In this document: positions 1 to 55,922 of the stretch, one piece after another
Position numbering within the stretch: the stretch's first letter is position 1
Layout: every line of letters begins with the position of its first letter
From: a bacterium
GTDB taxonomy: Bacteria; JACRDZ01; JAQUKH01
Direction of reading: 5' to 3'
Length of the DNA: 55,922 nt
Assembly (NCBI GenBank): GCA_028719205.1
Contig: JAQUKH010000015.1
Location: 1 to 55,922, forward strand
The notes under the pieces: generated by a model
The model's input: the letters and a program-made list of their open reading frames with translations, nothing else
Database searches by the model: none
Told to the model about the DNA's origin: nothing
Translations under genes and position numbers: made by a program

Positions 1-2
1 GG

Positions 3-914
3 TTTCTAAGTATACCGCCTGAAAGGCTGATAAAGACACTTTTTTATAAAATTGACAAAGAACTGGTGGCTGTTCTTATTCGCGGGGACCTGATCTTAAA
101 TGAGGCGAAATTATCAAATCATTTTGGCGGGAAAGAAGTAGCGCTCGCGAAAGAAGAAGAAATAATTGGAGTTACCGGGTCTCCGGTTGGTTTTATAGGG
201 CCTGTTGGTTTGAAGGATATAAAGATCCTGGGTGACCGGTCAATTGAGAAAATAGTTAATGGTGCCGCCGGCGCGAATAAAAAAGATAAACATATAATAA
301 ATGTAAATTATAAAAGAGATTTTTCAGCAAATGAGCTGATCGATCTTGTAAAAGTCAAATCGGGTGATATGTGCCCGCGATGCCGTGGAAAACTTGAGAT
401 CGTAAAAGGGATCGAGGTCGGGCATGTTTTTAAGTTGGGGCTTAAATACAGCAAAGCGCTTAAAGCGGTTTTTCTTGATGAAGACGGCAAGGAAAAATTT
501 ATTGTTATGGGATGTTATGGAATAGGGGTAAGCAGGACAGCCGCCGCGGCGATCGAACAGAATCATGATAAGGATGGAATAATCTGGCCTATGCCTTTGG
601 CGCCTTACCAGGTTCTTATCACGCTTTTGGATGTTTCCGATGAGATGACAAAAAAATTGGCGGAGAGTTGTTATCAGGAACTTATTCAAAGCGGTATTGA
701 AGTTTTATTTGACGATCGCAACGAAAAACCGGGAGTAAAATTTAAGGATGCGGACCTGATCGGGATTCCTATAAGAATAACGATCGGCGCTAAACGGGCA
801 GTTAATAATGAGGTTGATATAAGGTTGCGGAATACCGGTGAAGTTAAGATAGCAAAAACAACAGATTTACTGAGTGAGGTAAATAAAATTATTTTGCAAA
901 GCAAGGGGGCATGA
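3..914 (+). CDS. proS: Prolyl-tRNA synthetase, C-terminal part (cut by window edge)
   Basis: Charges tRNA-Pro with proline in the cytoplasm. The reading frame is open from base 3, so the GTG at 66 is internal and the gene begins outside the window. Visible parts are the end of the inserted editing domain (VLIRGDLILNEAK, then TGSPVGFIGPVGL), the class II motif 3 region (MGCYGIGVSR) and the C-terminal anticodon-binding domain. The cysteines in DMCPRCRGKLE resemble a small metal-binding knuckle near the editing/catalytic junction. The stop codon overlaps the rimP start as ATGA, so this gene leads the rimP-nusA-infB operon. Family assignment is secure; the full length is not visible. Confidence 0.95.
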   Translation, partial: FLSIPPERLIKTLFYKIDKELVAVLIRGDLILNEAKLSNHFGGKEVALAKEEEIIGVTGSPVGFIGPVGLKDIKILGDRSIEKIVNGAAGANKKDKHIINVNYKRDFSANELIDLVKVKSGDMCPRCRGKLEIVKGIEVGHVFKLGLKYSKALKAVFLDEDGKEKFIVMGCYGIGVSRTAAAAIEQNHDKDGIIWPMPLAPYQVLITLLDVSDEMTKKLAESCYQELIQSGIEVLFDDRNEKPGVKFKDADLIGIPIRITIGAKRAVNNEVDIRLRNTGEVKIAKTTDLLSEVNKIILQSKGA

Positions 915-921
915 CCCCTTG
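902..921. promoter_or_regulatory. Hairpin enclosing the rimP Shine-Dalgarno and start
   Basis: The seven bases CAAGGGG (902-908) are perfectly complementary to CCCCTTG (915-921). The 6-base loop contains the proS stop and the rimP ATG. In RNA the stem would hide the GGGG ribosome-binding sequence until a ribosome finishing proS melts it, which would couple translation. This role is inferred from pairing only. Confidence 0.45.
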
Positions 922-1405
922 TCCGGAATTGTTTATGTTTGATAAAGAAGCTTTAGAAAAAATAAAAGAAATTATCCGGCCGGTTATTGAAGGAGATAAC
1001 CTGGAATTTGTGGGTATTGAGTTTAAAGTAGAATGCGGGCGCAAGATCTTAAGAATTTTTATTGATAAAGAAAATGGCGTTAATGTGGAAGATTGTGCTA
1101 AAATAAGCGGCAGGATAGATTCTTTATTAGATAGCTGTGCTTTTGTTTCCGGAAGTTATTGCCTTGAGGTTTCCTCTCCCGGGCTTGACAGGCCTTTGTT
1201 TGGAGAACCGGATTTTAAAAAATTCGAAGGCAGCCTTGTTAAAATTAAGATTAGCCACGCGATAGACGGGCAGAAAAATTTTATCGGATATTTAAGAGGT
1301 TGTAAGGATCAGAATATAATATTGGAAGAAAAATGTTCGGGAAAAAATTTTGAGATAAATCTGAGTAATATTTCAAAGGCAAAATTAGAAATAGATGTAT
1401 TGTAG
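911..1405 (+). CDS. rimP: Ribosome maturation factor RimP
   Basis: Assists 30S subunit assembly. The protein is 164 residues, close to the usual RimP length. It has the N-terminal VIEGDNLEFVGIEFK region, the conserved LEVSSPGLDRPL segment at about residues 91-102, and a C-terminal SH3-like domain that includes FIGYLRG. The ATG at 911 overlaps the proS stop and has AGGGGG just upstream. A second ATG at 935 would remove the first eight residues and starts closer to the usual RimP N-terminus, so the start is uncertain. The order proS-rimP-nusA-infB is a classic translation operon. Confidence 0.93.
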   Translation: MTPCPELFMFDKEALEKIKEIIRPVIEGDNLEFVGIEFKVECGRKILRIFIDKENGVNVEDCAKISGRIDSLLDSCAFVSGSYCLEVSSPGLDRPLFGEPDFKKFEGSLVKIKISHAIDGQKNFIGYLRGCKDQNIILEEKCSGKNFEINLSNISKAKLEIDVL

Positions 1406-1425
1406 GGGTTCAAAATTTTGAACCC
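1406..1425. repeat. Perfect 20-bp palindrome between rimP and nusA
   Basis: Right after the rimP stop, GGGTTCAAAA is followed immediately by its exact complement TTTTGAACCC with no loop. It lies 25 bases before the nusA ATG. It could be a protein-binding site or a weak RNA hairpin. No T-run follows, so it is not a typical terminator. Confidence 0.6.
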
Positions 1426-1450
1426 TTATGAAGTATCACGGGAGACAGAG

Positions 1451-2803
1451 ATGACTGATAAGTTAGTTGAAGCGTTAGAGCAGTTAGGCAGGGAAAGAGG
1501 TTTGGATCGCGAGGTTCTGATAAATACCTTGCATGTAGCTTTTTTATCCGCCGCGAAAAAGACTTTTGGATATATCATTAAAGCCAGCAGCCTTGAGATC
1601 AAAGAGGATGCGGACGGCCATATTAGTGTCAATTGGATAAAAAAAGTCGTTGATGATCCTAAAGAATTTTTTGAGATAGACCTGAAAACCGCCAAAAAGA
1701 TAGATCCGGAAGTAAAATTAGGTGATGAAGTTAAGGTCGCGTTATCTCCCGCGGATTTTACAAGGACCGCGGCCCAGACGACAAAGCAGATAGTTATCCA
1801 GAGGATCAAAGAGGCGGAGAGAGATAATATTTATAAGGAGATCAAGAAAAAAGAAGGCGATATCATTACCGGGAATGTTGAGAAAATAGAACGGAATTAT
1901 ATTAATATATTGTTAGGAAAAGTAGAGGGTGTTTTATCTTATAGAGAACAGGTAAAGAATGAAAAATATATGGTGGGTGACAGAATAAAGGTGTATGTGG
2001 TTGAGGTTGTTAAATCGAGTAAAGGCCTTCAGGTAAAACTCTCGCGGTCTCATCCCGGATTAGTAAGAAGGCTTTTTGAGCTGGAGGTTCCCGAGATCGG
2101 GGAAAAGACCGTAGAAATAAAAAATATAGTTCGTGAACCCGGAGAGAGGACAAAAATAGCGGTTTATACTAAAAACGCGAATATTGATCCGGTTGGGGCA
2201 TGTGTAGGTATGAAAGGGAGCCGGATACAAGCTATTACGAAGGAATTAAGAAATGAAAAATTGGATATTATACAATGGTCGGAAAATGATACCGAGTTTA
2301 TTATCCATGCTTTAAGCCCCGCGAAAATAACCAGAGTGATACTGGACAGGGAGACTAAACGGGCCTTAGTCATAGTTCCGAATGACCAGTTATCGCTTGC
2401 TATCGGCAAAAAGGGACAGAATGCGAGGCTCAGCGCGAGGTTGACTAATTGGAGAATTGATGTAAAAAATGAAGATGAATTTAAAGAGGTTCAGCGCCAG
2501 ACTTTGAGCAAGATATTTAAAGATAACCCGGATACGCAGGAAGATGTGTCATTATCTTCACTCGAGGGTATAGGCGAAAAAACCATTCACAGGCTCGAGG
2601 CGGCCGGAATGCACAACCTTTCAGATATTAAAAAGGCCGGAATAGAGCAACTTGAGACTATTGAGGGAATCGGAAAAAAGACTGCGGAAAAACTTTTACA
2701 TATGGCTGAAGAAAATACAGGTACTGAAAAGCAGGAGCCTGAGGCGGAAAAAGAGGCGGATGATAAAAAGGATGACAATTCCGGGGCAGAATTTAATAAA
2801 TAG
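1451..2803 (+). CDS. nusA: Transcription termination/antitermination factor NusA
   Basis: Binds RNA polymerase and controls pausing, termination and antitermination. The order is an N-terminal polymerase-binding domain, an S1 domain at about residues 130-200 (GNVEKIERNYINILLG), two KH domains (GACVGMKGSRIQAI and LAIGKKGQNARLSARL) and a C-terminal helix-hairpin-helix region (LEGIGEKTIHRLEAAG, then IEGIGKKTAEKL) with an acidic tail. The start at ATG 1451 is chosen because GGGAGA sits just upstream. An upstream TTG at 1418 lies inside a palindrome and lacks a ribosome site. The protein has 450 residues. It overlaps nothing and is followed 16 bases later by infB. Confidence 0.96.
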   Translation: MTDKLVEALEQLGRERGLDREVLINTLHVAFLSAAKKTFGYIIKASSLEIKEDADGHISVNWIKKVVDDPKEFFEIDLKTAKKIDPEVKLGDEVKVALSPADFTRTAAQTTKQIVIQRIKEAERDNIYKEIKKKEGDIITGNVEKIERNYINILLGKVEGVLSYREQVKNEKYMVGDRIKVYVVEVVKSSKGLQVKLSRSHPGLVRRLFELEVPEIGEKTVEIKNIVREPGERTKIAVYTKNANIDPVGACVGMKGSRIQAITKELRNEKLDIIQWSENDTEFIIHALSPAKITRVILDRETKRALVIVPNDQLSLAIGKKGQNARLSARLTNWRIDVKNEDEFKEVQRQTLSKIFKDNPDTQEDVSLSSLEGIGEKTIHRLEAAGMHNLSDIKKAGIEQLETIEGIGKKTAEKLLHMAEENTGTEKQEPEAEKEADDKKDDNSGAEFNK

Positions 2804-2819
2804 AAAAAAGGCAGGTATA

Positions 2820-4919
2820 ATGAGGGTTCACGAGTTAGCTAAAAAAATAAATGTTCCAAGCAAAAAACTTATTGACGGGCTTAGGCAGTTAGGTGTTGAC
2901 ATTAAGAGCCATATGAGTGTTCTATCTGAGGACACGATCCAGATGGTTCTTACTGCTATGAATGATGAGAAAAAGAAAATCAGTGAGCCCGTTAAAGCGA
3001 AACCGGTTAAGGAAACAAAAATTTCTCCTGTTACTAAAGCTATTCCCAAAGTCTCAAAAAAAGAACCTCTGAAAAAAACGGAAACTGAAGAGCAGATAAC
3101 CGAAGACATATCTGAAAAAAAAGAAATTCTGAAAGAAACAGCGAAAAAAGAAGAAATAAAAGAGAAAAAGAATGTCTTAAAAATCAGCGGGGATTATATT
3201 ATTGTAAGTGAATTAGCGAATAAATTAAATAAAGAACCTTCCGAGGTTATTAAAAAATTAATTGATTTTGGCGTCATGGCAGCTATTAACCAGCGGATAG
3301 ATATGGATACCGCGGGAACAATTGCCGCTGAATATGGATTTGAAATAGAATCAGCACCTCTTTTTGGAGAGGAAATTATTGTAAAAGAAGAAAAAGAAGA
3401 TCCCGCTAAATTAAAACACAGGGCTCCTATCGTGACAATTATGGGGCATGTTGATCACGGTAAAACAAAACTTCTTGACGCTATCAGAAAAACCAATGTT
3501 GTCGATCAGGAATCAGGCGGTATTACACAGCATATCGGGGCATATCATGTAAAATCAGATAAAGGAACTATAGTTTTTCTTGATACACCGGGCCATGAGG
3601 CATTTACCGCGATGCGCGCGAGGGGAGCAAAGGTTACTGATATTGTTATTTTAGTTGTCGCCGCGGATGATGGAGTAATGCCTCAGACAAAAGAGGCTAT
3701 TGACCACGCTAAAGCGGCTAATGTGCCGATAATCGTGGCTATCAATAAAATAGATAAAAAAGAAGCTAATCCGATGCGGGTAAAACAACAGCTTAGTGAT
3801 TACGGATTAAGCCCTGAGGATTGGGGCGGAAAAACAATTTTTGTGGAAGTTTCAGCCTTGATGAAAAAAGGTATTTCAGAACTGTTGGATATGATCCTTC
3901 TTCAGGCAGAGATGCTGGAATTAAAAGCTAATCCGGATCGCCCTGCTAAAGGGACCATAATTGAGGCTTCAATGGATAAAAAACGCGGTGTTATTGCCAC
4001 AGTTCTTATCCAGCAGGGAACGCTTCATGTAGGTGATCCGTTCATCAGCGGGCATTGTTTTGGAAAAGTGAAGGCAATGGTTGATGATTGGGGAAAAAGA
4101 TTGAAAGAAGCGGGCCCGTCAACGCCTGTTCAAATAATGGGAATTTCAGAATTGCCTCAGGCCGGAGACCTGTTCTATGTCGTGAATGATGAAAAAACGG
4201 CCCGTCAGATAGGTATAAAACGCAGAGAGATGGATCGTGAAAGAGGCCTTGGGGAAAAAGGGCATATTAAACTGGGTGAGGTATTCAGCAAGATCCAGCA
4301 GGGTGATATGAAGGGCCTTAATATTGTAATTAAGGCGGACGTGCAAGGTTCGATCGAGGCTTTGCAGGGGTCATTAGAACAACTCTCTACTCCAAAGGTT
4401 AAGCTCAATGTTATCCATAGCGGAGTGGGAGCAATTACTGAAAGCGATGTTTTGCTGGCGTCCGCGTCAAACGCGATCATTATAGGATTTACTGTCCGTC
4501 CCGAACCGAAAGTTAATGATCTTGCGGTAAGAGAAGGTATTGATATAAGGCTGTATAGGATCATATATGATATTATTGACGATGTCCGCAAGGCAATGGT
4601 AGGATTATTAGACCCGAAATTTAAAGAAGTAGTTTCCGGCAGGGCTGAGATCAGAGAAGTATTTCGTATTCCAAAGGGGAACATAGCGGGGGTATATATA
4701 ACTGACGGTAAAGTTACAAGGTCCTCTTTTGTCAGATTGCTTAGAGATAATGTTGTTGTGTTTGAAGGTACGATTTCATCTCTTAAAAGATTTAAGGAAG
4801 ACGCGAAAGAAGTGTCTGCCGGATATGAATGCGGGCTGGGCCTTGAAAATTATAATGATATTAAACAAGGCGATATTCTTGAGTTCTATGTTAAAGAAAC
4901 AGTAGCGCAGGAATTGTAA
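2820..4919 (+). CDS. infB: Translation initiation factor IF-2
   Basis: GTPase that brings initiator tRNA to the 30S subunit. The start at ATG 2820 has AGGCAGG upstream and begins with the IF2N motif [19 protein letters not shown] second IF2N-like helix bundle follows a lysine-rich linker ([19 protein letters not shown]). The G domain starts near residue 200 with GHVDHGKT, then DTPGHEAF and NKID. Domains II to IV follow, ending near [12 protein letters not shown]. At 699 residues it is a short IF-2 with a reduced N-terminal region. An open frame runs upstream to 2652 but overlaps nusA and is rejected as an extension. Confidence 0.97.
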
Positions 4920-4925
4920 TTAAAA

Positions 4926-5282
4926 ATGAAATCGATTAGATTAGAAAAAATTAATTCACTTTTACGCGAAGAGATAGGCAGTATTATCCAGAGAGACCTG
5001 AAAGATCCAAGAATAGGGTTTGTTTCAGTTCTTGAGGTCAGGACCAGCCCGGACCTTCGCGAAGCCAGGGTTTTTGTCAGTATTTTTGCCGATGAGGAAA
5101 ATAAACGGAAAACAATTAAAGGCTTAAAAAGCGCATCCGGATTTATTCATAAAGAAATTAAAGACAGGTTGAGGTTAAGGAATATCCCGAACATTATTTT
5201 TGAATTGGATGATTCCATTGAAAAGGGCGCGCATATTTTGGAATTAATAGATAAAATTTCCCGGGAAGAAAAGATAGAATAA
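4926..5282 (+). CDS. rbfA: 30S ribosome-binding factor RbfA
   Basis: Small KH-fold protein that binds 16S rRNA and helps late 30S maturation, especially under cold stress. It is 118 residues long, normal for the family. Typical features are INSLLREEIGSIIQRDLKDP near the N-terminus and the core FVSVLEVRTSPDLREARVFV. It lies 6 bases after infB, and its stop overlaps the next ATG as TAATG, which points to translational coupling. Confidence 0.95.
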   Translation: MKSIRLEKINSLLREEIGSIIQRDLKDPRIGFVSVLEVRTSPDLREARVFVSIFADEENKRKTIKGLKSASGFIHKEIKDRLRLRNIPNIIFELDDSIEKGAHILELIDKISREEKIE

Positions 5283-6256
5283 TGAACGCGTTAAGAGTCA
5301 TTGCAGAAACGATTAAAAAAGGCAGCAGCTTTTTATTTGTAAGCCATATAAATCCTGATGGGGATTCCATTGGTTCACAGTTAGCTCTTGGGAAAGTCTT
5401 GGAAGGTTTCGGGAAAAAGGTAACTATTTTAAATCAGCATCCGGTTCCGGATATATATAATTTTCTTTATGGAAGCGGGAAGATAAAAAATGAAATTTCA
5501 CCTTCGGAAAGTTTTGATATCGCTGTTGTTCTGGACGCGAGCGATAAAAATCGCTTAGGGGATGTGGTTAATAAAGCCCTGGAGAAGGTTCCTTTTATAA
5601 TAAATTTGGATCATCATGTAAGCAACAATAAGTTCGGGCAATTGCAGTATTTAAACCAGCAGGCGTCAGCCACAGCTGTTATTGTTTATGATCTGATTGT
5701 TCTTTTAAACGGAAAGATAGACAAAGATATCGCGGAATGCCTTTACACGGGTATTTTGACTGATACAGGTTCGTTCCATTATTTAAATACAGACGCTAAA
5801 AGTCATCAGGTGGTGGCCGAAATCCTTAAATATGGAATAAGTCCGAACAAGATCTATGAAGAAATATATGAGATCTTTAATTTAGTTTCAATAAAACTTT
5901 TAGGTTTGGCATTGTCAAGTATTGAGATGGATAAGACGGGAAAGATTGCCTGGATGAAAATAAGGAAAAGTGATTTTAATCTTTCCAGCCTCACCAACGG
6001 AGAAACGGAAGGTTTTATTAATTATGTTCAGATGTTAAAAGGTGTAAAAGTTTCTCTTTTCTTTAAAGAACTGGTGAATGATAAGAAGCAATTGGTAACT
6101 AAGGTAAGTTTTCGTTCCAAAGAGGATGTAGACGTAAATAAGATCGCAAGCGGGTTTAATGGCGGCGGGCACGCGCATGCCGCCGGTTGTGTAGTTTTGG
6201 GTGATATGGATACCGCGTTGGATAAGGTTATTAAGGAAGTGGAGAAATACATTTAG
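5282..6256 (+). CDS. nrnA: DHH-family oligoribonuclease / pAp phosphatase NrnA
   Basis: Degrades nanoRNAs and probably dephosphorylates pAp. This links it to pnp in the same operon, because it clears the short products left by exonucleases. The DHH phosphoesterase motifs are present: HINPDGDSIGS at about residues 21-31, VVLDASD, DHHVSNNKFG near residue 109 and the DHHA1 substrate-binding motif GGGHAHAAG near the end. At 324 residues it has normal length. It overlaps rbfA by one base and truB by one base. The substrate preference is taken from the family. Confidence 0.93.
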   Translation: MNALRVIAETIKKGSSFLFVSHINPDGDSIGSQLALGKVLEGFGKKVTILNQHPVPDIYNFLYGSGKIKNEISPSESFDIAVVLDASDKNRLGDVVNKALEKVPFIINLDHHVSNNKFGQLQYLNQQASATAVIVYDLIVLLNGKIDKDIAECLYTGILTDTGSFHYLNTDAKSHQVVAEILKYGISPNKIYEEIYEIFNLVSIKLLGLALSSIEMDKTGKIAWMKIRKSDFNLSSLTNGETEGFINYVQMLKGVKVSLFFKELVNDKKQLVTKVSFRSKEDVDVNKIASGFNGGGHAHAAGCVVLGDMDTALDKVIKEVEKYI

Positions 6257-7149
6257 TGGATGGTATTCTAAATATTAATAAGCCCGCGGGAATGACATCT
6301 CATGATGTTGTTGATTATATTAGAAGAATTACTAATATAGAAAAGGTTGGGCATACGGGTACGTTAGATCCTGACGCGACCGGAGTTTTACCGGTATGTA
6401 TCGGGCGGGCTACAAAGATCGTTCAGTTCCTGATAAATGAGAATAAGTCTTACAGAGTAACTTTATTACTCGGTGTTTCTACAAGTACTCAGGATATTTC
6501 AGGGAACGTTGTAAAAGAAGTTAAAAATTTTAATATTACTCAGAAAGATATCGAAGATATATTAATTTCTTTTACAGGGGATATCGAACAGATTCCGCCT
6601 ATGGTTTCGGCTTTGCGTATAAATGGGAAAAGGTTATATAAGTTAGCCCGCCAAGGCAAAGAGGTGGAAAGAGAAGCCAGAAAGATTACTATTTACAAAA
6701 TAGGCCTTTTGGAAGTAAAATTACCTTATGTAAGCCTCGAGATCGATTGTTCAAAAGGAACTTATGTAAGAACTCTATGTTCTGATATCGGAGACCGGCT
6801 TGGAATGGGTGCTTGTCTTTATGATCTTGTCAGAACAAGATCGGGGAGATTTGATCTTAATAACGCGGTTGGATTAAAAGATATAAAAGATATAGAAACT
6901 TTAAAAAATAATTTAAAGCAAATGAATGAGGTGCTTGATCATTTGCCGATGATCAGGGCATTGTCAGGCGGAATAAAATTGCTCAGGCTTGGAAAGCCTC
7001 TGACGGAAAATAATATTTCCTTTTTTCCCGGTATATCAGGTACTCAGAATTTATATCGTTTATATCAGGATAAAAGTCCGGAGCTTTTGGGTATAGTTGA
7101 AAAAGTTTCTAAGGAGGGTAAAATTTTTAAGATCGTAAAATGGTTATAA
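6256..7149 (+). CDS. truB: tRNA pseudouridine(55) synthase TruB
   Basis: Makes the T-loop pseudouridine at tRNA position 55. The N-terminus reads MDGILNINKPAGMTSHDVV and carries the catalytic aspartate in HTGTLDPDATGVLP at about residues 33-46. The segment YVRTLCSDIG marks the second core motif. The start is GTG at 6256, overlapping the nrnA TAG. The C-terminal part is divergent and lacks a clear PUA signature. The protein has 297 residues. Its place between rbfA/nrnA and rpsO is the common bacterial arrangement. Confidence 0.95.
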   Translation: MDGILNINKPAGMTSHDVVDYIRRITNIEKVGHTGTLDPDATGVLPVCIGRATKIVQFLINENKSYRVTLLLGVSTSTQDISGNVVKEVKNFNITQKDIEDILISFTGDIEQIPPMVSALRINGKRLYKLARQGKEVEREARKITIYKIGLLEVKLPYVSLEIDCSKGTYVRTLCSDIGDRLGMGACLYDLVRTRSGRFDLNNAVGLKDIKDIETLKNNLKQMNEVLDHLPMIRALSGGIKLLRLGKPLTENNISFFPGISGTQNLYRLYQDKSPELLGIVEKVSKEGKIFKIVKWL

Positions 7150-7191
7150 TTAAAAATTGGGGTTTAATTTTCAGGAAAGGAAGGAGTTTTT

Positions 7192-7461
7192 ATGTCATTA
7201 ACTAAAGAAGTAAAAAAAGAAGTCGTTGAAAAATTTAAAAAACATGATAAAGATACTGGATCTGTGGAGGTTCAAATTGCTTTGTTGACCCAGAGGGTAA
7301 ATGAGTTGACAGAGCATTTTAAAGCTCACATCAAAGACCATCATTCAAGGCGGGGGCTTTTAAAAATAGTCGGCCAGAGGAGAAGGCTGTTAAATTATCT
7401 GCAGCAGAAAGATCAGGCCAAGTATCAGGAGATCATTAATAAATTAAATATTAGAAAATAA
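7192..7461 (+). CDS. rpsO: 30S ribosomal protein S15
   Basis: Binds 16S rRNA early in 30S assembly. The 89-residue protein matches the standard S15 length and pattern, with [20 protein letters not shown] and the rRNA-binding [25 protein letters not shown] lies five bases before the ATG. The 42-base gap from truB could host an S15 autoregulatory site, as in other bacteria, but no recognisable structure was seen. pnp follows, the usual rpsO-pnp pair. Confidence 0.97.
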
Positions 7462-7504
7462 AAATAGCAATAAGTAGTTAGTGTCGAATAGAAAAGGAAA
7501 AAAT

Positions 7505-9613
7505 ATGAAAAAAATGGAATTGGAATTAGGCGGTAAAAAGTTGATCATTGAGGTAGGGCATCTGGCCAAACAGGCCAATGGCGCGGCGTTAGTCAGATAT
7601 GGAGATACTGTTCTTTTAACTACAGTGGTAATGGCAAAGGAACCAAAAAAGGATATAGATTTTTTCCCTTTATCAGTTGAATACAAGGAAAGGACTTATG
7701 CCGCGGGTAAGATACCCGGAGGTTTTTTTAAACGGGAAGGCCGGCCGACGACAAAAGAAATACTTACATGCCGCCTGGTTGACAGGCCGCTCCGTCCGCT
7801 TTTCCCGAAAGGTTTTAAACATGATGTGCAGATCGTTCCTATGGTGCTTTCCGTGGACGGGGTCAATCCGCCGGATATATTATCTATTATTGGCGCGTCA
7901 GCCGCTCTTACTTTTTCAGATATACCTTTTTATGGGCCGGTCGGCGCTGTAAGAGTTGGAAGGGTTAATGACCAGTTTATTTTAAATCCGGGTTATGAAG
8001 ATATGGCAAAAAGCAGTTTAAATATTGTTATTGCCGGTAAAAAAGATGCTGTTTTGATGATAGAAGCTGAAGCAAATGAGGTTGCGGAAGAGGTTATTAT
8101 TGACGCGATAAATTTCGCCAAACCTTTTATTACGAATATTATAAAGTTCCAGGAAGAATTTGCCAGAGAAGTCGGCAAGGCTAAGAGAGAAGTGATAATT
8201 TCCTCAATATCTGAAGATATAAAAACTAAGGTTGATAACTTTGCGCGGGAAAAAATGAAGAAGGCTCTTGATACTTCAGATAAAAATCTTATGAAGGAGA
8301 ATTTATCAAATCTTGAAAAAGAGGCGATGGAGCATTTTAAATCCGGTTTTAGCGAAGATGAAAAAGGTGAATTGATAATAAATAATATTCTTGAGGAAAT
8401 GGAGAAGGGAATAGTCAGGAATAAGATCTTAAATGAATCAAAAAGGACGGATGGACGTTCTTTAACAGATATCCGCCAGATAACCTGCGAGGTAGGAGTA
8501 TTGCCGAGGACTCATGGTTCAGGCCTTTTTACACGCGGACAAACACAGAGTTTATCCGTCGTTACGCTTGGAACAACGCAGGATGAACAAAGAATGGATG
8601 ATCTTGAAGGTGAATCTACCGAATCTTTTATGCTGCATTATAATTTTCCTCCTTTCAGTGTGGGTGAAGTCGGAAGATTCTCGGGGCCCGGAAGAAGGGA
8701 GATCGGCCATGGCGCGCTGGCTCAAAAAGCTCTTAAGTCTATTTTGCCTACGTCAGATAAATTTCCTTATACGATCAGGCTCGTGTCGGAAATTTTGGAA
8801 TCAAACGGTTCATCATCCATGGCTACGGTATGCGCCGGGACATTGAGCCTTATGGACGCGGGTGTTCCTATAAAATCTCCTGTTGCGGGTATAGCGATGG
8901 GATTAATCAAAGAAGGCAATAAAGTAGCGATACTTTCTGATATTCTCGGACAGGAAGACCATCTGGGCGATATGGATTTTAAAGTCGCGGGAACCAGAAA
9001 CGGCATAACAGCCTTACAGATGGATATAAAAATAGACGGGCTTGATGAAAGTATTATGAAGACCGCGCTGAGCCAGGCAAAAGCAGGAAGATTATTCATA
9101 CTTGGAAAAATGGAAGAGGTAATTTCAAAACCAAGAGCTGATATATCGAATTACGCGCCGAGAATAATAATAATCCAGATCGATCAGGCGAAGATCAAAG
9201 ATGTTATCGGGCCCGGAGGGAAGATCATCAGGGGAATTATTGAGCAGACGGGAGTAGAGATAGATATCAAGGATAGCGGACAGGTTTATATATCATCTGT
9301 GAGCGTGGAATCAGCGAAGATGGCGCAGGATATGGTGGAATATCTTACCCGTGATGTGAATATCGGTGAAATATATACCGGAAAAGTTACCCGGGTAGTT
9401 AATTTCGGAGCCTTTGTCGAGATCCTTCCCGGAAAAGAAGGATTGGTCCATGTTTCCCAGTTGGCGGACCATCATGTTAAAAATGTTGAAGATATTGTGA
9501 AAGAAGGCGATGAGATTTTAGTTAAGGTAATAGAGATTGACAATCAGGGAAGAATTAATTTAAGCAGAAAAGCCGCTCTCACACCCGAAAAATTAAGGGA
9601 TGAAAAAAAGTAG
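7505..9613 (+). CDS. pnp: Polyribonucleotide nucleotidyltransferase (PNPase)
   Basis: Phosphorolytic 3'-5' exoribonuclease of the RNA degradosome. The ATG at 7505 (AAGGAA upstream) is preferred over a GTG at 7481 that would add eight residues. Order: first RNase PH domain, helical domain, second RNase PH domain (from about residue 305, with TRGQTQSLSVVTLGT), a KH domain (GPGGKIIRGIIEQTG) and a C-terminal S1 domain (YTGKVTRVVNFGAFVEI). The length of 702 residues is normal. The last 14 bases overlap the next gene. Confidence 0.97.
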   Translation: MKKMELELGGKKLIIEVGHLAKQANGAALVRYGDTVLLTTVVMAKEPKKDIDFFPLSVEYKERTYAAGKIPGGFFKREGRPTTKEILTCRLVDRPLRPLFPKGFKHDVQIVPMVLSVDGVNPPDILSIIGASAALTFSDIPFYGPVGAVRVGRVNDQFILNPGYEDMAKSSLNIVIAGKKDAVLMIEAEANEVAEEVIIDAINFAKPFITNIIKFQEEFAREVGKAKREVIISSISEDIKTKVDNFAREKMKKALDTSDKNLMKENLSNLEKEAMEHFKSGFSEDEKGELIINNILEEMEKGIVRNKILNESKRTDGRSLTDIRQITCEVGVLPRTHGSGLFTRGQTQSLSVVTLGTTQDEQRMDDLEGESTESFMLHYNFPPFSVGEVGRFSGPGRREIGHGALAQKALKSILPTSDKFPYTIRLVSEILESNGSSSMATVCAGTLSLMDAGVPIKSPVAGIAMGLIKEGNKVAILSDILGQEDHLGDMDFKVAGTRNGITALQMDIKIDGLDESIMKTALSQAKAGRLFILGKMEEVISKPRADISNYAPRIIIIQIDQAKIKDVIGPGGKIIRGIIEQTGVEIDIKDSGQVYISSVSVESAKMAQDMVEYLTRDVNIGEIYTGKVTRVVNFGAFVEILPGKEGLVHVSQLADHHVKNVEDIVKEGDEILVKVIEIDNQGRINLSRKAALTPEKLRDEKK

Positions 9614-10868
9614 TTTTTATTCCCACGAGACTTTAAAGAACGGGCTTAAGGTAGTTATGGAAAAAATACCTTATGTCCGTTCTGTTTCTTTAGGCCTGTG
9701 GGTTGAGGCCGGGTCCCGTGATGAAAATAAAAATGAAAGCGGTTTTTCACATTTTATAGAACATCTCCTTTTTAAAGGAACAAAGAAGCGGGATGCGCGC
9801 TCTATCTCTTCTGAATTAGAAAGTGTCGGCGGACGGCTGGATGCCTTTACCGGCAGGGAATATACCTGCCTTTCCGCCAGGGTTCTCGATACCCACCTTG
9901 ATCTCGCGCTTGAGCTCATCTCGGATCTTTATCACAATTCAACTTTTCCAAGAGACGAACTGGAACGTGAACGGCAGGTGGTTCTCGAAGAGATCAAAAT
10001 GTCGGAGGATATCCCCGAGGATTTTATTTTTGATATTTTCAATGAGTCCATTTATCCGGACAACAGTTTAGGCAGGCCGATCCTTGGCTACCGGGATATT
10101 ATCCTGAAATTGTCACGCGATAAAATTTTTGATTTTTATAAAAAATATTACGATCCCTCTAAAACTATTTTAGCGCTCTGCGGAAATTTCTCAGAGAAGC
10201 CTTTTATTGAGAAAACAAAAAAATATTTTAAAAGTCCCGGAAGTAAAATAAGTTTTCCGGCGAAAATTACTCCCGAATATCACCAGGGAATAAAAGTCCA
10301 TACAAAAAAGTTAAATCAGGTCCATATCTGCCTTGGAGCCGAAGGATTAGAGTTCGATCATAAAGACAGGTCGGTAATACAGGTTTTGAACGTGATGCTC
10401 GGAGGAAGCATGAGTTCCCGCCTTTTCCAGGAGATCCGTGAGAAGAGGGGCCTAGCGTATTCAATATATTCCTGCCAGAGTTCGCATAAGGACAGCGGCG
10501 CGATAATGATCTACGCGGGCACTGCTAAAGACAAGGCTAATGAGGTGGTCGCTCTGATACTAAAAGAATTGAATAGCGTTAAAAGAGGAAAGATAACTCA
10601 GGCTGAAATGAATCTTTCAAAAGAACAGTTAAAAGGCAACATCGTTCTTGGCGCTGAAAGCACTGAAAACAGGATGATGAGGCTTGCCACTTGTGAATTT
10701 TATATGCGTAAATATATTTCCCTCGAAGAATCAATAGCCGAGATCGATAAGGTTAAAAAAGACGACGTGATAAGGTTAGCCGCCCAAATTTTCAATCCCT
10801 CAAAATTAAATCTTACCTGCCTGGGCCCGGTCAGTAAAAAAGAAATTTCATTCAATAATTTTAAATAA
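9600..10868 (+). CDS. M16-family zinc peptidase (processing-protease-like, YmxG type)
   Basis: Probably a cytoplasmic zinc-dependent oligopeptide-degrading or processing peptidase. The inverted zinc motif HxxEH is at residues 51-55 (HFIEH), and the downstream glutamate lies in the RERQVVLEEIKMSED region. The C-terminal half has the EIREKRGLAYSI arm typical of the second M16 domain. At 422 residues it is a single-chain two-domain member. It overlaps pnp by 14 bases, an arrangement also seen in Bacillus-type genomes. It ends exactly where the attC-like site begins. Confidence 0.93.
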   Translation: MKKSSFYSHETLKNGLKVVMEKIPYVRSVSLGLWVEAGSRDENKNESGFSHFIEHLLFKGTKKRDARSISSELESVGGRLDAFTGREYTCLSARVLDTHLDLALELISDLYHNSTFPRDELERERQVVLEEIKMSEDIPEDFIFDIFNESIYPDNSLGRPILGYRDIILKLSRDKIFDFYKKYYDPSKTILALCGNFSEKPFIEKTKKYFKSPGSKISFPAKITPEYHQGIKVHTKKLNQVHICLGAEGLEFDHKDRSVIQVLNVMLGGSMSSRLFQEIREKRGLAYSIYSCQSSHKDSGAIMIYAGTAKDKANEVVALILKELNSVKRGKITQAEMNLSKEQLKGNIVLGAESTENRMMRLATCEFYMRKYISLEESIAEIDKVKKDDVIRLAAQIFNPSKLNLTCLGPVSKKEISFNNFK

Positions 10869-10929
10869 ATAACGCTGAAAACTCAGGCGCTCCGATTTAT
10901 CGGAGTCGCCTGAAGTGCTGTTGTTAAAA
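10867..10929 (-). repeat. attC-like recombination site 1
   Basis: Read on the minus strand it begins TTTTAACAA and ends GCGTTATTT, with AAC/GTT ends that pair as attC R boxes do. An unpaired stretch follows, then a long imperfect stem: 10883-10895 against 10900-10913 with one bulged base at 10906 and a TTTA tip. This matches the R''-spacer-L''-variable tip-L'-R' layout of integron cassettes. It lies 3' of the minus-strand gene at 10992-11573. It could also be a plain bidirectional terminator between convergent genes, since it sits next to the peptidase stop. Confidence 0.55.
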
Positions 10930-10991
10930 TTTTAATTTATGTTAATCTTTTATATTTTTGTAAATTTTCTTAAATTTTTATATTTCTGTTT

Positions 10992-11573
10992 TTATTTAAA
11001 TATTTCTTCTGTTTTTAAAATATTTTTTAGCCAGGAAGTTAAATCTTTTGCGCTATCCGATAAATTAAAATAAGACCAATCTCCTTCCACGCAGAGTTCA
11101 ACCACTTTATATTTGTTTATTTTTGGATCAAATAAGTAAGCGATATAATCAGTGCCTCCCTGATCAGCACCCATTCCAACCCTTTCAGAATAATTTCCTT
11201 TGCTTGCTGATTCAATAAGTTTTGATTTTTCATTTAGGATTTTAATGTCAATTACTTTTATGAGCTTTTTCAAATGACTATATTTTTCTGATAATTCTTC
11301 TTCAGTATAAAATTTGTTTTCATTAAAATCAAATTTCTTATCATTTTTACTATATTGGTAACTATAAATACTTCCTTCATTATCAATATAGAAGCCATAG
11401 TGATTATATCCCCAAGCAAAATTTATATGCTCTAATTCAAAAAGAAACTTTTGTTTTAAATCATTTGATTCAATTGCACTTACAGAATTATCCCAAGGCA
11501 TGTTACAGCCAAAGCCAAAAATAATAATTACTAATAAGATTAAACAACTAAAATATTTTGTAATATATTTCAT
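10992..11573 (-). CDS. Hypothetical secreted lipoprotein-like protein
   Basis: Not recognised. The 193-residue protein has a short basic start, a hydrophobic segment at about residues 8-20 and a cysteine at residue 23 (IFGFGCNMPW). This suggests a lipoprotein signal, though the lipobox is imperfect. The mature part has no clear domain; it is rich in Lys, Asn and Tyr and carries GMGADQGGTDYIAYLFDP. AAAGGA precedes the start. It forms the second unit of the putative cassette array, with an attC-like site on each side. Base use is AT-rich, which suggests transfer. Confidence 0.75.
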   Translation of the reverse strand: MKYITKYFSCLILLVIIIFGFGCNMPWDNSVSAIESNDLKQKFLFELEHINFAWGYNHYGFYIDNEGSIYSYQYSKNDKKFDFNENKFYTEEELSEKYSHLKKLIKVIDIKILNEKSKLIESASKGNYSERVGMGADQGGTDYIAYLFDPKINKYKVVELCVEGDWSYFNLSDSAKDLTSWLKNILKTEEIFK

Positions 11574-11596
11574 TATTATCCTTTATTATTTTTTAC

Positions 11597-11679
11597 TTTT
11601 AACGGAAAAGCTCACCGGTTTTGAACAGACGGCATCTTTTTGCCGGCTGTTCAAAATCCGGTGTAGCACCTTGTTAAAA
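11597..11679 (-). repeat. attC-like recombination site 2
   Basis: On the minus strand the ends are TTTTAAC and GTTAAAA, a perfect R''/R' pair. AAGGT and CTTTTCC form an unpaired central spacer. The L-box stem is GCT-CACCGG with a bulged base, continuing into CACCGG (11613-11618) with CCGGTG (11658-11663) and TTTTGAACAG (11619-11628) with CTGTTCAAAA (11647-11656). Extrahelical single bases (for example 11657) break the stem, a hallmark of attC. It lies between the two AT-rich genes, on the 3' side of the one at 11765-13726. Confidence 0.7.
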
Positions 11680-11764
11680 GCTTTTATTTTATATACTTTT
11701 AGGAACACCCCTCAAGACTTTTAAGTTCCTGTACATTTTCTGAACCTTTTTTTAATTTATATTT

Positions 11765-13726
11765 TTATTCCCCTTTAGCTATTAATTCTTGCAATCTTTT
11801 TGGAGTAGGGATTCTATAAAGTGATTTTTCACCAGTTATTGTACTTGACTTGCAAAAATATAACCATTTTTCGTCTGATGAAAGTTTAGGATCATTAAAA
11901 TTAAATTCTTCGCTTTCCCAAATAACTTTTTGAGATGATAAGCTATATAAACTAATTTTACATTTATTCCCAGATCCTATAAATATTATATACTTACCAT
12001 TATTACTCCAAACAGGATTTCTATTATTATTTATAATGTTTAACAATTCTGTCTTAATAATTTCATAATCAGGTGAAAAATATGTTAAAGTGTATTCGAA
12101 TATATGTTGCTCAGTTGTTTTGCTATTTATACAGATTAAATTATTAGGCGACCAAATACTCTCATTATATGAAAACATTCCATTAAATTCATCACTCTTA
12201 TTTTTATTATAATTATATATAAAACGCTTTGCCTTTCTTTCAACTTTTTGCTTTGTAGGTTTAGTTGAATATATTTCAGGATCAGGAACCGAATATGCAA
12301 AAGAGTTATTACGGGGTAGCCATTTGTAAGCATAAGAATTTTTTTCTTTAATATCTTTTAACTCGTGTGTTTTAGTATTATATATGCCAATATAATAAAA
12401 ATAGGTTTTGGAATCTTCAGATCCTTTATAATAATATTTTTCTTCTGCTTCCTTACTTCTTTGAAAAACTAATAATTCTCCATTTGGTGACCAAAAAGTA
12501 CTATAATCAAAACTATTTGTTAAGTTATTTACTAGTTTTTTTTCTTCACCTTCGATTTCTTTTAGCCATAATTCATCATTTCTTATTCTATTATTTTCTA
12601 AATAAACAATTTTTTTATAAGCAACCATTTTCCCATCAGGACTTGATATTGGATAAATTCCTTCTGCCAATCTTTTAATACCGCTCCCATTCATTTCGCT
12701 TGTCCATATATAGTTACTTTTTTGTTCTACTTCTCCATATATCTCTAATATTTTATTTTCAGCTGCATCTTTCTCAAAAAGTATTTTTCCATGCGGAATT
12801 AATTTAAAACTTTTTACATCTGATAAAACTAATTCCCAATCATTTTCGAGACTTTCTAACTTCCTCACTTCTTCATCACTTAAAAGTTCAAAAGAAGCTT
12901 TTTTAATTTGATTATTATAATGTTTTATTTTTTTAATTGTTTCCATTTTTATTATCTTACCGCTTTCCGGATCAAACCAACTTTTCCCTTTCAGTGATAT
13001 TTGAGCCCAAATCTCATTTTTATTACTCGCACTTCTTATGATTCCTGACTCTTTATCATTTGATCCATCTCTCGCCTCACCAATTTTTGTTTCAATTATT
13101 ATACATTTTTTACCTTTAACTATTTCTTCGCCTAAAATTTCATAGTGAGCCGTTACACCATTGTACATATTAACATCCTTAGACCATTTATTTCCTAGTG
13201 GTATTTTTTGCTCAAATTGAGGCTGTGTTATAAAGAAAAAATGGAAATCTGGATGTAAATTCCCTATTATAGCCCCATTTTTTTTTATTATATATGATTT
13301 ATCGTTTGGGCCCGATAATAGTTCACCCGTGAATGACAAAATTGCACCATAAGGACCCTCATGACTTCTTTTTGGCTCTTGCCATATATTATTTCCCATG
13401 CTCCAACCACTTTCATTTTCTTTGTACTCTTTAACTTTAAAAATCTGGATTCCTTCAGTGCTTTCTGAAAATTTAAATAGCGATGGAAAAATTCTTCCAA
13501 ACCTTAGCAAATAAAATAAGCCGTTATATAAACGATATAAATAATATGGCTTATAATCTGCCTTCAAGGTTTTTTTATAATATAAATTTTCGCCTTCTTT
13601 ATATTTATATTCCAATACATTATCTGTTTTTATTGAAACTGATTTAGCCTGATTAGCCAAAATATTTGTGCTAAATAAAAATATTAATATAACTATTTTT
13701 AAAAATATGTTTGTGTATATTTTCAT
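11765..13726 (-). CDS. Secreted TolB/WD40-like beta-propeller protein
   Basis: Function unknown. The 653-residue protein begins with a signal peptide (IFLKIVILIFLFSTNILA, residues 7-24). The N-terminal half, to about residue 330, has no recognised family. The C-terminal half carries repeated PD40/TolB-like blades with the pattern [W/S]SP[N/D]G: SSPDGKMVAYKK, WSPNGELLVFQRS, WSPNNLICINS, WSNNGKYIIFIGSG and SSDEKWLYFCKS. It is probably a periplasmic or outer-surface propeller. It is very AT-rich, has its own consensus promoter and is followed by attC-like site 2, so it resembles an unusually long gene cassette. Confidence 0.8.
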   Translation of the reverse strand: MKIYTNIFLKIVILIFLFSTNILANQAKSVSIKTDNVLEYKYKEGENLYYKKTLKADYKPYYLYRLYNGLFYLLRFGRIFPSLFKFSESTEGIQIFKVKEYKENESGWSMGNNIWQEPKRSHEGPYGAILSFTGELLSGPNDKSYIIKKNGAIIGNLHPDFHFFFITQPQFEQKIPLGNKWSKDVNMYNGVTAHYEILGEEIVKGKKCIIIETKIGEARDGSNDKESGIIRSASNKNEIWAQISLKGKSWFDPESGKIIKMETIKKIKHYNNQIKKASFELLSDEEVRKLESLENDWELVLSDVKSFKLIPHGKILFEKDAAENKILEIYGEVEQKSNYIWTSEMNGSGIKRLAEGIYPISSPDGKMVAYKKIVYLENNRIRNDELWLKEIEGEEKKLVNNLTNSFDYSTFWSPNGELLVFQRSKEAEEKYYYKGSEDSKTYFYYIGIYNTKTHELKDIKEKNSYAYKWLPRNNSFAYSVPDPEIYSTKPTKQKVERKAKRFIYNYNKNKSDEFNGMFSYNESIWSPNNLICINSKTTEQHIFEYTLTYFSPDYEIIKTELLNIINNNRNPVWSNNGKYIIFIGSGNKCKISLYSLSSQKVIWESEEFNFNDPKLSSDEKWLYFCKSSTITGEKSLYRIPTPKRLQELIAKGE

Positions 13727-13760
13727 TTTTTATTATTTTAACAATTTAATAGACGCAATA

Positions 13761-13811
13761 CCTGTTAATCGTTATTTTTGTTAATATTTAACAAATTTTA
13801 ATTTTAACAGG
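13761..13811. promoter_or_regulatory. Inverted repeat in the leader of the propeller gene
   Basis: CCTGTTAA (13761-13768) and TTAACAGG (13804-13811) are exact complements with 35 bases between them. They sit at or just after the predicted transcription start of the minus-strand gene ending at 13726. The arms could form a leader hairpin or an operator. A degenerate recombination site cannot be excluded. Confidence 0.4.
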
Positions 13812-13815
13812 CTAT

Positions 13816-13844
13816 ACTATAACAATCAGGGTTTCTCTTGTCAA
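13816..13844 (-). promoter_or_regulatory. Consensus promoter for the propeller gene
   Basis: On the minus strand, TTGACA (13839-13844) is followed after exactly 17 bases by TATAGT (13816-13821). Transcription would start near 13808 and give a leader of about 80 bases before the ATG at 13726. Confidence 0.6.
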
Positions 13845-13921
13845 TAAATAAAGATATGTGGTTATTTATATATTGGGTGTTTTTCGTGATTACTTTGTAA
13901 TAGCAGGAAATACGCATTGCG

Positions 13922-14002
13922 TATAAACTTGAGTTAAACGAAAGATTTTGACCAAAGGTCAAGTTCTTTCGCTTTTACTCATTGTTATCCTCGTAGGGGA
14001 TA
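13922..14002 (+). repeat. Dispersed hairpin repeat, copy A
   Basis: A 19-base left arm (13922-13940, TATAAACTTGAGTTAAACG) and a 33-base right arm (13970-14002) flank a hairpin tip (CGAAAGA pairing with TCTTTCG, and TTGACC with GGTCAA). The same two arms recur inverted at 29962-30035 with a completely different tip. It lies downstream of the fumarase-like gene and may act as its terminator. Confidence 0.7.
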
Positions 14003-14021
14003 TTAATGGATTTTTGTCTGA

Positions 14022-14525
14022 TCACACAATCCCAACATACGCAGGGAAATCTTTGACTGTGATCTTTCGTATTGCCTCGGGGCCGAGTTCTGGGTAGGCG
14101 ACCAGTTCGTTTTTTGTGATAAATTGGCGGAGGTAGGCGCCGGCGCCGCCGTAGGTTACAAAATATACGGCTTTGTGTTTTTTTATGGCGTTCGTTACTT
14201 CTTTTGACCTTGTTCCTTTTCCAATTGTTCCTTTTAGCCCGTGTTCCAATAGAATCTCTGTAAATGGATCCATTCTTTTGCTTGTAGTAGGGCCCGCGGA
14301 ACCGATAATCTCTCCTTTTCTCGCGGGAGTCGGCCCGCAATAATAGATGATCTGGCCTTCAAGCGGGAAAGGCAATTTTTTGCCTTTTTTGATCAGTTCA
14401 ATCAACTTTTTATGCGCCTGGTCGCGGGCGATGTAAAACGTTCCGGTTATTTCAACTTTATCACCGGGATTTAGGTTTTTAATTACTTTTTCATTTATAG
14501 GAGTAGTAATTTTACTGGTATCCAT
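14022..14525 (-). CDS. Class I fumarase / tartrate dehydratase beta-subunit-like protein
   Basis: Belongs to the family of the small beta subunit of two-subunit class I fumarases, which completes the active site of an Fe-S alpha subunit. Typical motifs are GDKVEITGTFYIARDQAHK, YYCGPTPA followed by GSAGPTTSKRMDPF, GKGTRS and YFVTYGGAGAYL. The start is set at ATG 14525 (167 residues). An open frame extends to 14594 but its sequence is unlike the family. A promoter ends six bases before this ATG, so the mRNA may be leaderless. No alpha subunit is present nearby, so it must have a partner elsewhere or a different role. Codon context looks native. Confidence 0.88.
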   Translation of the reverse strand: MDTSKITTPINEKVIKNLNPGDKVEITGTFYIARDQAHKKLIELIKKGKKLPFPLEGQIIYYCGPTPARKGEIIGSAGPTTSKRMDPFTEILLEHGLKGTIGKGTRSKEVTNAIKKHKAVYFVTYGGAGAYLRQFITKNELVAYPELGPEAIRKITVKDFPAYVGIV

Positions 14526-14531
14526 GGTAAA

Positions 14532-14560
14532 ATTATAACACAAATTTAAAAAGGAGTTAA
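14532..14560 (-). promoter_or_regulatory. Promoter of the fumarase-like gene (possible leaderless start)
   Basis: On the minus strand, TTAACT (14555-14560) and TATAAT (14532-14537) are 17 bases apart. Only six bases separate the -10 box from the ATG at 14525, so transcription would begin at or next to the start codon. No Shine-Dalgarno sequence is present. Confidence 0.5.
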
Positions 14561-14561
14561 T

Positions 14562-14807
14562 ATTAAAGATATTGTTAATACAACCATAAAACACGCGAAA
14601 AGAATAGTAATGGTAGTTATTGGATTTACTGTATTACTTATCGGAATTGCAATGATAGTTTTGCCCGGGCCGGCGATACTGGTAATACCCCTGGGGCTCG
14701 CGATCCTGGCGGGAGAATTTTTATGGGCAAAAAAACTTCTGGATAGGGTCAAATCGGGAGTTCAGGATGCTAAGGATTATGTTAATTCAAATTTTAAAAA
14801 GAAATAG
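14562..14807 (+). CDS. Small PGPGW-family transmembrane protein
   Basis: Short inner-membrane protein of the putative PGPGW transmembrane family; function unknown. The core FTVLLIGIAMIVLPGPAILVIPLGLAILAGEFLWAKKLLD shows two hydrophobic segments around the PGP motif, followed by a basic amphipathic tail. The first ATG is 14610 and has no ribosome site. In-frame codons upstream encode a family-like stretch ending KHAKRIVMVV, and AAGGAG sits five bases before an ATT at 14562. A non-canonical AUU start, giving about 81 residues, therefore looks more likely than the 65-residue version. The gene is divergent from the fumarase-like gene. Confidence 0.7.
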   Translation: MKDIVNTTIKHAKRIVMVVIGFTVLLIGIAMIVLPGPAILVIPLGLAILAGEFLWAKKLLDRVKSGVQDAKDYVNSNFKKK

Positions 14808-14837
14808 AAACCTGATATTGTGGTATTATTAAAATTA

Positions 14838-14866
14838 TTGACATGGAATAAATGTCAATTTATAAT
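14838..14866 (+). promoter_or_regulatory. Promoter with overlapping operator upstream of amrB
   Basis: TTGACA (14838-14843), 17 bases, then TATAAT (14861-14866) form a consensus promoter. TTGACAT (14838-14844) and ATGTCAA (14852-14858) are a perfect 7-bp inverted repeat that covers the -35 box and spacer, where a repressor could sit. It drives amrB and the following genes. Confidence 0.6.
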
Positions 14867-14891
14867 AAATACGAATATTTATGGTTAAAAA

Positions 14892-15767
14892 ATGAGCACA
14901 TTAATACGAAAACCGGCAGTTAGCGGCAGATTTTATTCGGGTACGGAGATCAGGCTGAAAGAAGAATTAGAGGCCTGTTTTATGTCTCCTTTTGGTCCCG
15001 GAGATAAAAAAATCGGTTTAACAGGTTCTATTTTTGGCGGAGTTGTTCCTCACGCGGGGTATATGTTTTCAGGCCCGGTTGCCGCATGGTTTTATCAGGC
15101 GCTTAAAAATAATATCAAAGAAAAAGTTACTTTTGTTATTTTGGGGCCAAACCATACAGGGCGGGGGAGTTATGTAAGCCTTTATCCGCCTGATGGTGTT
15201 TGGGAAACCCCGTTGGGGAAAGTGAAAATTAATAAAAAGCTGGCGGAGAAAATAAGCGAGTGCAGGCTGGTGGAAATTGATGAAACGGCCCATATTTTAG
15301 AACATTCGATCGAGGTTCAACTGCCTTTTTTGCAATATATTTTTCCCTCCTCGTCCTCCACGGCGGATAAAGCGGGCAGGCCGGATTTTGATTTTGTGCC
15401 GATCTGCCTTATGAAACAGGACCTGACAACAGCTTTAGAGTTAGGCGCGTTTTTAGGAAAGGTTGCATTTGATCAAAAAATAGTTTTTATTGCGTCTTCA
15501 GATTTTTCTCATTATGTTCCTCCTGAGGCCGCTAAAAAGAACGATTCCTTGGCAATTTCCGCGATCGAGGGACTGGATGTTTCTCTTATGATGAAAAATA
15601 TCCAAAAATATGATATAAGTATGTGCGGATATGGGCCTATCGGGGCGGTTATGAGCGCGGTAAAAAATTTAGGTTCTAATAAAGGGAAGCTTCTGCACTA
15701 CGGCCATTCTGGAGATATTCAGCCAATGGATAAAGTGGTGGGTTACGCGTCAATTGTGTTTATTTGA
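14892..15767 (+). CDS. amrB: AmmeMemoRadiSam system protein B (Memo-like)
   Basis: Memo family protein, a dioxygenase-like fold of unknown substrate. Members usually occur with AMMECR1 (AmrA) and a radical SAM protein (AmrS). Motifs are VVPHAGYMFSGPVAAW at about residues 51-66, ILGPNHTG, ETPLGKV, LEHSIEVQLPFLQ and ASSDFSHY. Metal-type histidines are present in PHAG and GPNH. A serine-rich insertion of about 12 residues (153-164) interrupts the usual strand after LPFLQYI and may come from a short in-frame repeat. The partners amrA and amrS are absent. The next gene follows after 9 bases. Confidence 0.92.
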   Translation: MSTLIRKPAVSGRFYSGTEIRLKEELEACFMSPFGPGDKKIGLTGSIFGGVVPHAGYMFSGPVAAWFYQALKNNIKEKVTFVILGPNHTGRGSYVSLYPPDGVWETPLGKVKINKKLAEKISECRLVEIDETAHILEHSIEVQLPFLQYIFPSSSSTADKAGRPDFDFVPICLMKQDLTTALELGAFLGKVAFDQKIVFIASSDFSHYVPPEAAKKNDSLAISAIEGLDVSLMMKNIQKYDISMCGYGPIGAVMSAVKNLGSNKGKLLHYGHSGDIQPMDKVVGYASIVFI

Positions 15768-15776
15768 AAGGATGAT

Positions 15777-16250
15777 ATGTTTAATAAAGGATTTTTCACG
15801 CGATGGTTGTCAAGCAGCCTGGCATTGCTTGTTGTTTCTTATTTTTTTAAAGGCATAGAGGTCACTGATATTCCCAGCGCGTTTATTGCCGCGTTCATTT
15901 TAGGCATAGTCAACGCTGTGATCAGGCCTCTAATAGTTGTTTTTACACTTCCATTTAACATTATTACTTTAGGATTATTTACGCTGGTGATTAATGGCTC
16001 GATGCTTTATCTGACTTCGTGGTTTATGGGTGCCGGGCTTAAGATCGACGGTTTCTGGTCCGCGGTTTTGGGGGCTTTGTTTATCAGTATTGCCAGCGGA
16101 TTTTTAAATTATTTTATCAGTGATCAGGGGAAGATAGAGTTTGTAAATTTTAATACCGGAAAAGGAGCAGAAAAACAATATAATAAAGAAGACGCGGTAG
16201 AAGCTGATTATGAAATTATTGATGAAAAGGAAAAAAATAGTGGAAAATGA
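15777..16250 (+). CDS. Phage holin family 4 / YvlD-like membrane protein
   Basis: Small integral membrane protein of the superfamily IV holin-like group, common in bacterial chromosomes and not phage-specific. Four hydrophobic segments occupy residues 1-115, with the family motif GIVNAVIRPLIVVFTLPFNIITLG in the middle. The C-terminal tail is charged (KEDAVEADYEIIDEKEKN). Function is unknown; members are linked to envelope stress. It ends inside the start of the GAF/HD-GYP gene and probably forms an operon with it. Confidence 0.85.
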   Translation: MFNKGFFTRWLSSSLALLVVSYFFKGIEVTDIPSAFIAAFILGIVNAVIRPLIVVFTLPFNIITLGLFTLVINGSMLYLTSWFMGAGLKIDGFWSAVLGALFISIASGFLNYFISDQGKIEFVNFNTGKGAEKQYNKEDAVEADYEIIDEKEKNSGK

Positions 16251-17439
16251 ATATCTTGAAAAACAGGTTCATAAATTAAATAAGATAGGTATCGCGTTAA
16301 CCAGCGAACAAAATCTGGACAAGCTTCTTGAGATGATCGTTTGGGAAGCAAGAAATCTTGTTAATTGCGACGCGGGAAGCCTTTATATAAAAAAGGATGA
16401 TCTTCTGGATTTTGTTGTAAGCCAGAATGATACGATGACAAAACGGTTAGGTGAGGCAAAAATTAAGGAGTTATTTAAAACTTTCAGTTTGCCGATAACT
16501 AAAGAGAGTGTCTCGGGTTACACGGCTTTGACCGGTGAGATACTTAATATTCCTGATGTTTATGAAATATCAAAAAACAGCGAATATAAGATCAATCTTG
16601 ATTATGATCGCCGCAACCAATATAGGTCCAGATCTATGCTGGTTGTTCCCCTGAAAGATAATGAGAACAAGGTAATAGGGGTGATCCAGTTAATAAACGC
16701 GCTGGATAAGGCCGGGAATATTATTCCATTTTCCGGGGCAATGGCTGAAGAACTTATTTGTTCATTAGGCTCGCAGGCTGCTGTCGCGATAAAAAACGCG
16801 CAATTGACCAAAGATTTAAAAGCCGCGTACCTTGATACTATTTATTGTTTATCAGAAGCAGCGGAATCAAAAGATAAAGACACAGGTATGCATATACAAA
16901 GAGTAAGTAATTATTCTGTGGCATTGGGAAAAAAATTAGGCCTGGCGGAAAGAGAGCTTGAGCTCATTCTTTACGCAAGCCCGATGCATGATATTGGTAA
17001 AGTTGGAATTCCTGATGCTGTCCTGTTAAAGCCGGGTAAATTGGACGTGGAGGAAAGAAAAATTATTGAACAGCATACTGTTATTGGCGGTAATATTTTA
17101 TCTAAGGCAAAAGGGCCTTTTTCTAAAATTTCAAAGGAAATTGCTTTAACGCATCATGAAAAATTTGATGGAACCGGATATCCCAACAAACTTATTGGAG
17201 AAGAAATTCCGCTTTCGGGAAGGATCGTTGCTTTGGCGGATGTATTTGACGCGCTTATAAACAAAAGGTGTTATAAATCAGCAATGTCCTGTGACGATGT
17301 GATTGAGATCATAAAAAAAGAATCCGGAAAGCATTTTGATCCGAAAATAGTGACCGCGTTTTTTGATTCTTATAAAGAAATAATAGAGATATTTGAAAAA
17401 AATAAAGATACACCCCTGGAAAATTCAACTAAAATTTAA
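16240..17439 (+). CDS. GAF domain plus HD-GYP phosphodiesterase-type protein
   Basis: Probably a cytoplasmic sensor that degrades cyclic di-GMP or a related dinucleotide. A GAF domain occupies about residues 10-185, ending with VIGVIQLINALDK and LGSQAAVAIKNAQL. The HD-GYP domain follows with DTGMHIQRVSNYS, HDIGKVGIPD, HHEKFDGTGYP and ALADVFDAL, so the metal ligands look intact. The GTG at 16240 is chosen because AAAAGGA precedes it and it overlaps the previous gene by 11 bases. An ATG at 16210 is the alternative. It lacks membrane segments. It may connect with pilus-based motility encoded later in the window. Confidence 0.92.
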   Translation: MENEYLEKQVHKLNKIGIALTSEQNLDKLLEMIVWEARNLVNCDAGSLYIKKDDLLDFVVSQNDTMTKRLGEAKIKELFKTFSLPITKESVSGYTALTGEILNIPDVYEISKNSEYKINLDYDRRNQYRSRSMLVVPLKDNENKVIGVIQLINALDKAGNIIPFSGAMAEELICSLGSQAAVAIKNAQLTKDLKAAYLDTIYCLSEAAESKDKDTGMHIQRVSNYSVALGKKLGLAERELELILYASPMHDIGKVGIPDAVLLKPGKLDVEERKIIEQHTVIGGNILSKAKGPFSKISKEIALTHHEKFDGTGYPNKLIGEEIPLSGRIVALADVFDALINKRCYKSAMSCDDVIEIIKKESGKHFDPKIVTAFFDSYKEIIEIFEKNKDTPLENSTKI

Positions 17440-17470
17440 AAGAATGTTTAATATCTCTGGAAAATAAAAA

Positions 17471-20400
17471 ATGGATAATTCTATTCATTACTGGAAAGAA
17501 AAACTTATAATAGCCGCATCACTGATAATTTTTAATTTTTTAATTATTGCAAAACTTTTTTATTTCATCGCGGATACCACCCTTTTATTCATTGGGCCGC
17601 AGACTAATTCCATCTTCCAATTTTTTGTCTATGTCTTACTTACTATATTTATACCGGGAATAGTGATCAGTCTTGGGATCTTTATTTGCATACTTATATA
17701 TTATATTTTTATCCGTTCTTTATGGTTAATTGACGCGGAAGACAGTAATATCCTTGGAAAACGCGCCAATGACATTTATCTGTTTTCATTCAATGTTTTA
17801 ACTAAAATATTGATATTTATCACTTTATTTTCACTTGTGAATGTTGTTTTATTTATAATTTTAGGCGGTGAACTGGGATATTACCGGATCTATACTTTTT
17901 ATTTGAATAATCCAAATAATCTGATCTATTTTGTCGCTTTTTTAATAACAAATCTGTTTTTTATTGAAAGTGAGAGTATTCTCTCTAAACGACTGAATTT
18001 GCCAGCTATTTTCCCGAGCAAAAGGAAAGAGGTCGAAGGCAAAAAAATAAATATTAATATTTTGTTTAAATACTATTTTAATAATATTTTATTAATAGTG
18101 GTTATTAATTTAATTTTAGTGACAAGCATCCAATTTATCGGCGGTATGGCAAATCAGCTTAATTTAAAGGCACAAACAATATCAGAAAACGGATTTTCCG
18201 TTGATCCTTTGATTAAAGTGGAAGTCGCGATAAAAGGAGTCACAAATACCGGCAGGGAAAATACTATCCCGATTTATCTTGGCCGGATGAACAGGTTATA
18301 TCAGAACGCGGAACAGGAATTTGCTTCGGGGAATTATTTAACGACAATTAATTTGCTGCAAAAAGAATTAGATATGAACTCTAATTTTTCTATTGCGGTT
18401 TATAGCGATAGGATGTATCCATGGCTCAGTAAAATGTTGAGTAATAAAATATCAAACAGCGGGCTTTTCCTTAAGGATAGCCTGACAGATTCTTTGGAAA
18501 ATATAGAATATGCTGAAGATGTTGAAAAAATGGGCAAAGATGCCGAGCTTATTAATAAAGATAAATTCAAGGAATATTTCTTTATTCCTCTTGCAATGAA
18601 TGATGAACTAAAAATTAATATTTGGAGAAACGCGCGCGGTGAATATTCCCAGGTTTTTAAGAAAAGTGAACTCTTAAATATTTCACGGTCGCATATTAAC
18701 AAAAAGATCGGTGATTGTTTCCTGCTTTTAGGCAATTACGCTTCCGCTAAAGATTATTATATCCAGGCAGTGGATAAAAACAGTTATTATCTTGAAGTCA
18801 AAAATAATTTAGGTTATATCTATATGAAAGAAAATAGTTTTAATAAAGCTGAGCATGAATATAAGGATATACTTAATATCAAACCTAATTATTATTTGGC
18901 CAGCATTAATCTTGGTAATTTATATCTGAATAACGGGCAAATTGACCAGGCATCTAATATTTTACAAACAATTAATTTAGAGAGCGGCATGTCGCAAAAA
19001 GATAAAATATTCTATTATCAGGTTCTGGCAGAAGTATTTTATAAAAAAGGAGAATTTAATGAGGCAGGGAAAAAATACAGTAAAGCTTTAAAAATTGATC
19101 CGTATTATTATCCGGCATCAATAGGGTTGGCCAGAATTTATTGGGAAAAAGGAAAATTTACGGCCGCGAAGAAAATTTATGAAAATATTTTAAAGAAATA
19201 TGATATCGCTCTGGCATATATAGGAATGGCAAAATATTATGTTCAGCAGAAAGATAATAATAAGGCAATGGAGTTTTATAACAAGGCTATTAATCTTGGC
19301 AATGACTATGAAGCAGTAAGAGAAGGTTTTATCGGGATAGGCGACTTATTTGCCGGAAAAGGCAATTTAACCGAGGCTGAAAATTATTATAATAAGGCTA
19401 TTAGTATTGATCCATACAATTATTCCGCTTATCAGAAATTAGGTGAAATATTTTTTAACGCTAAAAAGTGGGAGAGCGCTAAAAATAATTTTTTAAAGGC
19501 AATTGAAATGTTTCCCCAGAATGAAGAAGTACAAAAACATTTGGAAGTAGCGTATAAAAATATCAGTAAAGAAACACAGGCTAAATATGAAAAAATAGTT
19601 GAGAAAGAAAAAGCAGGCAAAGATAAGGAAAAATTAATATACTCATATAAAAATTTAGGATGGATCCATTTAGGTAATGGAAATTATGAAGGCGCTTTAA
19701 AAAGTTTTGATCAGGCTATCGCGGTTAATCCTGATTATATCGAGGCACTCCAGGGGAAAGGGATGCTTTTTTTGAAAACAGAAAAATATAATGAAGCCGA
19801 AAAAATATTCCAGAAGATCATAGGTATAAACAAATCTTATGCTTCTGCTTACGTGGGACTGGGCATTGTTAATATCAAACATAACGAAATAAATAAAGCC
19901 ATAGAAAATTTAGAATATGTTATGAAATTAAATGATGCCGATGCTAAAATACAGTCCTGCCTGGAACTCGGGGGGCTTTATTACGGCCAAGGCAATTATG
20001 CTCTGGCTCGCAATAAATTCCTTCAAGCGAATACTTTTAATAAAGATATCCCTGAAGCGTACTACGGACTTGGAGTTATCTATGAGGTTAAAAAACTTTA
20101 TAACAACGCGATTATAGAATTCCGTAAGGCTATTTATTTAAAACCTGATTATACTCAGGCTAAGGATGGATTAAAGAGAGTTACAAGCCTTATTTTAGAG
20201 AGAACAAATAAAAAAGTAATATCTTCGCCCGAAAATATTGAAAAAGAAAACTTTTACAAAACAATTGAATTCGCGATAAATAAGGGTGAATTAGAAAAAA
20301 CTCAAAACAGTTTATTGGAGATCCTTGATGAGACACCTGCTGATACCAAGGCCTTGAAATATTTGGGCTTGGTTTATTTACAGAAAAAAATGTTTGCTGA

Positions 20401-20788
20401 ATCAAAAAAACAATGGGAAAAAATTCTTAACATAAACAGTCAGGATAGTGAAGCGCTTAATTATATAAAAATGATAAATGAAAAATTAGCGTCGGCTAAG
20501 ATCAGTGAAGAAGAGTATTTTATTCCTCTCCTTTCGGAAGGCGTTAGTTATTATACTAAAGGGGAATATGAAAACGCGAAACAAAAATTTTTAAAAGCTA
20601 ATGCTTTAAATAATACTTCGGCTGTGGTTCATAAATATCTTGGGAAGATCTACTTTAAAAACAAAGAATATGATAACGCGATCAGCGAACTGAAAAAATC
20701 GTTAGAACTTGATCCTAATCAGCCGGAAATAGAAAATACTTTAATCAAGCTGCATACGGGATACACCGTGTTTAAAGGATTGGACTAG
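17471..20788 (+). CDS. Large membrane-anchored TPR repeat protein
   Basis: Function unknown. The 1105-residue protein has about five hydrophobic segments in the first 225 residues (near 11-33, 48-80, 106-132, 150-165 and 200-222). A long array of tetratricopeptide repeats follows from about residue 275 to the C-terminus, with typical blocks such as YLEVKNNLGYIYMKENSFNK and KAIYLKPDYTQAKDGLKRV. A scaffold or envelope-assembly role is likely, given the pattern of a membrane anchor plus solenoid. It ends one base from the convergent TPR protein gene, which also has a membrane segment, so the two may work together. No promoter was identified. Confidence 0.85.
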   Translation: MDNSIHYWKEKLIIAASLIIFNFLIIAKLFYFIADTTLLFIGPQTNSIFQFFVYVLLTIFIPGIVISLGIFICILIYYIFIRSLWLIDAEDSNILGKRANDIYLFSFNVLTKILIFITLFSLVNVVLFIILGGELGYYRIYTFYLNNPNNLIYFVAFLITNLFFIESESILSKRLNLPAIFPSKRKEVEGKKININILFKYYFNNILLIVVINLILVTSIQFIGGMANQLNLKAQTISENGFSVDPLIKVEVAIKGVTNTGRENTIPIYLGRMNRLYQNAEQEFASGNYLTTINLLQKELDMNSNFSIAVYSDRMYPWLSKMLSNKISNSGLFLKDSLTDSLENIEYAEDVEKMGKDAELINKDKFKEYFFIPLAMNDELKINIWRNARGEYSQVFKKSELLNISRSHINKKIGDCFLLLGNYASAKDYYIQAVDKNSYYLEVKNNLGYIYMKENSFNKAEHEYKDILNIKPNYYLASINLGNLYLNNGQIDQASNILQTINLESGMSQKDKIFYYQVLAEVFYKKGEFNEAGKKYSKALKIDPYYYPASIGLARIYWEKGKFTAAKKIYENILKKYDIALAYIGMAKYYVQQKDNNKAMEFYNKAINLGNDYEAVREGFIGIGDLFAGKGNLTEAENYYNKAISIDPYNYSAYQKLGEIFFNAKKWESAKNNFLKAIEMFPQNEEVQKHLEVAYKNISKETQAKYEKIVEKEKAGKDKEKLIYSYKNLGWIHLGNGNYEGALKSFDQAIAVNPDYIEALQGKGMLFLKTEKYNEAEKIFQKIIGINKSYASAYVGLGIVNIKHNEINKAIENLEYVMKLNDADAKIQSCLELGGLYYGQGNYALARNKFLQANTFNKDIPEAYYGLGVIYEVKKLYNNAIIEFRKAIYLKPDYTQAKDGLKRVTSLILERTNKKVISSPENIEKENFYKTIEFAINKGELEKTQNSLLEILDETPADTKALKYLGLVYLQKKMFAESKKQWEKILNINSQDSEALNYIKMINEKLASAKISEEEYFIPLLSEGVSYYTKGEYENAKQKFLKANALNNTSAVVHKYLGKIYFKNKEYDNAISELKKSLELDPNQPEIENTLIKLHTGYTVFKGLD

Positions 20789-20789
20789 C

Positions 20790-22730
20790 CTAGTTATTTT
20801 TCTGTAAGATTTCAAGCTTTAATTTAGCTTTTTCTGTCCATTTCCTGTCAGAAAAAACAGATATAAATTTATTGAGGTTATCAATAGCCTTCGTTTGTTC
20901 GTGTCTTTCACTATAAGCATCTGCCAGGCTGTAATAGGGCGGCGCGAAGTTTGGATTTATTGTTATGGATTGAATGAAATTTTCAATAGCTGTTTCACTC
21001 TGACCGGATAACTCATAATTCAAGCCTAAATTAAAACAGATAATTTCCGAATTTGGAAAAAATCCCTGGGCATTTTTCAGTACTTCAATTGCCTTGGAAT
21101 AATTTCCCTGTAATGTATAAGCCTGACTTAAATTCAGCCAGGCATTCAAATTATCGGTTGTGATAGAAAGAAGATTTTCATATTCGCTGATCGCGATAGA
21201 AAAGGCTCCTAATTGATAGAATTTATTTGCTATTTCAGCAATTAGATTTAAATTTTTATGGGAAGATTTAAAATAATTTTCATAACCTTTAATCATAACA
21301 TTAAAATTATCAATATCAGTTGAAAGTTCTTCGATCTTTTTGCTTGCAAGGATAAAATTCGGGTCGATCTCAATAACTTTTTTATATTGCTCCAACGCGG
21401 CCTGGATCCAGCCGTTTTCTTCATATAAGATACCGGTATTATAATAAGTCATGATATTTTGGGGATCATTCCCGGTTTTATCTTTTATTTGTTTATAGGC
21501 TTTTGAGAAATCATATATTTTGAGATATGTCAGGTCATGTGTAGTAGTTGTTACCTTAATAACATTATTTTTAGATTTTTCAGAGGAATAGTATTTAAAA
21601 AGAGCAGAAATTGAAAACACAATGAAGAATAAGATCAACAGCCAGCGGATCAGCCCCTTTCTTATAAGGGATCCGGATGGCGAGGGTAATTCTTTTTTTT
21701 GTGTTTTTTCTTCAGTTACATCTAATTTTTTATCAACGACAAAATTAGCAAAATTAATAAATATTTTCGCGAAATCACTGTTATATTCTGCTGTTTGTAA
21801 CCTATGCCCATATTGATAAGATAAATATTCAATCTTACGGTTATCTAAATTTGCTTCATAGAAAAACATTTCTTCTTTTGAACATTCATGGCATTCAATA
21901 AGGATTAAGTAGGGGTGAAGAGATAAAAAATTATTATTTTTACTTGTTTGTGACGGCGGTTGTGTTTTTGATGTACTGGAATATGTTGAATAAAGTATCA
22001 GCTGATGGTCGGGAAGAGGTATTTCCGCGTTAATTAATTCTTTTTTAAATTCAGGATGCGGGCCCATACAGTTGGAAGCATTAAAAATAAATTTTCCAGA
22101 TTTAAAACCGATACTATTAATGGTGATAAGTTGATAATCTTTCAAAAAAACCAGATTTTCCATAAGAGAGATAATTAAAGGGTATAATTCATCTATCAGA
22201 TTTTTATAAGCTCTGGGAGAAAGGGTTATTCCATGACCCTTGTTCTTATTTCTTATTTCGATAATACTTTCAATGATCTCCTTATTTTTAGATCCGGTCC
22301 CGTTCGGACCGAAATAAAATAAAGTAAATTGAGGAATGAAAGGCATTATATTTTCTTTTTTAAAATATAACATTATTTCCTGAAAAATATGATACCAATG
22401 GCCTATTGACGGGCGGTATTTATTAAGCATGAAATCTATACTGGTTTCTTTTTGTCTATTCCTGATATAATCAGAGATCATAATAATCGTATTGTATTTC
22501 AGGATGCATTCATACAGATCTATAATGCGGTTAAATTTCACAGCTTCTTCATTAGTATTCTGCATTATTCTGAATGAATATGCCAATGGGAACGGGAATT
22601 GATTTATCCAGCTATCGGGTTTCTCTAATAGGTTTGATTTTAATGTTTCCATTAGTAAGGGAATATAACATTTATATAAAAAAAAGTCAATAATATTAAA
22701 AGCTTTTGGCAGGCTAATTTCATTTTTCAA
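20790..22730 (-). CDS. HEPN-like module, transmembrane segment and TPR repeats
   Basis: Function unknown. Three parts are visible in 646 residues. The first (1-340) is a cytoplasmic module containing IRNKNKGHG, with R160-N161 and H166 spaced as in HEPN ribonuclease motifs. It then has LKDYQLITINS, a CxxC pair at 280-283 (ECHECSKEE) and IEYLSYQYGHR at 300-310. The second is one transmembrane helix at about 361-380. The third is about six TPR units from 420 to 640 on the other side of the membrane. I recall similar N-terminal modules fused to kinases or signalling domains, but this is memory, not a search. No ribosome site is evident at the ATG. Confidence 0.75.
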   Translation of the reverse strand: MKNEISLPKAFNIIDFFLYKCYIPLLMETLKSNLLEKPDSWINQFPFPLAYSFRIMQNTNEEAVKFNRIIDLYECILKYNTIIMISDYIRNRQKETSIDFMLNKYRPSIGHWYHIFQEIMLYFKKENIMPFIPQFTLFYFGPNGTGSKNKEIIESIIEIRNKNKGHGITLSPRAYKNLIDELYPLIISLMENLVFLKDYQLITINSIGFKSGKFIFNASNCMGPHPEFKKELINAEIPLPDHQLILYSTYSSTSKTQPPSQTSKNNNFLSLHPYLILIECHECSKEEMFFYEANLDNRKIEYLSYQYGHRLQTAEYNSDFAKIFINFANFVVDKKLDVTEEKTQKKELPSPSGSLIRKGLIRWLLILFFIVFSISALFKYYSSEKSKNNVIKVTTTTHDLTYLKIYDFSKAYKQIKDKTGNDPQNIMTYYNTGILYEENGWIQAALEQYKKVIEIDPNFILASKKIEELSTDIDNFNVMIKGYENYFKSSHKNLNLIAEIANKFYQLGAFSIAISEYENLLSITTDNLNAWLNLSQAYTLQGNYSKAIEVLKNAQGFFPNSEIICFNLGLNYELSGQSETAIENFIQSITINPNFAPPYYSLADAYSERHEQTKAIDNLNKFISVFSDRKWTEKAKLKLEILQKNN

Positions 22731-22758
22731 TTGAATATTTTCTCAATGGAGTTATAAT
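22731..22758 (+). promoter_or_regulatory. Possible promoter of the phasin-like gene
   Basis: TTGAAT (22731-22736) and TATAAT (22753-22758) are 16 bases apart, upstream of the gene starting at 22805. The -35 box differs from consensus, so the support is moderate. Confidence 0.35.
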
Positions 22759-22804
22759 TGATTCAATTAATATGTTTTTAAAATAAAAAATAGGAGGATT
22801 CAAA

Positions 22805-23092
22805 ATGGATATGGTTAAAAAATTAATTATGGCGGGTTTGGGAGCTGCTGCTCTGACTGAAGAAAAAGTTTCAAAGATTGTTGATGAACTGGTTAAAAAA
22901 GGAGAAATTTCTGAGCATGAAGGCAAGGGCGCGGTAAAGGGTATTTTGAGCCAGGTTGAAGAAAATAAAAAATTTGTTGAAGAAAAGATCCAGGAACATA
23001 TGGATATATTTTTGAAGAAAGCGAAAATCGCGACACTTGCGGATGTGGAAAAACTTGAAAAAAGAATTGAAAAATTAGAAAAAAATAAATAA
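22805..23092 (+). CDS. Phasin-like coiled-coil protein
   Basis: The 95-residue protein resembles PhaF-type phasin regulators. These are small helical proteins with a KIVDELVKKGEISEHEGK segment, commonly annotated as polyhydroxyalkanoate synthesis regulators. The N-terminus (MVKKLIMAGLGAAALTEEKV) is amphipathic and the C-terminus (LADVEKLEKRIEKLEKNK) is a coiled coil. AGGAGG lies eight bases before the ATG. No polymer synthase is nearby, so a role in granules is doubtful. It directly precedes the UbiB gene, as such phasin-like genes often do, and may be co-transcribed with it. Confidence 0.85.
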   Translation: MDMVKKLIMAGLGAAALTEEKVSKIVDELVKKGEISEHEGKGAVKGILSQVEENKKFVEEKIQEHMDIFLKKAKIATLADVEKLEKRIEKLEKNK

Positions 23093-23118
23093 TATATTTA
23101 AGTCGAAAGGTAAACTTT

Positions 23119-24804
23119 GTGAATATAAGCGAGACCTACAGCAATATAGGGCGTGTCCGCCAGATAATTAATGTTCTGATAAAACATGGTTTTGGTCAAA
23201 TAGTATCATATTTACATCTGGATAAATACCTTTCATTTGGAAAGAGATTTTTTGGATTAAAGATCGAAAAATTGTCTGAAAAAGAGATAGATCTTTCTCC
23301 CGCGGAGCGCCTCACGCTGGTTTTAGAGGAATTAGGCCCCACTTTTATTAAATTCGGGCAGATCATGAGTACCCGCCCTGATTTGATGCCCCTGGATTTT
23401 GTTGAAGCTTTTACAAGGCTTCAGGACAGGGTTAAACCTTTCAGTTATGAAGAAGCCAAAAATATAGTTGAAGGTGAATTAGGCCAGCCGATCGAGAAAT
23501 TATTTAAAAGTTTTGATAAAGAGCCGATCGCGGCCGCGTCCATTTCTCAGGTCCATTACGCGACGCTGAATACAGGCGAAGAGGTAGTTGTAAAGATCCA
23601 GCGGCCGGGAATACAGAAGAATATTCTTACGGATATTCGCATCCTTTATATGATCGCTAATTATATTGATAAAAGATTAGGCGATGATAAATTATTTGAG
23701 CCGTTATTGCTGGTTGAAGAATTTGATAATTCGATACGCCGGGAGTTGGATTTTGTCATTGAGGCAAGCAATACGGAAAAATTGCACAATAATTTTAAGG
23801 ATGATCCCAATATCCGGTTTTCTAATGTATGGTGGGATTATACTACATCGCGTGTGCTGACGCTTGAGAGGCTATCCGGTTTTAGAATAGATGATGACGA
23901 GAAATTTAAGCAATATAAAATTGATAAGGGAAAGCTGGCTGAAAAAATAATTTACGCGTATCTTAAACAGTTTTTCGAAGACGGATTTTTTCATGCTGAT
24001 CCTCATATGGGTAATATTCTGATATCGCCTGAGGGAAAAATCCTTGTTCTGGATTGCGGGATGGTCGGATACCTCCACAGGGAACTGAAGGAAAATTTCG
24101 CGCAGGTATTTGTCGGTATTGTTACACGCGATTTTGAAAAATTAGTGGATGCTTATATAAAGCTTGGTATGATGACTCAGCCTATTGATTACGTTTCTTT
24201 TCATAAAGACATTGTCGCCTATATGGAGAGGCATTTGGATGTTCCTATAAAGCAATTTAAGATTTCTGAAGTTTTTATGGATACTCTCGCGAATGCGCAA
24301 AAATACAAGATACGTGTAAATGTTGATTTTTTACTTTTAATGCGGTCTTTGGCGATACTTGAGAATATTTCAAGAAAACTTAAACCTGATATGAACATTC
24401 TTGAAATAACCAAACCGTATGCCTTCGACCTGTTAAAGAAAAAGTTCACTTTTAAAGATATAAAGGGAGGATTGCTAAAATTAGTTTTTGATTTGACAGA
24501 TACGTCCCGTGAGTTTCCAAAACAAATAAAACAGATCCTCCGTAAAGTTCAGACCGGAGGTTTGAGATTTGAAATCACAAACCCGATGGATAAAAAGATC
24601 GAGGCGGGTATGGAACGGCTCGGAAACAAGATTTCTATAGGTATTATTATTGCCGGGCTTGCTATCGCGTCAGGTATTGTTTTACAGAATTCGACCGCGC
24701 CGGCTTTATTCGGCATACCGCTGCTCACGCTTCTTGGTTATTGCGGTGTCGGGTTTATAACCATATTCTTAATCGTATCCATCATAAGTTATAATAAGGG
24801 TTAA
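23119..24804 (+). CDS. ubiB: UbiB/ABC1 (AarF) family atypical kinase
   Basis: Membrane-associated ATPase-like kinase that supports quinone biosynthesis or membrane lipid handling. Family signatures are FIKFGQIMSTRPDLMP (KxGQ near residue 78), AAASISQVHYA, VVVKIQRPG, ADPHMGNILI (the HxN catalytic segment) and VLDCGMVG. Two hydrophobic helices lie at the C-terminus (about 505-525 and 530-555). The start is GTG at 23119 with AAAGG upstream. The gene is convergent with hemY and overlaps it by 4 bases. Given the adjacent heme and FixCX genes, a link to respiration is plausible. The exact substrate is unknown. Confidence 0.92.
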   Translation: MNISETYSNIGRVRQIINVLIKHGFGQIVSYLHLDKYLSFGKRFFGLKIEKLSEKEIDLSPAERLTLVLEELGPTFIKFGQIMSTRPDLMPLDFVEAFTRLQDRVKPFSYEEAKNIVEGELGQPIEKLFKSFDKEPIAAASISQVHYATLNTGEEVVVKIQRPGIQKNILTDIRILYMIANYIDKRLGDDKLFEPLLLVEEFDNSIRRELDFVIEASNTEKLHNNFKDDPNIRFSNVWWDYTTSRVLTLERLSGFRIDDDEKFKQYKIDKGKLAEKIIYAYLKQFFEDGFFHADPHMGNILISPEGKILVLDCGMVGYLHRELKENFAQVFVGIVTRDFEKLVDAYIKLGMMTQPIDYVSFHKDIVAYMERHLDVPIKQFKISEVFMDTLANAQKYKIRVNVDFLLLMRSLAILENISRKLKPDMNILEITKPYAFDLLKKKFTFKDIKGGLLKLVFDLTDTSREFPKQIKQILRKVQTGGLRFEITNPMDKKIEAGMERLGNKISIGIIIAGLAIASGIVLQNSTAPALFGIPLLTLLGYCGVGFITIFLIVSIISYNKG

Positions 24805-26237
24805 TTGCCCATTGTTTCCGCGATCTTTTGCGCGGTCAATTCCGAGTTATGGATGCAATCGGCAATTCCAACCCCTCGTAAATAATTTCCGTTAAAAATA
24901 AGGCCGGGATGATTTGCCGCTAATTTTTCGATTTTTTCGACTGTTGTTTCATGGCCTATGACATATTGCGGCATGCCTTTTTTCCAACGGTATGCTTTTT
25001 GAATTACCGGTTCCGCGGAGATACCCATTATCGCGTTCCATTCGCTCAGAACAGTTTCAATTAATTCTTTTTCCTCTAAGTCAGCCATTTTTTCATTCGC
25101 CGCGCCGCCTAAAAAGCCCCGCAGGAGGACGTAATCTTTGTCACAGCGATGGGAGAATTTCGATGAGGTCCAGGTAGTTGCCATGATCTTTCTTCTTTCG
25201 GTCTTTGGAACCAGGAAACCAAATCCATGAAGAGGATGTTTTATATCTTTTCTTTTGAAGCCGACTGAAACAGTTGCCGCTGAAACATAAGGGAAGTTCG
25301 AAAGAATAGATGAAAGTTCATTGTCTAAATTTTTAACAAGTTCCGCAGCGGCGTAAGCGGGGGTAGTAAGAATAACTGTATCAATATCTTTCATGGTAAA
25401 AACATCGGTTTTAATCTCATAAGATATTTTATCCCCGTTTGTGATTTTGTTAATTGACAGGGCATTATTTTTTATCATGATTTTTGTATTGTCCAAAAGA
25501 TTTAATTTTAACGTGTCTATTAACTCTATTAAACCTTCCTTTAATGTCATAAATAATGTCAATTTAGGTTCGCCGGTTTCCGGTTTTTTTGTAAACTTTT
25601 TAGCTTCATCCATTCGCGCGATCATTCCTTTTATAAGTGAGCCGTATTTTTGCTCCATCTCAAGAAACCTGGGGAAGGTGTTTTTTAAACTCATTGTTTC
25701 AGGATTTCCCGCGTGAATACCAGCAACCAGAGGTTCAGCGATCTTATCCAGTGCCTCCTGGCCCAGACGTCTCCGCACGAAACTTCCAAGTGTCTCGTCG
25801 GAACCGTCTTTTTTAGCAGGGATAAAAAGATCCATCCCCATTCTTATTTTTCCCGGCAAAGAAAATAATGGAGTTTCTAAAAAAGGTTTTATCTTTGTCG
25901 GTATCATTAACATAAGGCCTTCAGGCATTTCTATTAATTTTTTATTAACCAGTATAAACGTTTTCTTATTTTCTTCATTGGTCCCGACAACCTCTGCTCC
26001 TATTCCGAGTTCCCTGCATAATTTTAATGCCCACGGCTTTTCCGATATGAAACAATCAGGCCCGCCTTCAATAATAAAACCATTCTTGTTTAAAGTTGTG
26101 ATATTCCCTCCCAAATTGGTTTCTTTCTCAAAAATATGAATTTGGGCATCAATTTTTTTTGCTTTAAGGAATTTATTCAAATAATAGGCTGTCGAAAGCC
26201 CGCTTATACCGCCGCCAATGATTGCTATTTGTTTCAT
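24801..26237 (-). CDS. hemY: Oxygen-dependent-type protoporphyrinogen/coproporphyrinogen oxidase
   Basis: FAD enzyme that oxidises protoporphyrinogen IX or coproporphyrinogen III to the porphyrin. The N-terminal dinucleotide-binding motif IAIIGGGISGLSTAYYL is intact, followed by EGGPDCFISEKPWA. The C-terminal FAD segment is FNGNYLRGVGIADCIHNSE. The length of 478 residues fits HemY/CgoX. AAAGGAAG lies before the ATG. It is the last gene of the hemE-hemH-fixC-fixX-hemY set. Sequence alone does not tell whether it acts in the protoporphyrin or coproporphyrin route. No hemN, hemF or chdC is in the window. Confidence 0.92.
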   Translation of the reverse strand: MKQIAIIGGGISGLSTAYYLNKFLKAKKIDAQIHIFEKETNLGGNITTLNKNGFIIEGGPDCFISEKPWALKLCRELGIGAEVVGTNEENKKTFILVNKKLIEMPEGLMLMIPTKIKPFLETPLFSLPGKIRMGMDLFIPAKKDGSDETLGSFVRRRLGQEALDKIAEPLVAGIHAGNPETMSLKNTFPRFLEMEQKYGSLIKGMIARMDEAKKFTKKPETGEPKLTLFMTLKEGLIELIDTLKLNLLDNTKIMIKNNALSINKITNGDKISYEIKTDVFTMKDIDTVILTTPAYAAAELVKNLDNELSSILSNFPYVSAATVSVGFKRKDIKHPLHGFGFLVPKTERRKIMATTWTSSKFSHRCDKDYVLLRGFLGGAANEKMADLEEKELIETVLSEWNAIMGISAEPVIQKAYRWKKGMPQYVIGHETTVEKIEKLAANHPGLIFNGNYLRGVGIADCIHNSELTAQKIAETMGN

Positions 26238-26262
26238 TTATTATCTTCCTTTCTTAAAAAAA

Positions 26263-26571
26263 CTATCCATATTTAAATGATACACCGGATCCGCCATGAG
26301 GATATTTCCAATCGATGTTGTCATGTGGACAGGCTATTTTGCAGGTACCGCACTCAAAACAGTTCTCAAAAGCAACATGGATCTCTCTTTTTGTTTCTTC
26401 CCAGGTATATGTAGTTACCGGACAGGCATAAGTACATTCTCGATTTTCACACTTCAGGCATTCCTGCCGGTCAATAATTTTAAGGTGCGGTTCCTTATCG
26501 GCATTTATTTTAGTAAGATAGATCTTATCCTCAAGGCTTAATTTTTTAGACTCTTTAAGGTTTACGCTCAT
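26263..26571 (-). CDS. fixX: Ferredoxin-like protein FixX
   Basis: Small iron-sulfur protein that normally partners FixC in electron transfer from electron-transfer flavoprotein to quinone. The 102-residue chain carries ECLKCENRECTYACP and CFECGTCKIACP, giving the FixX pattern of clustered cysteines. The C-terminus ends IDWKYPHGGSGVSFKYG, typical of FixX. It starts 20 bases after the FixC stop, with AAAGGA as ribosome site. FixA and FixB, the usual electron donors, are not in the window. Confidence 0.93.
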   Translation of the reverse strand: MSVNLKESKKLSLEDKIYLTKINADKEPHLKIIDRQECLKCENRECTYACPVTTYTWEETKREIHVAFENCFECGTCKIACPHDNIDWKYPHGGSGVSFKYG

Positions 26572-26590
26572 AGTTATTCCTTTTTTTATT

Positions 26591-27973
26591 CTACCAGTGC
26601 GTGGCTACAAAATCCTCTATTTTTTTGGAGAATCCGTAGTAGAATGATTTCATAGCGTTGCGTAATTGAACAATTTTGATTATAAAAGGGACAAATCCGA
26701 TCTCATAATTAAATTTGTTCATAATATTCTCTTCCACTATTTCTTTGGGAGTTTCAGATATCGTAAAGACTTCAGTAAGAACGGACGCGAGCCCTCCAGG
26801 CCATTTATTAAAAAGCTCAGGGCTGTTTTTTAAGACTTCAGGTACATCACTGTATTTTTTCATATCCTTAATTACAAAACTGTTTTCCAGTTTGTCTATA
26901 TAACTTGAGAGGGTAACAGAAGAAAAGTCATTTTTTCCTATTGCCTCAATAACGGTTTCCGCGGCCATCATTCCTGAAGCCATAGCAAGGCTTGAACCTT
27001 CATGAAGAGGTGAGGTGCTGATAAAACCGGCGGCATCGCCCACTAATAAGAACCCGTCTTTGAAAAGTTTCGGTATTTTTTTATAACCTCCCTCCGGGAT
27101 CATATGCGCGGAATATTCTAAAGTTTTACCGCCGCGAATCAAAGGTTTTATACAGGGATGCTCTTTAAAATGTTCAAGAATATCATTCGGATTGAGTTTA
27201 GCATTCATGATATCATTGATCACTACACCAATACCGATTGAAATGTTTGTTTTGTTGGTATAGATAAAGCCTGATCCGAATAAGCCTTGTACCGCGTCAC
27301 CATAGTATTCAAAGGCTACACCTTCGTTTCCTTCCAGGTGGAACCTGTCTTCAATTACATCTTTAGGCAGTTCAATGACTTCTTTAACAGCAATAGCCAT
27401 GGAATGCTGATCAAATTTTTCCCGCATTCCTTCTTTAAGGGCAATAGTGGAATTAGCTCCTTCGGCGCAAATGATCACATCCGCGAAGATCTGTCCTTCT
27501 TCCTTTGGAGTTCCCTCAGTGACCCTGGTTTGCACGCCGATCACTTTTCCATTTTTATCTTTTATGAGCTCATCCGCAACAGAATTACATAGAAGCATTA
27601 CTCCGGCTTTTTCAGCCTCTTCCGCGAACCATTTATCAAACTTTCCCCTGAGAACAGTGAATATATTATTATATGGCGGCCGGTTAAATTCATTATTTTT
27701 GAAACTGAAAAATATCTCTGACTCGGGTGTGAGAAGAGCAAAACACCTTTTAGGGATATTTCTTTCAACCGGAGCGCCTTTTTCCAGGAAATCAGGCATG
27801 ATCTTATTCAATATTGTGGTAAATATAACTCCGCCCATTACATTTTTTGAGCCGGGATAATTTCCCCTTTCTAAAAGAACAACGTCTTTGATCCCTCTTT
27901 GCGCTAAAGTCAGGGCGGCAGTAGTTCCCGCGGGGCCGGCACCGATAACGATAACACTAAATTTTTCTTTCAA
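26591..27973 (-). CDS. fixC: Electron transfer flavoprotein-quinone oxidoreductase FixC
   Basis: FAD flavoprotein that passes electrons to the membrane quinone pool. The FAD-binding motif VIGAGPAGTTAALTL is near the N-terminus, and LVGDAAGFISTSPLHEGSS is the second flavin motif at about residues 315-333. It has a C-terminal helical region (QLRNAMKSFYYGFSKKIEDF). Length is 460 residues. The start codon is TTG at 27973 with GGGAGA six bases upstream. It lies between hemH and fixX in one minus-strand run, so it could receive electrons from heme synthesis or from another donor. Confidence 0.92.
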   Translation of the reverse strand: MKEKFSVIVIGAGPAGTTAALTLAQRGIKDVVLLERGNYPGSKNVMGGVIFTTILNKIMPDFLEKGAPVERNIPKRCFALLTPESEIFFSFKNNEFNRPPYNNIFTVLRGKFDKWFAEEAEKAGVMLLCNSVADELIKDKNGKVIGVQTRVTEGTPKEEGQIFADVIICAEGANSTIALKEGMREKFDQHSMAIAVKEVIELPKDVIEDRFHLEGNEGVAFEYYGDAVQGLFGSGFIYTNKTNISIGIGVVINDIMNAKLNPNDILEHFKEHPCIKPLIRGGKTLEYSAHMIPEGGYKKIPKLFKDGFLLVGDAAGFISTSPLHEGSSLAMASGMMAAETVIEAIGKNDFSSVTLSSYIDKLENSFVIKDMKKYSDVPEVLKNSPELFNKWPGGLASVLTEVFTISETPKEIVEENIMNKFNYEIGFVPFIIKIVQLRNAMKSFYYGFSKKIEDFVATHW

Positions 27974-27985
27974 GGTTATTCTCCC

Positions 27986-28903
27986 TTAAACATACATTTT
28001 AATTAATTCTTTTAAAGATTCAATAAAAATCGGATTTACATTCAAAGAAGGTGTTCTTCTGAAATTTAGTCCGAGCTTTTGGGCTTCATTTTTATATATA
28101 ACATCAATATCATATAAAGTTTCAATATGGTCACAGATAAATCCTACAGGAACAAGCAGGACATTTTTTTTATTTGTGTCCTTGATCTTTCTTAAAACAT
28201 TAGATACATCGGGTTCCAGCCACTCTCCGGGGCTTGCGCCTTTACTTTGAAAAGCCAGGTGATATTTTGTAAAGCCTGTGTTATTTAAAATAGCTTCTAT
28301 AGTTTCTTTTATCTGTGATAAATACGGGTCGCCATCATCTATGAATTTTTTAGGAATACTGTGAACGCTGAAAATAATTTCAAGGTCTTTATCAGCGAAT
28401 TTATTTTTTTCTTCAATGATCAATTCACTGAATGCTTTTATAAAAAGAGGCTGTTTATGGTAACTTTTTATAAAAGTATAATTTATCTTATTATCAAATT
28501 CGGAAAAGCTTTTAATAAAATCATTAAGATATCCTTCCGTACTGATGCGTGAATAATACGGCGTCATCGGAAGAACTATTATTTTTACGATATTTTCTGA
28601 AATAATCTGTTTTACGGTATCAGCGATAAAAGGATGCCAATATCTCATTCCTACAAAAACTGAAAATATGTTTTCAGTTTTATTTAAGCTATCTTCCAAT
28701 GCTTTAGCCTGTTTTCGGGTTATTTCGAGAAGCGGCGATTTCCCGCCGATCTGTTCATAACGTTTTACGACTTCCTGTATTTTATCGGAAGGGATCCTCC
28801 CGCCAGTCACATTTTTAATAAACGGTTCAACCTCTTCAAAAGAAGCCGGGCCGCCAAAAGCTAAAAGTAAAACGGCTATTTTATTTTCTTTTACTGTATT
28901 CAT
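27986..28903 (-). CDS. hemH: Ferrochelatase
   Basis: Inserts ferrous iron into a porphyrin. Signatures are LLLAFGGPASFEEVEPFI at the N-terminus, VGMRYWHPFI, the active-site histidine region IIFSVHSIPKKFIDDGDPY at about residues 177-195, and WLEPDVSNVL with the conserved glutamate. The 305-residue length resembles short, soluble ferrochelatases that often act on coproporphyrin. Its first 23 bases overlap hemE. With hemY in the same cluster it gives the late pathway, but the step that converts the coproporphyrin side chains is not encoded here. Confidence 0.94.
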   Translation of the reverse strand: MNTVKENKIAVLLLAFGGPASFEEVEPFIKNVTGGRIPSDKIQEVVKRYEQIGGKSPLLEITRKQAKALEDSLNKTENIFSVFVGMRYWHPFIADTVKQIISENIVKIIVLPMTPYYSRISTEGYLNDFIKSFSEFDNKINYTFIKSYHKQPLFIKAFSELIIEEKNKFADKDLEIIFSVHSIPKKFIDDGDPYLSQIKETIEAILNNTGFTKYHLAFQSKGASPGEWLEPDVSNVLRKIKDTNKKNVLLVPVGFICDHIETLYDIDVIYKNEAQKLGLNFRRTPSLNVNPIFIESLKELIKMYV

Positions 28904-29915
28904 GGACTGTATTTGCTAAAAGGATCACATTTTCTACAGGTGTTTCCTGCAGGATCCCGTGCCCGAGATTAAAAATATGCCCGGGCTGGTTATTGGTATA
29001 ATCTAAAATTTCTTTAACTTTTCTTTTTATTTCAGCGGGTTTCGCGAAAAGGACCGTCGGGTCAAGATTTCCCTGTATCGCTGTGTCTTTACCCAATCTA
29101 TCCCATGCCTCGTCAAGATTTATCCGCCAGTCGATCCCAATCACATCGCCTCCGGCTTTTTTCATTAACTCAAGTAAATGGCTGGTTCCTGTGCCGAAAT
29201 GAATGCTTGGAACATTAAGTTTTTTAACCGCTTTAAAGATCTTTTGTGAATAAGGTAATACGAATTCCGTATAGTCATTTACAGACATGCATCCAATCCA
29301 GCTGTCAAAAAGCTGGATAAGGTCAACGCCGCTTTTAACCTGCGCTGAAAGATATCTAATGATTATTTCAGCAAGCTTATCCATCATTTTGTGCCATGAT
29401 TTGGGATCGGTGTACATCATTGTTTTTGTTTTAAGATAGTCGCGGGAATGGCCGCCTTCGATCATATAGCTTGCCAGTGTGAACGGCGCTCCTGAAAAAC
29501 CGATAAGGGGGATTTTATCGTTAAGTTCCTTTTTGACTAATTTAATTGCCTTTAACAAATAAGGCACGTCACTTTCAGGTTCGATCACTCTTATTTTATC
29601 CACATCGTGCGCTGTCCTGACCGGATTTTTTATTACCGGGCCTTCGTTCTTGCCGAAATAAAAATCAATTCCCATGCCTTCCAGAGGCAGAAGAATGTCG
29701 GCAAATATGATTGCCGCGTCAAGCGGAATTTTTTTGATCGGCTGGAGGGTTACTTCACACGCGATTTCAGGATTTTTGCACATCTCGATGAAAGAATAAT
29801 TTTCGCGTATTTTCCTGTACTCTTCCATGTATCTTCCTGCTTGTCTCATGCACCAGACCGGCGTATAGGGTGTTTTCTCTCTCCGGCAAGCTTTAAGAAT
29901 TGTATCGTTTTTCAT
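28881..29915 (-). CDS. hemE: Uroporphyrinogen decarboxylase
   Basis: Decarboxylates uroporphyrinogen III to coproporphyrinogen III. Motifs are PVWCMRQAGRYMEEYRK near the N-terminus, GFSGAPFTLASYMIEGG, FDSWIG, IGIDWRINLDEA, GNLDPTVLF and FNLGHGILQETP. The start is set at ATG 29915 (344 residues) because the GGAGG at 29919-29923 would then be a well-spaced ribosome site. The ATG at 29927 lies before that site. It is the first gene of the heme cluster. A possible promoter lies partly in hairpin repeat copy B. Confidence 0.96.
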   Translation of the reverse strand: MKNDTILKACRREKTPYTPVWCMRQAGRYMEEYRKIRENYSFIEMCKNPEIACEVTLQPIKKIPLDAAIIFADILLPLEGMGIDFYFGKNEGPVIKNPVRTAHDVDKIRVIEPESDVPYLLKAIKLVKKELNDKIPLIGFSGAPFTLASYMIEGGHSRDYLKTKTMMYTDPKSWHKMMDKLAEIIIRYLSAQVKSGVDLIQLFDSWIGCMSVNDYTEFVLPYSQKIFKAVKKLNVPSIHFGTGTSHLLELMKKAGGDVIGIDWRINLDEAWDRLGKDTAIQGNLDPTVLFAKPAEIKRKVKEILDYTNNQPGHIFNLGHGILQETPVENVILLANTVHEYSKRK

Positions 29916-29956
29916 CAGGTCCTCCATAATAGATTTATTTAAATAAATTATATCAC

Positions 29957-29984
29957 ATTATATTATCCCCTACGAGGATAACAA
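29957..29984 (-). promoter_or_regulatory. Possible hemE promoter partly inside repeat copy B
   Basis: On the minus strand, TTGTTA (29979-29984) and TATAAT (29957-29962) are 16 bases apart. The -35 box and spacer lie within the conserved arm of the dispersed hairpin repeat. A second TATAAT-like box is at 29947-29952. Moderate support only. Confidence 0.35.
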
Positions 29985-30035
29985 TGAGTAAAAGCGGGTC
30001 CCGATAAATCGGGACCGTTTAACTCAAGTTTATAT
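29962..30035 (-). repeat. Dispersed hairpin repeat, copy B
   Basis: On the minus strand this has the same left arm (30017-30035) and right arm (29963-29995) as the repeat at 13922-14002. Its tip is a 20-base near-perfect palindrome (GGTCCCGAT pairing with ATCGGGACC) instead of the tip in copy A. The left arm supplies the last codons and stop of the gene at 30019-30597. Confidence 0.7.
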
Positions 30036-30597
30036 TTTTATCGCCAACCAGAAAAATTTTCGGACGTTTTAACAGGTCAAAAATAAAAAAATCCTTTATA
30101 TCTTTTTTAAATATAAATTCTTTTCTGTTTATGCTATATATGTTTATTTTTCTTTTTAATTTCTTTTCAAGTGTACGCATGGAACCTGAAATTTTTTTCT
30201 TGTCAGGCTGTCCGATAATAAAAATAAAAACTTCCGCTTTAAGGTTATTTTCACCTTTGGCGATAGGTCCGTAAATAAAAGCTGTTTCTATACCTTTGAT
30301 TTTGGCTATTTCTTTTTTTATCTCATCAACAAGGCCGATCGTTTTATTTACGATCTGTTTTAATTCATTAAAGAGAGGATATTTCTTGTCTAAATAATAA
30401 AAATCCAGGCGCCCCTTTTTATGGGATAAAAAAATACCGGCCTTCTTAAGATTCAATAATTCCCGCCGGATGTTGCCGACAGTTGCCTTTAATATTTTCT
30501 CCAATTGCCTGAGATAATATTCATTGTCCGGTTCAACAAAATAAAGCCTGAGTATCGCTTCCCTCAGTTTTGACTTCCCAAGATTGAGCAAATCCAT
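30019..30597 (-). CDS. Winged-helix regulator with degenerate nucleotidyltransferase-like domain
   Basis: Probably a DNA-binding autoregulator. The N-terminal 75 residues form a winged helix (EYYLRQLEKILKATVGNIRR is the likely recognition region, then GRLDFYYLDKKYP). The C-terminal half resembles a minimal nucleotidyltransferase (AFIYGPIAKGENN at 106-118). The metal-binding aspartate pair expected after it is replaced by KAEVFIFII, so it should be inactive. AAGGA precedes the ATG. A perfect 10-bp inverted repeat 19 bases upstream overlaps its own -10 box. The last codons lie in repeat copy B. No CGCG was seen in the gene. Confidence 0.75.
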   Translation of the reverse strand: MDLLNLGKSKLREAILRLYFVEPDNEYYLRQLEKILKATVGNIRRELLNLKKAGIFLSHKKGRLDFYYLDKKYPLFNELKQIVNKTIGLVDEIKKEIAKIKGIETAFIYGPIAKGENNLKAEVFIFIIGQPDKKKISGSMRTLEKKLKRKINIYSINRKEFIFKKDIKDFFIFDLLKRPKIFLVGDKNINLS

Positions 30598-30615
30598 TTT
30601 TGTTCCTTATTATTT

Positions 30616-30639
30616 ATTGTAGTCAATTCTGACTACAAT
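30616..30639. promoter_or_regulatory. Perfect palindromic operator
   Basis: ATTGTAGTCA (30616-30625) and TGACTACAAT (30630-30639) are exact complements around ATTC. The site lies between the divergent regulator (start 30597) and the glycosyltransferase (30702). It covers the regulator's -10 box and start point, as expected for autorepression. Confidence 0.7.
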
Positions 30640-30665
30640 TATAAATAAAAAAAATATTTTGTCAA
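30638..30665 (-). promoter_or_regulatory. Promoter of the winged-helix regulator
   Basis: On the minus strand, TTGACA (30660-30665) and TATAAT (30638-30643) are 16 bases apart. The -10 box touches the palindrome at 30616-30639, so a dimer bound there would block transcription. Confidence 0.6.
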
Positions 30666-30701
30666 GATAAATTTATATTATAAACTTTTTAAAATATTTT
30701 A

Positions 30702-32948
30702 TTGTTTAAAGAAAAAATAACTGGTATTATCCGCTTAATGCCCAAAATAAAATCCTTTATTTACCGGAAATCCCGTTATATATTTATTTTGGAAACGTTA
30801 TTTATTATTTGGGGAATAATAGTTTATGCTTTTTATCCATGGAAAATCGGCCCTCAGAAGTTTATCGCATTTTCAAAAATATTATCAATTTTTGTATTAA
30901 ACGCGAAAATATCAATATTAATCAAAAGTATTTTGCCGTTGATCTTTATTTTATTCCTTATTATCCTTTCTTTTCTTATTGGAAGGTCAATAATCCGTAT
31001 TTGTAAAATAGAATTGAAAACGGGCCAAAAGACAGTAACATATTGCGGTTTAGGCTTGGGCTTTTTGTCGTTTTTGATGTTTTTTTTGGGAATGACCGGT
31101 TTATGGTTTTCGAAAGTAATAACAATTATTTTAGTGTTTTTATTTGCCAGCTTAAGTATATATAATATTGATCTGATCAGAGATAAGTCTTTGATTTCAA
31201 ATGTATTAAGGCCTATTAAAAACATAAGCATTATTGAAGCAATTATTGCCTTTTTTATTTTAATATTTTTGTGTTTAGGATTTTTAGGTGCTGCCAGCCC
31301 GGAGATATTTTATGATTCTTTGATATACCATCTTTCACTGCCGAATCTTTATCTTTTGGAACATAAGATAATTTCCACCCCGCAAAACCTTTTTTCAGGG
31401 ATACCTTTTTTAACAGAAATGCTTTATGGCTTAGGCTTGTCGATGTCCGGAGTGGAGGCTGCGAAGTTGATCCATTATTTATTCGGTATATTAGTTTTAA
31501 GTGTGATCTGGTCGTTTACTTCTCATGGTTTTTCGAAAAAAACGGTTCTTTTAGCGTCTTTTATTTTTTGTTCCACACCCATAGTTATATGGGAATTTAT
31601 GGAAGCCGCGGTTGAGTTGTCATGGACTTATTTTACTTTGCTCGCGGTATTACATATTTTAAATTTGTTTGACGCGTCTGAAGAAAAATCCATAAATAAT
31701 AACCTTATTATGTCAGGGATATTCAGCGGATTCGCGATGAGCACGAAATATCCCGCATGGCTTATTTTCCCTGTGCTGGTTTTACTTATTTATTTTATTG
31801 GAATTAAAAAACAAATGGTATTTACGGGTAGAATACGGCAAATTATTTTGTTTACCATAGTAACAAGTGTTTTAGTTTTTCCATGGATCGCAAAAAATAC
31901 ATTTTTTTACAAAAATCCTGTTTATCCTTTTTTGAATGATTATATTGCCGGTTCCTCAAATGATGACCCTGATTGGAGAATGCTTGGAGCGGAGGCCAGA
32001 GGAGAAAATATAATTACTAAACTTAGTTCTTTCCAAGGTGTAAAAAACTATATTAAATATCCATGGAATATAACTATGAATGGAATCTCTAATCATGATT
32101 TTATTGGAGCAGTTTTTCTTTTCTTTTTACCATGGCTTTTATATCCCGGAATAAAATCACAAAAATATAAGTATTTACTTTGTTTCTTTATTGGTTTTTA
32201 CATTATATTAAGTATAACGACAATTTATATTAGATTTTTTATACCGGTATTGGCATTATTATCTATACTGCTTTCGGTAATAATATGTGAATTTAGCCCG
32301 GGATATTTAAAGATATTTGCTTTTGTTTTTATAATATTATTATCCGGCTATAATTTTTGTTATACATATAATATTTGGTTTCAGACAGATTCCTGGATGG
32401 TATTTACCGGGCAAAAAAGCAGGGATGTATACCTTTCGGAAGCTCATAAGACATATCCTTCCCCTTATTACCAAACAGCTGTTTATATTAATAAAAATTT
32501 ACCGGAAGATTCAAAGATCCTTATTGTGGGGGACGAAAGAGGATTATATTATCAAAGAAAATATAATGCGTCATCCGTGTTTAATAAACAGCATTTTTTA
32601 AAAATACTTGAAAAGTCGGATAATAGCGGATCGTTCTATAATAATTTAAAAGAAGAAGGATTTACGCATATTCTTTTTAATATGATGGAGATCTACCGGT
32701 TGGTTCCGACACATAAATCAATTAAAATGCTATATACTGGTTTGGACAATAATAAAGTATCTATATTAAATGAATTTTGGAGTAAATATATTCAGGTAGT
32801 TCATATCGAAAGTAATGATTCTTCAGCGGGAGACCGGCGGTTTGTGATTTTGTATAAATTATTACCTTTACAGGAAGCAGAACAGCCTCATAATATACCG
32901 AAAAATCATTTTTTGTCTATTTTAGACCAGGTAAAAAAATCTGAATAA
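30702..32948 (+). CDS. Polytopic membrane glycosyltransferase-like protein (GT39/ArnT type)
   Basis: Probable lipid-linked-sugar-dependent glycosyltransferase of the dolichyl-mannosyltransferase/RgtA-like class. It has about 12 to 13 hydrophobic segments over 748 residues. The first large loop holds DSLIYHLSLPNLYLLEHKII, which fits the catalytic loop with an acidic residue. Further matches are FSGFAMSTKYPAWLIFPV and WIAKNTFFYKNPVYPFLN, typical of this family. The C-terminal part is soluble and extracytoplasmic. The start is uncertain: TTG 30702 or ATG 30738, both without a good ribosome site. The acceptor is unknown; pilin or surface glycan is possible given the pilus genes. Confidence 0.82.
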   Translation: MFKEKITGIIRLMPKIKSFIYRKSRYIFILETLFIIWGIIVYAFYPWKIGPQKFIAFSKILSIFVLNAKISILIKSILPLIFILFLIILSFLIGRSIIRICKIELKTGQKTVTYCGLGLGFLSFLMFFLGMTGLWFSKVITIILVFLFASLSIYNIDLIRDKSLISNVLRPIKNISIIEAIIAFFILIFLCLGFLGAASPEIFYDSLIYHLSLPNLYLLEHKIISTPQNLFSGIPFLTEMLYGLGLSMSGVEAAKLIHYLFGILVLSVIWSFTSHGFSKKTVLLASFIFCSTPIVIWEFMEAAVELSWTYFTLLAVLHILNLFDASEEKSINNNLIMSGIFSGFAMSTKYPAWLIFPVLVLLIYFIGIKKQMVFTGRIRQIILFTIVTSVLVFPWIAKNTFFYKNPVYPFLNDYIAGSSNDDPDWRMLGAEARGENIITKLSSFQGVKNYIKYPWNITMNGISNHDFIGAVFLFFLPWLLYPGIKSQKYKYLLCFFIGFYIILSITTIYIRFFIPVLALLSILLSVIICEFSPGYLKIFAFVFIILLSGYNFCYTYNIWFQTDSWMVFTGQKSRDVYLSEAHKTYPSPYYQTAVYINKNLPEDSKILIVGDERGLYYQRKYNASSVFNKQHFLKILEKSDNSGSFYNNLKEEGFTHILFNMMEIYRLVPTHKSIKMLYTGLDNNKVSILNEFWSKYIQVVHIESNDSSAGDRRFVILYKLLPLQEAEQPHNIPKNHFLSILDQVKKSE

Positions 32949-32997
32949 GTTAATATAACCTTTGGAATATTATGATATTATGGACAAAGGTAATTTT

Positions 32998-34245
32998 ATG
33001 GAAAAAGCATTATTAGTTGTTCCTCATAACAGCAGAAAAGACGAATGGGATATTGAAGATACAAGATCTGAATTGAAATCTTTAGTGATCTCAGTCGGTG
33101 TCGAAGTCCTGGACCTTATGGTTTGCCCGCTTAGGGAGATAAACTCCTCATATTATATCGGCAAAGGAAAGGCTAATGAAATAAGCGAGAGGGCCAAGGC
33201 GCTTGACGCGGGTGTTGTAATTTTTAATTGTGAACTGTCGCCTGCCCAGCAGAGAGGACTTGAGGATATTCTTGAGGCAAAGGTAATTGACAGGACCCAG
33301 TTGATACTTGATGTTTTCGCGAGGCGCGCTAAAAGCAATGAAGGAAAAATTCAGGTTGAGCTTGCCCAACTGAATTATTTATTGCCGCGGTTAACCGGAA
33401 AAGGGATTGAACTTTCGCGTTTGGGAGGCGGGATCGGGACCCGGGGGCCGGGTGAGCAAAAACTGGAGATCGACCGTCGCAGGATCAAAGAAAAAATTTC
33501 GCGCTTGAAATCCGGCCTGGATGTTTTACGCGAGAGAAGAGATAATTTGAGGATCCAGAGAAGGCGGCATTCATTGCCTTTGATAAGCCTTGTAGGATAT
33601 ACCAACGCGGGCAAATCTTCGCTTCTTAACGCGCTTACCAAGTCGGATGTTGAGGTGGATAACCGTCTCTTCAGCACGTTAGACGCTGTAACAAGGAAAT
33701 TATCGCTTCCTAATAATCAGGATGTTCTTCTGACCGATACCGTCGGTTTTCTTCATAACCTTCCGCATGGCCTGATTGAATCATTCAAGGCTACTTTGGA
33801 AGAGGTCGAGGGCGCGGACCTTTTGATCCATGTCATTGATATTTCCACTCATCTTCTGGATGAAAAGTTCAAATCCGTGAACAGGGTCCTGCAGGAATTA
33901 GGCACGGACCAGAAACCGGTCATTAATGTGTTAAATAAGACCGATCAGGCTTCATCAAAGAAATTCATTAAAAGAATGTCGGATGAATTCCCGGATTCCG
34001 CGGCTCTTTCATGCCTGACGGGTGAAGGTTTGGATAATTTGCGGGATCTTATTATGAAAAAATTGGATTATCTTAATACCACGATAAAATTATTTATTCC
34101 TTTCAGCCGCATGGATATTGTCAGTGAAATATCCGCGAATGGCGATATATTTGAAAAAGAATTTACCGAAAAAGGGGTAAATGTCAGCGCGAGATTGCCG
34201 AAAATTATTGCTGATAAGTTGAAAAATAAATTAACTGAAAAATGA
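32998..34245 (+). CDS. hflX: Ribosome-associated GTPase HflX
   Basis: GTPase that splits stalled ribosomes under stress. The N-terminal domain has YYIGKGKANEISERA, FNCELSPAQQRGLEDIL and DRTQLILDVFARRA, then the GTPase linker GIELSRLGGGIGTRGPGEQKLE. The G domain starts near residue 200 with GYTNAGKSSLLNAL, then DTVGFLHNLPHGLIESFKAT and NKTD. The ATG at 32998 is chosen for its AAAGG ribosome site (415 residues). In-frame starts at 32962 and 32980 are alternatives. Confidence 0.95.
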   Translation: MEKALLVVPHNSRKDEWDIEDTRSELKSLVISVGVEVLDLMVCPLREINSSYYIGKGKANEISERAKALDAGVVIFNCELSPAQQRGLEDILEAKVIDRTQLILDVFARRAKSNEGKIQVELAQLNYLLPRLTGKGIELSRLGGGIGTRGPGEQKLEIDRRRIKEKISRLKSGLDVLRERRDNLRIQRRRHSLPLISLVGYTNAGKSSLLNALTKSDVEVDNRLFSTLDAVTRKLSLPNNQDVLLTDTVGFLHNLPHGLIESFKATLEEVEGADLLIHVIDISTHLLDEKFKSVNRVLQELGTDQKPVINVLNKTDQASSKKFIKRMSDEFPDSAALSCLTGEGLDNLRDLIMKKLDYLNTTIKLFIPFSRMDIVSEISANGDIFEKEFTEKGVNVSARLPKIIADKLKNKLTEK

Positions 34246-34246
34246 C

Positions 34247-34335
34247 AAAAAGGTCACAAGTCTCAAAGTCACCAGGTTACCAGTTAAATAAATTTATATT
34301 TGCTTGTGACGTTGTGGCTTGTTAGCTTGTGACTT
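34247..34335. repeat. TTGTGAC-rich imperfect repeats after hflX
   Basis: Short units of CACAAG/CTTGTG occur several times in both directions. AAAAAGGTCACAAG at the left can pair with CTTGTGACTTTTA at the right, with smaller repeats between. This may be the hflX terminator region or a degenerate short repeat cluster. It covers the gap before comEA and overlaps the GTG at 34329 that could otherwise be read as the comEA start. Confidence 0.4.
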
Positions 34336-34346
34336 TTAAAATTATT

Positions 34347-34721
34347 ATGTTTTATTTTACCAAACAGGAAAAGATCGTTATTCTATTTTTGACCGGCGCG
34401 ATAATTCTGGGTTCAGGTATCCAGTGGGCGAGGAACAGAGGAAACCTTAAGGCAATTGAATCTATTAAAATAGAGGGGAAGACGAATGCCCCTGCGAACG
34501 GAATAAACAAAAAAATAAATATAAATTCCGCGTCCGCCAGTGAATTGGACGCTCTTTCAGGAATCGGGCCGAAGATCGCCGCGGAAATCATAAGTTATCG
34601 CGAAAAGTCCGGGAAATTCAAGGTTATAGAAGATATTAAAAAAGTACGCGGGATCGGCGGGAAAAAATTCAATGAAATAAGAGATAAAATCAGCATAAAT
34701 GACGAAACAACCATGCCTTAA
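34347..34721 (+). CDS. comEA: ComEA-like DNA-binding helix-hairpin-helix protein
   Basis: Membrane-anchored receptor that binds incoming DNA in natural transformation. The ATG at 34347 gives 124 residues, with a signal-anchor at about 8-28 (KIVILFLTGAIILGSGIQWA). The C-terminal ComEA repeat is INSASASELDALSGIGPKIA, then YREKSGKFKVIEDIKKVRGIG. The GTG at 34329 is less likely. It overlaps comEC by 23 bases. With the type IV pilus genes starting 2.7 kb downstream it makes a coherent DNA-uptake set. Confidence 0.88.
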   Translation: MFYFTKQEKIVILFLTGAIILGSGIQWARNRGNLKAIESIKIEGKTNAPANGINKKININSASASELDALSGIGPKIAAEIISYREKSGKFKVIEDIKKVRGIGGKKFNEIRDKISINDETTMP

Positions 34722-36240
34722 GGTTCTGATCATTTTTATTTTTGGTATTATTTTAGGCCGCTATTTCTCCCTGCCGTTTTCTTATATTTTTCCGTTCCTG
34801 ATCATTTCCTTTTTTCTTTCACTTCTTTTTTTTGTCAAACAAAAAGAGATAATTTGTAATATCTTTTTTAGCCTGGCTATATTATCCTCAGGTTTTATTC
34901 TCACTATAAATTCTATTCAAAGCCCCGGATCAAAAAATCTTAAAAAATTTATCGGTGGTGACGTGGAAATTATCGGGAAAATTACGGATGAGCCGAAAAT
35001 ATATCCCCGTTGGGTAAGTTATGATCTGTCAATAAATAAAATCAATAATGAAGAAATAAAAAGGCCTGCCCGCCGTGGCGGGTTTGTCAGGCTCAGGATC
35101 TATGGCGGGCGGATATTCTCTTATAATGATATTATTAAATTTAAAACAGTGCTGGAAGAACCTCCTTTTTATTTTTTAAGCGAAAATATCAGCGCGGTTT
35201 CAGACATAAGCGGTTCAAAAGTAGAAAAGACCGGGGAGGACAGGGAAAATATTATAAAAAGCGCGAGCATATCTTTTAAAAGATATACGCAGAATCTATA
35301 TTTTTATTATCTTCCGAAAATGGAATCTGCTCTGATAAGCGGGATCGTTTTGGGCGGGGATCAGAGTATTCCTGAAGGGGTTCAGAAAATATTCAGGGAT
35401 ACAGGGACTGTCCACATCCTTGCGGTGTCCGGTATGAACGTCGGCCTTATAGGCATAATTTGCTTTGTGATCTTAGGTGATTTATTGAGGTTGCCTAAAA
35501 AAACAGCGGTTGTTCCAAGTATTTTTCTGGTTTGGTTTTATTCCATGGCTACAGGGATGAATCCGCCTGTTGTCCGTTCAGCCATTACATTGACCATCAT
35601 TTTTCTTTGATATATCCTGGAGCGGGATGGTGATGTTTTAAACAGCCTGTCTCTGGCTGCTTTGATCATTTTATTGTTAAGCCCGCTGGCCCTTTTTTCT
35701 ATAAGCTTTCAGCTTTCTTTTATTTGTGTATTATCCATGATCCTGATATACCCTGAACTGGAAAATTTTCAGATAAAAGAGATAAATAAAGAAGATAAGA
35801 AAAAGAAGGAAGATCTGGGAAAAATAAACAAGGATTTTTCGGATAATTATAAAAATAATTTTTATGATAATACAAAAAAACTTTTTTTACTTTCACTTGC
35901 GATCCAGATAGGCATATGGCCGATAGGTGCTTTTTATTTTCAACAGGTTAGTTTAATATCAGTTATAGCGAATATTTTTGTTGTGCCGCTTGTCGGTATT
36001 ATTTTATATTTGGGTGTTACTATGGTTATTTTTTTTAAAATTTCTTTTCTTGTAAAAATATTGTCAAGAACCAGTTGGATTTTTTTGGTAATATTAGAGA
36101 AAATAGTCCTCTTTTTCGCGAAACTTCCTTATTCTAATTTTCAGATACAAAGTCCTAGTTTATTTTTTATTTTGTGCTATTATATTATAATAATTCTATG
36201 TTTAAACAGGGGGAGGTTTTATGCCGGACAAAAAGGATGA
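34699..36240 (+). pseudogene. comEC: ComEC/Rec2 channel protein interrupted by an in-frame TGA
   Basis: Inner-membrane channel for transforming DNA. The reading frame runs from ATG 34699 to TGA 36240 but contains TGA at 35608-35610. Both sides align with the competence domain: SAITLTIIFL before it, then YILERDGDVLNSLSLAALII, LSPLALFSISFQLSF after it. So the stop interrupts one gene without a frameshift. The N-terminal part has the OB-like region (GDVEIIGKITDEPK) and VHILAVSGMNVGLIG. The C-terminal metallo-beta-lactamase domain found in long ComEC proteins is missing. TGA serves as an ordinary stop in neighbouring genes, so recoding is unlikely. Sequencing error, recent inactivation or readthrough remain possible. 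Confidence 0.8.
35064..35091. repeat. Short palindrome inside comEC coding sequence
   Basis: CCCGCC (35069-35074) and GGCGGG (35077-35082) form a compact hairpin, with CCTG and CAGG further out. It encodes PARRGG in a region that is otherwise AT-rich. It looks like a small GC-rich repeat inserted in frame, similar in base style to the GTCCGCC hairpins at 45316 and 52499. Confidence 0.45.
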
Positions 36241-36559
36241 TATATTTGAAGAGGCAAAGAGAAATCTGGAAAAATTAGGAGAAACGGTAGTCGGGCTAGC
36301 GAAGAAGGGAAAAGAAGAGGGAATAAATTTATATCATACGGGAAAATTGAGACTGGATATAGTAAACTTAAAACATAAAGTTGAAGGCAATTTTAACGCG
36401 ATCGGTAAAAAAGTATATAAAAATCACAAGATCGAAGATAATGAAATCATTAAATTATGCGCTGATATAGATAAATTAGAGGCCATGGTAAAAAATAAAG
36501 AAGCAGAGATAGAAAAAATTATTAACAGTAAACAAAATAACAAAGACACGGGTTTATGA
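36221..36559 (+). CDS. Hypothetical small coiled-coil protein
   Basis: Not recognised. The 112-residue protein is soluble, charged and mostly helical. Features are an N-terminal helix FEEAKRNLEKLGETVVGLAKKGKEEG and a C-terminal coiled coil LCADIDKLEAMVKNKEAEIEKI. It starts 20 bases inside the 3' end of comEC, with GGGGGAGG as a strong ribosome site, and overlaps aroE as ATGA. The good ribosome site, tight overlaps and lack of other coding frames support a real gene. The middle part, KLRLDIVNLKHKVEGNFNAI, resembles short proteins seen next to zinc-ribbon genes, but no cysteines are present. Confidence 0.75.
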   Translation: MPDKKDDIFEEAKRNLEKLGETVVGLAKKGKEEGINLYHTGKLRLDIVNLKHKVEGNFNAIGKKVYKNHKIEDNEIIKLCADIDKLEAMVKNKEAEIEKIINSKQNNKDTGL

Positions 36560-37425
36560 TGATCAATGGTAAAACCAAAATAACAGGTGTTTTTGGATAT
36601 CCGGTTGAACATACATTATCGCCTATAATTCATAATACCGCGTTTGAATATCTGGGTTTAAATTATGTTTATCTTCCGTTTTTGATCAAACCTGAGGATA
36701 TTAAACCCGCATTGTCCGGCATAAAGACGCTCGGTATTTGCGGGGTCAATCTGACAATTCCTCATAAAGAGACCTGTATCCCTTATCTGGACTCTATTGA
36801 TGACGATGCGGGTATTATCGGCGCGGTAAATACAGTAAAGCTCGAAAAAGATAAATTGAGAGGATTTAATACTGACGCGGAAGGTTTTATTCTCTCTTTA
36901 AAAAATGAAACAAGTTTTAAAAAGCCGAAAGGAAAGACGGTTTTTATTTTAGGCGCGGGAGGTTCCGCCCGGGCGGTTGTTTATGCGTTAGCTAAAGAAA
37001 AATGCGGGCGGATCATTGTGGCAAACAGGAGTATTGACAGGGCGGAAAAACTTGTACAGGAAATAAATAAGAAATTTCCAGGCTGTAAAATGGAGTCAGT
37101 TCCGCTTGGAGAAAAATCTGTGGAGGGATATTTGCAGGAAAGCCATCTTTTGGTAAATACCACTTCCGTAGGATTGAAACACGGTGACGGATTATTAATT
37201 AATACAAATTTTTTGCATAAAGACCTGTTATTTTACGACCTTATTTATTCTCCGTTCGGAACAAAATTGCTTATTGAGGCAAAGAAGAGAAAATTGGAAG
37301 CGATAGACGGTTTAGGAATGTTGATTTACCAGGCAATATTAGCTTTTGAAATATGGACAGGCAAGAAGCCGCCGGTCAAAATAATTCAACACGCGGTAAA
37401 GAATTTCATCAAGCAGAAGAAATAA
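36556..37425 (+). CDS. aroE: Shikimate dehydrogenase
   Basis: NADPH-dependent reduction of 3-dehydroshikimate to shikimate in aromatic amino acid synthesis. The N-terminal substrate domain has GVFGYPVEHTLSPIIHN and GVNLTIPHKE with the catalytic lysine. The NADP-binding motif is FILGAGGSARAVVYAL at about residues 129-144, followed by VANRS. The C-terminus has DGLGMLIYQAILAFEIW. Length is 289 residues. It overlaps the coiled-coil gene and lies 30 bases before pilB, so the pilus operon may start here or upstream. Related steps are aroC, aroK and aroD later in the window. Confidence 0.95.
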   Translation: MMINGKTKITGVFGYPVEHTLSPIIHNTAFEYLGLNYVYLPFLIKPEDIKPALSGIKTLGICGVNLTIPHKETCIPYLDSIDDDAGIIGAVNTVKLEKDKLRGFNTDAEGFILSLKNETSFKKPKGKTVFILGAGGSARAVVYALAKEKCGRIIVANRSIDRAEKLVQEINKKFPGCKMESVPLGEKSVEGYLQESHLLVNTTSVGLKHGDGLLINTNFLHKDLLFYDLIYSPFGTKLLIEAKKRKLEAIDGLGMLIYQAILAFEIWTGKKPPVKIIQHAVKNFIKQKK

Positions 37426-37455
37426 AATTACGATAATAGCGTGGAGGAACAAAAA

Positions 37456-39183
37456 ATGATCGAGAAATCAACTAAACAACTTGGCCAGATGCTTGTTGAG
37501 GCCGGGATTATTACCGAGGTTCAATTAGGAAAAGCATTAGAGAACCAGCAGAAGGAAGGCGGGACTGTTGGTAATAATTTGATAAGATTGAAATTTGTGA
37601 CTGAAGAAACTATTTCCGCGTTTCTTGGAAAACAATATGGAATTGGATCTATTGACCTCAGCCATTATGATTTTAATAAAAACATACTGAAACTTATCTC
37701 CGCGGAAGCCGCGCAAAAATATCTTGTGATCCCTCTTGAAAAAAAAGGCAATGTTTTATCTGTCGCGATCGCAAATCCAAAAAATATGTTTGCCATTGAT
37801 GATCTGAAGTTTATGACAGGCTGTGAAATTTCCCCCCTAGTTTCTTCAGAAACCGCGATTAGAAAAGTGATAGAAAATTTTTATGCCTCTTCCGGAGCAA
37901 TGGAGGAGGTTTTAAAGGACATGGATAAAGAAAAAGGAGAGGGAGGGGAACTGGAAGTTGTTGAAGAGGAAGAAGAGGTTGATGTTAATAAGCTTAAGGA
38001 GGCAGTTGAAGAGGCGCCTGTTGTAAAACTCGTAAATTCCATACTTTCTGATGCCGTAGCAAAGGGCGCGAGCGATATTCATATTGAACCCTATGAACAG
38101 GTTTTTCGTGTCAGGTTCCGTATAGACGGTGTTCTTTATGAAGTTATGCAGCCGCCTTACAGGCTTAAAAATGCGATTACTTCGCGTTTAAAAATTATGG
38201 CTGAACTGGATATTGCTGAAAGACGTTTGCCGCAGGACGGCAGGATAAAGCTTAAATTAAAAAATAAATCGATAGATTTGCGTGTTTCAACTCTGCCTAC
38301 GTTGTTTGGAGAAAAGATCGTTATGCGAATTCTGGATAAGAGCTCGCTTATGTTAGATTTGACTCATCTTGGTTTTGAGGAAAAAGAGCTGAAAGATTTT
38401 GAAAAGGGTATTCACAGCCCGTATGGAATGGTGCTGGTAACCGGCCCTACAGGAAGCGGAAAGACCACTACGTTGTATTCAGCCCTTGATACGATCAATT
38501 CAATAACTACAAATATTATGACAGCGGAGGATCCGGTTGAATATAATCTTAAAGGGATCAATCAGGTGCATATGAAAGAAGATATCGGGCTTACATTTGC
38601 CGCCGCGTTACGGTCTTTTTTACGGCAGGACCCGAATATTGTAATGGTTGGTGAGATCCGGGATTTTGAAACGGCTGATATCGCTATCAAGGCAGCGTTG
38701 ACGGGGCATCTGGTTTTAAGCACATTACATACAAATGACGCGCCGAGTACTATTAACCGTTTGATCAACATGGGTATTGAGCCGTTCCTGGTTGCTTCTG
38801 CCACGGTTCTTATCCTTGCCCAGCGGCTTATCCGGAAAATATGTCCTGAATGTAAAGAAGAGGTGAAATTTCCTGAGAAGGCATTGCTTGATCTTGGTAT
38901 AACCGCGGAAGAAATTAAAAATACCGTGTTTTATAAAGGCCGGGGCAAAGATTGCCCGAATTGTAACGGCAGAGGATATAGGGGGCGGCTTGCTATTTAT
39001 GAGGTAATGCCGATATCAGAAGAGATCAAGGAATTGATCTTAAATAAAGCCAGCGCTATAGAGATCAGGGATCTGGCAAAAAAACAGGGAATGAATACAT
39101 TACGCGACAGCGCGTTAATTAAGTTCAAAAAAGGGATGACTTCGATCGAAGAGGTTGTCCGGGTTACATTTGGAGGACACTAG
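37456..39183 (+). CDS. pilB: Type IV pilus assembly ATPase PilB
   Basis: Cytoplasmic ATPase that powers pilus extension. The ATG at 37456 is used because GGAGG lies just before it; the GTG at 37441 is upstream of that site. The N-terminal MshEN/GspE_N domain (LGQMLVEAGIITEVQLGKAL) precedes the catalytic core. Core motifs are GPTGSGKTTTLYSAL (Walker A), GEIRDFETADIA and GHLVLSTLHTNDAPS. A zinc tetracysteine follows (ICPECKEE and DCPNCNGRG). Length is 575 residues. It is followed directly by pilT and pilC. Confidence 0.96.
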   Translation: MIEKSTKQLGQMLVEAGIITEVQLGKALENQQKEGGTVGNNLIRLKFVTEETISAFLGKQYGIGSIDLSHYDFNKNILKLISAEAAQKYLVIPLEKKGNVLSVAIANPKNMFAIDDLKFMTGCEISPLVSSETAIRKVIENFYASSGAMEEVLKDMDKEKGEGGELEVVEEEEEVDVNKLKEAVEEAPVVKLVNSILSDAVAKGASDIHIEPYEQVFRVRFRIDGVLYEVMQPPYRLKNAITSRLKIMAELDIAERRLPQDGRIKLKLKNKSIDLRVSTLPTLFGEKIVMRILDKSSLMLDLTHLGFEEKELKDFEKGIHSPYGMVLVTGPTGSGKTTTLYSALDTINSITTNIMTAEDPVEYNLKGINQVHMKEDIGLTFAAALRSFLRQDPNIVMVGEIRDFETADIAIKAALTGHLVLSTLHTNDAPSTINRLINMGIEPFLVASATVLILAQRLIRKICPECKEEVKFPEKALLDLGITAEEIKNTVFYKGRGKDCPNCNGRGYRGRLAIYEVMPISEEIKELILNKASAIEIRDLAKKQGMNTLRDSALIKFKKGMTSIEEVVRVTFGGH

Positions 39184-39185
39184 AT

Positions 39186-40250
39186 ATGGTTTCTTTATCA
39201 GATATGCTGAAAACCATGGTTAAAGAGCGCGCGTCTGATTTGCATCTTGTGGTCGGAGTGCCTCCGCAGATGAGAATTGACGGGTCCTTGATATCTTTTG
39301 GAGAAGAAAAACTTACTCCGGATACCTGCCGTGAATTGGTTTATAGTATTTTAGGTGAAGATCAGAAGAAAAAATTAGAAGAAAACAGGGAATTGGATAC
39401 TGCGTTTGGTATAAAAGATCTGTCCCGTTTCAGGGTAAATGTTTATTATGACAGGAACTGTATTGCCTGCGCGATAAGGACTATACCCTATCGCATACTT
39501 TCCTGTGATGAGCTGGGACTGCCGAATGTTATAAAGACATTGGCAAGAAAACCCAGGGGGCTCGTTTTGGTTACAGGCCCTACCGGAAGCGGCAAATCGA
39601 CAACATTAGCCTCTATCATAGATCTGATCAATACAGAACGTTCCTGCCATATTATTACAGTTGAAGATCCTATTGAATATGTTCATACGCATAAGAAGTC
39701 TATTGTTAATCAGAGAGAGGTTGGCCAGGATACTTTTACATTTGTCAGCGCTTTAAAATATGTTTTACGGCAGGATCCGGATATAATTCTTATTGGTGAA
39801 ATGAGAGATCTGGAAACGATCAGTGCCGCGTTAACTATCGCGGAAACAGGACATTTGGTGTTTGCCACACTTCACACTAATGATACGATACAAACTATTA
39901 ACAGGATCATAGATGTTTTTCCTCCTCATCAACAGCCTCAGGTCAGAATGCAGTTATCTTTTGTTATGGAGGGTGTTTTGTCCCAGCAATTGATACCAAA
40001 AGCAGGAGGAAAAGGAAGGGCGCTGGCGTTGGAAGTTTTGATCCCGAATGCGGCTATAAAAAACCTTATAAGGGAGGAAAAGGTTCATCAGATCTATTCG
40101 ACTCTTCAGACAGGCCAAAAAGCGGGGATGCAGACGATGAATCAGGGATTATTGAATCTTTATGCCACGGGAGTAATTAGTTATGATGAGGCTGTTAATC
40201 ATTCGTTCAATCAGGAAGAATTTTATCAGATGCTGGGAAAAGGACGATAA
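39186..40250 (+). CDS. pilT: Pilus retraction ATPase PilT
   Basis: Hexameric ATPase that depolymerises the pilus, required for twitching and DNA uptake. Motifs are ASDLHLVVGVPPQMRIDG, GPTGSGKSTTLASI (Walker A), VEDPIEYVH, ILIGEMRDLET and GHLVFATLHTNDTIQTINR. The C-terminal AIRAG-like region is altered (VLIPNAAIKNLIREEK). The 354-residue length is typical. It is 2 bases after pilB and part of the same transcription unit. Its presence supports a retractable pilus. Confidence 0.96.
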   Translation: MVSLSDMLKTMVKERASDLHLVVGVPPQMRIDGSLISFGEEKLTPDTCRELVYSILGEDQKKKLEENRELDTAFGIKDLSRFRVNVYYDRNCIACAIRTIPYRILSCDELGLPNVIKTLARKPRGLVLVTGPTGSGKSTTLASIIDLINTERSCHIITVEDPIEYVHTHKKSIVNQREVGQDTFTFVSALKYVLRQDPDIILIGEMRDLETISAALTIAETGHLVFATLHTNDTIQTINRIIDVFPPHQQPQVRMQLSFVMEGVLSQQLIPKAGGKGRALALEVLIPNAAIKNLIREEKVHQIYSTLQTGQKAGMQTMNQGLLNLYATGVISYDEAVNHSFNQEEFYQMLGKGR

Positions 40251-40302
40251 TAAGCATAGTGCATGGAGTAAAAAGTAAAAAAAAGATAAGAGGTAGGTAA
40301 AA

Positions 40303-41511
40303 ATGGCGAGTTTCACATATTCAGGAAGAAGCCGTGAAGGCCAGATTATGAACGGTGTAATGGATGCGGATAATCAGGGTTCTGTCGTAACCTTTTTAAG
40401 GGCAAAGGGTATTACACCTATTTCTGTTAAGCAAAAGGGAATAAATTTCAATATAAATATTGATTTCGGCGGCCCGTCCATAAAAGTAAGAGATGTCGCG
40501 ATATTTACCAGACAATTTTCTACAATGATAAACGCGGGGCTGCCTTTAGTCCAGTGTTTAAATATTTTATCCGCCCAGATGGATAATGTGAAATTTAAGA
40601 AAATTCTTGAGCAGATAACGCAAAAGGTCGAGGGAGGGGCTACGTTCGCGGAATCGCTTGCCAAGCACCCGAAGATTTTTGACAACCTTTTTGTGAATAT
40701 GATAAACGCGGGAGAGATCGGAGGGGTTCTGGATGTAGTTATGAACCGTCTTGCCCTTTATATGGAGCATACCGAGAAATTACAGAAGAAAGTTAAAAGC
40801 GCGCTGGTTTATCCCGTAACAGTTTCTGTTATCGCTTTGGCTATTGTAAGCGGGCTTATGCTTTTTATTGTTCCCACATTTGCCAATATGTTTTCTTCTT
40901 TTGGCGGAAAACTTCCCGCTTTGACACAGTCGATGTTAGATGCCAGTAATTTTATGAAAAAATATTTTGTGCTGGTTTTTGGTTTTTTCGGAGTTCTGGG
41001 TGTACTTATTTCGAGATTTAAAAAGACGGATAAAGGCAGAAGGTTAATAGATAAATTTGTTTTAAAAATGCCGGTTTTCGGGATCCTTCTCCGCAAAGTA
41101 GCAGTCGCGAAATTTACGAGGACCCTTGGAACGCTTGTCGCCAGCGGTGTGCCTATAGTTGAGTCATTATCTATAACGGCTAAAACTTCGGGCAATACAG
41201 TGGTGGAGACCGCGGTAAATAACGCGAGAGACAGTATACAAAGAGGGGCAAATATAGCAGCTCCCTTAAAGGAAAGCGGTGTTTTCCCGCCAATGGTTAC
41301 GCAAATGATCTCTGTCGGTGAGGAAACAGGCGCGTTAGATCAAATGTTAACAAAGATCGCGGATTTTTATGATGAGGAGGTTGATACAGCGGTAGATGGG
41401 TTGACTTCTTTAATTGAGCCGCTTTTAATGGTATTTTTAGGAACCGTTATAGGTGTTGTAGTTATAGCCTTATTTTTACCGATAATCAAGATGTCGTCAT
41501 TAGTTGGTTAA
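40303..41511 (+). CDS. pilC: Type IV pilus inner-membrane platform protein PilC
   Basis: Membrane platform that couples the ATPases to pilin. The 402-residue protein has two T2SSF domains. The first includes VAIFTRQFSTMINAGLPLVQ and VYPVTVSVIALAIVSG, the second VAKFTRTLGTLVASGVPIVE and FPPMVTQMISVGEETGALD. Three hydrophobic segments are visible (about residues 168-195, 222-240 and 376-398). A weak AGGTAGG ribosome site precedes the ATG. Confidence 0.95.
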   Translation: MASFTYSGRSREGQIMNGVMDADNQGSVVTFLRAKGITPISVKQKGINFNINIDFGGPSIKVRDVAIFTRQFSTMINAGLPLVQCLNILSAQMDNVKFKKILEQITQKVEGGATFAESLAKHPKIFDNLFVNMINAGEIGGVLDVVMNRLALYMEHTEKLQKKVKSALVYPVTVSVIALAIVSGLMLFIVPTFANMFSSFGGKLPALTQSMLDASNFMKKYFVLVFGFFGVLGVLISRFKKTDKGRRLIDKFVLKMPVFGILLRKVAVAKFTRTLGTLVASGVPIVESLSITAKTSGNTVVETAVNNARDSIQRGANIAAPLKESGVFPPMVTQMISVGEETGALDQMLTKIADFYDEEVDTAVDGLTSLIEPLLMVFLGTVIGVVVIALFLPIIKMSSLVG

Positions 41512-41524
41512 AATAATATTTTGC

Positions 41525-41553
41525 TTGACGTCTATGAAGTTATGGAATATAAA
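41525..41553 (+). promoter_or_regulatory. pilA promoter
   Basis: TTGACG (41525-41530), 17 bases, then TATAAA (41548-41553). Transcription would start near 41560 and give a leader of about 65 bases with a strong AGGGGGTGA ribosome site. A separate promoter fits the high demand for the major pilin. Confidence 0.6.
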
Positions 41554-41626
41554 TAAAATAGATTCAACTAAAGTTAAATTTTTTTTTACCGAAACTAAGT
41601 CTAGTAATGAAAGGGGGTGAATCAAT

Positions 41627-42046
41627 ATGAAGAAAATGTTTAAGAATGAAAAGGGTTTTACGTTAATTGAACTTATGATCGTTATAGCAATTTTAGGTAT
41701 TTTAGCAGCAGTGGCAATCCCTAATTTCTTAAATGCGAGAGGTAAGGCTCAGGATGCGGCAGCTCTTTCCACGCTTGAAGCGGTAAAAACAGCGATGGAA
41801 ATGTACGCGGCTGATAACGGAGTATATCCTACGCTTACTGGTGGAGCTAATACCGGTCATGACTTATCTATTGCTTTAGGCGCAGATTTTCCAACAAATA
41901 TTAAGATGGATACTACAGTAGCCGGTGCGTTGAATGACGTTGTAAGTGCTACTGGCACATACACACTATGGGCAATAGGCAGGGACGCTGATCATTATTT
42001 TAGCTTGACAAATGCTGGTGTAAAGACAGGCCCAACTACGCATTAA
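41627..42046 (+). CDS. pilA: Major type IV pilin (PilA-like)
   Basis: Structural subunit of the pilus. The short basic leader ends at G10, and the mature protein starts FTLIELMIVIAILGILAAVA with glutamate at mature position 5, the hallmark of prepilin peptidase substrates. The rest is a small globular domain of about 100 residues with no cysteines. Total length is 139 residues. It has its own promoter and is followed by a strong terminator, so it is expressed as a single unit between pilC and pilD. Confidence 0.95.
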   Translation: MKKMFKNEKGFTLIELMIVIAILGILAAVAIPNFLNARGKAQDAAALSTLEAVKTAMEMYAADNGVYPTLTGGANTGHDLSIALGADFPTNIKMDTTVAGALNDVVSATGTYTLWAIGRDADHYFSLTNAGVKTGPTTH

Positions 42047-42103
42047 GTGATGGTTTAGTTTAAGAGCTAAGGTTGTTATATGTGATGTAAAGTTAAAAGA
42101 TAG

Positions 42104-42137
42104 CGGCGGCCGGGAAAAGGCCGCCGTTGTTTTTTTA
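42104..42137 (+). terminator. Rho-independent terminator after pilA
   Basis: CGGCGGCC (42104-42111) and GGCCGCCG (42119-42126) form an eight-pair stem with the loop GGGAAAA. A run of T (TTGTTTTTTT) follows. It ends the pilA transcript just before pilD. Confidence 0.88.
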
Positions 42138-42158
42138 TGGAGTAAGTAAAAAGGGGCC

Positions 42159-42932
42159 ATGCCTCTTGTGTGGTTAATTATGCCATTAATAGTATTTATC
42201 TTTGGATTATGTATTGGTAGTTTTTTAAATGTCTGTATCAGCCGTCTGATACATGATGAATCAATAGTTTTTCCCGCTTCGCACTGTCCAAAATGCAGAA
42301 AAAAAATAAAATGGTATGATAATATTCCGGTTGTAAGTTTTTTATTATTAAAAGGAAAATGCCGGAATTGTTTTGAGCGGATCTCATGGCAATATCCAAT
42401 TGTGGAAATATTAACGGCTGTCATTTTTTTGTGTATATTCACTAAATGGGGATTTTCAAGAGAGCTGATTGTTTACAACCTTTTTGTCTCAGGGCTTTTG
42501 GTTATTGCTTTTATTGACGCGAAAACAACTTTTATTCCGGATGTTATAACCATCCCGGGAATGATAGCCGGTTTAATTTTAAAGGTTATTTTTGCGTTTA
42601 TTGACAAGAGTTTTACAAATTTATTTGACGCGGGTTCAGGTATGATCTTAGGCCTTGCGGTTTTTGGGTTCATTGTAATAGTAAGCAGAGGAGGAATGGG
42701 AATAGGCGATATTAAATTGGCGGGATTAATTGGAGTTTTTTTAGGGTTAAAAAACACTTTTTCAACGATCTGGCTTTCGTTTATTTTAGGGGGAATAGTT
42801 GGAATATTCCTGCTTGTTTCAAAGCTCAAAGGAAGAAAAGACGCGATCCCGTTTGGGCCGTATTTGGTAATGGGGGCTTTGATCTCAATGTTCTGGGGAG
42901 AGAATATTTTAAACTGGTGGTTAGGGCATTAA
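42159..42932 (+). CDS. pilD: Prepilin peptidase / N-methyltransferase PilD
   Basis: Membrane aspartate protease that cleaves and methylates prepilins. The N-terminal cytoplasmic domain has the zinc tetracysteine HCPKCRKKIKWYDN and GKCRNCF. The two catalytic aspartates are in FIDAKTTFIPD and GMGIGDIKL. The 257-residue protein has about seven hydrophobic segments, as usual. AAGGGG precedes the ATG. Its substrates here would be PilA and the pseudopilin at 45791. Confidence 0.95.
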   Translation: MPLVWLIMPLIVFIFGLCIGSFLNVCISRLIHDESIVFPASHCPKCRKKIKWYDNIPVVSFLLLKGKCRNCFERISWQYPIVEILTAVIFLCIFTKWGFSRELIVYNLFVSGLLVIAFIDAKTTFIPDVITIPGMIAGLILKVIFAFIDKSFTNLFDAGSGMILGLAVFGFIVIVSRGGMGIGDIKLAGLIGVFLGLKNTFSTIWLSFILGGIVGIFLLVSKLKGRKDAIPFGPYLVMGALISMFWGENILNWWLGH

Positions 42933-43010
42933 TTAAAAAACTCTTCAGTTTGTTCATTTTCCTTCCGATAAATTAACAAGTATGATTTTTTATAATATTT
43001 AGGAGTAACA

Positions 43011-44186
43011 ATGTTTGGTAAAAAAGATATTAGTGTCGGCCTGGATATCGGTACTGACGCGGTAAAAATGGTTCAGCTTTTAAAGAAGAAGAATGAGGTT
43101 GAACTAATTAGTTTTGGTTCAGCTACGTTTCCGCCGGAGGCGATAGCGGACGGAGTCATTGTCGATCCTAATTCAATTGTCGAGGCTATCAGAAAGGTTA
43201 TTGCTGAAAGTAATACTAAAATAAAACAGGTAAAGGTGGGCCTTTCAGGCCGTTCGGTTATCGTAAAAAAAATAAAAATGCCTTTAATGTCAGAAGAGGA
43301 ATTAAGAGATTCGATCCATTGGGAAGCGGAACAGCATATACCTTTTTCAATTGACGAGGTTGTTTTGGATTTTCAGATCATTTCGGATGAAAAAAATGAA
43401 AAACTGAAACAAATGGGTGTGTTATTGGTCGCGGCCAAGAAGGACAAAATAAAAAGCTATATGGATATTTTATCTCAGTTAAGTTTAGAACCGGTTTTAG
43501 TTGACCTTGATTCATTCGCGATCGCTAATTCCTTTGAGGCAAGCTCAGAGATTAAAGATGATGAAGTTTTATGCCTGTTAAATTTAGGGGGAGAGCTGAC
43601 CAATCTGAATATAATGAAAAAAACAAGCCCATATTTTGTCCGTGAGATATCAGTAGGCGGCAACCATTTTACAAGGGCGATACAAAAAGAATTTAATGTG
43701 GATTTTAATAAGGCTGAAGAGATGAAGATAAATATTATGAAAAGCGGGTTACAGATATTTAGTAAAAAGGCAGCCTACATTGATGAAGGCATGCAATTTA
43801 TACGGGGCGCCGGGGAATTGGAAGGGAGCAGAACGGATTTCAAAGAAGCAGAAAAAAAAGAAGAAATTCCCGTAGGGAAAAGCGAAGAAGAAAGAATGAA
43901 GATGGTTATCGGCAGTGTTATGGAGCAATTGGTCAATGAAGTCAGGCGGTCATTTGATTATTTCCATGGTATGGGAGAAGAAAAGGAGATCAAAAAAATA
44001 ATTTTGAGCGGTGGAACATCCAGAATGATTGGACTGGTTGATTATTTTTCTGATATCTTTAAAATATCTGTTGAAGTCGCGAATCCGTTTGCCAATATAA
44101 AAATTGATGAAACTAAATTTGATATAGTTAAATTAAGAGAATTATCGCCTGTTATGGGAGTAAGTATTGGATTGGCGTTGAGGTAG
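43011..44186 (+). CDS. pilM: Pilus assembly protein PilM
   Basis: Actin-like cytoplasmic protein of the PilMNOP alignment complex. Features are the nucleotide-binding start DISVGLDIGTDAVKMVQL, KVGLSGRSVIVKKIKMP, WEAEQHIPFSIDEVVLDFQI and the late motif IILSGGTSRMIGLVDYFSD. The length of 391 residues is slightly longer than usual because of a charged insertion (FKEAEKKEEIPVGKSEEERM). AGGAG precedes the ATG. It starts a tight run with pilN and pilO. Confidence 0.94.
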   Translation: MFGKKDISVGLDIGTDAVKMVQLLKKKNEVELISFGSATFPPEAIADGVIVDPNSIVEAIRKVIAESNTKIKQVKVGLSGRSVIVKKIKMPLMSEEELRDSIHWEAEQHIPFSIDEVVLDFQIISDEKNEKLKQMGVLLVAAKKDKIKSYMDILSQLSLEPVLVDLDSFAIANSFEASSEIKDDEVLCLLNLGGELTNLNIMKKTSPYFVREISVGGNHFTRAIQKEFNVDFNKAEEMKINIMKSGLQIFSKKAAYIDEGMQFIRGAGELEGSRTDFKEAEKKEEIPVGKSEEERMKMVIGSVMEQLVNEVRRSFDYFHGMGEEKEIKKIILSGGTSRMIGLVDYFSDIFKISVEVANPFANIKIDETKFDIVKLRELSPVMGVSIGLALR

Positions 44187-44193
44187 AGGAAAA

Positions 44194-44739
44194 ATGATCA
44201 AAATTAATTTATTGCCACCTAAAAAGAACTTATTTGGGCCGCTTCAGCAGGAAATAACCTTATTAATTTTTGTTATGATCCTGGTTTCAGTTTTAGCCGG
44301 TTTAGTTTCAGCGTACGAGAGAAACAAGATAGGAGAAATAAAAAAATCAATTGTTGTATTGGAAAAAGAATTGGCAACGTTAAGCGAGGTCGCGAAAAAT
44401 GTTGAAAAATTAGAAAAAGATAAAGCATTATTGCTCCAGAGGATGAATGTTATTAAGAAGATCGTGGTTGACCGTAATATATGGCCCAGATTTTTTGATG
44501 ACCTGACACAAAAATTACCTAATGGAGTTTGGTTTACAAATTTAACTCAAAATGACTCGAGAACAATAACAATTAACGGATTTTCATTTACAAATCTTTT
44601 ATTGGCAAAGTTTATGCAGGTATTGGAAACTTCATCTTTTGTTCAAAAAGTGGACTTGGACTACGCTCAAAAAGTTGTTCAGAGCGAAGAAGATACTGTT
44701 AAATTTCAGATAATAATAATTTTAAAACAGGAAATGTAA
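44194..44739 (+). CDS. pilN: Pilus assembly protein PilN
   Basis: Inner-membrane bitopic protein. The N-terminus MIKINLLPPKK matches the PilN peptide that binds PilM. One membrane helix spans about residues 22-42, then comes a coiled coil (EIKKSIVVLEKELATLSEVA) and a ferredoxin-like periplasmic domain (WPRFFDDLTQKLPNGVWFTN). The 181-residue length is typical. It lies 7 bases after pilM and 4 bases before pilO. Confidence 0.93.
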   Translation: MIKINLLPPKKNLFGPLQQEITLLIFVMILVSVLAGLVSAYERNKIGEIKKSIVVLEKELATLSEVAKNVEKLEKDKALLLQRMNVIKKIVVDRNIWPRFFDDLTQKLPNGVWFTNLTQNDSRTITINGFSFTNLLLAKFMQVLETSSFVQKVDLDYAQKVVQSEEDTVKFQIIIILKQEM

Positions 44740-44743
44740 ACCT

Positions 44744-45310
44744 ATGGCTAAGATCAGTAAAAGACAAAGATTTGGTTTATATATGTTAGCGGTTCTGGTT
44801 TTAATCGGAGGATATGTTTACTTATTATATTTGCCGAAAGAAAAGGAATATGACACTTTAATAGAAAATAGAAGCAATAAAGAGGTTCAGTTGAGAAAAG
44901 CGTCTATTCAGGCAAAAAATCAGGAACGGCTGAAAAAAGAAATAATAGATTTGGAAGACAAACTGACAAGCGTTAAAATGCAGCTGCCTAAAGAAAAGGA
45001 AATACCTGATCTGCTTAAAAGCATTGATGCCAAAGGCAGGGAAGCAAATGTCGACTTCCTGTTTTTTAAACCTCAACCTATTATAGCCAAAGAATTTTAT
45101 GGTGAGGTTCCGATTACCATTACTGTTGAAAGTGGATTCCATAATTTAGGGATTTTTCTGAATAAAATTGCCGGTTTGTCCAGGTTGATAAATGTATCAA
45201 ATATAAAAATAAGTAATATATCCGGGAAGGATGAAAAAATTACAATAAAGACAGAAATGATAGCTAAAAGCTATATTTATCTGGAAAATGTTCCTGTTAG
45301 CGTAAAATAG
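44744..45310 (+). CDS. pilO: Pilus assembly protein PilO
   Basis: Inner-membrane partner of PilN. One helix at about residues 10-28 (FGLYMLAVLVLIGGYVYLLY) is followed by a coiled coil and a periplasmic domain with LPKEKEIPDLLKSIDAKG and VPITITVESGFHNLGIFLNK, typical PilO segments. The 188-residue length is normal. A GTCCGCC hairpin follows before the lipoprotein gene. Confidence 0.92.
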   Translation: MAKISKRQRFGLYMLAVLVLIGGYVYLLYLPKEKEYDTLIENRSNKEVQLRKASIQAKNQERLKKEIIDLEDKLTSVKMQLPKEKEIPDLLKSIDAKGREANVDFLFFKPQPIIAKEFYGEVPITITVESGFHNLGIFLNKIAGLSRLINVSNIKISNISGKDEKITIKTEMIAKSYIYLENVPVSVK

Positions 45311-45315
45311 CACAA

Positions 45316-45332
45316 GTCCGCCTCAGGCGGAC
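45316..45332. repeat. GTCCGCC-TCA-GGCGGAC hairpin
   Basis: A perfect seven-pair palindrome right after pilO. The same arms with a TAA loop occur at 52499-52515. No T-run follows, so it is more likely a short dispersed repeat than a terminator. Confidence 0.6.
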
Positions 45333-45345
45333 AGGGAGTTAAAAA

Positions 45346-45771
45346 ATGAAAAACATATTATTAGCATTAATTTGCGGATTATTAATTGGATGTTCGGGCA
45401 GCAACTATGGAGCTAACGGGACTTTAAAGGGTAAGATCTATAAAGCTATTGATACACCCCCGGGGGACACTAATGTCGCCGAGGTTGTTCTTGAAGGTAA
45501 AACCGGTTATAGCGGCCAGCTCTTTGTGCCGGTAAATCCGGCTGATGGTACATTTGAAATAGATATTAATCTTGGGACAGAAAGTCTGGGACCTCCCGTT
45601 GTTTATGTTAATGCGGCAACTTTTGATCTTAAACTTAAAGTTAATGGTTTAGGGTGGTCGGATGATACTACATCCAGTGAAGCTAAAGCGTTTGTGACAG
45701 GTGTGAGAGTTGAAGCGAAAAAAACTACAGATATAGGTATAGCGGTATTAAGCGGTCCGTTTTGGAAATAA
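45346..45771 (+). CDS. Lipoprotein of unknown function inside the pilus cluster
   Basis: Not recognised. The 141-residue protein has a clear lipoprotein signal (ILLALICGLLIGCSGSN, with the modified cysteine at about residue 16). The mature part looks beta-rich, with short strands such as AEVVLEGKTGYSGQLFV and KAFVTGVRVEAKK, suggesting a small beta-sandwich. It sits between pilO and a pseudopilin, where pilP would usually follow at once. It may be a lineage-specific pilus component. GGGAG lies before the ATG. Confidence 0.78.
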   Translation: MKNILLALICGLLIGCSGSNYGANGTLKGKIYKAIDTPPGDTNVAEVVLEGKTGYSGQLFVPVNPADGTFEIDINLGTESLGPPVVYVNAATFDLKLKVNGLGWSDDTTSSEAKAFVTGVRVEAKKTTDIGIAVLSGPFWK

Positions 45772-45790
45772 AAAAAGTCAGTGTTTAATT

Positions 45791-46246
45791 ATGGGATTAT
45801 CTATGAAAAAGGAAAGAGGTTACACATTAGTAGAGCTTATATTTGTTATATTTATTATCGGTATATTAGCATCTATAGCTGTCCCGAATTTTTTGACTGC
45901 CAGGGATAAAGCCCGGATCGCGGCCGGTAAAGGTAATTTAAATATAATTATTAAGGGCATAAATATGTATTTTGCGGAATATGGGAATTATCCGGTTCAA
46001 GCATCTATGGATAATGCCACCACGATACCTGTTCTTCAAGAAGAATTAAATAATCCGGATAGTTACCTGCGGAATTTTTATGATAGCAAAATTCAACAAT
46101 ATAAGGTTCCACCTCTTACTGCCGGAGAAAGTTCACCTTATGAAATTCTGGTACGCACTAACGCGGAACCAAATAGAGAAGGTAAAGTTTGCTGGCTTTA
46201 CTATTCAGAGTCAAAAGATTTATTAGAGGTATGGGTAGCTCCATAA
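45791..46246 (+). CDS. Type IV pseudopilin
   Basis: Minor pilin or pseudopilin processed by PilD. The prepilin motif is RG/YTLVELIFVIFIIGILASIA, with cleavage after G10 (or G6 if ATG 45803 is the start) and glutamate at mature position 5. A globular domain of about 120 residues follows, with NYPVQASMDN and VCWLYYSESKDLLEVWVAP. The C-terminal domain differs from PilA. It is located between the lipoprotein and pilP genes and probably has a special role in initiation or DNA binding. The ribosome site is weak for both starts. Confidence 0.88.
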   Translation: MGLSMKKERGYTLVELIFVIFIIGILASIAVPNFLTARDKARIAAGKGNLNIIIKGINMYFAEYGNYPVQASMDNATTIPVLQEELNNPDSYLRNFYDSKIQQYKVPPLTAGESSPYEILVRTNAEPNREGKVCWLYYSESKDLLEVWVAP

Positions 46247-46256
46247 TTGAAATATT

Positions 46257-46841
46257 ATGAAAAAAAATGTATTTCTTATTTTCATTATCTTTGTTTTCGC
46301 CGCGTGCGCGAAGCCGGTAGTTAATACAAAAAAAGAATCCGAAGAAGTAAGGGCGATAGTAAGTAAAATTGCCGGAAGAAAGGTAAGTACTTTACAGGAG
46401 ACAAAGGTTGTTGATGCGGCAGTGCAGAAGGAGGTTAAGTCAAAGGAATCGGAATTTTCGATCCTGGAACCTTCGAAATTCATATATCCTTACGAAAACC
46501 GAAAAGATCCTTTTTATTCGCTTATGCTGGAAAGAGAAAAAATAAAGGCGGAATTAGAAGAAAAGAAAAAGAAAGAAGAAGAGGAAAGAAAAAAAGCCGA
46601 ATTAGGAATGAATATGGTACAGGGAGCATGGGAGAAAGTTGAAATTGCGGCGATTTTAGGCGATGGAAAAGGTTTTTTGGTGCTTTTTGGAGGAGATGAT
46701 ACCATTTATCAGAAAAATGATTATATAGATAAGGATAAAAAAATAAAGATTGAGGATATTAACAAAAATTCAGTAAATTTAAGTATGGTTGAAGGCGGCA
46801 GGGTGTTAAATAAGCAGATCGAAATGAAATTACAAAAATAA
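46257..46841 (+). CDS. pilP: PilP-like pilus lipoprotein
   Basis: Periplasmic lipoprotein linking PilNO to the secretin PilQ. The signal MKKNVFLIFIIFVFAACAKP has the lipobox FAAC. The motif FIYPYENRKDPFYSL matches the conserved PilP segment that precedes its beta domain. A long charged helix (KAELEEKKKKEEEERKKAEL) separates it from the C-terminal GVPILGDGKGFLVLF-like strand region (ILGDGKGFLVLF). Length is 194 residues. Divergent, so the call rests mainly on the motif and position before pilQ. Confidence 0.85.
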   Translation: MKKNVFLIFIIFVFAACAKPVVNTKKESEEVRAIVSKIAGRKVSTLQETKVVDAAVQKEVKSKESEFSILEPSKFIYPYENRKDPFYSLMLEREKIKAELEEKKKKEEEERKKAELGMNMVQGAWEKVEIAAILGDGKGFLVLFGGDDTIYQKNDYIDKDKKIKIEDINKNSVNLSMVEGGRVLNKQIEMKLQK

Positions 46842-46869
46842 CCCATAATTTGAGAAGGGGGGGAGATAA

Positions 46870-48714
46870 GTGAAAAAAAATATATTCCTTTGTTTTTTAC
46901 TATTTTTTGTTTTAGTTTATTTTGGAAATAACCGGGCTGAAGAGCTGGATGTCCAGGTTAATAGCGTAGATGTAAGTATAGTTGAAAATTCGTGTAAGAT
47001 CGATATAAAATTAGACCGTGAAGCCGATTATAAGCTGCTGGAATTGAAAGATAAAAAATTTCTTGTATTTGATATTTTAGATTCCGTTTCAAATTTAAAG
47101 AGCGCTAATCAGTACCTGAGCAATTCATTTATTAAAATAATTCGTTCAAGCCAATATCAGATCACTCCAATAAAGATCGTAAGGCTGGTTTTTGAATTAC
47201 AGGAGATGTTTCCATACAAGATCGAAAAAAATAATTCAGGATTTACGATTGTTTTAGAAAAAGGAGATCCTGAAACCATATCAAATAAAGTTTTGGAAAA
47301 TAAAGAAGAGCCGAAAGCAGAGAAAACAAATATGACAGAAGGGACGGAAGAAAGCGGCTTAATTTCGATGGACTTTCGTGAAGTGGATATTAATAATGTC
47401 TTGAGAATGTTTTCGTATAAAAGCGGATTAAATATTGTCGCGGGCAGTGAGGTACAGGGAAAGATTACCCTTAGATTGTCCAAGGTTCCCTGGGAGCAGG
47501 CCCTAAAGACAATTCTTGAAATAAACGGTTTTACATATGAAAAAACAGGAAATATAATTCGGGTGGCGTCTGTTGCCAAAATAAAGTCAGATCAGAAGGC
47601 TCGCGTGGAAGAAGAACTGTCTAACCTTAAGGCTGTGGAATCCGCTAAACCTTTGATACCTTTAAATACCAAAACTATATTTGTCAGTTACGCCTCTGTT
47701 GATGAAATGAAAGAGACACTGTTGAAAATAATTAGTGAACGTGGAAGTATAATGACTGATAAAAGAACTAATTCGATGGTTATAAGCGATATACCTGAAA
47801 ATATTAAAAAGATCGAAGAAATGGTTGCTATTCTGGACAGAAGGACTCCGCAGGTAATAATTGAAAGTAAATTAATACAAATAAAAAGCGATGATACAAA
47901 GCGTTTGGGAATAAACTGGGGTGCGCCTGATGGAACAGCCGGCGGGATAAAGACAATTAATCCGAATGGCAGGGCGAATATTGATGTCGGAATGCTTCCC
48001 GCAGTTTCAGGAACAAGTAATATCACGGTTGGCACTGTATTTGATAATTTCGCGCTTAATGCCGCCTTGCACGCGATGCTTGATATGGGAACAACGGAAT
48101 TATTAGCTAGCCCTAAGGTTTGCACGCTGGATAATGAAAAGGCAATTATTACTATTGGTAAAAAGGTTCCGATAAGGCTTTTAGATGAAGACGGGCGTCC
48201 GGTAACAAGATTAGTTCCTGTTGGAATTAAATTAGAAGTGAAGCCTCATATTACTGCTGATAACCATATTTCGATGCAAATCAAACCCGAGGTTAGTTTT
48301 ATAGAACCTCAACCTGTTTCGAAGGGAGAGATCGAGATAAATACTACTGAAGCGGAAACTTTTGTAATGGTTAAAGATTCCCAGACTGCTGTTATTGGAG
48401 GATTGATAAGAAAGGATATTAGTGAAACAGAAAACAAGGTTCCGTTCTTAAGCAATATTCCATTCCTTGGTTTTTTATTTAAAAACAAAGCAAATTCTGA
48501 TAGCCGCAACGAACTTTTGATATTTGTTTCTCCGCATATTATTACAGATGATGAAATGCAGAATGACGCGTTCCTTGGGTTGAAGAGGATGGAGGAAATT
48601 GACCTCGAGAAAAGTCCCGAAGAAATTGAAAAACAAAACGCAGCGAGGGAAAGTAAATTTAAAGGGAGAAGCAAAGCCAAAGAAGAAAATAAAGTTAAAG
48701 AGGAAAGCAAATAA
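46870..48714 (+). CDS. pilQ: Type IV pilus secretin PilQ
   Basis: Outer-membrane ring through which the pilus passes, which implies a diderm cell. The start is GTG at 46870 with GGGGGAGA upstream. A signal peptide (about residues 1-22) is followed by an AMIN-like domain, then the STN/N0 domain (FREVDINNVLRMFSYKSG), a NolW/N1 domain (FVSYASVDEMKETLLKII) and the secretin core ending VPFLSNIPFLGFLFKNK. It has a Lys/Glu-rich tail. The 614-residue length fits. aroC follows after 7 bases. Confidence 0.95.
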   Translation: MKKNIFLCFLLFFVLVYFGNNRAEELDVQVNSVDVSIVENSCKIDIKLDREADYKLLELKDKKFLVFDILDSVSNLKSANQYLSNSFIKIIRSSQYQITPIKIVRLVFELQEMFPYKIEKNNSGFTIVLEKGDPETISNKVLENKEEPKAEKTNMTEGTEESGLISMDFREVDINNVLRMFSYKSGLNIVAGSEVQGKITLRLSKVPWEQALKTILEINGFTYEKTGNIIRVASVAKIKSDQKARVEEELSNLKAVESAKPLIPLNTKTIFVSYASVDEMKETLLKIISERGSIMTDKRTNSMVISDIPENIKKIEEMVAILDRRTPQVIIESKLIQIKSDDTKRLGINWGAPDGTAGGIKTINPNGRANIDVGMLPAVSGTSNITVGTVFDNFALNAALHAMLDMGTTELLASPKVCTLDNEKAIITIGKKVPIRLLDEDGRPVTRLVPVGIKLEVKPHITADNHISMQIKPEVSFIEPQPVSKGEIEINTTEAETFVMVKDSQTAVIGGLIRKDISETENKVPFLSNIPFLGFLFKNKANSDSRNELLIFVSPHIITDDEMQNDAFLGLKRMEEIDLEKSPEEIEKQNAARESKFKGRSKAKEENKVKEESK

Positions 48715-48721
48715 GGATAGT

Positions 48722-49828
48722 ATGATTAGATTTTTAACTGCAGGTGAATCACATGGCAAGAGCTTAACCGCGATAATAGAAGGATTACCGGCTGGTTTGA
48801 AAATAGATTTTGCATTTATCAATCAGGAATTAGCACGAAGGCAGATTGGTTATGGCCGCGGCCCGAGAATGAAATTGGAAAAAGATACTGTGGAAATAAC
48901 AGCCGGCGTACGTTATGGAAAGACGTTAGGAAGCCCTGTTGTTCTTACCGTTCCGAATCTTGATTGGCCAAATTGGGAAAAGATAATGTCTGTGTCTTTG
49001 GATCCGTCAGGTGACTATAAAAGGATCACAAGGCCGCGTCCGGGACATGCTGATTTTGCCGGGTCTATCAAATATCATTATGATGATATTCGCAATGTTC
49101 TTGAGCGTTCCAGCGCCAGAGAAACAACTATGCGTGTGGCGGCAGGGGCTGTTTGTAAGCTTTTTTTAAAAGAGTTTGACATTAATGTATCCGCGAAAGT
49201 CCTTGAGATCGGTGGAATAAAAGCATCTGATACAAATTCCGGAAAAAAGATAGAAGCGAAAATTGATAACGCGGCAAAGAATGGTGATAGCCTTGGCGGA
49301 ATCTTTGAGATACTGGTTATTAACGCGCCGATCGGTTTAGGAACTTATGTCCATTGGGATAGGAGATTAGACGGGAAATTAGCTCAGGCGGTAATGAGTA
49401 TCCCGGCGATAAAAGGAGTAGAGATCGGTTTGGGATTTGAAGCAGGCAGAAGGCTTGGTTCAGATGTCCATGATGAGATTTTTTATAAGGGCAGGCCAGG
49501 TGAGGGGGAGTATTACAGAAAGACAAATAACGCGGGCGGCCTGGAAGGCGGGATGACAAACGGTGAAACAATAATTATCAAGGCTGTAATGAAGCCGATA
49601 CCTACCTTAAAAAAACCTCTTTCTTCTGTTGACATGCAAACGAAAAAAATGGTAGACGCGGGTTATGAAAGGTCCGATGTATGCGCGGTACAGGCGGCAT
49701 CAGTTATTGGAGAAGCAATGACTGCCATTGTTATGACGGATACTTTTATGGAAAAATTCGGGGGAGATTCAATGGATGAAATAAAGGCCGGATTTTCTTA
49801 CTTTAAAAAGTATGTTAAGAAATCGTGA
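48722..49828 (+). CDS. aroC: Chorismate synthase
   Basis: Last shikimate-pathway enzyme, FMN-dependent, producing chorismate. The start at ATG 48722 has AAGGA upstream. The open frame to 48599 overlaps pilQ and is rejected. Motifs are FLTAGESHGKSLTAIIEGLP, RRQIGYGRGPRM, GHADFAGSIKY, RSSARETTMRVAAGA, GRPGEGEYYRKTNNAGGLEG and RSDVCAVQAASVIGEAM. The length of 369 residues is typical. It overlaps the next gene by 4 bases. Its location after pilQ resembles the pilQ-aroK linkage of other bacteria. Confidence 0.97.
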   Translation: MIRFLTAGESHGKSLTAIIEGLPAGLKIDFAFINQELARRQIGYGRGPRMKLEKDTVEITAGVRYGKTLGSPVVLTVPNLDWPNWEKIMSVSLDPSGDYKRITRPRPGHADFAGSIKYHYDDIRNVLERSSARETTMRVAAGAVCKLFLKEFDINVSAKVLEIGGIKASDTNSGKKIEAKIDNAAKNGDSLGGIFEILVINAPIGLGTYVHWDRRLDGKLAQAVMSIPAIKGVEIGLGFEAGRRLGSDVHDEIFYKGRPGEGEYYRKTNNAGGLEGGMTNGETIIIKAVMKPIPTLKKPLSSVDMQTKKMVDAGYERSDVCAVQAASVIGEAMTAIVMTDTFMEKFGGDSMDEIKAGFSYFKKYVKKS

Positions 49829-51714
49829 GACGGGTCATTTACATCCTGTTTACTATTCTTTTTTTTCTTTCAGTATTCTTAAGCTCCGGCGCGGGAATTG
49901 TTTCTATTAAATCCCTTGAAATATTGACCTTTTCACTGTTGTGTGTTTTCATATACCGTTCATTTCATCAGAAAAAAGTTGTATTAAAAAGAACAAATTT
50001 TGACCTGAGTATAGCCTTCCTCTTTATTTTTTCAACATTAAATTATTTATTGAATTTTAATTCGTTTTTCGCGCGCGAGGAATGGATCAAGATAATCAGC
50101 CTGATAATCCTTTATTATCTTCTGGTAAATTTTATTGAAAGTGATAAAGAAGCGGAAAGATTTATTAATATTTTTCTTTTATTTGCCTTTGTTGAATCAA
50201 TATTCGCGCTTGGTAAAAAATTTTATTTTGGGGAGGCCCGGCTGGCCGGAACCCTGGCAAGTCCGAATTTTCTTATGGGTTTTCTTCTGCCTTTATGTGT
50301 ATTTATTCCTGATAAAATAGTAGCCGGTATAAAAGATAAAAAAAATATTAAAATATTCTATTATTTGGTTTTATCAGTTTTAGTTTTTATTTCATTGATA
50401 TATTCACGATCACGCGCGGGATTATTATTGCTTTCATTGATCATCTTATTCCTGGTTTATGAGAAATTCAATTTTACAAAATGGTTTTTTGCGATTCTCA
50501 GCGTTTTTGTCCTGGCGATATTCTTAACTCCAAATATGAAAAGATTTCTGGATTTTGGGAACCAGGATATTCTTTCATATTACCGGTTATCCATATGGAA
50601 AAGCAGTATCCGGATGATAAGTGATAATTTCTGGACAGGCGTTGGGCTTGGTAATTTTAAAAACAGCTATCTTGCCTTTCGCCTGCCTATTAAGGGAGCA
50701 ATCAGCCAATACGGGAGATTCGCGCAATTCGCGCATAATGAATTCCTGGAATTAGGCGCGGAAATAGGTTTTGCCGGTATTATTATCGGCCTCATATTTC
50801 TGGCTAAATATATTCTTTCCGTGAAAGAAAAAAAGAATAGTAAATTAGTTATAAATATTTACATTGCAGGCGGTTTAATTTTATTCCAAAGTATTTTTGA
50901 CTATAATTTTCATCATCCGGGAATTGCTATTTTATTTGTTTTCTTATTGGCATCACAGGAGAGTTTAACCTGTAAAGAAGAGAAAATAATTAATTTACCA
51001 AGTTCTTATTTATCCTATTTAACGCTTATACCGGTTGCGATGTTTATGTTTTTTACTTATTTTCCCGTTTTTGCGTTTTATGAGACAAAACTGGGATTTA
51101 ATGATCTGCAAAAAAATGATGTTAAATCGGCCGCGGGGCATTTTGAAAGGGCTATCAAGTGGGCTCCTGATATTGCTCCAATTAATTCTTATTTAGCGGA
51201 AACAATACTTCTGGATAAAAATGGCAGATCAAAAGAAGAAAGAATAGTAACAACCGAAAGATTTTATCAGCAGGCTATATATTATGAACATGATAATTCA
51301 GAATTTTATTTTAAATTAGCATCTTTTTATTATTATAATTATCCTAAGGATATGAATTTTTATTTAGCCGTCGCGACAATACAAAAAAGTTTTATTTATG
51401 ATCCTTATAACGCTTTTTATCCTTATTATCTTGCGCAATTCTATCTTTCCAGATTAAAATATAGTGAAGCGGAAAGATATTTCCTGAAAAGTATAGAACT
51501 TGAACCGAATCTTTTAAGGTCAAGGATCTATTTGGATTTCATTTACGGTAAGGAAAAAGAATATGAGAAGTCTAAGAAAAATTTAGTTGAAATAGTCAGA
51601 ATTGAAAAATTGAAAAATATGGCAATTACTGATTTTGAAATAAAATTAGTCAGCTGGCCGGAAGAAGACGCGGAATTTCTAGAAAAAGTTAAACAGGAAG
51701 AGGTTAAAAAATGA
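49825..51714 (+). CDS. O-antigen ligase-like membrane protein with TPR tail
   Basis: Probably a Wzy_C-family ligase or polymerase that moves glycan onto lipid or protein. It has about 11 hydrophobic segments in the first 425 residues and the large periplasmic loop with RLSIWKSSIRMISDNFWTGV and FAQFAHNEFLELGAEIGFAG, which match the Wzy_C motif. TPR-like repeats fill the C-terminal 200 residues (YYLAQFYLSRLKYSEAERYF). Length is 629 residues. The start is GTG at 49825, overlapping the aroC stop. Because it lies in a pilus cluster, a pilin oligosaccharyltransferase role is possible but unproven. Confidence 0.85.
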   Translation: MRRVIYILFTILFFLSVFLSSGAGIVSIKSLEILTFSLLCVFIYRSFHQKKVVLKRTNFDLSIAFLFIFSTLNYLLNFNSFFAREEWIKIISLIILYYLLVNFIESDKEAERFINIFLLFAFVESIFALGKKFYFGEARLAGTLASPNFLMGFLLPLCVFIPDKIVAGIKDKKNIKIFYYLVLSVLVFISLIYSRSRAGLLLLSLIILFLVYEKFNFTKWFFAILSVFVLAIFLTPNMKRFLDFGNQDILSYYRLSIWKSSIRMISDNFWTGVGLGNFKNSYLAFRLPIKGAISQYGRFAQFAHNEFLELGAEIGFAGIIIGLIFLAKYILSVKEKKNSKLVINIYIAGGLILFQSIFDYNFHHPGIAILFVFLLASQESLTCKEEKIINLPSSYLSYLTLIPVAMFMFFTYFPVFAFYETKLGFNDLQKNDVKSAAGHFERAIKWAPDIAPINSYLAETILLDKNGRSKEERIVTTERFYQQAIYYEHDNSEFYFKLASFYYYNYPKDMNFYLAVATIQKSFIYDPYNAFYPYYLAQFYLSRLKYSEAERYFLKSIELEPNLLRSRIYLDFIYGKEKEYEKSKKNLVEIVRIEKLKNMAITDFEIKLVSWPEEDAEFLEKVKQEEVKK

Positions 51715-52220
51715 ATATTGTTTTAATTGGTTTTATGGCAACAGGGAAAACCATTCTGGGTAAATTACTGGCTGAAAGGCTGAATATGAAATTTATTGAC
51801 ACGGATGTTTTGATCGAAGAGAACGAAGGAAAAAAAATTTCAAAAATATTTGAAAAAGAAGGCGAGAAATATTTTCGTAATTTAGAAAAAGAGGTTATTA
51901 AGAAAGTTTCACGAAAAAATAATACGGTTATTTCTACGGGCGGCGGGGTTGTGCTTTTACCCGAAAATATTGAGCGGCTTAAGCGAAAAGGCATAATAAT
52001 TTGTTTGAAAACAAGGCCAGAAGTTATTTTAGAAAGAATAAAACTGCAAAAAGGTATTCGCCCGCTTTTAAATAAACCTGAACCGCTTAAAGAGATCAAA
52101 TCCATTCTTAAAAAACGCGCGCCTTATTACAAACAGGCGGATTTTACCATTGACACATCGGATTTTGAGGCGGAAAAAATAATAGACAGGATTTCAGGAA
52201 AGATTTTAAATAAATTTTGA
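51711..52220 (+). CDS. aroK: Shikimate kinase
   Basis: Phosphorylates shikimate at the 3-position. The P-loop is GFMATGKTILGK at about residues 7-18, then the substrate-binding DTD motif (FIDTDVLIEE), FRNLEKEVI and STGGGVVL. The lid region LQKGIRPLLNKPEP follows. Length is 169 residues, normal. It overlaps the previous gene by 4 bases and is the last gene of the pil/aro run. Confidence 0.96.
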   Translation: MNIVLIGFMATGKTILGKLLAERLNMKFIDTDVLIEENEGKKISKIFEKEGEKYFRNLEKEVIKKVSRKNNTVISTGGGVVLLPENIERLKRKGIIICLKTRPEVILERIKLQKGIRPLLNKPEPLKEIKSILKKRAPYYKQADFTIDTSDFEAEKIIDRISGKILNKF

Positions 52221-52245
52221 CTTTTGACATAAAATAAATTATAAT
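52217..52245 (+). promoter_or_regulatory. Promoter of tRNA-Leu
   Basis: TTGACT (52217-52222), 17 bases, then TATAAT (52240-52245), about 48 bases before the tRNA. The -35 box overlaps the aroK stop. Confidence 0.6.
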
Positions 52246-52292
52246 ACAAATTCTTTAATAAGATAATAATTGTCGAATAAGTATTTGTTGGT

Positions 52293-52381
52293 GCCGGGGT
52301 GGCGGAACTGGTAGACGCAGTGGACTTAAAATCCACCGATGGGTAACTGTTGTGCCGGTTCGATTCCGGCCCCCGGCACCA
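52293..52381 (+). tRNA. tRNA-Leu (anticodon UAA)
   Basis: The acceptor stem pairs GCCGGGG with CCCCGGC. The anticodon stem GTGGA/TCCAC holds the loop CTTAAAA with anticodon TAA, which reads UUA. A long variable arm, as in leucine tRNAs, and the T-arm with TTCGATT are present. The CCA end is encoded (52379-52381). Its 3' end is duplicated at 52552-52576. Confidence 0.96.
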
Positions 52382-52386
52382 CTAAT
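52362..52386 (+). repeat. Direct repeat 1 (tRNA-Leu 3' end), att-like
   Basis: These 25 bases cover the T-arm end, acceptor and ACTAAT beyond the tRNA. The copy at 52552-52576 matches 24 of 25 bases, with one C to T change. Such repeats are left by elements that integrate in tRNA genes. Confidence 0.7.
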
Positions 52387-52551
52387 AAAAAAATAGTAAC
52401 GGGTAAATATCTAGGGTAGAAGTAAAAAATAAGGTTAAAAGGCCGGAATCGTGGGAAAGAGGTTTGGAGAAAACGGTAGTTTTCTTCAAGGGGTGACAGT
52501 CCGCCTAAGGCGGACGCAAGAGGGGCGGAGCCCCTATTGAGAGCGAAGCGA
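52387..52551. other. Non-coding stretch between tRNA-derived repeats, with three hairpins
   Basis: No credible gene. Three perfect hairpins occur in a row: AGAAAAC/GTTTTCT near 52468-52485, GTCCGCC/GGCGGAC at 52499-52515, and AGGGGC/GCCCCT near 52522-52536. It may be a remnant of an integrated element or an uncharacterised RNA. Confidence 0.45.
52499..52515. repeat. GTCCGCC-TAA-GGCGGAC hairpin
   Basis: Perfect seven-pair palindrome sharing both arms with the one at 45316-45332, only the 3-base loop differing (TAA instead of TCA). Confidence 0.6.
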
Positions 52552-52576
52552 GATTTCGGCCCCCGGCACCACTAAT
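52552..52576 (+). repeat. Direct repeat 2 (copy of tRNA-Leu 3' end), att-like
   Basis: Matches 52362-52386 at 24 of 25 positions. The sequence before it does not form the rest of a tRNA, so only the 3' end was copied. No integrase gene is present nearby. Confidence 0.7.
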
Positions 52577-52598
52577 TTTTTGCGTTAGCAAAAAATTA
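52573..52598. terminator. AT-rich hairpin after the second repeat
   Basis: TAATTTTTTGC and GCAAAAAATTA are perfect 11-base arms around GTTA. It could end transcripts from either side. The remaining bases to 52708 hold no visible gene. Confidence 0.5.
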
Positions 52599-52708
52599 AA
52601 TAATTGTTAGTTTGAAGTTATAGTAAGATATTGAAAAAATAAATTTTGAAATACAAAGTATATTCTCCTTAAGTCCTTATATTTCTTTCCTAATAAGCTC
52701 CTGATTAT

Positions 52709-53443
52709 CTACATCATATTCAGTTCTAATGTGGGTATTCGTTTATTAACCCAGCTTCTTATTAAATCTTCATTTTTTATCGACATATCCTTTCCGAGTA
52801 TAATACTTGCTAAAAGTTCAGGTGGTTCTATTTTAATTGGAGGTTGTATTAATGAAGGAGTAACAATTCTAATTTCTTCTTCATTAATCCAATCATTTTT
52901 TTTGTTGAAAAAGAATATGAAACTCATAGGCATATTTGTGACGTCTATTGGTGTAATATTATCAGTATAATTAACTTCAAAGGCTGTTTTAAATATACCA
53001 TCATTAAAAAATTCAAGGCAATATCCTTTATGACTATCTGCATAGTTTGCCCATAAACTCATATTGTTCCAACGCTTTGATAATGAATATATTCGATTAT
53101 TCTTATCTAATTCATTATACATTTTTTTACAAAGGTCATTACGTAATTCATCACCTTCTGATTTGTTTACCATATTTTCAATTATTTTATAATGAAACAC
53201 TCTTTCTGTAAGGTTTAAATTAGGATTATCTAAAATAAATGAATCCCATATAAAAGTTATAAATTTATCTTTTGGTGAATTGGACAATTTTGGTCTTCCC
53301 TCTGCAGGATCATTTAGTTCACTTGGACGTGGGAAATATAGTTCATTTTTTAAAATAATTGATTCTAAATAACTAATTTTGGAATCTTTTGCACTACCAT
53401 ATTTATAAAGATGTTTTCCTTTGGGTTTAATTAAATTATCCAT
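52709..53443 (-). CDS. DUF2971 family protein
   Basis: Function unknown; DUF2971 proteins are soluble and frequently found in accessory regions. Recognisable segments are the N-terminal LYKYGSA, ELYFPRPSELNDPAEG at about residues 52-67, IYSLSKRWNNMSLWANYADS, HKGYCLEF and WINEEEIRIV. Length is 244 residues. The gene is isolated on the minus strand between two plus-strand blocks, next to tRNA-derived repeats. It is AT-rich with no CGCG seen, so it was probably acquired by transfer. A defence or stress role is possible but not shown. Confidence 0.85.
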   Translation of the reverse strand: MDNLIKPKGKHLYKYGSAKDSKISYLESIILKNELYFPRPSELNDPAEGRPKLSNSPKDKFITFIWDSFILDNPNLNLTERVFHYKIIENMVNKSEGDELRNDLCKKMYNELDKNNRIYSLSKRWNNMSLWANYADSHKGYCLEFFNDGIFKTAFEVNYTDNITPIDVTNMPMSFIFFFNKKNDWINEEEIRIVTPSLIQPPIKIEPPELLASIILGKDMSIKNEDLIRSWVNKRIPTLELNMM

Positions 53444-53584
53444 ATGCTATAAGTTATGCACATAAAAAAACAGTCAGAATATTTATAAATAGGAAAATAT
53501 TTTTCATAGAATAAAATAAATTATATTCACTTTTTCAAACAAAGGCAAGAAAAGAAGTTGGAAAGTAATATGAGCAAAAATAAT

Positions 53585-53613
53585 TTGACATACCACTGTT
53601 TTTAGGATATTCT
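53585..53613 (+). promoter_or_regulatory. Promoter of dinD
   Basis: TTGACA (53585-53590), 17 bases, then TATTCT (53608-53613). It resembles the aroD promoter (54509-54537) in boxes, spacing and much of the spacer. The leader is only about 20 bases and has no ribosome site. No E. coli-type LexA box is seen. Confidence 0.6.
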
Positions 53614-53639
53614 CAAAAAACTATATCAAAAAAAACTAT

Positions 53640-54485
53640 ATGAAAACAGCAATCATTCAAACACTAACAAACAACTTTGAATCTTATGCCAAAAAGACCG
53701 AAAGCGGAGTAGAGTTTTGGCTTGCTCGTGATTTGCAGTCTTTGTTGGGATATACAAAATGGGACAATTTTCTCAATGTTGTTTCAAAGGCAAAAACTGC
53801 CTGTGAAGTATCAGGCCATGAAATTTATGACCATTTTGCCGACGTCGGGAAAATGGTTTCTATTGGATCCGGAGCGGAAACTGAAATTTCCGATATTATG
53901 CTTACCCGCTACGCCTGCTATCTCATAGCCCAAAATGGTGACCCACGAAAAGAAGAAATTGCCTTTGCTCAAACCTATTTTGCTCTCCAAACAAGGAAAT
54001 TAGAAGTTATTGAGCGAAGATTACTTGAATCTGAACGGCTTTCTGCAAGAAAAAAATTAGCCGAAACAGAAAAAGAGCTTTCAGGGGTTATTTTTGAACA
54101 AACCGGAAGCGACAAAAATTTTGGGATTATTAGGAGCAAGGGGGACAAAGCATTATTTGGCTACACTACCGAACAAATGAAAAATAAGTGGCAAGTACCA
54201 AAAGGAAGAGCTTTGGCAGATTTTGCTCCAACAATTATTCTTAAAGCTAAAGATTTTGCCACTGAAATAACAATTTTTAACGCAAAAGCAAACCAGATGA
54301 AAACAGAACAGAAAATTTCCAATGAACACATTACCAACAATAAAAGCGTGAGAAAAACTTTAATTGAAAGAGGAATTAGGCCGGAAAGTCTGCCCGCTGA
54401 AGAAGATATTCAAAAAGTGGATAGAAAATTAAAATCAGAAGACAAAAAAGGTTTAAAAAATCCGCCCTCATTAGATAATAAATAA
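53640..54485 (+). CDS. dinD: DNA-damage-inducible protein D (DinD-like)
   Basis: DinD in Escherichia coli is an SOS-induced protein that counteracts RecA filaments. The N-terminal BRO-N-like domain has FWLARDLQSLLGYTKWDNF, followed by DIMLTRYACYLIAQNGDPRK and FAQTYFALQTRKLE. The C-terminal region has GKGDKALFGYTTEQMK-like text (SKGDKALFGYTTEQMKNKW) and ends in a charged tail. The 281-residue length fits. The gene is often mobile. It shows no CGCG context and is flanked by similar promoter sequences, which suggests insertion upstream of aroD. Confidence 0.92.
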   Translation: MKTAIIQTLTNNFESYAKKTESGVEFWLARDLQSLLGYTKWDNFLNVVSKAKTACEVSGHEIYDHFADVGKMVSIGSGAETEISDIMLTRYACYLIAQNGDPRKEEIAFAQTYFALQTRKLEVIERRLLESERLSARKKLAETEKELSGVIFEQTGSDKNFGIIRSKGDKALFGYTTEQMKNKWQVPKGRALADFAPTIILKAKDFATEITIFNAKANQMKTEQKISNEHITNNKSVRKTLIERGIRPESLPAEEDIQKVDRKLKSEDKKGLKNPPSLDNK

Positions 54486-54508
54486 TTCTATAAACCAACA
54501 AAAACCCT

Positions 54509-54537
54509 TTGACATATCGCCATTTTTAATATATTCT
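54509..54537 (+). promoter_or_regulatory. Promoter of aroD (possible leaderless start)
   Basis: TTGACA (54509-54514), 17 bases, then TATTCT (54532-54537). Only eight bases separate the -10 box from the aroD ATG, and there is no ribosome site, so the transcript may start at the AUG. Confidence 0.6.
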
Positions 54538-54545
54538 CTACAATC

Positions 54546-55277
54546 ATGCCCAATCTAAAAATCGGAAAAGTTATACTAGGCCGCGCCCCCGTTGTTGTCG
54601 GGACAATAACCGATTCAGAGGTAAATTCAGGTAAGCTCAAGGATAATATATTCAAAAAAATAGATATAGTCGAGATCCGCATCGATAGATTTAAAGATGT
54701 TTCCATTGATTACATAACCTCCGTGGTAAAAAAATTGAACGCCTCCCTTACTAACCCGATAATTGTCACAATAAGGGATAAAAAAGAGGGCGGGGAAAAA
54801 GCAATTACTGATGATGCAAGGTTTGAAATACTAAAGAATATTGTTCAATACATTGATTGTGTTGATATCGAGATAAATTCGAAATTGTTTAAAAATATAC
54901 CTTCTTTTTTCCATTTCAAAAAGAAGATCGTTATTGCCTCATATCATAATTTTAAAAATACACCGTCCAATGCTGCACTCGAAAAAATTCTTGCGAAAGG
55001 TAAAAAAAGCGGGGCGGATATTATTAAGATCGCTGTAATGGTAAATTCCAGAGATGATCTCGCGCAATTGATCAATTTTACTATTAAAAACAGGAAAAAA
55101 AATATTATAACGATCGCGATGGGGGATATAGGCCGTATTTCAAGGATCCTGAACCCGATATTAGGTTCACTTCTCACTTATGGATATGTAATTACTCCAT
55201 CGGCGCCGGGGCAACCGCCTGTTAATGAGATCATGGATCAGTTAAAATCATTTGACCCGGAATATAGTAAAAATTAG
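54546..55277 (+). CDS. aroD: 3-Dehydroquinate dehydratase, type I
   Basis: Class I Schiff-base enzyme converting 3-dehydroquinate to 3-dehydroshikimate. Key segments are VVVGTITDSE, DIVEIRIDRF (the glutamate-arginine substrate pair), IVASYHNFKNTP with the catalytic histidine, ADIIKIAVMVNS with the Schiff-base lysine, and the C-terminal TPSAPGQPPVNEI. Length is 243 residues. It completes four of the shikimate steps seen in this window (aroD, aroE, aroK, aroC). No ribosome site; see the promoter entry. Confidence 0.95.
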   Translation: MPNLKIGKVILGRAPVVVGTITDSEVNSGKLKDNIFKKIDIVEIRIDRFKDVSIDYITSVVKKLNASLTNPIIVTIRDKKEGGEKAITDDARFEILKNIVQYIDCVDIEINSKLFKNIPSFFHFKKKIVIASYHNFKNTPSNAALEKILAKGKKSGADIIKIAVMVNSRDDLAQLINFTIKNRKKNIITIAMGDIGRISRILNPILGSLLTYGYVITPSAPGQPPVNEIMDQLKSFDPEYSKN

Positions 55278-55293
55278 TTTTACTGATTTTTGC

Positions 55294-55321
55294 TTGACAA
55301 TTCCTGGAATATAGTTATAAT
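55294..55321 (+). promoter_or_regulatory. infC promoter
   Basis: TTGACA (55294-55299) and TATAAT (55316-55321), 16 bases apart. Transcription would start near 55328 and give a leader of about 275 bases before infC. Confidence 0.65.
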
Positions 55322-55429
55322 ACATCATTATCGAAGAAGAGGCAGATCCGCTTCTCACCTTACAGCTCAGGCTTGTTAAAGGTTAAAAAATTAAATATTA
55401 ATTAAAAATTAATTTTATTTTTCACGTTA

Positions 55430-55456
55430 AAGCGGATAGCAATATCCGCTTTTTTT
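55430..55456 (+). terminator. Rho-independent terminator in the infC leader
   Basis: AAGCGGATA (55430-55438) pairs perfectly with TATCCGCTT (55443-55451) around GCAA, followed by a run of T. It lies before infC, so it should act as an attenuator and not as the end of a gene. Confidence 0.85.
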
Positions 55457-55469
55457 ATTAATGAAGACA

Positions 55470-55564
55470 TTCCGATATGATCGGGATAGTCTGAATTAAC
55501 CCCGATGTTACATCGGGGTTCAATTCGTACTGTCATTTTTGTTCGTCCCGATGTTTTTCGGGAC
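55470..55564. repeat. Cluster of CCGAT-type hairpins
   Basis: Three short palindromes lie in a row: TCCGAT/ATCGGGA near 55470-55486, CCCCGATGT/ACATCGGGG at 55501-55519, and GTCCCGA/TCGGGAC near 55545-55564. Similar tips occur in attC-like site 1 and in repeat copy B, so this may be a small dispersed repeat family. Confidence 0.5.
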
Positions 55565-55602
55565 TTCATAAATGATGTTCTCATTGAAAGGAGGTGTTAA
55601 AA

Positions 55603-55922
55603 ATACAATTTATAAAACATAAGATAAATTTCAGAATAAAAGCCAGGGATGTTCAGGTTATTGGGATCGATGGCAAGAATATAGGCGCGATTCCTTTAAG
55701 AAATGCCATTAAAATGGCAGAAGAATTAGGATTGGACCTTGTCGAGATCGCTCCTAATACAAATCCTCCGGTATGTAAGATAATGGATTATGGTAAATAT
55801 AAATATGAACTGCAGAAGAAGGCAAAAGAGGCCAAAAAACATCAAAGAGTTATAGAGGTAAAAGAAATAAAGATAAGGCCTAATATCGATGAGCATGATT
55901 ATCAGGTTAAAGTCAGAAGCCT
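55603..55922 (+). CDS. infC: Translation initiation factor IF-3 (cut by window edge), probable AUA start
   Basis: Promotes start-codon selection and ribosome recycling. The frame encodes KINFRIKARDVQVIG, LGLDLVEIAPNTNPPVCKIM and DYGKYKYELQKKAKEAKKHQ, then IKIRPNIDEHDYQVK, all typical of IF-3. No ATG, TTG or usable GTG exists at the right place. GTG at 55594 overlaps the ribosome site AAAGGAGG (55587-55594). An ATA at 55603 sits eight bases after that site, an ideal distance. A non-canonical start fits the known IF-3 self-control, where AUU is used in Escherichia coli. The C-terminus lies outside the window. Confidence 0.9.
   Translation, partial: MQFIKHKINFRIKARDVQVIGIDGKNIGAIPLRNAIKMAEELGLDLVEIAPNTNPPVCKIMDYGKYKYELQKKAKEAKKHQRVIEVKEIKIRPNIDEHDYQVKVRS

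Follow-up and report, generated by a model that had tools for sequence, protein, structure and literature searches.

The attC sites of integrons carry two boxes, R'' and R' (YYYAAC ... GTTRRR), with a G|TT cut point, and fold into an imperfect hairpin in which the spacers are unpaired, some bases are extrahelical and the tip is variable. A mobile gene cassette is one that an integron integrase excises or inserts. In a complete integron, the integrase gene (intI) is adjacent to the attI site and the cassette array, with attI at the array start. A cluster of attC sites lacking an integron integrase (CALIN, in IntegronFinder terminology) has two or more attC sites no further than 4 kb apart, with no intI nearby. 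CALINs are common and often regarded as degraded integrons (PMC9024848), and an integrase acting in trans can mobilize CALIN cassettes (PMC9668308). Cassettes are likewise known to insert at nonclassical attG sites (work cited in PMC12901181). The phylum of the bacterium considered here is not among the integron-bearing phyla listed in a review (PMC8618304), and a full-text literature search for Candidatus Desantisbacteria together with integron found no paper; neither absence is proof of novelty.

We analyzed a locus within a 55.9-kb stretch of DNA, which we refer to in its entirety as the window. The host assembly (G000) is a draft of 68 contigs, and the array reading given below rests on sequence, with no recombination observed. 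A preliminary description had assigned the DNA to an uncultured lineage, consistent with a draft genome from a tiny phylum in which another member, G003, corresponds to a deposited Candidatus Desantisbacteria genome (identical IntI). The locus comprises two cassettes in head-to-tail arrangement, flanked by the genes for an M16 peptidase and a fumarase subunit (Table 1).

Table 1. Features of the cassette locus, in window coordinates
Feature	Position	Strand	Basis or remarks
M16 peptidase, host flank	9600..10868	plus	conserved in same-genus genome G001
attC site A	10863..10933 (core TAAC...GTTA 10870-10926)	minus	held-out model R1 and fold z
Cassette 2, 730 bp between two G|TT junctions	10873..11602	minus	junction sequences; 26% G+C
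Cassette 2 gene, 193 aa, lipoprotein-like	10992..11573	minus	lipobox-like LVIIIFGFGC (by eye)
attC site B	11593..11683 (core TAAC...GTTA 11600-11676)	minus	held-out model R1 and fold z
Cassette 1, 2,139 bp between two G|TT junctions	11603..13741	minus	junction sequences; 28% G+C
Cassette 1 gene, 653 aa	11765..13726	minus	hydrophobic N-terminus, PD40/TolB-like propeller repeats
attI/Pc-like platform	13742..13932	minus	block common to C35 and C21 attI regions, promoter, docking point TATTAAATTG|TTA
Sigma-70-like promoter TTGACA-17-TATAGT	13816..13844	minus	11/12 consensus bases, TG before -10
Terminator-like hairpin	13929..13981	unassigned	between fumarase gene and platform; fold z -5.8
Fumarase C-terminal (beta) subunit, host flank	14022..14594	minus	conserved in G001

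The preliminary description had reported hairpins at 10867-10929 and 11597-11679 reading TAACAA and GTTA on the minus strand, with unpaired spacers and single bulged bases, each lying 3' of a minus-strand gene. All of these elements are present (sites A and B). Both sites carry R boxes with G|TT and an imperfect hairpin with spacers, extrahelical bases and a variable tip; read 5' to 3' on the minus strand, they run through an R'' box, an unpaired spacer, a stem, the tip, a second spacer and an R' box, and each stem has two single bulged bases on the same arm, six pairs apart. The boxes read TTTTAAC...GTTAAAA in site B and TTTTAAC...GTTA in site A, with host DNA beyond; the outer R' bases of site A are unpaired with R'', as is expected if host DNA begins after the last G|TT cut. 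Each hairpin directly follows a minus-strand ORF in the orientation typical of cassettes: site B follows the 653-aa ORF and forms the 3' end of cassette 1, and site A follows the 193-aa ORF and forms the 3' end of cassette 2, making it the last site of the array. When folded as single-stranded DNA, sites A and B had z-scores of -5.5 and -7.6, respectively, and neither was equaled in any of 200 shuffles.

We then scored the sites with an attC covariance model (R1) trained on eight other sites from the host genome, with A, B and a near-twin of B withheld. Across the window, R1 returned two matches only at E <= 10, namely site A (55.3 bits, E 1.8e-12) and site B (29.8 bits, E 2.6e-5); Rfam at gathering thresholds reported only one tRNA in the same 55.9 kb. 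The whole genome has 23 attC matches at E <= 1, mostly in tandem arrays with intervening genes, and in Omnitrophota and deltaproteobacteria R1 also matches sites next to IntI genes. In an alignment of 30 attC sites from the host and related genomes, 89.6% of cells were paired and pairing was lost when partners were slid; pairing was kept in 102 double-change cells, compared with 35.5 in shuffles, a count that leans toward the attC model because the alignment had been fitted to it.

The twin of site B (91% identical; contig C43 of the host genome, 13387-13479) belongs to a cassette carrying a different gene, and the two copies cease to resemble each other soon beyond the site. Beyond the last attC of C43 lies a gene for an rsgA-like GTPase. 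The two hairpins could in principle be ordinary intrinsic terminators placed after two AT-rich orphan genes, given that both are GC-rich stems in AT-rich surroundings and that site A lies between convergent genes. We consider this extremely improbable, since a held-out model with R boxes and bulges scores both hairpins and matches nothing else in the window, and since a near-identical copy of B stands beside different genes; on the held-out model and the C43 twin we rejected intrinsic terminators as the identity of A and B. The earlier suggestion of attC sites and cassettes thus holds up on the held-out E-values, the fold z-scores, the R-box anatomy and the genome-wide matches. The sites are almost certainly real attC sites, and the genes real integron cassettes.

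A comparison with the same-genus genome G001 agrees with this. The flanking genes share 85% protein identity with their G001 counterparts, and DNA similarity ends at 10852 and resumes at 14017. The G001 genome has neither cassette protein, and no attC was found at the corresponding flanks. In place of the cassettes, G001 has REP-transposase-like DNA and other genes; both flanking genes are near contig ends, so the empty site is inferred rather than read through. On whether an integron integrase moved the cassettes, their absence from G001 and the C43 twin of site B bear indirectly. The preliminary description had named as refuting its reading an attC score for neither hairpin together with relatives that keep both genes in order; the outcome was the opposite on both counts. 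Elsewhere in the window, a 71-bp segment (41759-41829) is 83% identical to a segment of G001 (contig C80; L081 2929-2999).

Cassette boundaries fall at G|TT junctions at 13742/13741, 11603/11602 and 10873/10872, and the G+C content of the cassettes is 26%-28% versus 41% in the flanking genes. Cassette 1, at 2.1 kb, is long beside its 0.7-kb neighbor. Its 653-aa product matches PD40 (E 1.3e-10) and, weakly, the TolB propeller, and the hydrophobic N-terminus resembles a signal peptide by eye, giving the protein a secreted look; it had no relative among 336 genomes and no match in phages. The 193-aa product of cassette 2 had no NCBIfam match, only sub-threshold Pfam matches, and no match in viral contigs. 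It has one distant relative among the 336 genomes (31% identity, genome G121), which we did not count as a cassette gene because the attC model found no match around it. When the cassette proteins of the genome were compared with 80 IntI neighborhoods, two small proteins of the C30 array had matches and the window proteins had none; no other integron was seen to contain either of the window cassette genes. Most likely, both cargo proteins are exported and accessory, and the platform promoter drives their transcription.

This promoter had been attributed to the propeller cassette itself. We found the TTGACA-17-TATAGT motif on the chromosomal side of junction 13742/13741, upstream of the point of recombination, so that the idea of a cassette with its own promoter is not supported. 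The motif reads into the cassettes (13844-13816); it is a consensus match only, and looser scan criteria expect 3.2 chance sites in the AT-rich region. For the terminator-like hairpin between the fumarase gene and the platform, the scan gave two terminator-like calls, versus 0.2 expected.

We compared the upstream segment with an attI/promoter model (R3) built from five sequences (C35, C21 and three G001 loci), with the window left out. R3 had a single match in the window, at 13746-13932 on the minus strand (E 0.0015), whose 13.4 bits are about equal to the AT-rich composition correction of 13.8 bits, marking it as weak and composition-biased. With a two-sequence attI model (R2), the platform was not separable from an AT-rich background match at 50985-51107, which scored slightly better; the background match was gone with R3. 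The platform spacing is off from that of C35 by tens of bases. A weak and biased match of this kind favors a scenario in which IntI put the cassettes into an ordinary chromosomal attG-type site, the upstream promoter being host DNA, and cassette insertion at attG sites has been described (Loot et al. 2024, cited in PMC12901181). We nevertheless find this unlikely. The sole R3 match in 55.9 kb stops just four bases short of the junction; the junction ranks third of 8,227 GTT positions in similarity to the C35 attI (tied with two others), behind only the C35 and C21 attI themselves; and the score of the upstream block is reached in just 1.2%-1.5% of AT-rich random segments. These similarities suggest that the upstream segment probably derives from an attI platform.

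The window contains no intI. Contig C35 does encode a full-length integron integrase, the only integrase in the genome to exceed the TIGR02249 cut-off of 265 bits (it scores 419 bits when the genome is scanned and 428 bits as a protein). In a collection of genome contigs, a single-protein IntI query had no match, and an alignment query succeeded. The array had been described as integrase-less, which is correct for the window locus and incorrect for the genome as a whole, where IntI sits on C35 with its own array. The window cassettes are consequently not stranded from a recombinase. On C35, intI is divergent from the cassette array; there, a promoter-like stretch is followed by a GTT docking point and then by the first cassette.

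Several features of the other arrays were recorded alongside. The C35 locus (L022, 1-8248) has intI at 6908-8248, a divergent array with at least six attC sites and an IS110-type transposase gene (2408-3424) that splits one attC. A second attI/promoter module without intI is located on C21 (L044/L214, 2131-2298) beside an inositol-monophosphatase-like gene, and is followed by several cassettes reaching the contig end. Two different attC sites (L022 412-479; L044 245-312) have the same insertion sequence starting exactly at their R' ends, as if it were targeting attC, and several cassettes in L021 and L020 carry toxin-antitoxin-like pairs. In the host genome, intI adjoins priA on C35 and another array part ends beside gmk on C30, an arrangement suggesting that C35 and C30 are probably the two ends of a single array interrupted by insertion sequences.

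The gmk-priA locus of G001 has no intI and no array, both of which are present in the host genome; it keeps an attI/promoter remnant and a 66-aa gene. A further attI/promoter module in G001, without a GTT core (contig C108; L194, about 1460-1660), stands directly before a gene for a 312-aa secreted-looking protein and may be a reused promoter. The G001 gmk-priA remnant offers a precedent for a variant of the array reading, in which the window locus would be what is left of a complete integron after loss of its local intI, inert and with nothing moving now; the common view of CALINs as degraded integrons (PMC9024848) points the same way. We hold this only as a tentative possibility, as the 280 bp from the junction to the fumarase gene contain no evident intI remnant, the attC sites look intact and an IntI is available in trans.

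Overall, we favor as likely the reading of the locus as a small integron array with a nonlocal integrase gene, composed of an attI-like platform and two cassettes. The diverged attI/Pc-like segment upstream would supply the promoter and the G|TT docking point. An integron integrase, be it one formerly encoded at the locus or the IntI of C35 working in trans, would have recombined folded single-stranded attC sites at the G|TT of the docking site, thereby inserting the cassettes, and the platform promoter would transcribe the secreted propeller and then the lipoprotein behind it. It is plausible, if doubtful on present evidence, that one integrase serves several scattered attI/Pc platforms without intI, on C21 and beside the fumarase gene in the window, in addition to its own on C35. 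If so, cassettes would be taken up and expressed at several places on the chromosome and not in one queue, and, should integrase-less platforms work in trans, cassette capture would not be confined to one array start per genome.

A GC-rich cassette-like element is repeated in the C30 and C21 arrays (L021, about 14400-14560; L044, about 350-2130). Copies 81%-91% identical to it occur at several places in a Syntrophaceae integron locus (L100) and at two in another deltaproteobacterial locus (L098); a search for it in plasmids gave no match. Its presence in these loci indicates that the system has sites in common with the integrons of another phylum. Such a common array part suggests that cassettes, or their sites, cross phylum borders.

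How does the window locus compare with the described systems? Like a CALIN, it has two attC sites 0.7 kb apart, no nearby intI (the only integrase above the TIGR02249 cut-off being on another contig) and the gene-then-attC order and orientation; unlike a CALIN, it appears to keep an attI/Pc-like segment upstream, in a genome with a full-length IntI elsewhere. With intI on C35, it lacks the adjacent integrase gene of a complete integron. It resembles the sedentary chromosomal integron of the same genome, the C35 array, in its attC family, G|TT junctions, orphan and lipoprotein-like cargo and platform promoter, and differs from it in having no intI and just two cassettes. As in attG-mediated insertion (Loot et al. 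2024, as cited in PMC12901181), the cassettes are chromosomal and away from intI, but the target here is closer to the attI of its own genome than almost any other GTT sampled. The locus carries real integron cassettes and is a gene-capture system of a known kind (CALIN), new in this host; a small uncultured phylum outside the reviewed list (PMC8618304) is thereby seen to have an integron system that looks intact, with cassettes for secreted-looking proteins.
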